A DNA stretch of 38,479 bases from Gallionella sp. (GTDB lineage: Bacteria; Pseudomonadota; Gammaproteobacteria; Burkholderiales; Gallionellaceae): contig JABFRF010000055.1 of assembly GCA_013141315.1 (NCBI GenBank), positions 1-38,479 of the forward strand, written 5' to 3'. Positions 1 to 38,479 of this stretch are shown here, one piece after another. The notes beneath the pieces were generated by a model. It did not search any database, was not told the DNA's origin, and worked only from the letters and a program-made list of their open reading frames with translations. Within the stretch, counting starts at the first letter, position 1. Every line of letters begins with the position of its first letter. A program made the position numbers and the translations under genes.

Positions 1-618
1 GATAACAGCAAAGCCGCGCTACAGGGACGTGAATTATTTTGGGTGGACAACGCGGTCGACTTGTTCTTTTTGCAGATACAAGGTTCGGGCCGCATTGAGT
101 TACCAGACGGTAGCTTGATGAAGGTGGGTTACGCCGATCAGAACGGACATCCTTATACTTCCATCGGAAAGAAGTTGGTGGAAGCGGGCGCGATGAAGCT
201 GGAAGAAGTGTCAATGCAAGGCATCAAAAAATGGGCGGCGCGCCACCCTGAAAAGTTGGATGCCATGCTGGAAAAAAATGCCAGTTATGTATTTTTCCGT
301 GAATTCCCTAATGATTTATCTGCTCCGTTGGGCGCGCTGGGCGTGCCATTGACTGAGGAATATAGCATCGCAGTGGACACGCGAACGATTCCCCTCGGCT
401 CACCCGTTTTTCTTGCGACGACCTATCCCGACACGGCGCAACCCTTAAATCGCTTGATGATGGCGCAAGATGTCGGCGGCGCAATCAGAGGCCCGGTGCG
501 TGCGGATTTTTTCTGGGGCTTTGGCGAGCAAGCGGGAATGCAGGCGGGTAAGATGAAGCAGAAGGGTCAAATGTGGGTGTTGTTTCCCAAAGGTGCAGAG
601 CCTGTCATGGCACCCTAA
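1..618 (+). CDS. mltA: Membrane-bound lytic murein transglycosylase A (MltA), C-terminal part, truncated by window start
   Basis: Frame 1 is open from base 1 (DNSKAALQGRELFWVDNAVDLFFLQIQGSGRIELPDG...). Motifs DLFFLQIQGSGR, VDTRTIPLGSPVF and MMAQDVGGAIRGPVRADFFWGFG are typical of MltA/3D domains. Confidence 0.93.
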   Translation, partial: DNSKAALQGRELFWVDNAVDLFFLQIQGSGRIELPDGSLMKVGYADQNGHPYTSIGKKLVEAGAMKLEEVSMQGIKKWAARHPEKLDAMLEKNASYVFFREFPNDLSAPLGALGVPLTEEYSIAVDTRTIPLGSPVFLATTYPDTAQPLNRLMMAQDVGGAIRGPVRADFFWGFGEQAGMQAGKMKQKGQMWVLFPKGAEPVMAP

Positions 619-625
619 GCGTTGA

Positions 626-1876
626 TTAAGTCTGTTTGATCACAACCGTATGACTTTCTCCGACTAGATGCTTTATAGCGCTGGCACGCACCCGTTGAAC
701 TGAGGCGGCAATGGCTGAATTATCATTACATTGTTTAGCTATTTCGCCCACGTCAACCGCCCTCGCCACAGCTAACAGCTGTAATAAATATTCCGCTTGC
801 GGGTAGTCATCCTGTTCATGGCCAGTTCGTCCGCGTGCATCGGATGCGCAAACTTGTAGTAATTGCGTAAAGCGTTCAGGTCTGCGCCACGCATCGGCTG
901 ATTGAAATAATTTGATGATAGTTTCGGCGCGCAGTTCGTTGGCGCGATGAATGTCGCCGTGATAGCGAGCAGCTAATAAAGCGAGGTCACGACATTCGCT
1001 GGGTACTCTCAAACGTTGTGATAGTTTTTTGACTAGCTCAACGCTGCGCGATTCGTGTCCGATGTGGCGCGGCAATATATCTTTGGGGGTGGTGGCTTTG
1101 CCTAGATCGTGGGTCAGTGCGGCGAAACGAACTTCCAGTGCGTAATCGTGTTGCGCTGCGTCATCGACCACCATCATGGTGTGGATGCCGCAATCAATTT
1201 CAGGGTGATGTTTTTCAGGTTGTGGCACGCCGAATAATGCATCGACTTCGGGGATTATTTTAGCCAACGCATCGCAGCTACGCAGTGTCTCAAAAAATCG
1301 CGAGGGATTTTTTTCCATCAGGCCACGCGCCAATTCTTGCCACACGCGCTCTGCCACCAAGGCATCAACTTCGCCGTTGTTCACCATGTCGCGCATCAAC
1401 ACTAATGTTTCTGGTGCGATGCTGAAATCAAACCGTGCCGCAAAGCGCGCTGCGCGTAAAATTCGTACGGGGTCTTCATTAAACGCTGCGCTGACGTGAC
1501 GTAAAACTCCAGCGCGCAAATCGGTGATGCCGTTATGGGGATCGATTAAATTTCCCTCATCATCTTGCGCAATAGCGTTGATGGTGAAATCTCGTCGCAG
1601 TAAATCTTGTTCTAGTGTGACATCGGCTGCGGCATATACGGCGAAACCTTGGTAACCCCGCGCAGTCTTGCGCTCGGTGCGCGCTAAGGCATATTCCTCA
1701 TGGGTTTTGGGATGCAGAAAAACTGGGAAATCTTTCCCGACGGGCTGAAAGCCTTGCGCCACCATATCTTCCGGTGTGCTGCCAACTACAACCCAATCAT
1801 GGTCTTGCACGGGCAAACCGAGTAGGCGGTCGCGTACCGCACCACCGACACAATAAATTTTGACCTCATTTTTCAT
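626..1876 (-). CDS. cca: Multifunctional CCA tRNA nucleotidyltransferase
   Basis: 416 aa; YCVGGAVRDRLLGLPVQDHDWVVVGSTPEDM, RRDFTINAIA, HD-domain HDLGKATTP. Confidence 0.95.
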   Translation of the reverse strand: MKNEVKIYCVGGAVRDRLLGLPVQDHDWVVVGSTPEDMVAQGFQPVGKDFPVFLHPKTHEEYALARTERKTARGYQGFAVYAAADVTLEQDLLRRDFTINAIAQDDEGNLIDPHNGITDLRAGVLRHVSAAFNEDPVRILRAARFAARFDFSIAPETLVLMRDMVNNGEVDALVAERVWQELARGLMEKNPSRFFETLRSCDALAKIIPEVDALFGVPQPEKHHPEIDCGIHTMMVVDDAAQHDYALEVRFAALTHDLGKATTPKDILPRHIGHESRSVELVKKLSQRLRVPSECRDLALLAARYHGDIHRANELRAETIIKLFQSADAWRRPERFTQLLQVCASDARGRTGHEQDDYPQAEYLLQLLAVARAVDVGEIAKQCNDNSAIAASVQRVRASAIKHLVGESHTVVIKQT

Positions 1877-3995
1877 CGGGGACAGGTTGCTGATTTTCTA
1901 AGCTCTTACCCGCGATGACCCCCATGCGCTGCTTGAGCGAACGCGGAGCAGCGCCAAATTGATACGCGTAATACAGGGTGTTGCTCATCACTTTTTTCAC
2001 ATAGTCACGCGTTTCATCAAAGGGAATTGACTCAGCGTAAATCGCGCCTTCCAAAGGCTGACTGCCGCGCCATTGCCGTGCCCTACCTGGGCCAGCGTTG
2101 TAGGCGGCGGAAGCCAACACGGGACTATCATCAAATTGGGCAAGCACGGTTTTCATGTAATAGGTGCCGAGTTTTAAATTGGTATCCAGTTGATGAATCA
2201 GCTCGTTACGGTAGCTTTTCAAACCCAATCTTTTAGCGACCCAACGTGCTGTCGCCGGCATGATCTGCATTAAGCCAGCCGCACCGACATTTGATCTGGC
2301 ATGCGTCACAAAACGACTTTCCTGACGCATCAGACCATACACCCACGCTTCGTCCAGCCCATTATCGCGGATGTGTCCTTGCAATGCATCACGATATGGC
2401 GCAAGAAAACGCATACTAAAATCATGTACGTTTACGGTCTTCTCCGCTGCACCGATTGCACGATCATACATCTCGTTGCTCCGCGCAACTTCGGCGGCAG
2501 TGAGCAATTCACGGTCATTAAAATTACGCAACATCCAACGCCATTCTTCCAAAGCATCCGTGCCTAACGACATCCGATACAACGCCAATGTGCGCTGCAC
2601 GCCTGGCAACTGCATCATCTCTGAAACGGCTTCTTTGCTAGGTTTGTAGCTAGGTGTTGCTGCGCTCATCACGGGTGTGCTGCCCAATTCATCCGTGGCC
2701 AATTGCCCATAAAAATTATATTCGGTGCTTAACGGTGCAAATAAATTACGCGCTTCGATTGGGCTGCCCAACTTTTGCAACGCACGTGCTTTCCAATAAC
2801 GCCACGCACCCTCTTTCTGTTGCTGCACGGACATTTGGTTGATGCTCACTAACACATCAGGCCAGTCTTGAGCACGCAAGGCCATGCGTACTCTCCATGC
2901 CGACTGAAGCTCACTTAAAGGCGCGTCTTCCGCCAGCTTGTACCATTGCAAAGCCCGATCATCCAACTTACGCGCCGCTTCAAAAGCTAGCCAGCTATAA
3001 AAGTATTGTTGTTCATTGGCGGGGAAATACGCCGCAAGTTTTGCCCAGTGATATGACGCTAAATCTGACGATTGCTTTGACAAACGTTGCAATGCGAATA
3101 GCGCAACCACACGCTGACCTTGTGTCGCCAGTGCCGGATGCGCTTTAGAGATAATTGGAGCGGCAGCAACATCACTGGTAACTGGGGCCTTAGTCAAACC
3201 ACAATCCGTCAAATTAGATAGAACATTGCCACAATCCGTTGTGGCTTTTTTCGCATCATCAGCAACGGCGTGGTTCGCTGCTTCCGACATAGCCGCATTC
3301 GGTATCGTTGTGGGTGCTTTATGAATTTCAAGTTCCAACTTATCCAAGTAACGGTCTGCATCTCTTGCCGCACTATCCAATGCTAGCTGCGACACTGCAT
3401 ACTTACCTGTCAATTTCGCCGCAAGTTGTTTTGCCAGCGAGACATTGCCCGCCTCTAACGCCAAATGCATACGCTCATCAATATCCCTTTCACTGATGAC
3501 ACCCGCAGCGATTGCCGCATCAAACGGAATACCACAGCTTTCCGGCTGACCTTTGCCAGTGAACCATAATCCATGCGCATCCCGCAGGGCAATGTCCGTA
3601 TGATTGCGAAGCTTGGATTGCAGTAGGTAACAGGTTAACTCGGTATCCTCATTCAATACACGCGGGTATTCGGTATCAAATAAATCCCACTGTTGTTTTT
3701 TGCCAAGCTGCTTGAGCCAGTCAATACGCAAGCGATTGACCATTGGCGTATCTTCTGGACGGGCTAAAAATTGCTTGATTGTCGCCACATCAGCTTTTTC
3801 CAAATCCAACTTTAATTGGTAGTAGTTGACGTAAACTTCCAACGGGGATTTGTTAAGTCGCTGGGCAAACTGAGCCAATTTTTTGGCATTGCCAACACGA
3901 AAGGCATCGCGTGCCGCTAAAAAATCTGCATCATCGTTTGCATAAACGGACGTACTGATGAGTAACAAATAACACACTAACAATCTCATCCGCAC
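1866..3995 (-). CDS. slt: Soluble lytic murein transglycosylase
   Basis: 709 aa; signal peptide, alpha-superhelical N-terminus, C-terminal SLT domain (GLMRQESRFVTHARSNVGAAGLMQIMPATA, LASAAYNAGPGRARQWR). Overlaps the cca start by 11 nt. Confidence 0.93.
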   Translation of the reverse strand: MRMRLLVCYLLLISTSVYANDDADFLAARDAFRVGNAKKLAQFAQRLNKSPLEVYVNYYQLKLDLEKADVATIKQFLARPEDTPMVNRLRIDWLKQLGKKQQWDLFDTEYPRVLNEDTELTCYLLQSKLRNHTDIALRDAHGLWFTGKGQPESCGIPFDAAIAAGVISERDIDERMHLALEAGNVSLAKQLAAKLTGKYAVSQLALDSAARDADRYLDKLELEIHKAPTTIPNAAMSEAANHAVADDAKKATTDCGNVLSNLTDCGLTKAPVTSDVAAAPIISKAHPALATQGQRVVALFALQRLSKQSSDLASYHWAKLAAYFPANEQQYFYSWLAFEAARKLDDRALQWYKLAEDAPLSELQSAWRVRMALRAQDWPDVLVSINQMSVQQQKEGAWRYWKARALQKLGSPIEARNLFAPLSTEYNFYGQLATDELGSTPVMSAATPSYKPSKEAVSEMMQLPGVQRTLALYRMSLGTDALEEWRWMLRNFNDRELLTAAEVARSNEMYDRAIGAAEKTVNVHDFSMRFLAPYRDALQGHIRDNGLDEAWVYGLMRQESRFVTHARSNVGAAGLMQIMPATARWVAKRLGLKSYRNELIHQLDTNLKLGTYYMKTVLAQFDDSPVLASAAYNAGPGRARQWRGSQPLEGAIYAESIPFDETRDYVKKVMSNTLYYAYQFGAAPRSLKQRMGVIAGKSLENQQPVPDEK

Positions 3996-4019
3996 GCATA
4001 GACCTTTCTTTTGTTTGAT

Positions 4020-4577
4020 TTAACTGCGGATGATTTTACCATCTGACCATGCTCGGATGGCTGATGGTTTTTTTCGTACACCTACTTTGCCGCCTAACAC
4101 CCATACTTGATGGCCGAATAGGCGTCGACATTCTGAGTAAGTTTTTGCAGGGCGTTTACCGCTGCGATTTGCACTGGTAGAAACCAGTGCGTGTCGCACA
4201 CCTTTGCATAGCTGTGCCGCAGATTGAAATGCGGTGAGACGGATTGCCAATGTGTGATGCATGCCACGCAAGCAACGCTGTGTTGAGGTTAGGGCAGGCA
4301 TTAAATAGGTGGTTACTTGCGCGCCACCTTCTGCCAGAATTGATTGCTGTTTGGCATTCAGCGGCTGTATAAAGTTTTTTACCTGCTGATAATTTGCCGC
4401 AATGAGAATCAAACCCTTGCGTTGCGGACGTTGTTTTAGCTTGAGCAAATTCCGCACAGCTTGATAATTATTAGGGTCGCAACCCAAACCGTAACAAGAC
4501 TCAGTGGGGTAGGCAATCAGTCCGCCGCGCTTGAGGTGACTGGCGATTGCCCGATATGAGGCATCCTGACGATGCAA
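4020..4577 (-). CDS. tsaC: L-threonylcarbamoyladenylate synthase (TsaC/YrdC family)
   Basis: 185 aa; GGLIAYPTESCYGLGCDP, KQRPQRKGLILIA, LVSTSANRSGKRPAKT. Apparent TTG start directly abuts the purD stop. Confidence 0.9.
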   Translation of the reverse strand: MHRQDASYRAIASHLKRGGLIAYPTESCYGLGCDPNNYQAVRNLLKLKQRPQRKGLILIAANYQQVKNFIQPLNAKQQSILAEGGAQVTTYLMPALTSTQRCLRGMHHTLAIRLTAFQSAAQLCKGVRHALVSTSANRSGKRPAKTYSECRRLFGHQVWVLGGKVGVRKKPSAIRAWSDGKIIRS

Positions 4578-5855
4578 TTATCTTTTACGTCCTATGGCTT
4601 TATGACCAATATCGCGGCGCATTTGACATCCGTCAAAATGAATCGTGGCGGCAATCTCATAAGCACGCCGTTGCGCCGCCTTGACCGTATCCCCCAATGC
4701 AGTCACACATAACACACGTCCACCCGTGGTGACCACTTGTCCATCGCGTAGCCCCGTTGCAGCATGAAACACATGCGCATCCACTGAGGCGCGATTTGGC
4801 AAGCCGGTAATCACATCGCCCTTGCGCGGTGTGTCGGGGTAATTCGCTGCTGCCATAACGATACCCAGTGCGGTACGTCTATCCCACTCGACTTCAACTT
4901 TATCGAGTGTGCCGTTTATCGAATGTTCGACGATGTGCAGGAAATTGGTCTTGAGCCGCAGCATAATTGGCTGGGTTTCTGGATCACCCATGCGGCAATT
5001 AAATTCCAACACCTTGATGCCACCATCAGGTGAAATCATCAGACCCGCATAGAGAAACCCCGTATAGGTAATGCCTTCACTTTCCATGCCCTGTACAGTT
5101 GGCATGATGACTTCACGCAATGCGCGCGCATGAATTTCTGGAGTTACAACTGGCGCAGGGGAGTATGCACCCATGCCGCCTGTATTCGGGCCAAGATCGC
5201 CATCCAGTAAGCGTTTATGGTCTTGACTGGTCGCTAATGGCAATACATTTTTGCCATCCACCATCACGATGAAGCTGGCTTCCTCGCCAGTCAAAAATTC
5301 TTCGATCACCACTCGCGCGCCGGCATCACCCAGCTTGTTGTCGGACAGCATCATGTCGATGGCGGCGAACGCTTCGTCGTTGCTCATGGCAACCACTACA
5401 CCTTTACCTGCTGCTAGGCCATCTGCTTTAACGACGATAGGTGCGCCATGTTTTTCGACATAAGCACGCGCTGCGGCAATGTCGTTAAACGTTTCAAAAA
5501 AAGCAGTGGGTATGTTGTGCCGCGTCATAAAGCGCTTAGCGAAATCTTTGGAAGATTCCAACTGCGCTGCCGCTTTAGTCGGGCCGAATATCTTCAACCC
5601 TGCCGCGCGGAAAGCATCTACAACACCCGCCGCCAAAGGGGCTTCAGGCCCAACCACAGTCAGATATATCTCTTCCCGTTGCGCAAATGCCAGCAGCTCA
5701 TCAACATTATTAAGCGCGACATTTTCCAAACCGTCTTCCAATGCCGTTCCGGCATTACCCGGTGCGACATATACTTTTTGAACCTTGACGTTCTGCGCCA
5801 AACGCCATGCCAGCGCATGTTCACGACCACCACCACCGATTACTAAAATTTTCAT
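4578..5855 (-). CDS. purD: Phosphoribosylamine--glycine ligase
   Basis: 425 aa; MKILVIGGGGREHALAWRLAQ, GPEAPLAAGVVDAF, VKADGLAAGKGV, EFNCRMGDPETQ. Confidence 0.97.
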   Translation of the reverse strand: MKILVIGGGGREHALAWRLAQNVKVQKVYVAPGNAGTALEDGLENVALNNVDELLAFAQREEIYLTVVGPEAPLAAGVVDAFRAAGLKIFGPTKAAAQLESSKDFAKRFMTRHNIPTAFFETFNDIAAARAYVEKHGAPIVVKADGLAAGKGVVVAMSNDEAFAAIDMMLSDNKLGDAGARVVIEEFLTGEEASFIVMVDGKNVLPLATSQDHKRLLDGDLGPNTGGMGAYSPAPVVTPEIHARALREVIMPTVQGMESEGITYTGFLYAGLMISPDGGIKVLEFNCRMGDPETQPIMLRLKTNFLHIVEHSINGTLDKVEVEWDRRTALGIVMAAANYPDTPRKGDVITGLPNRASVDAHVFHAATGLRDGQVVTTGGRVLCVTALGDTVKAAQRRAYEIAATIHFDGCQMRRDIGHKAIGRKR

Positions 5856-5867
5856 AACAACCTCAAG

Positions 5868-5890
5868 GTAGGGTGGGCAGATTGCCCACC
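5868..5890. repeat. REP-like palindromic repeat unit (GTAGGGTGGGCAGATTGCCCACC)
   Basis: Palindromic core GGTGGGCA..TGCCCACC. A related copy in opposite orientation lies at 6621-6650. Confidence 0.55.
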
Positions 5891-5899
5891 ATTCTCATT

Positions 5900-6286
5900 T
5901 TATTTTCCCACTACACTTAACGCCCACTGATGTGCCAGATCAACCAGTTGTTCCATCTCAGCCAAAGTCATTTTGATATAGGGCGTTTCTTCATAACGCA
6001 AAATCACCGCGAAGGGATTGAGATGACTAAATTGCTCCGGCGGGAAAGGCATCACTACGCGATGTTGCAATAACAAATCGACCAGCTCATCAACGTCATG
6101 TGTTCTGCGAAAAACGATACCGTGATATTCGGCAATCGCCTTCAAACATTTCTCTACAGTTTGTTGTGCAAAAAATCCCGAAGCGGAAATATCCACTTCG
6201 GGGTGCGTTGCCAGCGCGCGAAACGAAGTCATATCGCGCTGCGCCAACACCAGCAAACGGCGTGCCGCTTCAGTGTGCCGAGTCAT
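5900..6286 (-). CDS. HEPN-domain protein (toxin of MNT/HEPN module)
   Basis: 128 aa from ATG at 6286 (MTRHTEAARRLLVLAQRDMTSFRALATHPEVDISASGFFAQQTVEKCLKAIAEYHGIVFRRTHDVDELVDLL...). HEPN-type QQTVEKCLKA and RRTHD motifs. The tracked ORF 5900..6514 includes an implausible upstream extension overlapping MNT. Confidence 0.85.
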   Translation of the reverse strand: MTRHTEAARRLLVLAQRDMTSFRALATHPEVDISASGFFAQQTVEKCLKAIAEYHGIVFRRTHDVDELVDLLLQHRVVMPFPPEQFSHLNPFAVILRYEETPYIKMTLAEMEQLVDLAHQWALSVVGK

Positions 6287-6590
6287 ACAACACCTTGCCT
6301 TCGCGCAACGCCCAATACACCGCTGTAGAACACGCTTGCTGTTGCTGATTAACCTCGGCTTGCGAACACACCAACACATCAGCAGCGATTCGTAACGGAC
6401 GCAACACCTGGCGCAAACGCACCATCTCGCCAAATTTATCCGACAAGGTCGGCTCAACAACCAAGAAATCCAAATCTGATTCTTCACCTGCATCCCCGCG
6501 CGCATACGAACCAAACAAAATGACTCTGGCAGGCTTTGCCGCCTCGCCTAACAATTGAGCGGCTTGCATGATGGTTTGCTGTGAAATCAT
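6270..6590 (-). CDS. Minimal nucleotidyltransferase (MNT) domain protein, antitoxin of MNT/HEPN pair
   Basis: VILFGSYARGDAGEESDLDFLVVEP = GSxxRG..SDxDxxV nucleotidyltransferase motif. ATG at 6590 has upstream AGGTGA. Overlaps the HEPN gene by 17 nt. Confidence 0.85.
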   Translation of the reverse strand: MISQQTIMQAAQLLGEAAKPARVILFGSYARGDAGEESDLDFLVVEPTLSDKFGEMVRLRQVLRPLRIAADVLVCSQAEVNQQQQACSTAVYWALREGKVLYDSAH

Positions 6591-6620
6591 TTGGTCACCT
6601 TTTGCGATAATCCTTGCTAA

Positions 6621-6650
6621 CGTGGGCAACAAAAACTGGCCCGCCCTACG
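6621..6650. repeat. REP-like repeat unit, inverted copy of 5868-5890
   Basis: Reverse complement reads CGTAGGGCGGGCCAGTTTTTGTTGCCCACG, matching the 5868 copy at both ends. Confidence 0.5.
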
Positions 6651-6662
6651 TTTATGAACTCA

Positions 6663-7070
6663 TTATTTTGCCGAACGCCGCAATACTTGAACCGCTGGAG
6701 CGGTGTCATGCTGTGTCGCAATTTTGCAAAATACTTTATCGAACGAAACGAAAACTTCGTCGCCTGCGCTTAATGCCAAATGCATCGCATCGCCAAAATC
6801 CATGCCTGCCTCATACCATTTGATTGCCTGACACACAGCCTCGAACGACTTGGGTTTGAAGTTCGGCAAGCCGAGCAAAGTGCGCAGACTTTGCAAGATT
6901 TGATCCCGACTAAAGTCTTCCGTTTCCAGCACCCAAACCAACTCCAACATCACCGTAATAGGCGCGGTATAAATTTCCGAGCGACTCAGTAATTCGTGAG
7001 CTTGCTTGAACTGCGCCACATCGTCTTTGAGCAGCAAGCGCACCAAGATATTCGTGTCAAGCGCAATCAT
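6663..7070 (-). CDS. PIN-domain toxin (VapC-like)
   Basis: 135 aa; MIALDTNILVRLLLKDD, ELVWVLE, DFGDAMHLALS, acidic PIN residues. Confidence 0.9.
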   Translation of the reverse strand: MIALDTNILVRLLLKDDVAQFKQAHELLSRSEIYTAPITVMLELVWVLETEDFSRDQILQSLRTLLGLPNFKPKSFEAVCQAIKWYEAGMDFGDAMHLALSAGDEVFVSFDKVFCKIATQHDTAPAVQVLRRSAK

Positions 7071-7336
7071 TCGCGTGTCGCCGCGTCGCGCGCCTTCAAC
7101 ATCTTTGCTATTCGCGCACGCGTAATCTGCTCATAGGTTTTTTTCACGCCGCGCCTAGACAACAAACCCGCCGCATCATCTACTGTCGTAACAGGAAACA
7201 TCGGCAAGGGTGTTAGCCGAATCTCATCGCCCACAAAAGAAATTGCAAACTCCGTCCCCACCGCAAGGTGGTGGCTTTTGCGTATCTCATTGGGAATGAC
7301 GAATTGCCCTTTGGTGGAAAGTTTAACGGTTTGCAT
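7067..7336 (-). CDS. AbrB/SpoVT-fold antitoxin (VapB/MazE-like)
   Basis: MQTVKLSTKGQFVIPNEIRKSHHLAVGTEFAISFVGDEIRLTPL; 4-nt overlap with the PIN toxin; GAGGTG upstream of ATG at 7336. Confidence 0.88.
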   Translation of the reverse strand: MQTVKLSTKGQFVIPNEIRKSHHLAVGTEFAISFVGDEIRLTPLPMFPVTTVDDAAGLLSRRGVKKTYEQITRARIAKMLKARDAATRE

Positions 7337-7399
7337 AAACACCTCATTTTGGTAAGTTAGCAAATCTTACCAAGATGGCAAAGAAAATACCATGCTACC

Positions 7400-9169
7400 T
7401 TAGGAAAAATCCCAAACATTGAGTGCCAGCTGCTTAAGATGCCGATGCCTTGTATCAATGTTCGCACTATTCCATTCAGAAAAAGTTGGCAGCAATGATG
7501 CTGTTTTAGCAAAAGCCGAAGCAATCCCAACCGCCTGAGACTGCGTAAGAGATTTAGTCATAAACAGCGCAGATTTTTGGTAATGCGGCTGTTTATCGAT
7601 GAAAAAATCACGTCCAATCGCACAATTGATTGATTGCTCTAATAAAGTCAGGTTACCTAGACGTTGTTTGTAGCTATCGTACATATCAGTCTTATCAAAC
7701 TTTTCTCTTTGCTCAGGCGTTGGCTGATTCGGCAAAATGTGTTCAATGTGATAGCCCCAGTAATGCTCAATTCCAGCGACCTGACACCCTGCCAACCCTT
7801 CAACGTACTGAGCAATTCGGCACAATACAAAACGACTGGCAGTTTTTCTTTCCAAGGACAGCCCATCAATCGACGCTTCTATCCTAGGAAGACGCTTCGC
7901 AATTTCTGGCTGAATCCAAGCCGCCAAGTGGTCACGAAGCAAGCTAATCCTTTGTGGTGTATCTGGTGTCGTCTGAACAAAAGCATACAAAGCTGGAGCT
8001 GCGTTTGAAAAGATAATATCTAATGCCTTAGTTGTTTCTTTGATTAAAACAAAAGCAACAAACAGATTCTCCATTTGCCTTCCCACTTCATCAAGCTCGT
8101 CCTTGTGCAATCCCTCTGTCGCCAGCATGACAATCAAATGTTGACGTGCGCGCGCAGAAAGTTGGTATATGTGAGCTAGATGAGAGCCTGGACTTGCAAC
8201 ATGCTGCTTGTATAACTTTGCTGCCTCAAGCAATTGCTTGGCGTAACCAACTGGATCTTTTGAAATTCCAATAGCATCCTGATGCTCCACAAGCCATTCG
8301 TACAGGTGATCTTCGGTAAGCGGCTTACCATTTTTGCGTGCATCAGGGTAACGTGAAAGGACGAAGTAACGCAGAAAGCGCAATGCCTTCTCACCTTTCT
8401 TCGTTGTTTCTATGGTGTGAACCATATCTTTCCAGATGCCTGTAAGTCGATCAAATTCTTTGCTATCAGCTTGTCGAAATAAAAGATTCTTGAGTAAATC
8501 AAGTGCATTTAGTCCCACACCGCGATCATTAATAGTCTCAAAAATACGCAATGCATCCGCCACGCTGCCAGTCTGAATTCGAACAAGACGCACACGTTTG
8601 GTAAGTGCTGCCTGAAAAGCGCGCAGCTTACCTACATCAGCACCGAATTCCTCCTCCAGAAATTCGTAGGCAGTTGCGTACGCTTCGAGCATATTTTGAG
8701 CTGAATTCGGTAGTTTTTTTGTTGAAGGAAATTGCTCTCCTGATGCAATTCCATTTAGCGCATCACCCGCATCTTCATAAAGTGGCTTAAGCCGAAGGCG
8801 AACACAGGGAATACCATTTTCGTCATCAACTTCATCTTGAATCATTTTCTCCAAGATGTTTAATGACACACGATCTTCTAAATCTTTACGTCGATCACGA
8901 AATGCACATAGTGCAATGAACAGGGAGGTAATCCGTTGTTGCCCATCTATCAATTGAAATACATCGTTCTCTTTGTAAGCAACGATACTGCCAATAAAAT
9001 ATTCAGATTGCGTAGGCGAGCCATTTTCATCAAATAGCGCATCAAGTGCATCTGACAACAATGCTTCAACCTGTGCAGCTTTCCAAACGTACTCCCGCTG
9101 AAACTGAGGTACTTCGTAAAAGTCTTTGAAAACTTCCTCGATAGCAGGGTGCTTAACGTCAAGTTGCAC
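7400..9169 (-). CDS. DUF262 + DUF1524 (HNH-like) protein, GmrSD-type restriction family
   Basis: 589 aa; FQREYVWKAAQVEALLSDAL, QLIDGQQRITSLFIAL (DUF262), C-terminal YHIEHILPNQPTPEQ...QRLGNLTLLEQSIN (DUF1524). GTG start with AAGGAG upstream. Confidence 0.87.
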   Translation of the reverse strand: MQLDVKHPAIEEVFKDFYEVPQFQREYVWKAAQVEALLSDALDALFDENGSPTQSEYFIGSIVAYKENDVFQLIDGQQRITSLFIALCAFRDRRKDLEDRVSLNILEKMIQDEVDDENGIPCVRLRLKPLYEDAGDALNGIASGEQFPSTKKLPNSAQNMLEAYATAYEFLEEEFGADVGKLRAFQAALTKRVRLVRIQTGSVADALRIFETINDRGVGLNALDLLKNLLFRQADSKEFDRLTGIWKDMVHTIETTKKGEKALRFLRYFVLSRYPDARKNGKPLTEDHLYEWLVEHQDAIGISKDPVGYAKQLLEAAKLYKQHVASPGSHLAHIYQLSARARQHLIVMLATEGLHKDELDEVGRQMENLFVAFVLIKETTKALDIIFSNAAPALYAFVQTTPDTPQRISLLRDHLAAWIQPEIAKRLPRIEASIDGLSLERKTASRFVLCRIAQYVEGLAGCQVAGIEHYWGYHIEHILPNQPTPEQREKFDKTDMYDSYKQRLGNLTLLEQSINCAIGRDFFIDKQPHYQKSALFMTKSLTQSQAVGIASAFAKTASLLPTFSEWNSANIDTRHRHLKQLALNVWDFS

Positions 9170-9225
9170 AGAGCTTCTCCTTGTATTTTTTGCTTCAACC
9201 AGAGGAACGTTTTGCCTCGTCTACT

Positions 9226-10788
9226 TTAGTGCCTAAAGTGCCTGAACCCCGTAAACACCATCGCCAAACCATGTTCATCCGCTGCCGCGATGACTTCGTC
9301 ATCGCGCATCGAACCGCCCGGTTGAATGACTGCTTTTGCACCCGCTTGCGCCAGCACGTCTATTCCGTCGCGGAACGGAAAGAATGCATCGGATGATACG
9401 ACCGAACCCGCTAAGCTCAGTCCTGCGTGTTGAGCTTTGATGCTGGCAATTTTTGTGCTGTCGACGCGGCTCATTTGTCCTGCACCTACGCCTAAGGTCT
9501 GGCCATTTTTGCAGAACACGATGGCGTTCGATTTCACATACTTCGCCACACGCCACGCGAACAACAGGTCTTGCAATTGTTCAGGGGTTGGTTGAGTTTT
9601 AGTCACGACTTTGAGTTGCGATGCTTGCACGTTGAGCGTATCCGGTGTTTGCACCAGCAGTCCGCCGCCAACACGCTTCATGTCATATTGATTGTGCGCA
9701 TTGGAAAGTGGCACGGTAAGTACGCGTACATTCTGTTTGGCAGCCGTCACTTTTAACGCAGCTTCAGTAGCACTTGGCGCGATGATGAGTTCGACGAATT
9801 GATTGGCAGTGATCTGTGTTGCGGTCGCCGCATCCAACTCGCGATTGAAAGCGATGATGCCGCCAAACGCGGAAGTGGTGTCAGTGGCATAAGCCAATTT
9901 GTAAGCGTTCAATGGCGTATCGGCAATCGCCACCCCGCATGGATTGGCGTGCTTGACGATGACACACGCAGGTTGGTCGAAAGTTTTGACCAATTCCCAA
10001 GTTGCATCGGCATCGCCGACGTTGTTGTAAGAAAGCTCCTTGCCTTGCACTTGCGTGTAGTTGGCGATGCTGCCGGCCAACGGAGTCAAATCGCGATAGA
10101 ACGCCGCCTTTTGATGAGGGTTTTCGCCGTAGCGCATGTCTTGCACCTTGGCGAAGTTGAAATTAATCTGCTCAGGAAATTCGCTACGCGTGCCGTCGCT
10201 GTTTACTGTGGTGAGATAGTTGCTGATCGCAGAATCATAAGCGGCGGTATGCGAAAAGGCTTTCTTCGCAAGATCAAAACGCGTGGCATCAGACACTGAG
10301 CCGCTATTGGTTTGCATCTCGGCCAGCACATCCGCGTAATCAATAGGATCGGTAACGATAGCAACGTGTCCGTGATTCTTTGCCGCTGCGCGCACCATCG
10401 TCGGCCCACCGATGTCGATGTTTTCTATAGCGTCTTCCAAACTGCAATTCGGTTTGGCAATAGTTGCGGCGAACGGATACAAATTCACTACTACTAAGTC
10501 GATGGTTGGGATGCCATGTTTTTCCAGCGTGGCAACATGCTCAGGCAAATCACGTCGCGCCAAAATACCTGCATGGATTTTGGGTTGCAGCGTTTTTACG
10601 CGTCCATCCAACATTTCAGGGAAGCCGGTATAGTCCGCGACTTCCATGCAAGGGATGCCGTTGTCAGAAAGTAATTTAGCTGTGCCCCCCGTGGAAAGAA
10701 TTTTTACGCCAAGCTGATGTAGTCCTTGTGCGAATTCTAAAACGCCGGATTTATCCGACACGCTGATGAGTGCTTGTTTGATTGCCAT
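9226..10788 (-). CDS. purH: Bifunctional AICAR formyltransferase / IMP cyclohydrolase
   Basis: 520 aa; [59 protein letters not shown]-term [11 protein letters not shown]. Confidence 0.97.
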
Positions 10789-10817
10789 GTTATTTCCAAA
10801 ATATAAAAAATCATTTC

Positions 10818-10911
10818 CCGCAGATTACACGGATTGACACAGATAAAAGCAACACCAAAGTCATTGCTCAGTATGTGAGCGCAAGCAAGAAGAAGCCTGT
10901 GTAATCTGCGG
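10818..10911. repeat. Inverted repeat between fis and purH (13-bp perfect arms CCGCAGATTACAC / GTGTAATCTGCGG)
   Basis: Arms at 10818-10830 and 10899-10911. Confidence 0.65.
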
Positions 10912-10929
10912 ATTTAATAGTTATTGAAG

Positions 10930-11184
10930 TTAGTCGATGCCATGCAACTGCATTTTCTTGCGCAACGTATTGCGATTGATTCCCAGCAATTCGGCTGTAC
11001 GCGTTTGATTGCCGCCCGCGTATTCCAATACCATTTCGATCAGTGGCTTTTCTACACAGTGAATCACCATGTCATACATTCCCGAACAGGGCTCTTCGCC
11101 ATCCAAGTCTTTGAAATAAGTTTTGAGCGCCTTGCGTACATGATCCGCCATGTCATTTTCATTTATCGGAACACATTCAATCAT
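10930..11184 (-). CDS. fis: Fis-family DNA-binding protein
   Basis: 84 aa; C-terminal HTH EYAGGNQTRTAELLGINRNTLRKKMQLHGID; overlaps the dusB stop. Confidence 0.92.
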   Translation of the reverse strand: MIECVPINENDMADHVRKALKTYFKDLDGEEPCSGMYDMVIHCVEKPLIEMVLEYAGGNQTRTAELLGINRNTLRKKMQLHGID

Positions 11185-12185
11185 ACTAACTCCTCCGCGT
11201 AGCGCAGGTGATTACCACGCTGTGCTTGTTCTGTAAAAAATTCGTCCACCGCTGCCATTTGCTCATGCGGGGTTTCCAGTTGATTCATCTGATGGCGGAA
11301 TGTCGCCGACCCCACCAGACCTTTGGTGTACCAAGAAATATGCTTGCGCGCGATGCGTAAGCCACTTAACTCACCGTAAAAATCGTACAGGTCTAAGACA
11401 TGACCTACCAGCACGCGATGAATTTCGCTCACTTGGGGTGGCGGCAAATGTTCACCCGTTTTAAGAAAATGCTCGAACTCGCGGAACAACCAAGGACGGC
11501 CTTGCGCAGCACGCCCTATCATCACTGCATCGGCACCGGAATATTGCAGAACATGCTTGGCTTTTTCTGGCGTGGTGATGTCGCCATTGGCGATGATGGG
11601 AATGTTGACGCTGGCTTTTACCGCAGCAATGGTGTCGTATTCAGCATCGCCCGTGTAAGCGCACGCACGTGTGCGACCATGAATGGCGAGGGCTTGAATG
11701 CCGCTGTCTTCGGCAATTTTAGCGATGCGTATCGCGTTGCGATTTTGCTTATCCCAACCTGTGCGTATCTTGAGTGTGACAGGTACATTCACCGCCCCCA
11801 CTACCGCTGCGAGTAATTCCGCCACCAGCGGTTCGTTTTGCAACAATGCGGAGCCGGCCATTACATTACAAATCTTTTTTGCCGGGCAGCCCATATTGAT
11901 GTCGATGATTTGCGCGCCGTGATCGACATTATGTTTGGCCGCCAGTGCCAACATTTTCGGATCTGCGCCGACAATTTGCACTGAGATCGGATCAACTTCG
12001 CCTTCGTGATTAGCGCGTCGCAACGTTTTTTCTGAACCATACAACAGGGAGTTCGATGCGACCATCTCACTCACCGCCATGCCAGCACCCATGCGTTTGC
12101 ACAACATGCGGAAAGGCCTATCCGTCACGCCAGCCATGGGGGCGACGATGAGATTATTTTTCAGTTGATAAGGACCGATGCGCAT
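11181..12185 (-). CDS. dusB: tRNA-dihydrouridine synthase B
   Basis: Start at 12185 (MRIGPYQLKNNLIVAPMAGVTDRPFRMLCKRMGAGMAVSEMV); DINMGCPAKKICNVMAGSALL; HGRTRACAYTGDAEYDTIAAVK. The tracked ORF start (12398) overlaps the ubiH-like gene and is unlikely. Confidence 0.93.
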   Translation of the reverse strand: MRIGPYQLKNNLIVAPMAGVTDRPFRMLCKRMGAGMAVSEMVASNSLLYGSEKTLRRANHEGEVDPISVQIVGADPKMLALAAKHNVDHGAQIIDINMGCPAKKICNVMAGSALLQNEPLVAELLAAVVGAVNVPVTLKIRTGWDKQNRNAIRIAKIAEDSGIQALAIHGRTRACAYTGDAEYDTIAAVKASVNIPIIANGDITTPEKAKHVLQYSGADAVMIGRAAQGRPWLFREFEHFLKTGEHLPPPQVSEIHRVLVGHVLDLYDFYGELSGLRIARKHISWYTKGLVGSATFRHQMNQLETPHEQMAAVDEFFTEQAQRGNHLRYAEELV

Positions 12186-12258
12186 TGGGTACTTTCTGAG
12201 AGGGCGCGCATTATAAAGCAAGCGGACAGCGCGGGGAAATCTCGTTATCATGTTGCCC

Positions 12259-13416
12259 ATGAATTTTGATGTCATTATCGTTGGCGGCGGGCTGGTAGGT
12301 GCAAGCTTAGCCGCCGCTCTCAAGCACAGCGGGCTTTCGCTGGCGTTGGTTGAAAGCCAGCCAGCACCCGTATTGAACCCTGCGTGGGATAGCCGCATCT
12401 ATGCGATCAGCCCCGGCAGCCGCGAATTTATTGAACAATCTGGCGCATGGGTACTGCTGGATGCCAAACGTATTGCGCCTGTTGAAGAGATGAGAGTATT
12501 TGGCGACAAGGGCGCAGAGCTAGATTTCAGCGCGTATCAAATGGGCGTACCGGAGTTGGCTTGCATCTTGGAGAGTAGTGCGCTGCAACTTGCTTTGTGG
12601 CAAGTATTGCAAGCACAAGATAACCTCACGCTACTTCATCCTGCTCGTTGCCAATCGCTCACTGTCAGCAAAGATAACGCTGAACTGACACTGCAAGATG
12701 GTCGATGCTTAAATGCCAAACTTATCGTGGGTGCAGATGGTCGTGATTCCTGGATACGCCAGCAGGCGGGTATCACCGGTACGCCTATTGAGTACGAGCA
12801 GCATGGCGTGGTTGCCAATTTTTCTTGCGCAATCCCGCATCGTGGCATTGCCCATCAATGGTTTCAAGCCGACGGTATCCTCGCGTTGTTACCGCTACCC
12901 GAAAATCAAGTATCTATGGTTTGGTCGGTCAGCCCGGAACGAGCCGCGCAACTCAAGGCTCTGCCGCACGAGGAGCTGTGCAAGCAAGTCACTTCGTCCG
13001 CAAAAAATACGCTAGGCGAGCTGCATCTTGCCACGCCACCCGCGAGCTTCCCATTGCGATTGCTCACCCTGCAACACATCACTGCGTCACGTGTTGCACT
13101 GATCGGGGATGCGGCGCACAACATGCACCCGCTGGCTGGGCAGGGTGTAAATACGGGCTTCCGCGATGCTCGCCAACTGGCGAATATATTGCTGGCACGA
13201 GGTGCGCAAACCGATTGTGGCGCAGCACAATTACTGCGTCGTTATGAACGAAAGCGCAAAGAAGATATCTATGCCATGCAAGCGATGACGTATGGTTTGA
13301 AAAATTTGTTTAATAATGCCAACCCGCTACTGCGCACGTTGCGCAATTCGGGATTATCCGCGACCAATCAAATCACGCCCCTGAAAAAATTACTGATGCA
13401 ACACGCACTTCAATAA
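12259..13416 (+). CDS. FAD-dependent ubiquinone-biosynthesis hydroxylase (UbiH/UbiF/VisC family)
   Basis: MNFDVIIVGGGLVGASLAAAL, VGADGRDSWIRQ, ALIGDAAHNMHPLAGQGVNTGFRDARQL. Confidence 0.92.
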   Translation: MNFDVIIVGGGLVGASLAAALKHSGLSLALVESQPAPVLNPAWDSRIYAISPGSREFIEQSGAWVLLDAKRIAPVEEMRVFGDKGAELDFSAYQMGVPELACILESSALQLALWQVLQAQDNLTLLHPARCQSLTVSKDNAELTLQDGRCLNAKLIVGADGRDSWIRQQAGITGTPIEYEQHGVVANFSCAIPHRGIAHQWFQADGILALLPLPENQVSMVWSVSPERAAQLKALPHEELCKQVTSSAKNTLGELHLATPPASFPLRLLTLQHITASRVALIGDAAHNMHPLAGQGVNTGFRDARQLANILLARGAQTDCGAAQLLRRYERKRKEDIYAMQAMTYGLKNLFNNANPLLRTLRNSGLSATNQITPLKKLLMQHALQ

Positions 13417-13431
13417 AGATTAGGCACTCCA

Positions 13432-14154
13432 ATGAAAAAACTTTCCGTATTTAATATCTCAACATTCATCGCGCTTTTTCTATGTGCATTTTTATCTACC
13501 GCTCACGCGGGTGAAGCAGAGATACGCAAATCGCTGCAAGCTAAATTTCCCGGCATCGGTGCGCTCGATCATGTCGTCAGAACACCTTTTGCAGATTTGT
13601 ACGAGGTGATCATTGACGAACAATTGATGTACACCGACTCCAAGGGACAATACCTTTTTGAGGGCAGCGTCTACGATGCCAAGACGCGCCGCGATCTGAG
13701 TAAAGAGCGTCGCCGCCAATTATTCAAAATCGATTTTGACAAGCTGCCGCTCGACCTTGCCGTTAAAAAAGTGAAGGGTAATGGCAAGCGCAGAATGGCT
13801 TTATTTACCGACCCAAATTGTAGCTTCTGCAAGAAGCTGGAAGGCGAGCTGAATAAAGTCACCAACGTCACTATCTACCTATTTCTCTACCCGACCTTCC
13901 CCGGATCGCCAGATATTGTGCGCAATGTTTTATGTTCAAAAGACCCTTATAAAACCTGGGAAGATATGATGCTAAACGACATTATGCCGAAACGAATGAC
14001 GTGTAACACCAATACCGAGCAGGTGCTGGCGTTGGGTGGGAAGCTACGGATCAATGGCACACCCAATATGATCTTTGCCAGCGGTATGCAAACCCCTGGC
14101 TTTGCTCCTGCGGAAGCATTGGAAGTGTCTTTGAATGAGGCAGCGAGTAACTGA
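13432..14154 (+). CDS. dsbC: DsbC-like thiol:disulfide interchange protein
   Basis: 240 aa, signal peptide, active site LFTDPNCSFCKKLEGEL (CSFC), cis-Pro region NGTPNMIFASG. Confidence 0.85.
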   Translation: MKKLSVFNISTFIALFLCAFLSTAHAGEAEIRKSLQAKFPGIGALDHVVRTPFADLYEVIIDEQLMYTDSKGQYLFEGSVYDAKTRRDLSKERRRQLFKIDFDKLPLDLAVKKVKGNGKRRMALFTDPNCSFCKKLEGELNKVTNVTIYLFLYPTFPGSPDIVRNVLCSKDPYKTWEDMMLNDIMPKRMTCNTNTEQVLALGGKLRINGTPNMIFASGMQTPGFAPAEALEVSLNEAASN

Positions 14155-14345
14155 AACGGTATAAGTAATCTATTGAATGATCTGGAATGTTGTTGCGACT
14201 ATCGTAGTGTGTCCTTGGCGTTGTTGAATTTCAATTCATGGTCAAAATTGGGCAAGGTTTAAAGCGATCAAAGCGATAGGAATAGTACCGAAGTCAGCAC
14301 TTCCCGATTTTTAATAGGCATCTGCCAGTAATTTGGCCGCTGTAT

Positions 14346-15506
14346 TTATAGCAGGCGTGACAAACCACCCCGCGCAAATCCACTCAGTGTCCCGTTAAAG
14401 TTTTTCCCCAACGCAATCACTTTGAATAACTCGCCCATTTCCGCAGGGCTGGTGAGTTTTTGTAATTGCCCCGAGAGCGGAAAATAGTCGCGCAGATTTT
14501 CTGGTGAGGTATCTTTCAATAATTCAGTGATGCCGCAATTGATTAGAAAGAATGCTTGAGAGGTGTAGCCCATCAGCTCTAATCCAGCATCGATGCCGCA
14601 TTCAGCGATATCGGTGAAATTCACATGGGCGGTGATGTCCTGTAATCCTGGCAAAAAAAATGGGTCATCGTGAGCATGGTGACGGTAGTGGCACATCAGC
14701 GTGCCGTTGTTGCGTTGCGGATGATAGAACTCACGTGCGCCCAATCCGTAATCGATAAATAGCATCGCGCCTTGTTCTAAGCACTGCGCTAGGCTATTGA
14801 TTAAGCCGCGAGCAGCGAGACAGATTTCGCTGACATATCCATCTGGAACAATAATTTTTTGCGCAGCTTCAAGTAAATTTAAATCGCTAATCGCGCGCTC
14901 TTGCCATACAAAATTGCTATCGCTTAATGCCACGCCGCGTTCGGTAATTGCGCTGTCTTGCCAATGCACGAGATGCACGGGCAATGCGTCGAGCACTTCA
15001 TTGGCGATGATCGCACCGCTGAATTTTTCGGGTAGCGCATCCAACCAATGCACGCGATTAAACAAATGCGGCAAGCGTTCGCGTATGAGTGTTTGTTGAC
15101 GTTCGCGCAAGTCGGCACTAATTTCGAGAATCGAATAACTGTCTGGCAAGCTTCCAAGTTGCTCTAATTCTGTCAGCATATCCACCGCTAATTTTCCGCT
15201 GCCCGCTCCGAGTTCTAAAATATGCGACTCGCTGTGCGCCATGATTTCAGACACTTGCCGCGCCACGGTGCGCCCGAACAATGGGGATAGTTCGGGCGCG
15301 GTGATGAAGTCTCCCGCCTCGCCAAACTTAAGCGCCCCTGCTGTGTAATAACCTAGTCTGGGTGCGTACAAAGCCAATTCCATGTAGCGTGCAAACGAAA
15401 TCCAGCCGCCATTTGCGGTAATGTCGCGGCGAATCGTTTCGCAAAGTTGCGCGCTGTGTTGTGCCGCTGCTAGGCTGGGTGCGGGTAAGGTAGGGTGGTT
15501 GGGCAT
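14346..15506 (-). CDS. SAM-dependent methyltransferase, MidA/NDUFAF7 family (DUF185)
   Basis: 386 aa; GYYTAGALKFGEAGDFITAPELSPLFGRTVARQV, LELGAGSGKLAVDML, IIANEVLDALPVH, LFIDYGLGAREFYHPQRNNGTLMCHYRHHAHDDPF. Confidence 0.92.
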   Translation of the reverse strand: MPNHPTLPAPSLAAAQHSAQLCETIRRDITANGGWISFARYMELALYAPRLGYYTAGALKFGEAGDFITAPELSPLFGRTVARQVSEIMAHSESHILELGAGSGKLAVDMLTELEQLGSLPDSYSILEISADLRERQQTLIRERLPHLFNRVHWLDALPEKFSGAIIANEVLDALPVHLVHWQDSAITERGVALSDSNFVWQERAISDLNLLEAAQKIIVPDGYVSEICLAARGLINSLAQCLEQGAMLFIDYGLGAREFYHPQRNNGTLMCHYRHHAHDDPFFLPGLQDITAHVNFTDIAECGIDAGLELMGYTSQAFFLINCGITELLKDTSPENLRDYFPLSGQLQKLTSPAEMGELFKVIALGKNFNGTLSGFARGGLSRLL

Positions 15507-15569
15507 GGTCGAGTATAATTCGCAGATGAGCGATTTTAACAGTTAGCTGCGAACTAAGGACAAAGGCAA

Positions 15570-16310
15570 ATGCAAGATAAAGTAGTGCTAGTAACGGGTG
15601 GAGCGAAGCGCGTAGGGGCGGCAATCTGTCGCCACTTGCACGCAGCGGGCGCAACCGTTGCCGTGCATTATCGCCATGCTGAAAGTGATGCGCTAGCATT
15701 ACGAAGTGAATTGAACGATAAGCGTAGCGATAGTGCTGCTATGTTTCAAGCGGACTTGCTCGACCTGAATGCCTTGCCAAAATTGGTGCAAACGGTCATC
15801 GCAAAATTTGGTCGATTGGATGCGCTGGTGAATAACGCATCGAGTTTTTATCCGACATCGTTAGCGGAAGTGAACCAAGAGAATTGGCATGATCTAATGG
15901 GGAGCAATTTGAAAGCCCCTTTGTTCCTCGCGCAAGCTGCCGCAGCGGAGTTAAAAAATCGGCAAGGCTGTATCGTGAACATTGCGGACATCCATGCAGA
16001 ACGCCCATTGCAGGGACACTTGCTATACAGCGTGGCGAAGGCTGGGTTGGTGGCATTGACGCGCGGGCTGGCAGTAGAAATGTCACCTCATGTACGAGTG
16101 AACGCGGTTGCGCCAGGTGCCATTCTCTGGCCAGAAAGTGAAGCGTGGGCGAATGAAGCACAGCGCGAAAAAATTATTAAGCACACCTTGCTAAAGCGTG
16201 CGGGTGAACCAGGCGACATTGCCAAAACGGTCGTTTTTTTGATTCAAGATGCACCCTACATCACTGGGCAAATCATCGCCGTTGATGGCGGAAGAAGTGC
16301 CAACATTTGA
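15570..16310 (+). CDS. SDR-family oxidoreductase, pteridine reductase-like
   Basis: 246 aa; [71 protein letters not shown]. Confidence 0.88.
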
Positions 16311-16320
16311 GAGTTTAACT

Positions 16321-17187
16321 ATGAACGACATTATTCAACCCGAACACTTAGAACAAGCCGACGGACGGCATTCGAGCAATTTTAATCGCCTACGCGGACG
16401 GCTAGAACATCATGTCGGCCAAGCTATTGCTGACTACAACATGATTGAGAACGGCGATAGCGTGATGGTGTGTTTGAGTGGCGGAAAAGACTCTTACACC
16501 TTGCTCGATATTTTGCTCGCTTTGCGTAAACGCGCGCCGATTGATTTCCGTATCGTGGCGATGAACCTCGACCAAAAGCAGCCCGGCTTTCCTGCTGACG
16601 TGTTGCCGAATTATTTGAAAAAACTCGGCGTGGAATATCACATCGAAACGCAGGATACCTATTCCATCGTCAAAGAAAAAATTCCTGAGGGAAAAACCAC
16701 CTGCTCGCTGTGTTCAAGGTTGCGGCGCGGCATCATCTATCGCGTGGCAAGTGAGCTGGGAGCCAATAAAGTTGCGCTCGGACATCATCGTGACGACATG
16801 ATAGAAACGCTGTTTTTGAATTTATTTTTCGCGGGAAAACTCAAAGCCATGCCGCCAAAATTGGTGACCGATAAGGGTGACCACATCGTGATTCGTCCGT
16901 TGGCGTATTGCGCGGAAAAGGACATCGCGCGCTTTGCGCGTGCGATGGAATTCCCGATTATTCCGTGCAATTTGTGCGGGGCACAAGAAAACTTGCAACG
17001 GCAAAACATCAAGGGAATGCTCGCGGAATGGGAGCGTCAATATCCGGGACGCACACAAACGATTTTCACCGCGATGCAGAATGTCGCCCCCACGCATTTG
17101 CTGGATGAAAACCTGTTTGATTTCAGAAATATGTTGTTGGGTCAGAAAGTCGCAGAAGGTGATATCGCCTTTGATCTGGCAGAGTAA
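16321..17187 (+). CDS. ttcA: tRNA 2-thiocytidine(32) synthetase TtcA
   Basis: [10 protein letters not shown] start at 16321; [19 protein letters not shown]-loop, [41 protein letters not shown]. Confidence 0.95.
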
Positions 17188-17290
17188 TGCCAGTTCTTGC
17201 AACGCGGCTTCGTGCAGTTTAATGCCTGTGTTATTCTAGTCACACATCAAGTTTGCCGTTTTAATATCGATCTATTTTAAGGAGTGAGTT

Positions 17291-17857
17291 ATGTTGTTAC
17301 GCCATGTTGTCGCCTTGTCTATTTTTACTCTGAGTACTACTGTGTTTGCAGATGCGCTGGATGTTAACTTGCGCGATAACAGCGCACAGTTTCAATACAG
17401 TGCAGCAATGGGCACAGCCACATTGGGTAAAACTGAAATGCACGCGGGATATTTATATACCGGCAAAGTGAATAATTATTTTGCCGACTTTGGCATTGTG
17501 GTGAAAGACGCGGTCAGCCCGGAAGTGCAGGGTCTGATAGTCGGGTTTGGCATGAAGGGCATACTCGCTAAAGCCGCTGCCAACAAGACATCTGCAATCG
17601 CGTTGGGTGGCTTGGTGCGCTATGCGCCACCTGCCGCACCGCGCATCGGCTTGGTCGCATCCGCCTACTGGTCACCCAACATTTTGACTTTTGGTGATGC
17701 AGATCGCTCCATTGAAACAGGCTTGCGCGTGGAGTACGAGGTTATCCCACAAGCGACAGCTTATTTGGGCTATCGCAAAATCAGATTCGGCATTAAAAAT
17801 GCCGCTGATGAAACTTTGGATGAGGGGGCGCACCTTGGCGTTAGGTTATCGTTCTAA
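17291..17857 (+). CDS. YfaZ-like outer membrane protein
   Basis: 188 aa, signal peptide (VVALSIFTLSTTVFADALDVNLRDNSAQFQYSA), amphipathic strands, terminal aromatic (HLGVRLSF). Confidence 0.7.
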   Translation: MLLRHVVALSIFTLSTTVFADALDVNLRDNSAQFQYSAAMGTATLGKTEMHAGYLYTGKVNNYFADFGIVVKDAVSPEVQGLIVGFGMKGILAKAAANKTSAIALGGLVRYAPPAAPRIGLVASAYWSPNILTFGDADRSIETGLRVEYEVIPQATAYLGYRKIRFGIKNAADETLDEGAHLGVRLSF

Positions 17858-17930
17858 TGGAATAAGCGATTTGATGTGAAAAGTGCTAATGTAATGCATG
17901 TCACCGTAATAATATTATTTTGAATATACT

Positions 17931-19397
17931 ATGAGTTCACCAGGTCGCAATGACCCTTGCCCATGCGGTAGCGGAAAAAAATATAAGAAGTGTTGCATGA
18001 CCAAGATGGAATCCACGTACTCTTTTGCTGGAGACAACATTTCATCACATGGACAAAGTGTCAACGCTACGAATTTGGCGCCGGCCTCCGAATACCTGAT
18101 GAATGCGGTAGCCTTGCATCGTGCCGGAAAATTAGATGAAGCCGAAGCCGCGTATCAGGCGTTGCTACAGAAGCATCCGCAAGATAGCGATGCTTTGCAC
18201 TATCTGGGATTGATCGCCTATCAAAAGCAAGCGTATTCGGAAGCGGCTAATTACATACAGGCAGCTATCCATATTCAGTCTAATGTACCTGCGTATTTCA
18301 GCAATTTGGGAAATGTCTATAAAGGACTCGGACAATTTGATGCTGCAATAGCTGCTTTTCTTGAAGCTGTGCGGCTGGATCCTGCATTCCAAGCCGCGTA
18401 CAGCAATCTGGGCAATGCATACAAAGAATGTGGGCAGCTTGACCAGGCAATTACGAGCTATTTAAAAGCAATTGAACTCAAACCTGACTTTCCGGAAGCT
18501 TACAATAATCTGGGTGTGGTACTGCGTATCCAGGGTAAGTTGGATGAGGCCGTTGCTAGTTTCCGCAAAGCAACTTCGCTCCTCTCCAATTATGCCGAGG
18601 CATATGGCAATTTGGGCGGGGCACTACAGGCCCAAGGAAAATTGACAGAAGCACTAAGCAGCTTTCAGCAGCAACTCAGAATAACGCCCGAAAATATTGT
18701 TGCCCAACATCATATTGCGTCTTTGGTTGGAAATAATACGGAACGCGCTCCTGCCGAGTACGTTGAAAAGGTATTTGATGCCTACGCGGACAAATTCGAT
18801 TTGCATTTGGTGCAAACGCTCAAATACGACATACCCGAAAAAATAGTTGTGTTCGTTACTCAGCATTCAACACCGCCTGTCGAAAAGTGGCGTGTTTTGG
18901 ATTTGGGGTGTGGTACAGGCTTGATAGGTGTGGCATTCAAGCCTTATGCGCGACAATTGGTGGGTGTTGACCTTTCCTCAAAGATGCTCAAAAAGGCTCA
19001 ACAGCGCAGTCTGTATGATCGACTGGAATGCTTGGATTTATTGGGGATGATGCACAATGAAAGTGCATCGAGTTATGAGGTGATCATTGCTGCGGATGTA
19101 TTCGTTTATTTGGGCAAGCTTGATGAGATTGTTGGTGAAGTAAAGCGGCTACTCTGTCCCGGTGGGATATTTGCGTTCTCGGTAGAAGAGTTGCCGACAT
19201 CACAAACTGATGTTGCAAGTAAAAGTAATACGCAACCCTACCAACTCGGGATTAGTGGCCGATATGCCCACTCTTCTGCCTATATAAAGAACTTGGCTAT
19301 AACACACGGCTTTCAGGCGCAGGAAATGGTTGGGACGCAGATACGAGTTGAAGGGGGTAATCCCGTCCAAGGCTATATGGTGTTGTGGAGAAACTAA
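17931..19397 (+). CDS. SEC-C zinc motif + TPR repeats + class I SAM-dependent methyltransferase fusion
   Basis: 488 aa; N-term [19 protein letters not shown] (SEC-C); repeated AxxNLGxxxxxxGxxxxAIxxxxxAxxLxP (TPR); [32 protein letters not shown] (MTase motif I). Confidence 0.9.
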
Positions 19398-19826
19398 GTT
19401 GCCCAATCCCAAGCAGGACATTTGTCAGGTCACTTGCCAATTCAGTGCTGAGTCGTCCGATCAATTCGTGCGCAGATCATCTCTTGGATTGTATTGGCTG
19501 TGGATGAATGCTTTGGTATATACGCGCCCCTCTATGTTCGTTAGAGCTTTCGGCGACTGAGAACTGCCTGGATTTTAACCGCCACCAAGTTCGTTATTTG
19601 TATTCAAAAAATCCTTGCCACGCCCTTGGACAAATCTGCGACAATCCGCGCCTTGTTGCCATGTAACCCTTAATCCCATTGGGAGTCAAACCATGGAATT
19701 TCGGTTTAGTTGCGACATCACATTGTCCCGCGACCAATATGAATCTTCACTGAAGCTCAACCTTGCGCAGCTTTCAGGTTGTACACGAAGTGTAGTTCTG
19801 CAATCACCCTTTACAAGGAACTGAAT

Positions 19827-22079
19827 ATGAAGTTTCGTTTTCCCATCATCATCATTGATGAAGATTTTCGTTCAGAGAATGCCAGCGGGTTGGGTATTCG
19901 TGCTTTAGCAGATGCCTTGGAAAAAGAAGGTATGGAAGTTTTGGGCGTGACCAGCTATGGCGATTTGACATCGTTTGCGCAGCAGCAAAGCCGCGCATCG
20001 GCATTTTTGTTGTCGATAGATGATGAAGAATTTGGTTCGGGTAGCAAAGAGGACACGCAGATTGCGCTGAAAAGTTTGCAGGCCTTTGTGGAAGAGATTC
20101 GCTTTAAGAATGCCGATATTCCAATTTATTTGTACGGTGAGACGCGCACCTCGCGTCATATTCCCAACAATATTTTGCGTGAGCTGCATGGCTTTATTCA
20201 TATGTATGAAGATACGCCGGAATTTGTGGCGCGTCATATTATCCGCGAAGCGAAGTCTTACCTAGATGCGTTAGCGCCGCCGTTCTTCCGTGCGTTGTTG
20301 CATTACGCGCAAGATGGTTCGTATTCATGGCATTGCCCCGGACATTCAGGCGGCGTGGCATTTTTGAAATCTCCAGTCGGACAAATGTTCCATCAATTCT
20401 TTGGAGAGAATATGTTGCGCGCTGACGTGTGCAATGCGGTGGAAGAGTTAGGGCAGTTACTCGATCACACCGGGCCGGTCGCCGCTTCGGAGCGCAATGC
20501 GGCGCGAATATTTAATTCCGATCATTTGTTTTTTGTAACCAACGGTACGTCCACTTCAAACAAGATCGTGTGGCATTCAACTGTCGCGCCAGACGACATC
20601 GTCGTGGTAGACCGCAATTGCCATAAGTCGATTTTGCACGCGATCATGATGACGGGTGCAGTACCGGTTTTTCTCACGCCTACGCGCAATCACTACGGCA
20701 TCATCGGGCCGATCCCAAAGTCTGAGTTCGATATGAAAAGTATTCAGCGCAAGATTGATGCGAATCCGTTTATCAAGGACAAGACCAAGAAGCCGCGCAT
20801 TTTGACCATCACGCAAAGCACGTATGACGGTGTGGTCTATAACGTTGAGATGCTGAAGGAAATGTTGGATGGTGAAATTGATACGCTGCATTTTGATGAA
20901 GCATGGCTGCCGCATGCGGCGTTCCATGATTTTTACAAAGACATGCACGCCATTGGCAAAGACAGACCCCGCGCTAAAGAGTCGATGATTTTTGCCACGC
21001 AGTCTACACACAAATTATTGGCGGGCTTGAGCCAAGCCTCTCAAATTTTGGTGCGTGAATCCGAGACTCGCAAGCTCAATAAACACATCTTCAACGAGGC
21101 GTATTTGATGCACACCTCTACCAGTCCGCAATACGCGATTATTGCTTCGTGCGATGTGGCGGCAGCGATGATGGAAGCGCCAGGTGGCCCGGCATTAGTT
21201 GAAGAGTCGATAACGGAAGCGTTGGATTTTCGCCGCGCTATGCACAAGGTGGATGAAGAGTACGAAAGCGATTGGTGGTTTAAGGTTTGGGGGCCGAATA
21301 ATATCGCTGAAGAAGGGATCGGTACCCGAGAAGATTGGCTGCTGCATGCCGATGACAAGTGGCACGGTTTTGGTAAGCTAGCCGATGGTTTCAATATGCT
21401 GGATCCGATCAAGGCGACTATCATCACGCCCGGTTTGGATGTGGATGGTGGCTTTGCGGAAAATGGTATTCCGGCCGGCATGGTGACCAAATATTTGGCC
21501 GAGCACGGTGTGATTGTGGAGAAGTGTGGGCTGTATTCGTTCTTCATCATGTTCACGATCGGCATTACCAAGGGCCGTTGGAATACCTTACTCACCGCGC
21601 TCCAGCAGTTCAAAGATGACTATGATAAGAATCAACCCATGTGGCGCATCTTGCCGGAATTTGCAGCGGCTCATCCGCGTTATGAGCGCGTGGGTTTGCG
21701 TGATTTGTGCCAGCAGATTCACGCTGCATATAACACCCACGATGTGGCGCGAATGACCACGGAGATGTATTTGTCTGACATGCTACCCGCGATGAAGCCA
21801 TCTGATGCGTTTGCAAAAATGGCACATGATGAAATAGAGCGGGTTGAAATCGATCAGCTTGAAGGACGCATTACGGCGGTGTTGCTCACACCTTATCCGC
21901 CGGGTATCCCGCTGTTGATTCCGGGTGAGATATTTAACAAAACGATCGTGGATTATGTGAAATTCGCACGTGACTTCAACCAAAAGTTCCCCGGTTTTGA
22001 AACCGACGTGCATGGTTTGGTCGCCGAGGAAGTGGATGGCGAGAAACGCTATTTTGTGGATTGCGTGGTGCAGAATTGA
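19827..22079 (+). CDS. PLP-dependent Orn/Lys/Arg decarboxylase, class I (biodegradative type)
   Basis: 750 aa from ATG 19827 preceded by AAGGA; SWHCPGHSGGVAFLKSPVG, TNGTSTSNKIVWHS, LHFDEAWLPHAAFHDFY, ATQSTHKLLAGLSQASQI (PLP lysine). Substrate not assignable from sequence alone. Confidence 0.93.
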   Translation: MKFRFPIIIIDEDFRSENASGLGIRALADALEKEGMEVLGVTSYGDLTSFAQQQSRASAFLLSIDDEEFGSGSKEDTQIALKSLQAFVEEIRFKNADIPIYLYGETRTSRHIPNNILRELHGFIHMYEDTPEFVARHIIREAKSYLDALAPPFFRALLHYAQDGSYSWHCPGHSGGVAFLKSPVGQMFHQFFGENMLRADVCNAVEELGQLLDHTGPVAASERNAARIFNSDHLFFVTNGTSTSNKIVWHSTVAPDDIVVVDRNCHKSILHAIMMTGAVPVFLTPTRNHYGIIGPIPKSEFDMKSIQRKIDANPFIKDKTKKPRILTITQSTYDGVVYNVEMLKEMLDGEIDTLHFDEAWLPHAAFHDFYKDMHAIGKDRPRAKESMIFATQSTHKLLAGLSQASQILVRESETRKLNKHIFNEAYLMHTSTSPQYAIIASCDVAAAMMEAPGGPALVEESITEALDFRRAMHKVDEEYESDWWFKVWGPNNIAEEGIGTREDWLLHADDKWHGFGKLADGFNMLDPIKATIITPGLDVDGGFAENGIPAGMVTKYLAEHGVIVEKCGLYSFFIMFTIGITKGRWNTLLTALQQFKDDYDKNQPMWRILPEFAAAHPRYERVGLRDLCQQIHAAYNTHDVARMTTEMYLSDMLPAMKPSDAFAKMAHDEIERVEIDQLEGRITAVLLTPYPPGIPLLIPGEIFNKTIVDYVKFARDFNQKFPGFETDVHGLVAEEVDGEKRYFVDCVVQN

Positions 22080-22121
22080 AGCAAGTTGAACTTGCTAAGC
22101 AATTAGTAACAGAAAACCTCA

Positions 22122-22172
22122 GTAGGAGCGAGCTTGCACGCGAAAGTGGTTCGCGAGCAAGCTCGCTCCTAC
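22122..22172. repeat. REP-like hairpin with 16-bp perfect arms (GTAGGAGCGAGCTTGC ... GCAAGCTCGCTCCTAC), possible bidirectional terminator
   Basis: Arms at 22122-22137 and 22157-22172, between convergent genes ending at 22079 (+) and 22203 (-). Confidence 0.8.
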
Positions 22173-22202
22173 AAGGGGAAATTTTTTAATGAGCTTTGGG
22201 GT

Positions 22203-23510
22203 TTAATGTACCTGGCCACGGTGTGTATCAATCTTCACGCCAATTTCTTGCAGTAATGGCGTAGGTAAAATCCCACCTGCGCAGATTATTACCGCATCAT
22301 TGGGTATCTCCGTCACATTGCCTTTTTGTTCTATCTTCACTGTGTCAGATCGAATTTCTGTGACGGCCGATTCCAGCAATATGTTGAGTCTGCCCGATGC
22401 GCTCGCGGCTTCGGCATACTTGCGATTTTTTACTTTGACGCGACTGAATGCATTGCTGCGATAGCTCAGCGTTACTGTTGTCCCCGGTTCTTCAGAAATG
22501 GTCACGGCAGCTTCTAGTGCTGCGTCACCTCCGCCTACGACGATGACATGCTTACCCTGAAATTGCGCCGGGTCAATCAAACGATACATGACCTTTTCTA
22601 ACTCTTCGCCGGGTACATCTAACTTGCGCGGGGTACCGCGCCTGCCAATTGAAAGTAATACACTATTGGTGTGGTACGTACTCTTGGCAGTGACAACGGA
22701 AAATGTGCCATCGGGTTGGTGATCGATACGCTCCATTCTTTCGCCAAAATTGATCTTGATGCCTGTTTTGAGTAGCACGTCTTCCCATAGCGCCATGAGA
22801 GCCTCTTTATTGGTCTCCCTGAAATTCACTTTTCCGTACAGGGGTAAAGTCATCGGTGCGGTCATCACTAGTTTTCCGCGTGGGTAATGCAGCGTTGTTC
22901 CACCAAAAGTGCTTTCCTGTTCGATCGTGACATAACGTAAACCTTGTTCGTGTGCGGATAAAGTCGACGACATGCCTGCAGGACCAGCACCGACAATCAC
23001 TACATCGTAAGGCGCATTGGATTTTTTGCGCTTGGAGATAGTGGTAATTGATTGCCGACCCTGTTCAACCGCTTTGCGGATTAGCCCCATACCGCCCAAC
23101 TCGCCTGCGATAAAAATTCCCGAAACATTGGTTTCAAAGTTGGGTTTGACTTGCGGGATATCCACACCGCGCTTTTCGGTGCCGAATACCAATTTAATCG
23201 CACTGACCGGACAAGCTGCTGCACAAGCACCATGACCAATACACACCGCTGGGGTGATGAGAACGGCCTTGCCGTCAATAATGCCCAAGGCTTTTTCAGG
23301 ACAGGATTTGACGCAACTGCCCGAACCCATGCACAAGTTGAGATCAACCACGGGATGCAAGGTGGCGGGTTCCGTTAAGCCAGCTTCTATCGTCTCACGC
23401 AAGATTTCGGTGTGAACCACAGTTCTTTTGCTGTGTCCACGCAAATAGAAAAACATGACCAGTGTGATGGGGATGATGTACAGCAGGTAAACGAAATAAT
23501 CTGATTTCAT
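22203..23510 (-). CDS. Membrane-anchored oxidoreductase: N-terminal TM helix, ferredoxin-like domain, FAD/NAD(P)-binding pyridine nucleotide-disulfide-type domain
   Basis: 435 aa; YFVYLLYIIPITLVMFFYLRG TM helix; LCMGSGSCVKSCPEKALG and VCIGHGACAAACPVSAI; VVIVGAGPAGMSSTLSAHEQG; VIVVGGGDAALEAAVTISE; ICAGGILPTPLLQEIGV. Confidence 0.88.
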   Translation of the reverse strand: MKSDYFVYLLYIIPITLVMFFYLRGHSKRTVVHTEILRETIEAGLTEPATLHPVVDLNLCMGSGSCVKSCPEKALGIIDGKAVLITPAVCIGHGACAAACPVSAIKLVFGTEKRGVDIPQVKPNFETNVSGIFIAGELGGMGLIRKAVEQGRQSITTISKRKKSNAPYDVVIVGAGPAGMSSTLSAHEQGLRYVTIEQESTFGGTTLHYPRGKLVMTAPMTLPLYGKVNFRETNKEALMALWEDVLLKTGIKINFGERMERIDHQPDGTFSVVTAKSTYHTNSVLLSIGRRGTPRKLDVPGEELEKVMYRLIDPAQFQGKHVIVVGGGDAALEAAVTISEEPGTTVTLSYRSNAFSRVKVKNRKYAEAASASGRLNILLESAVTEIRSDTVKIEQKGNVTEIPNDAVIICAGGILPTPLLQEIGVKIDTHRGQVH

Positions 23511-23675
23511 GCGGCTGATGCCCTGTTGAAAATGAGTAATTTTTTAAGTGATGCAGTCTAGCAATCTGGATATGTGAATTCAAGGCGCGCAGCGCGACAA
23601 TAATACATTCTCGCGTATAATCGCGCCGTTTTGTTTTTAATCTCAATGGGGTTTGCCTGATTTAGGCGGGTAACG

Positions 23676-24677
23676 ATGTCATCTGAAATAGTGCAGCAAG
23701 AAAAAATCGGCGATAACGGTGCGGTCGATAGACGCGTGCAGAACGTAGTACACGAGCGTCGCTCATCAAGAGCTTCAGACGCGCCTGCGCCGGTTAAGGT
23801 GTTGGGCGGAACGCGTGCGCATGAAAAAAAACGCCTGGGTATGAGCGTAGCAATTATGTGGTTTGTGTTTGCAGCCTTGGTGGTGTTAGCCATCCCCGTT
23901 TACCAGGGCTTGTTTTATAAGCCTGGCAACGGTTGGGGGTATTTTAGCTATTGGATAGGTATCGTCGGCAGCGTAATGATGCTGCTGATGTTGTTGTATC
24001 CGATTCGAAAGCACTTGGCTTTTGCGCGTAATTGGGGCGCGTTACGCTATTGGTTCATGTTGCACATGATGTTTGGTATCGGTGGGCCGATACTCGTTTT
24101 ATTTCATACTACTTTTCACATTAAATCTTTAAATGCTACGGTTTCATTGGCTTCCATGCTGTTGGTGGCAATCAGTGGTGTGATTGGTCGTTTCATTTAT
24201 CGGCACATTCATCAAGGTTTGTATGGTCGTCAATCCGACCTAAAAGAGTTGCAAAAAGCCGTTGATGCAAACCAGGAAAAAATCAGCTCGGTGCTTATGG
24301 AAGCACCGGAAATTGGCGATAAGCTGAAAAAATTCCGCGACCATGTAATGGCGAAAGATGGGTCATTGCCCAGTCGTATGTGGCGGTTTATGACCATGAC
24401 TTGGTATCGTCGCAAGCTGACATCGCATTGCAGTGATGAATTGCGCAAGGCTGTTATCATCTTGGCAAAGTCGCAGCATTGGAATGCGCGGCAGCAAGAA
24501 ATGCATTGGCAAGAGGCGGTAAACAAAGTCAGCAGCTATTTGGAGGCGGCTCAGCAAGCCGGGCAGTTTTCTACCTACGAGCGGTTGTTTCGTTTGTGGC
24601 ACATTTTGCATTCTCCATTTGTTTGGTTGTTGGGCTTCAGCGCGATAGTGCATGTCGTCGCTGTCAACATGTATTGA
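23676..24677 (+). CDS. Integral membrane cytochrome-b-like protein (putative di-heme electron-transfer subunit)
   Basis: 333 aa with about 5 TM segments carrying His residues in helices: FMLHMMFGIGGPILVLFHTTFHI, GRFIYRHIHQGLYG, LWHILHSPFVWLLGFSAIVHVVAVNMY. Divergent from the oxidoreductase gene, 10 nt upstream of the 24-heme cytochrome. Confidence 0.7.
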   Translation: MSSEIVQQEKIGDNGAVDRRVQNVVHERRSSRASDAPAPVKVLGGTRAHEKKRLGMSVAIMWFVFAALVVLAIPVYQGLFYKPGNGWGYFSYWIGIVGSVMMLLMLLYPIRKHLAFARNWGALRYWFMLHMMFGIGGPILVLFHTTFHIKSLNATVSLASMLLVAISGVIGRFIYRHIHQGLYGRQSDLKELQKAVDANQEKISSVLMEAPEIGDKLKKFRDHVMAKDGSLPSRMWRFMTMTWYRRKLTSHCSDELRKAVIILAKSQHWNARQQEMHWQEAVNKVSSYLEAAQQAGQFSTYERLFRLWHILHSPFVWLLGFSAIVHVVAVNMY

Positions 24678-24687
24678 TTGAGGTTTC

Positions 24688-26490
24688 ATGCTGATACGTT
24701 TCGCATTACTTTTATGTTTGGTGTTTGGGACTAACGTTACATGGGCTGACGAGAAAGAACTCGCCTTGATGCCGGGCGATGTTATTCAGGGTCATGCCAA
24801 GATTGAAGCTAGCTGCAAAGACTGTCACGTGCGTTTCGATAAGGAAGCGCAAAAGGGGTTGTGCAAAGACTGCCATAAAGAAGTTAAGGCGGACGTGAAC
24901 AATAAAAAAGGTTTTCACGGCACGCTAGACGAAAAAGATTGCAAGGTTTGCCACACTGACCATAAAGGGCGTGGCGCGAAAATCGTGATTTTGGATACCG
25001 CAAAATTCAATCACGACAAAACCGATTTTCCATTGAAAGATGCGCACAATAAAACTGACAAAGTAAAGTGTCAGGATTGCCACGATCCAAAGAAGAAATA
25101 TCGTGAAGCGCCGCTGGAATGTAATGGCTGTCACAAAAAAGACGATAAGCACAAAGGCTCATTAGGCCCGGATTGCAACAATTGCCACACCGTTGTTAAC
25201 TGGAAAGAATGGAAATTTGATCACAGCAAAACCAAGTTTTTGCTGAAAGGTAAGCACGTTGATGTGAAGTGCAGCAAGTGCCACTTAGAGGCACCCACAA
25301 GCTACAAAGAGGCACCCAAAGATTGCTTCGGTTGCCACAAAAAAGATGATAAGCACAAAAGCCTGTACGGTAAGAAATGTGAGACTTGCCACATCGATAA
25401 AAGCTGGAAAACCATTGAATTTGATCATGACACCGAAACTAAATTTAAGTTAAAAGGTAAGCACATTGAAACAAAGTGTGTGGCTTGCCATAAAGAGCCG
25501 TTGTATCAAAACAAGAAAACGCCGGACACGTGTTATGCCTGTCATAAAAAGGATGACATTCATAAAGGTGGCTTGGGTGAAAAGTGCCAGACTTGTCACA
25601 ATGAAGAGAAGTGGAAGACACAAAAGTTTGATCACGACAAGGATACTAAATGGCCATTGCTGGGTAAACACACCACTACCAAATGCGATGCCTGTCATAC
25701 AGTCGAATTGAAAAAACCAGATGCGAAAGAAAAAATCGCATTGATTTGTATCGGCTGTCATAAGATCGACGATAAGCACAAGGAAAATTTCGGTACCAAG
25801 TGTGAGTCTTGCCATAAGGAAAAAGACTGGAAAACCATTAAGTTCGATCACACACGTGATACCAAGTATCCATTAAAGGATAAGCATGAAAAAGTGAAAT
25901 GTACCGGTTGTCACATTGGCAAGTTGTACGATCAAAAATTGGGTCAGGAATGTATCACCTGTCATAAAAAAGATGATGTACATAAGGATAAATTGGGCAA
26001 GAAGTGCGAGGCTTGTCACGAAATCAAAGATTGGAAAAAGGCGAAAATTGACCATAGTCGTTCGCGTTTCCCGCTTTTGGGCGCACATAACGTTGTCGAT
26101 TGCAAAAAATGTCACACCACCCAGTTATTTCGTGATGTGCCTTTAGATTGCTTCTCTTGCCATAAAAAGGAAGAAGATAAAGTACACAAGCAACGCTTGG
26201 GTCAAAAGTGTGAAACCTGCCACAACGCACGTTCGTGGAAATCATGGGACTTTAACCACGATAAGCTCACCAAGTTCAAGCTGGATGGCGGTCACAAAAA
26301 GCCGGGTTGTTATGCTTGCCATAAGCTGCCTGTGGAGAAGGAGAAGTTTGTGGTTGAACGTACTTGCGGTGCCTGCCACGAAAAAGATGATAAGCATCAG
26401 GGTGAGTTTGGGCAACTCTGTGAGCGCTGCCACGTGACCGCAAATTGGCGTACCTTGCTGGTAGGTGGTGGTACCAAGCCATCCAAGTGA
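24688..26490 (+). CDS. Lys-rich multiheme c-type cytochrome with 24 CXXCH motifs, likely periplasmic
   Basis: 600 aa; signal peptide MLIRFALLLCLVFGTNVTWA; 24 CXXCH motifs counted by eye. Confidence 0.93.
   Translation: MLIRFALLLCLVFGTNVTWADEKELALMPGDVIQGHAKIEASCKDCHVRFDKEAQKGLCKDCHKEVKADVNNKKGFHGTLDEKDCKVCHTDHKGRGAKIVILDTAKFNHDKTDFPLKDAHNKTDKVKCQDCHDPKKKYREAPLECNGCHKKDDKHKGSLGPDCNNCHTVVNWKEWKFDHSKTKFLLKGKHVDVKCSKCHLEAPTSYKEAPKDCFGCHKKDDKHKSLYGKKCETCHIDKSWKTIEFDHDTETKFKLKGKHIETKCVACHKEPLYQNKKTPDTCYACHKKDDIHKGGLGEKCQTCHNEEKWKTQKFDHDKDTKWPLLGKHTTTKCDACHTVELKKPDAKEKIALICIGCHKIDDKHKENFGTKCESCHKEKDWKTIKFDHTRDTKYPLKDKHEKVKCTGCHIGKLYDQKLGQECITCHKKDDVHKDKLGKKCEACHEIKDWKKAKIDHSRSRFPLLGAHNVVDCKKCHTTQLFRDVPLDCFSCHKKEEDKVHKQRLGQKCETCHNARSWKSWDFNHDKLTKFKLDGGHKKPGCYACHKLPVEKEKFVVERTCGACHEKDDKHQGEFGQLCERCHVTANWRTLLVGGGTKPSK
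25006..26454 (+). repeat. Seven tandem triheme modules (about 69 aa each) inside the 24-heme cytochrome
   Basis: Consensus FDH-D-TKF-LKGKH--VKCxxCH ... CxxCHKKDDKHK--LG-KCxxCH---WK repeated 7 times; 3 further N-terminal hemes lie outside the repeats. Confidence 0.9.
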
Positions 26491-26526
26491 CCGCTGGTCG
26501 CCACAATTCTTCCGTTCGTCTGCGTA

Positions 26527-26566
26527 CCGACCACTCTGGCATATTTAGCTACCATTCAGTGGTCGG
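26527..26566 (+). terminator. Stem-loop (CCGACCACT ... AGTGGTCGG) after the 24-heme cytochrome gene; terminator or mRNA processing element
   Basis: 9-bp perfect inverted repeat at 26527-26535/26558-26566; no clear U-tract. Confidence 0.4.
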
Positions 26567-26678
26567 ATAGTTGAGTGGATTACATGGTCATGTACTATGC
26601 TAATTATCAGCTAAGAGTTTTGTGGTAGTTTGCTAAAAATTTTGTAGTGCGTAACAACTATATTCCAGGAGTATCAAA

Positions 26679-29600
26679 ATGAAAAAACAAAATATGAAAT
26701 TTGCAGCAGTGAGCTTGCCTCAAATTTTACTTTCACCGCGTTGGCTGGCGATGATATTTCTGTTGCCTTTGCTTGTGATGGCTCATTTTGCGATGGCTGC
26801 ACCCGCTGCTGAACTAGTCCCGGCGGCGCAACCGGTTGCGCAAGCTCCTGCTGCTGATAAATTTGATCACGCTAAGATTGGTTTTACCCTGAGCGGTGCG
26901 CACGCTGCGGCACGTTGCTCTGCCTGCCACATCAACAATGTATTTAAAGGGACGCCGCGTGATTGTGCCACTTGCCACACAGTTGGCAACCACATGGGTG
27001 CGACAGCGAAGCCCACTAAACACATAGCTACTAATGTTCAATGTGATGTGTGCCACAAAACCACTTTGTGGACACCCGCATTCTTTAGTCACGTCGGTAC
27101 GGCGGCAGGTTCTTGTGGCGCTTGCCATAATAATACGGCTGCCAAAGGCAAGGCGAATAGCCACATGCCAACCGCGCAAGACTGTTCCGATTGTCATACC
27201 AGTATCGCTTTCACGCCATTGAAATCGGGTGCAGTGATGGTGTTGCCCGTGACTAATCCCCCGCACGTCCCAACAACCCAGCCTTGCAGCTTGTGCCACA
27301 ATTCCACCGCTTTTGTTCCAGCCTTTACCATGGATCACACAGGCATTACCAGTGCATGCGAGACTTGTCATAGCGGTACTCAATTCTTGGGCGTCAAGCC
27401 ACGTGCCAAGCAGGATGCGGTGCCAACCCACATGACTACCGCATTGTCATGCAATGTCTGTCATACCGTCGCCACAACCTTTAAATTGTCGGGTAGCGTG
27501 ACATTACCTATGCCTGCAGGTCACATGCCTTCAAACATGCCTTGTGCGACCTGCCACACTGCCAGTGCCGGATTTGGTCCGGGTTCAGGTTTGCTGGGTA
27601 TGACCCATAAGGGCATCACCAATAACTGCAAGAGTTGCCATAACGGTCAAACTTTTGCACTGGGTCAGGGTGTGACGCCCAAGCCTATGCCGTCCAACCA
27701 TATCAGTACCAGTGGCGCATGTGAAACTTGCCACTCTCCAACCAGTACCAATGCGGGTGGATTTGTGACCGCAACCATGGTGCATACGGGCATTACCAGT
27801 AATTGTGCAAGCTGCCATAACGGACAGACTTTTGTCGGTACGCCCCCTATGAGTTCTCCGGTATCCAAGCCAACCGGTGTGCCAGCACATATAACGACCA
27901 GTTTGGCTTGTGAGACTTGCCATGCAGTGAACAAAACTAACGTGGGCGGGTTTGCCGGCACGGCAATGAATCACTCTGGGATAACGGTTGATTGTGTCAG
28001 CTGTCACGGTGGGCAAACCTTTGCAGTTGGGGTTAAGCCGCTTTCTATGCCGGGGAATCACTTGCCAACATCGGCAGTAACGAATGGGGGGAAGTGTGAG
28101 ACCTGTCATTCGGCAAGCAGAACAAATGCAGGGGGATTCACAGGTGCACCGATGAATCATGCCGGTATTGTTGGAAGCTGCGCGACCTGTCACGGCGGGA
28201 CAGTGACCTATGCGGGTGTTAATCATATTGTCAGTAGTAAAGATGCGGTGGCTTTGCAAAAATATCCAGCACATGCAACCACTCCATCTGATTGTTCCAG
28301 CTGTCACTCCTCGGTAATCACTTTTGCGGGGGGCGGTACCACAGCTATACCTGCCAATCACTTACCTACCAATCAAGTCTGTTCGCTTTGCCATTCCGCT
28401 GGGTATAGTCCGACTTTGACCAAGATGAGCCACGTAGGCATCGTGAATAATTGCAGCTTCTGCCACGATGGTAACAAGACCTTCGCGGTGGGAATGGTGC
28501 CCATGAACAAGAACAGTGGTCATGTACCAACCAGTTCAGATTGTTCGGTCTGTCATACCTCAACCACAACTTTTAAAGGGGGAACAAGCGGTGCGCTCCC
28601 GGCAGGACACTTGGTCACGACTCAGCCTTGCGTGCTTTGCCATGCCGGGGGATATAGCATTACTTCGACGAAGATGCAGCACACGGGCATTGTCAGCGGT
28701 TGTGCAAACTGTCATAACGGTCAAACCTTTGCGGTGAACATGACCCCTGTATCCAAGCCGACTGGCTCACTCCCGCATATCCCAACCAGTTTTGCGTGTG
28801 AGAATTGTCATCTACCGAGCAAAACAAGCGTGGGTGGTTTTGCTGGAACCGCGATGAAGCATACTGGCATCACCAACAATTGCGCGTCATGTCATAACGA
28901 CGGGATGAGCTTTGCCGGTGTAACGCCTAAGCGCAAGCAGGATGCCAGCATTACGCATCTAACCACGGTGGATGATTGCTCAAAATGTCACACCTCAACC
29001 ACCACCTTCACTGCGGCTACGCCGATATTGCCAGCTAACCACATCGTAACAGCGATGCCTTGCTCGACTTGTCATGCCGCCGGCTATAGTCTGACTTTAA
29101 CCAAGATGAGTCACGTTGGTATTGTGAGCGGCTGTATCAATTGCCATAACGGTCAAACTTTTGCGGTCAACATGACGCCAAAGAATAAGTCAGATTTCCC
29201 AACACACATGGCGACAACTTCGGATTGTTCGTTCTGTCACTCCACCTCAAACTTCACTTCATTTGCTGGTGGAACAGGTGGCGGGGTCAAGCCGGCGAAT
29301 CACATACCGACCACGCAAGGCTGTACGGTTTGCCATGCTGCCGGGTATAGTCTGACATTGACCACTATGAATCATACGGGCATCACGACTGGGTGTGTGA
29401 ACTGTCATAACGGACAGACGTTTGTCGGGCCACAAACGCCAAAAATGAAGCCAGGCAATCACATTCCTTACGCGACCATGTTGCTTGGCGGGGCAACCAT
29501 GCAATGTGAGTTCTGCCACAAAAACACGACAGTACCCGGTGGCTTCCTGACTAGTACAACTGGCGCAACAATGCACAACAATAGCCTTGGCAAAGGCTCG

Positions 29601-29756
29601 GGTCAGTGTACTGGCTGTCACCTTTCTGGTACCACCTATCTCGGTGTAAAGGGAAGGAAGTCATTGACTCATAATAAAACGGGACATCTGGATTGCTCAG
29701 ATTCTGGTTGCCACAAACCGCTGGGTAATGAAGGAACTGCGTATCAAAGCTGGTAA
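26679..29756 (+). CDS. Very large multiheme c-type cytochrome (32 CXXCH + 1 CX4CH), candidate outer-surface cytochrome
   Basis: 1025 aa; signal peptide RWLAMIFLLPLLVMAHFAMAA; 32 CXXCH plus terminal CSDSGCH counted by eye; Ala/Ser/Thr/Gly-rich, Lys-poor. Confidence 0.93.
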   Translation: MKKQNMKFAAVSLPQILLSPRWLAMIFLLPLLVMAHFAMAAPAAELVPAAQPVAQAPAADKFDHAKIGFTLSGAHAAARCSACHINNVFKGTPRDCATCHTVGNHMGATAKPTKHIATNVQCDVCHKTTLWTPAFFSHVGTAAGSCGACHNNTAAKGKANSHMPTAQDCSDCHTSIAFTPLKSGAVMVLPVTNPPHVPTTQPCSLCHNSTAFVPAFTMDHTGITSACETCHSGTQFLGVKPRAKQDAVPTHMTTALSCNVCHTVATTFKLSGSVTLPMPAGHMPSNMPCATCHTASAGFGPGSGLLGMTHKGITNNCKSCHNGQTFALGQGVTPKPMPSNHISTSGACETCHSPTSTNAGGFVTATMVHTGITSNCASCHNGQTFVGTPPMSSPVSKPTGVPAHITTSLACETCHAVNKTNVGGFAGTAMNHSGITVDCVSCHGGQTFAVGVKPLSMPGNHLPTSAVTNGGKCETCHSASRTNAGGFTGAPMNHAGIVGSCATCHGGTVTYAGVNHIVSSKDAVALQKYPAHATTPSDCSSCHSSVITFAGGGTTAIPANHLPTNQVCSLCHSAGYSPTLTKMSHVGIVNNCSFCHDGNKTFAVGMVPMNKNSGHVPTSSDCSVCHTSTTTFKGGTSGALPAGHLVTTQPCVLCHAGGYSITSTKMQHTGIVSGCANCHNGQTFAVNMTPVSKPTGSLPHIPTSFACENCHLPSKTSVGGFAGTAMKHTGITNNCASCHNDGMSFAGVTPKRKQDASITHLTTVDDCSKCHTSTTTFTAATPILPANHIVTAMPCSTCHAAGYSLTLTKMSHVGIVSGCINCHNGQTFAVNMTPKNKSDFPTHMATTSDCSFCHSTSNFTSFAGGTGGGVKPANHIPTTQGCTVCHAAGYSLTLTTMNHTGITTGCVNCHNGQTFVGPQTPKMKPGNHIPYATMLLGGATMQCEFCHKNTTVPGGFLTSTTGATMHNNSLGKGSGQCTGCHLSGTTYLGVKGRKSLTHNKTGHLDCSDSGCHKPLGNEGTAYQSW

Positions 29757-29788
29757 AAACTTGCGCACAGAAGTTAAGAAAAGTAATA

Positions 29789-29831
29789 CGGTGCAGTCGC
29801 AACCTAATGAGAGGCGATTGCACCGTTTTTT
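29789..29831 (+). terminator. Rho-independent terminator between the large cytochrome and porin genes
   Basis: Stem CGGTGCAGTCGC / GCGATTGCACCG (12 bp, one G-U), 13-nt loop, followed by TTTTTT. Confidence 0.85.
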
Positions 29832-29860
29832 CTGGCAAGAAATTTACAAAATAAAATTAA

Positions 29861-32242
29861 GTGATGGAGTCGAAATTGAAAATTAACCAGATGTTGCTCC
29901 CCCATAAAATTTTAACGCGAGCAATCACTGCCCTTGGATTATTTTTGCCGCTCTATATGTCTGGAGTTCAACAAGCGAATGCCGAGGTGATTGATCGTAT
30001 TGAGATCAATCAAGTCGGTGAGCAAGCGGAGATTCAGCTGCACTTCATAACGCGCATTCAGTTTAAGCGCCAGAGGACACTCAAGAATGGCGATGTACGT
30101 TATTACGTGACGCTGAAGGATATCAAGCCTGATGACCCCAGATTGGTGTGGGAAAAAAAGGGTTCACCCCCTTCAGATATCGTGCCGCCGTTTACAGTGA
30201 CCTACCCAGAGCTGGATTCGTCGCTCACGGTTAGTTTTGGCAAAGTGATTAAGACGCGTGCTCGGGTGGCGGCGGATGGTCAGACTCTGAGTATTTTTAC
30301 CAAAGCGATCAAAGCTCCGCAGGCAGAGCAGATTGCTTTGCCAATTGTGCCCACTGCACCGGTAATTGAGCTGCCAATCGCAGCGGCAGCAGTGGTGAGT
30401 GCGGCGGCGGCAGTGAGTACCGAAGCTGCAGCCAGAGCTAATGCCAGTGCCGATTTACCTGAGCCAGTCATTAAAGTAGAGGGTGCTGGCTTTCCGACAG
30501 ATTTGCCGGCAGAAAATCAGCGTACGCCGGAACAAGTACAGCAAGAGGCGCAGCAGCTTTTCGTGGCAGCCAGCGATGCTTTGCAGACCAATCAAATTGA
30601 CGCTTCGATCGAAGCTCTGAACAAAGTTCTCAATCTGCCACCCAATGTGCTGACGCAGCCAGCACAAGAGTTAATGGGTGAGGCGCGTGAAAAAAATGGC
30701 GAGTTTGCAAAAGCGCGGGTGGAATACGAGCTATATCTAAGGTTGTACCCCAATGCGGCGGACTTAAAACAAGTGCAGGCTCGCATAGCCAATTTACCCG
30801 TCAGCGATGCGAAGCCAGTACCCGCACCGATTGTATCGGAAGCCACACAACGAGCAAATGATGAAAAACTTAAAGTGACGGGTGGTATTTCGCAAAACTA
30901 CTACTACGGAAATTCGCATACAGATGCATTTGCTATTGACACGAATAATGTGACGACAACCACTAGGTTTGGTGGGAAGGATCAGTCGCAGTTGGTGACA
31001 TCGCTGGATTTGACTGCGCAGAAGCGCACTGAAACTAAAGACACGCGATTAGTGTTGCGCGAATTCAATCGGGCGAATTTCATGCCGGATCAACCGGAAG
31101 AGTATCGTTGGAATGCGGTTTATCTTGAACAGAGCGCACGGGATCGAAAATACATGTATCGCTTGGGTCGCCAGTCGGGTTCGTCGGGCGGTATGCCTGG
31201 CCGGTTTGATGGCTTGGCTGCCGGGTATAGCCTGAATTCGACTTGGCGCATCAATGCCGCAGCTGGCAAGCCTGTTGAGTATATTCGCGGCGGAAACCCG
31301 GCTGATGCCAAAACTTTTTACAGCGGAAGCATAGACCTTTCCCGCTTGCCTGATCAATGGAGCGGAAGTGCTTATGGTGTATTGCAGTATGTGGGGGGAG
31401 TAGGCGGGGTTCTGGAACGTAAAGCATTGGGCGCGGAGGCGCATTATTTCAATCAGCAGCGTAGTTATATGACGCAAATGGAATATGACACGATCTACCA
31501 AAAATTGAATCTAGTGAGTTTCCAGGGAAATTGGACTAAAGAATCCGGTACGAACTTTTACCTGTCAGCAGACCATCGCAGGTCACCCCCGTTGGTGTTG
31601 AGCTTGAATAATCAATGGACGCAGTCGCTAAAAGAGTTGCTTGGCGAAGGCACCGTCACGTTGCAGACTTTGCGTGAGAATGCGATCGCACTCAGCCAGA
31701 TTTTCAATATGATTTCAGTCGGCATGTCACGTCCAATGACTCCCACTTTGAGATTGGCTACGGATTTTCGAGTCAGCAACATAGGCAGTTCAGGGGTAAA
31801 TACCACATCGACTAAAGCACCCGGGAGCAATACGATCACTGTTGGCACACAACCGGGAGCGATCAGCACTGGCAATCAATACGTGTGGTCTGCGCAGGCG
31901 ATTGGTAACAATTTATTCTTTGATAACGACCTAGGTATCGCCAATTATTCTTATAGTAGTGCAAGAGATTCCAAGTCGCATTCTTTGGGTTTTAGCCAAG
32001 TGACTACTTTTAGAGAAAAGTGGCGTGCTGATTTATCGCTGCAACTTTTTAATTCGCATAGTGATACCAGTGGAACGACAACTCAGGTTCGGCCAAGTGT
32101 GTCGATTAACTATCGCAAGAGTGATACCTTGAGCTTCACCGCCGAAAGTGGCGTGGAGCAATACCACACCACCGCAACAGGATCTGAAAGCAAAACACTG
32201 CGCAAGTATTTCTTCGTAGGTTATCGTTGGGACTTGCGCTAG
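29861..32242 (+). CDS. Outer-membrane porin-like protein with N-terminal periplasmic region (TPR) and C-terminal beta-barrel
   Basis: 793 aa; N-terminal hydrophobic signal (AITALGLFLPLYMSGVQQANA); TPR-like LFVAASDALQTNQIDASIEALNKVL...AREKNGEFAKARVEYELYLRLYP; C-terminal alternating amphipathic strands ending KYFFVGYRWDLR. Confidence 0.8.
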   Translation: MMESKLKINQMLLPHKILTRAITALGLFLPLYMSGVQQANAEVIDRIEINQVGEQAEIQLHFITRIQFKRQRTLKNGDVRYYVTLKDIKPDDPRLVWEKKGSPPSDIVPPFTVTYPELDSSLTVSFGKVIKTRARVAADGQTLSIFTKAIKAPQAEQIALPIVPTAPVIELPIAAAAVVSAAAAVSTEAAARANASADLPEPVIKVEGAGFPTDLPAENQRTPEQVQQEAQQLFVAASDALQTNQIDASIEALNKVLNLPPNVLTQPAQELMGEAREKNGEFAKARVEYELYLRLYPNAADLKQVQARIANLPVSDAKPVPAPIVSEATQRANDEKLKVTGGISQNYYYGNSHTDAFAIDTNNVTTTTRFGGKDQSQLVTSLDLTAQKRTETKDTRLVLREFNRANFMPDQPEEYRWNAVYLEQSARDRKYMYRLGRQSGSSGGMPGRFDGLAAGYSLNSTWRINAAAGKPVEYIRGGNPADAKTFYSGSIDLSRLPDQWSGSAYGVLQYVGGVGGVLERKALGAEAHYFNQQRSYMTQMEYDTIYQKLNLVSFQGNWTKESGTNFYLSADHRRSPPLVLSLNNQWTQSLKELLGEGTVTLQTLRENAIALSQIFNMISVGMSRPMTPTLRLATDFRVSNIGSSGVNTTSTKAPGSNTITVGTQPGAISTGNQYVWSAQAIGNNLFFDNDLGIANYSYSSARDSKSHSLGFSQVTTFREKWRADLSLQLFNSHSDTSGTTTQVRPSVSINYRKSDTLSFTAESGVEQYHTTATGSESKTLRKYFFVGYRWDLR

Positions 32243-32299
32243 TAAGGCATAGGCTCAATTGGTAGCCAAGGTGTGGGTATTGGGGAACGTTGAATAAAT

Positions 32300-33748
32300 A
32301 TGGAGAATGTTGTGAAAACATCATCATTGGCAAAATACGGTTCACTCGCATTAGTGCTTTTACTTGCGGCCTGTGGCGGTGGTGGAGCCGATACTGTCGG
32401 CACACCCAATACAGGTGGTGTATCCGCGACATCGTTGATTAACTGGACATGGGTAAATGGGGCTAATACTACATTTCAGTTAGGTGACTATGGCGTACAA
32501 AGTGCACCTGCTGCAACCAATCAACCGCGCGCACTGGAGGGTGCGGTGTCATGGACAGACGCGCTTGGGAATCTGTGGATGTTCGGCGGCGGCGGCATTG
32601 ATAGCACAGTTAACTCGGCAGGTAATTCCGGTGATTTTAACGATATGTGGAAATACGATACCACGACCAAGCAATGGACGTGGCTGACTGGAACAGCCAC
32701 GCTGAATCAGCTTGGTACCTATGGGGTGCAAGGCACAGCTAATGCTGCGAACTCACCGGGAGCACGCCAATATTCTTCAACTTGGACGGATAGTGCTGGG
32801 GATCTCTGGCTGTTTGGCGGCTATGTCAGGACTGATGTTCTATCAGGAAGTACAGCCTTTGCTAACGACTTGTGGAAATTTAACCCCGGCTCTAATCAAT
32901 GGACATGGATAAATGGGTCGGATATAACCAATCAAGTTGGGAGTCATGGTTCGATCAATATCACCAGTCCAAGCAATGTGCCTAGTGCGAGGTATGGCGC
33001 AGTATCCTGGAAAGATACGAGTGGTAATTTTTGGATGTTTGGTGGATTAGGGATAGATTCAACGGGTGCAACCGGCTACCTCAATGATTTATGGAAATTT
33101 GATGGCGTTAACTGGACTTGGATTAGTGGAGCTAAAACGATCAATCAGGTAGGCGTGTATGGAAGCAAGGGTATCGCTGCCGTGGGTAATGTTCCCGGTG
33201 GACGCTCTGGCGCAGCAGGTTGGAAAGATGCCAGTAACAACTTCTGGTTGTTTGGTGGCTATGGATTTGGCAGTGCAGGAAAGGGCGACCTGAATGATAT
33301 GTGGAAGTTCGATGGGATAAAATGGACTTGGATGGGCGGCGACCTTACTATCGGCCAACTTGGAAGCTATGGAACGCCGGGTGTGGTTAGTGCCAGTAAT
33401 ATCCCGGGCGCACGCCGCTTTTCAGCCACTTGGACAGATGGCAGCGGTAAGTTTTGGCTATTTGGCGGGGCTAGGTATAACGCCAGTTTTAATACCGATG
33501 ATTACAACGATCTTTGGAAATTCGATGGTAACAATTGGATTTGGATGAGTGGTTCAAATGCGACAAATCAATCGGGTACCTATGGCACATTGGGAAGCCC
33601 TGCACTGGCCAATGTTCCTGGAGCACGAGATGTTTCAGTATCTTGGACGGATAGTAATGGTAAGTTTTGGTTGTTCGGTGGACAAGGATATGACTCGCTC
33701 GGTTCAGTTGGCTATCTCAACGATCTATGGGGCTTCGCCGTCAAGTAA
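32300..33748 (+). CDS. Kelch/galactose-oxidase-like beta-propeller lipoprotein, six repeats
   Basis: 482 aa; lipobox-type signal ALVLLLAACGGGG; repeats TWxxGxxxxNQxGxYGxxG...PGAR....WxDxxGxFWLFGG....xNDLWKFD. GTG at 32312 is an alternative start. Confidence 0.85.
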   Translation: MENVVKTSSLAKYGSLALVLLLAACGGGGADTVGTPNTGGVSATSLINWTWVNGANTTFQLGDYGVQSAPAATNQPRALEGAVSWTDALGNLWMFGGGGIDSTVNSAGNSGDFNDMWKYDTTTKQWTWLTGTATLNQLGTYGVQGTANAANSPGARQYSSTWTDSAGDLWLFGGYVRTDVLSGSTAFANDLWKFNPGSNQWTWINGSDITNQVGSHGSINITSPSNVPSARYGAVSWKDTSGNFWMFGGLGIDSTGATGYLNDLWKFDGVNWTWISGAKTINQVGVYGSKGIAAVGNVPGGRSGAAGWKDASNNFWLFGGYGFGSAGKGDLNDMWKFDGIKWTWMGGDLTIGQLGSYGTPGVVSASNIPGARRFSATWTDGSGKFWLFGGARYNASFNTDDYNDLWKFDGNNWIWMSGSNATNQSGTYGTLGSPALANVPGARDVSVSWTDSNGKFWLFGGQGYDSLGSVGYLNDLWGFAVK

Positions 33749-33754
33749 CTCACC

Positions 33755-33779
33755 GTGATCGGCACATTGTGCCGATCAC
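33755..33779. terminator. Hairpin between convergent kelch gene and folA (GTGATCGGCAC-ATT-GTGCCGATCAC)
   Basis: 11-bp perfect stem, 3-nt loop; weak T-tract. Confidence 0.6.
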
Positions 33780-33803
33780 TCTTGATGCTTGCGAACGGTC
33801 GTT

Positions 33804-34298
33804 TTATTTTTTCCGTTGATACTCGATAAAATGAAATTCTAGCGTCTCTGGAATTTCTTGATGATGAATTTCACGTGATACTTCCTGCCATGCTGTTCTG
33901 TCAAATTCGGGAAACCACGCATCACCCGGCACATTCTTTTGCACCTCGGTGATAAACAAAGTATCTGCAAGTTGAATCGTTTGTGCATAAATATCCGCGC
34001 CACCTACAATGAATAGGTGAGCATCATTTGCACACGCCGATAAAGCGGCGGGCAACGAATCAGTGACGATGCAACCTTCAATTCTCAAGCCGTGGTCACG
34101 AGAAACAACAACCGTAGTGCGCCCAGGCAATGGTTTGCCGATTGATTCATAGGTTTTGCGGCCCATGATCATGTGGTGTCCCATGGTGAGTGATTTAAAG
34201 TGCTTAAGGTCGGCAGGGCACCGCCACGGCAAGGTGTTATTCACGCCGATGGTACGATTCCGCGCTATCGCCACGATGATAGAGATGTGCGTTTTCAT
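33804..34298 (-). CDS. folA: Dihydrofolate reductase
   Basis: 164 aa; SIIVAIARNRTIGVNNTLPWRCPADLKHFKSLTMGHHMIMGRKTYESIGKPLPGRTTVVVSR. Confidence 0.96.
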   Translation of the reverse strand: MKTHISIIVAIARNRTIGVNNTLPWRCPADLKHFKSLTMGHHMIMGRKTYESIGKPLPGRTTVVVSRDHGLRIEGCIVTDSLPAALSACANDAHLFIVGGADIYAQTIQLADTLFITEVQKNVPGDAWFPEFDRTAWQEVSREIHHQEIPETLEFHFIEYQRKK

Positions 34299-34320
34299 AT
34301 CGGTGTTGGGATAAGAGATT

Positions 34321-35115
34321 TCATACCGCTACCGGCGCTTTGATGGCCGGATGTGGTTCGTAGCCTTCCAGTGTGAAATCTTTGAACTTGAATCCAAAAA
34401 TATCTTTTACCGCCGGATTGATTTTCATCGTCGGCAGTTGACGCGGTTCGCGTGACAATTGTTCATGCGTCTGTTCCATGTGATTCGAATACAGATGCGC
34501 ATCGCCAAAGGTATGGACGAAGTCACCGGGTTGCAAGTCACACACTTGTGCCATCATCATGGTCAGTAGCGCATAGCTGGCGATGTTGAAAGGCACACCA
34601 AGGAAGATGTCAGCACTGCGCTGATATAGCTGGGAAGATAATTTTCCATCCGCCACATAAAATTGGAAGAAGGTATGGCAGGGTGCAAGTGCCATCTGAT
34701 CGAGTTCGCCGACGTTCCAAGCCGAAACGATGATGCGACGCGAATCAGGATTACCCTTAAGTTGGTCGATAGCCATCTTGATCTGGTCGACCACGCGGCC
34801 GTCCACAGTCTCCCACGAGCGCCACTGCTTGCCATATACTGGGCCGAGGTTGCCATTCTCGTCCGCCCAATCATCCCAAATCTTGACGCCGTTGTCCTTT
34901 AGATATTTGATGTTGGTATCGCCCTGCAAGAACCACAACAGTTCGTGGATGATGGACTTTATGTGACACTTCTTGGTGGTGACCAGCGGAAATCCTTCGG
35001 CTAAATTAAAGCGCATCTGGTAACCAAACACACTGGTCGTGCCGGTACCGGTGCGGTCGGATTTCTTGGTGCCGTGATCCAGCACGTGCTGCATTAAATC
35101 GAGATATTGGCGCAT
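34321..35115 (-). CDS. thyA: Thymidylate synthase
   Basis: 264 aa; [73 protein letters not shown]. Confidence 0.97.
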
Positions 35116-35347
35116 GATGTTAGCCGTATAATCGCGGCGTTAAATGACATTTTTCGAGGACGCAATGCTAGCACAATTGACTGTGTCGCCGCCCCGATGC
35201 GCAAGTGTTATGGTTGGCTAAGAGCAAAGCACTGTGTGACGGTATTGCACCTAACGAGCTCACAGCTGTAAGCTATCACAACGTGTAAAAACTCGACAAA
35301 TAAAATAACTGACCGGTTGAAGTTTAGATTTATACAAGGGAGTCTTG

Positions 35348-35422
35348 ATGCTCATTGAACTATTCATCTTGATCGTGGTGGTTGCAGTAGTCGTCATCGC
35401 ATTGCGTCCCCCACGCCAATAG
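35348..35422 (+). CDS. Putative 24-aa single-pass membrane microprotein
   Basis: ATG...TAG encodes MLIELFILIVVVAVVVIALRPPRQ; AAGGGAG ribosome-binding-like sequence just upstream; not in the supplied ORF track because of its size. Confidence 0.5.
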   Translation: MLIELFILIVVVAVVVIALRPPRQ

Positions 35423-35499
35423 TGGGCCATTGCGAAAATATTGAGAGACTTATAAATCTGGCTTGTAGCCAATGGTTTAAATAAAAAATGCAGTAAAAG

Positions 35500-35531
35500 A
35501 AAAAGCCCAGCACTTTCGCGCTGGGCTTTTT
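35500..35531. terminator. Bidirectional rho-independent terminator (AAAAAGCCCAGC-ACTTTCGC-GCTGGGCTTTTT)
   Basis: Symmetrical A-tract/stem/T-tract between the cold-shock gene (-) and the microprotein (+). Confidence 0.9.
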
Positions 35532-35548
35532 ACTAACTTAAAAGCTAA

Positions 35549-35752
35549 TTAAGCAGCTTGGATGTTAGAAGCTTGCTTGCCTTTTGGACCTTGCGTAACT
35601 TCAAAGCTAACTTTTTGACCTTCTTGAAGCGATTTAAAACCGTTCATGTTGATCGCTGAAAAATGCGCGAACAAATCATCGCTGCCATCATCGGGTGTAA
35701 CGAAACCAAAACCTTTAGCGTCGTTGAACCATTTAACTGTACCTGTTGCCAT
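35549..35752 (-). CDS. Cold-shock protein (CspA family)
   Basis: 67 aa; [64 protein letters not shown]. Confidence 0.96.
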
Positions 35753-35769
35753 GTGTTTACTTCCTTATT

Positions 35770-35789
35770 AAAAAACGGGAGGCTTCCCG
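35770..35789 (-). promoter_or_regulatory. Terminator-like hairpin + U6 in the csp 5' UTR (candidate attenuator)
   Basis: Minus strand reads CGGGA-AGCC-TCCCG-TTTTTT-AATAAGGAAGTAAACAC-ATG. Confidence 0.5.
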
Positions 35790-35921
35790 CAAACAATCTG
35801 AATCGAAGAGTGCACATGGTGTAACCAAGTACTAAAAAACTTTGAATCAAATACCTGTGAGCGTTTTACGGGAGTTATTGCGTGTCGTCAAGATAATTCG
35901 CTAGCGTGAGAGCGGAACACT

Positions 35922-36332
35922 TCATAAAAGCGTGGCTGCAATGACCCAATAGCGTGTAAATTTTCCGATGGCCATAAACAGCGCGGCCTGCCACCAATTC
36001 AGTCGCAACCAGCCCGCAGCAAGGCATAGCGCGTCACCGAGCATTGGTATCCACGCGAGTAGCAATGCTGGGGTGCCGTATTGTCGGAGTTGCCCAACAT
36101 GCTTGAGTTGTTTAGTGGGAGGTAACAACCAACCCATGCAGAAGCTGACCATGCCACCTAAGGTGTTACCAAGTGTAGCAGTAGCGAGTGTTGTCCAAAG
36201 TGAGTCGGGGAAATTTTTGAGTACGGCGAATAAGGTGATTTCAGAGCCGCCTGGCAGAAGTGTAGCGGCGAGGAAGCTACTGGCAAAAAGTGAAAGCAGG
36301 CTGGCAGTTTCGGTCATTTTGAACGCTGTCAT
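35922..36332 (-). CDS. YqaA-family (DedA/SNARE-associated-like) membrane protein
   Basis: 136 aa; FASSFLAATLLPGGSEITLFAVL, TLGNTLGGMVSFCMGW, YGTPALLLAWIPMLGDALCLAAGWLRLNWW. Confidence 0.85.
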   Translation of the reverse strand: MTAFKMTETASLLSLFASSFLAATLLPGGSEITLFAVLKNFPDSLWTTLATATLGNTLGGMVSFCMGWLLPPTKQLKHVGQLRQYGTPALLLAWIPMLGDALCLAAGWLRLNWWQAALFMAIGKFTRYWVIAATLL

Positions 36333-36437
36333 TCCCGTTTTCGCGAGAATCCAATGTCTTTTTCAAAAAAGCTTTGATTTTGTCTCCGCATCGAGGAGAA
36401 CTTTTTTTGGCTGGATTTCCGTCTTCACGGGAATGAC
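36328..36437. repeat. Dispersed-repeat-like element with terminal inverted repeats GTCATTCCCG / CGGGAATGAC
   Basis: Arms at 36328-36337 and 36428-36437; the left arm overlaps the start of the YqaA-like ORF. Confidence 0.6.
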
Positions 36438-36457
36438 GGTGTTGGATGGGGTGGTGA

Positions 36458-37279
36458 TTAGAATTTAATTGCCGAAAAAATCTTCTTCGCCAAATCACCG
36501 ACTGCTTGCATCGGGTTGGCGCGTATATTTTTTTCTTGTTCGGCCATCATCACAAACAATCCGTCCATGGCTTTGCGTGTGATGTAGTCCTTCAGGTTGG
36601 CATCCTTGGCCTCAACTAATCCCAGCTCTACGCCTTTGCCTGCGAACTGGTCATATTTATCGGCAAGTTTTACTTTCGCCATAGACTTGGCAACGATAGG
36701 TTTGAACTTGCCAGCTAAAGCAGCTTCAGTATTTTTGCGGAAATATTGTGTTGCCGCATCTGATGGGCCGGTGATGATGTCTCGTGCGTCGGTGACACTC
36801 ATTTTTTTTATGCTGTTTACCAATAAAGCTTTAGCTTCTGGAACAGCAGCTTCGGCTGCGCGATTCATCGAGGTCGTTAAATCATCCGCATACTTCCCCA
36901 TCCCGAATTTGCGCAGCATGCCATCCACTTTTTGTAAATTTTCCGGAAGTGGAATACGTACTTTGTCGTTGCCTAGAAATCCATTTTCTTTGGCAAGCCC
37001 TGACACGGCTGTTTCGGCAGCTTGCGTGAGGGCTTGGCGCAGACTGCTAACTTGATCGGCTTTGCTGAAATTGGCGAGCGGGTTGGTAGCAGGTGTTGCG
37101 CTAGCTGTCTGGCTGGTGGCTGTAGGAGCGGCAGATTCAGCTGGTGCTGTCGGTGCGGGCGCAGCGTTTTGTTGTGCCGCCTCATTCAACTTTGCTTTTA
37201 AGTCGTTCAAGCTCAAAGCGTTCGCAGGAAGTGAGAGTGATGCAAATACTACGCTAGCGATAAGCGATTTTTTCAGCAT
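36458..37279 (-). CDS. DUF4197-family exported protein
   Basis: 273 aa, signal peptide; ALTQAAETAVSGLAKENGFLGNDKVRIPLPENLQKVDGMLRKFGMGKYADDLTTSMNRAAEAAVPEAK; SDAATQYFRKNTEAAL. Confidence 0.85.
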   Translation of the reverse strand: MLKKSLIASVVFASLSLPANALSLNDLKAKLNEAAQQNAAPAPTAPAESAAPTATSQTASATPATNPLANFSKADQVSSLRQALTQAAETAVSGLAKENGFLGNDKVRIPLPENLQKVDGMLRKFGMGKYADDLTTSMNRAAEAAVPEAKALLVNSIKKMSVTDARDIITGPSDAATQYFRKNTEAALAGKFKPIVAKSMAKVKLADKYDQFAGKGVELGLVEAKDANLKDYITRKAMDGLFVMMAEQEKNIRANPMQAVGDLAKKIFSAIKF

Positions 37280-37314
37280 GATGAGTTCCTTAAAAGTGTT
37301 GAATAAAAATGATG

Positions 37315-38479
37315 TTATTTTTTTCTCGGTGGCATCAAGTCGGTGATTGTTCCCTCCGCCATTTCCGCCGCGAATCCCAATGTTTCAGACAAGGTGGGAT
37401 GCGGATGGATGGTCAATCCGATGTCTTCCATATCAGCGCCCATCTCTAATGCCAGCACAGCTTCAGCGATGAGTTCACCCGCATTCACGCCGACGATGCC
37501 CGCACCCAGAATCCGACGCGTGGTTGGATTGAGCAAAATTTTGGTTACGCCTTCGCTGCGTCCTACTGAGCCAGCGCGACCTGAAGCAACCCACGGGAAC
37601 GCAGCTTTTTCGTATTCGATACCCTGCGCTTTGGCATGTGTTTCGGTGAGCCCCATCCACGCTACTTCTGGGTCAGTGTAAGCAACGGAAGGAATGGTCA
37701 GCGGCTCGAACACCGCGTGATGACCCGCAATCACTTCGGCAGCAACCTTACCTTCATGCACCGCTTTGTGCGCCAGCATCGGGTCGCCCACGATATCGCC
37801 AATGGCAAAAATATGTGGCGCGTTGGTGCGCATTTGCTGATTGACGGGAATGAAGCCGCGCTCATTGATAGTAACGCCTGCTGCATCGGCGCCGATGTCA
37901 CGTCCGTTCGGGCGACGACCAACGGCCATTAGCACGCGGTCATACAGTTGTGGTTCAGGTGCTTGTTCGCCTTCAAACGTGACTTTCAATCCTTCTTTCA
38001 ACGCTTCAATTTTAGTGACTTTGGTTTTGAGATAAATCGCTTCGTAACGTTTGACGATGCGTGTGTGCAGCGGCTTGACCATGTCTTTATCTGCACCGGG
38101 CATGAGTTGATCCATCAGTTCAACGACGGAGATTTTTGAGCCGAGTGCGTCATACACCGTAGCCATTTCCAAACCGATAATGCCACCGCCGATAATCAAC
38201 ATGCGCTTAGGGATGTCTTGTAACTGCAATGCGCCTGTAGAGTCGATGATGCGCGGGTCGTCATACGGAAAGCCGGGGATGCGCGCCACGCTTGAGCCTG
38301 CAGCGATGATGATATTGTCGAAGCTGACGGTCTTAGTGCCTTCAGCTGTTTCTACTGACAACATATTCGGCGATGTGAATTTAGCTTTGCCGTTGACCAC
38401 TTGCACTTTGCGCTGCTTGGCGAGTGCCACGAGACCACCTGTTGATTTGCTGATGACGCTTTCTTTCCAAGTACGGATG
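37315..38479 (-). CDS. lpdA: Dihydrolipoyl dehydrogenase, truncated at window end (N-terminus missing)
   Basis: Frame stays open to the window edge (IRTWKESVISKSTGGLVALAKQRKVQVV...); IIAAGSSVARIPGFPYDDPRIIDSTGAL, HIFAIGDIVGDPMLAHKAVHEGKVAAEVIAG, IHPHPTLSETLGFAAE. Confidence 0.94.
   Translation of the reverse strand, partial: IRTWKESVISKSTGGLVALAKQRKVQVVNGKAKFTSPNMLSVETAEGTKTVSFDNIIIAAGSSVARIPGFPYDDPRIIDSTGALQLQDIPKRMLIIGGGIIGLEMATVYDALGSKISVVELMDQLMPGADKDMVKPLHTRIVKRYEAIYLKTKVTKIEALKEGLKVTFEGEQAPEPQLYDRVLMAVGRRPNGRDIGADAAGVTINERGFIPVNQQMRTNAPHIFAIGDIVGDPMLAHKAVHEGKVAAEVIAGHHAVFEPLTIPSVAYTDPEVAWMGLTETHAKAQGIEYEKAAFPWVASGRAGSVGRSEGVTKILLNPTTRRILGAGIVGVNAGELIAEAVLALEMGADMEDIGLTIHPHPTLSETLGFAAEMAEGTITDLMPPRKK

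Follow-up and report, generated by a model that had tools for sequence, protein, structure and literature searches.

The PCC3 electron conduit encoded in the window, which is the whole analysed stretch of 38,479 nucleotides from a Gallionella genome (here G000), is followed by the gene of a predicted six-bladed kelch lipoprotein that is co-inherited with the conduit porin in a small Gallionella clade (Table 1). We read this protein as a non-redox accessory for docking or adhesion at the outer face of a PCC3 variant, and give this reading a probability of roughly 0.45.

Table 1. Features of the PCC3 cluster and of the kelch gene; positions are those of the window.
Feature	Position	Strand	Remarks
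Fe-S/FAD oxidoreductase, divergent	22203-23510	-	conserved PCC3 neighbour in the genus
PCC3 inner-membrane protein	23676-24677	+	two Wx3Hx13H motifs and SGxxG
Periplasmic-type multihaem cytochrome	24688-26490	+	24 CxxCH
Extracellular-type multihaem cytochrome	26679-29756	+	32 CxxCH; ordinary non-lipid signal peptide
PCC3 porin	29861-32242	+	N-terminal domain, TPR-like stretch, beta-barrel
Kelch lipoprotein, open reading frame	32300-33748	+	482 aa; probable true CDS 32312-33748, GTG start
Lipobox Cys	32372-32374	+	Cys25 in ATG numbering; Gly-rich linker after it; +2 is Gly, not Asp
Blade 1	32444-32674	+	aa 49-125, 77 aa
Blade 2	32675-32899	+	aa 126-200, 75 aa
Blade 2, long b-c hairpin	32804-32884	+	aa 169-195; common to the G053 orthologue (YVRxDVLxGxTAxANDLWK)
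Blade 3	32900-33112	+	aa 201-271, 71 aa
Blade 4	33113-33322	+	aa 272-341, 70 aa
Blade 5	33323-33535	+	aa 342-412, 71 aa
Blade 6	33536-33745	+	aa 413-482, 70 aa
11-bp hairpin just 3' of the kelch stop	33755-33779	+	-25.5 kcal/mol, z = -4.9; weak T tail

An earlier note on this DNA had described a lipobox followed by six kelch units in this reading frame, and the frame itself, the Pfam matches and the division of the protein into six units all confirm the description. The note had also placed the gene 57 nt behind the porin gene. The shared strand stands, and the distance is correct when counted from the porin stop to the ATG at 32300. A GGAG at 32302-32305 lies 6 nt upstream of a GTG at 32312, and a start at this GTG gives a signal peptide, MKTSSLAKYGSLALVLLLAAC, of 21 residues, the same length as in the two orthologues (G053 and G029). 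For these two reasons GTG 32312 is the more likely translation start, which makes the distance 69 nt.

The signal peptide is of the Sec type and ends in a lipobox, ALVLLLAAC-GGGG, of which LLLAAC-G is kept in both orthologues; judged by its signal peptide and lipobox Cys, the protein is a bacterial lipoprotein. Glycine rather than aspartate at position +2 fits sorting to the outer membrane by the E. coli rule only, and we infer that the protein is exposed on the outer membrane surface. A terminator-like site was looked for in the gap between the porin and kelch genes and none was found, and the hairpin directly behind the kelch gene may be the end of the transcription unit. The kelch gene would then be co-transcribed with the PCC3 genes.

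Pfam kelch models match the protein far over their cut-offs (PF24681, E=2e-25; PF13415, E=5e-16), and the repeated kelch motif, a Gly-Gly doublet with spaced aromatic residues, is present by these matches and by the six units. Pfam gives kelch-type propeller models alone, and the NHL repeats found in the UetHI proteins are absent. A search of NCBIfam with the protein gave no match, and a sequence search of the PDB gave weak matches only (best E 0.013). An AlphaFold2 model built on an alignment of 27 sequences is a closed six-bladed propeller (pLDDT 89, pTM 0.85), so the mature part is predicted to form a single closed ring of four-stranded blades. The closest solved structures found by Foldseek are six-bladed kelch domains (KLHDC3/KLHDC2, LZTR1, KEAP1 and NanM/YjhT; E 1e-14 to 1e-12), among which KLHDC2, LZTR1 and KEAP1 bind ligands. 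These proteins share the fold with the window protein but just 13-18% identity, and they serve mostly in eukaryotic degron or Ras binding, or as a sialic-acid epimerase; we draw no inference of a common function from the fold match.

No CxxCH motif occurs in the 482 residues, there is one His in all, and the single Cys is the lipidated one. From this residue content it follows that the protein cannot be a c-type cytochrome or a haem or copper redox carrier. It has 26 Lys and Arg and 32 Asp and Glu, a slight acidic excess, and no His- or Cys-rich metal site. The earlier description of the protein as Trp-rich is correct (30 of 482 residues), but these residues are mostly at structural positions conserved throughout the family, including organisms without conduits, and Trp-based conduction is therefore not indicated.

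The earlier note had further described the repeats as near-identical, of about 72 aa, and recent expansion as likely; neither claim holds. The units are 70-77 aa long, and identity between them is 38-56% at the protein and 48-62% at the DNA level. At positions with the same residue, codons agree between blades in 23-54% of cases, where 38% is expected from the codon usage of the gene. As the blades have diverged and their codons agree no better than codon usage predicts, recent expansion is ruled out; the repeats, though regular, are old. Averaged over the blades, identity is 48% for the window protein and 42% for the G053 protein, at the low end of a kelch family in which other members reach 60-74%; a published survey sets the threshold for a highly symmetric propeller at >60% (PMC9218822). 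Within the family alignment, the long b-c hairpin of blade 2 stands out as unusual.

The haem number of PCC3 conduits exceeds that of MtrCAB or MtoAB, and their presumed role is to take up electrons from iron minerals. The genes upstream of the kelch gene are, by their sequence motifs, a full PCC3 conduit with all defining parts, including the Wx3Hx13H and SGxxG motifs by which the inner-membrane protein was defined (PMC5566968). Such porin-cytochrome clusters have been described in Sideroxydans, Leptothrix and Gallionellaceae (PMC5566968, PMC10734462). The published clusters have the same four parts as the window, i.e. the inner-membrane protein, a 24-haem periplasmic and a 32-haem extracellular cytochrome, and the porin; the window differs by the appended kelch lipoprotein. 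The main texts of these two PCC3 surveys and of a paper on organotrophic Sideroxydans do not mention a kelch protein, and that of the ES-1 magnetite paper does not mention propellers; no propeller of any other kind is described for PCC3 in the main texts searched either. A search of the available literature collection combining kelch, multihaem cytochromes and extracellular electron transfer found no papers.

Some further features of the porin-cytochrome clusters were observed in the survey. The extracellular PCC3 cytochromes of the window's Gallionella group (that of the window and those of L035-L047) have ordinary signal peptides, and many of those in other Gallionellaceae genera carry a lipobox (e.g. 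L144, L146 and L148). In other families of the order (L242, L245, L246, L248 and L255) the extracellular cytochromes of PCC3 clusters have 54-62 CxxCH and 1500-2382 aa. A separate porin sub-family of about 37-41% identity (L050, which is G000:C169 at 2557-8271, and L052, L053 and L049) has as neighbours small secreted proteins, which contain 0-3 CxxCH, or a DUF4382 lipoprotein, with an apparent response regulator and sensor kinase downstream.

In a family sample of 158 Gallionellaceae genomes, the kelch gene was found in three (G000, G053 and G029), each time directly 3' of the PCC3 porin gene and on the same strand; the G029 gene is cut by a contig end. The porin tree places these genomes and G087 in one clade, (G000,G087),(G053,G029), with support 100/100. 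A quick tree of kelch proteins from a broad sample has the three Gallionella proteins as a monophyletic group, branching as the porins do (SH-aLRT 99 and 98), and the two trees agree. In G053 the genes 3' of the kelch gene are unlike those of the window, with the kelch gene still beside the porin gene.

The closest porin relative of the window, G087, lacks the kelch gene: folA comes about 50 bp after its porin gene, with a terminator-like hairpin between them, and this locus is intact in a genome that is only about 60% complete. A kelch neighbour is present at 3 and absent at about 65 of the 68 PCC3-like porins of the family with a readable neighbour. The automated count gave 2 of 68, because the G029 copy ends before its NDLW motif. 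No kelch gene of the same family stands beside the porin at 16 further porin loci outside Gallionellaceae. Synteny with PCC3-like clusters, which the earlier note had proposed as a check, thus holds in the three kelch-positive genomes and fails at most other loci. The lack of a kelch gene beside homologous conduits, which the note had named as grounds for refutation, is the case at those about 65 porins, G087 included.

The simplest history of these genes would be a single gain on the stem of the G000/G087/G053/G029 clade and a single loss in G087. Because the gene is missing from G087 and from most PCC3 porins, the kelch protein is, on present gene distribution, an accessory of one porin sub-clade and not a part of the PCC3 core, and the conduit would not generally depend on it. 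A link between kelch protein and conduit is probable; it rests on three loci of one probable evolutionary origin. What had been called a kelch gene appended to a PCC3-like conduit therefore stands as far as the conduit type, the pairing in all three kelch-positive genomes and the agreement of the trees are concerned, and is narrowed to a clade-specific accessory.

Relatives outside the clade come from a genome scan whose seeds were two short peptide patterns (mainly NDLWKFD), so that it samples close relatives only; several of the loci are short. The wider family is widespread over many phyla, and a multihaem cytochrome lies within 10 kb at 3 of the 78 non-Gallionella loci. Eighteen other genomes of the same order gave kelch matches (two marginal), none of them beside PCC3. 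Secreted or lipoprotein kelch propellers of the pattern WTW...FGG...NDLWKF, from Acidobacteria, Desulfobacterota, Myxococcota, Bacteroidota, Planctomycetota and Spirochaetota, resemble the window protein at about 37-52% identity, with an equal blade pattern and often a lipobox and six blades. They differ from it in being seldom near cytochromes and in having blades that are often far more alike.

This wide spread with few cytochrome neighbours, together with the lack of the gene in G087 and in almost every related PCC3 cluster, would also fit a general envelope or surface lipoprotein (for adhesion, or for polysaccharide or peptide binding) that landed between porin and folA and is functionally unconnected to the conduit. 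We take this possibility seriously, but the two genes have stayed adjacent in both deep branches of the clade although the proteins have diverged by about 50% and other neighbours have changed, and the porin and kelch trees match. A second copy of the same family was also sought elsewhere in the kelch-positive genomes and none was found.

We therefore tentatively keep to the docking or adhesion accessory, since a surface-binding accessory is the best reading of a lipid-anchored ring inherited together with an outer-membrane conduit. A small Gallionella sub-lineage would have gained the kelch gene at the end of its PCC3 cluster, and the lipid would anchor the protein in the outer membrane. There the loop face of the ring may bind a partner, which could be the secreted, non-lipidated 27-32-haem cytochrome, the porin, or a mineral or exopolymer outside the cell, and this binding would keep the conduit held against its electron source.

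A stronger version, which we consider rather unlikely, makes the kelch protein a true structural subunit by which the secreted, non-lipidated 27-32-haem cytochrome is tethered to the outer membrane or is itself docked on the porin, with unrelated propeller lipoproteins of the kelch, NHL and lactonase types repeatedly recruited for the same job. The earlier remark that a characterised kelch propeller is not known as a component of electron conduits needs qualifying for propellers at large, as NHL propellers have been published. The NHL-repeat UetHI proteins are members of the Uet cluster in Ca. Tenderia and six Gallionella (PMC10734462), and NHL proteins occur in cytochrome clusters of Desulfovibrio ferrophilus (PMC9769857) and in the MtoA locus of Geoalkalibacter, where mineral binding was suggested (PMC12016550). 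As in the window, the Uet propeller genes belong to a cluster of porin and multihaem cytochrome genes in the same bacterial family, but the repeats are NHL and not kelch, and both the conduit and the gene order are other.

The window's own genome has a Uet-like cluster on contig C28 (L264, 620-11194), with a 4-haem CxxCH protein, a PPIase, a 618-aa protein that has no Pfam match and is a porin candidate, an NHL propeller lipoprotein (lipobox LMTSC) and an 11-haem cytochrome of 908 aa, the start of whose gene is overlapped by the end of the NHL gene. A second NHL propeller protein of this genome, with a lipobox-like signal, lies near small 1-4-haem cytochromes (L263, G000:C112, 1100-7909). Within a PCC3 cluster, a propeller lipoprotein of lactonase type (PF10282, 7-bladed) was seen once in the survey, in G056 between a 24-haem and a 25-haem cytochrome (L039:13994-15127). 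It shares with the window protein the lipobox, a propeller fold, the place inside PCC3 and the genus, and differs in propeller family and in its position in the cluster. The lipoproteins of G056 and of contig C28, unrelated to the kelch protein, also speak for the accessory reading. Propellers in conduit clusters are already known; new here are that the propeller is a kelch, that it is attached to PCC3 and that it has been inherited together with one porin clade. A role as the lipid anchor that replaces a lipobox on the cytochrome was rejected. Other Gallionella PCC3 clusters without a kelch gene also have non-lipidated cytochromes, so anchoring by the kelch protein is not general and its presence does not track such a need.

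It is improbable that the protein is a factor for ligand or mineral specificity, which would capture an iron mineral or an iron-chelating exopolymer on its propeller face and bring it to the cytochrome with no contact to the proteins of the conduit. Residues conserved specifically in this lineage lie mostly in the d-a and b-c loops, which share one face; the counts are few, statistically weak and affected by an aligner that misplaces part of the blade-2 hairpin. The conservation of this hairpin between the window and G053 and the mineral binding suggested for NHL propellers point the same way, but that suggestion cites a designed and not a natural protein (PMC12016550). The bias towards one face is not strong, the acidic excess is slight, and a His- or Cys-rich metal site is lacking.

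The copper site of galactose oxidase requires two His and a Tyr-Cys crosslink. An enzyme, either a copper oxidase of galactose oxidase type or a sugar epimerase of NanM type, is brought to mind by the galactose oxidase names of two matching Pfam kelch models and by NanM/YjhT among the structural matches, but is very improbable, given that a single His, and no Cys beyond the lipidated one, is present in the mature protein, which argues against the copper-oxidase form and, like any redox role, leaves it without ligands, and that the NanM family is absent from the Pfam matches of the window protein.

A co-inherited, non-redox kelch lipoprotein is a concrete candidate for holding the long extracellular PCC3 cytochrome or for gripping its substrate. 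Taken with the NHL propellers of Uet, it suggests a testable rule by which beta-propeller lipoproteins have been taken up time and again as accessories of outer-membrane electron conduits.
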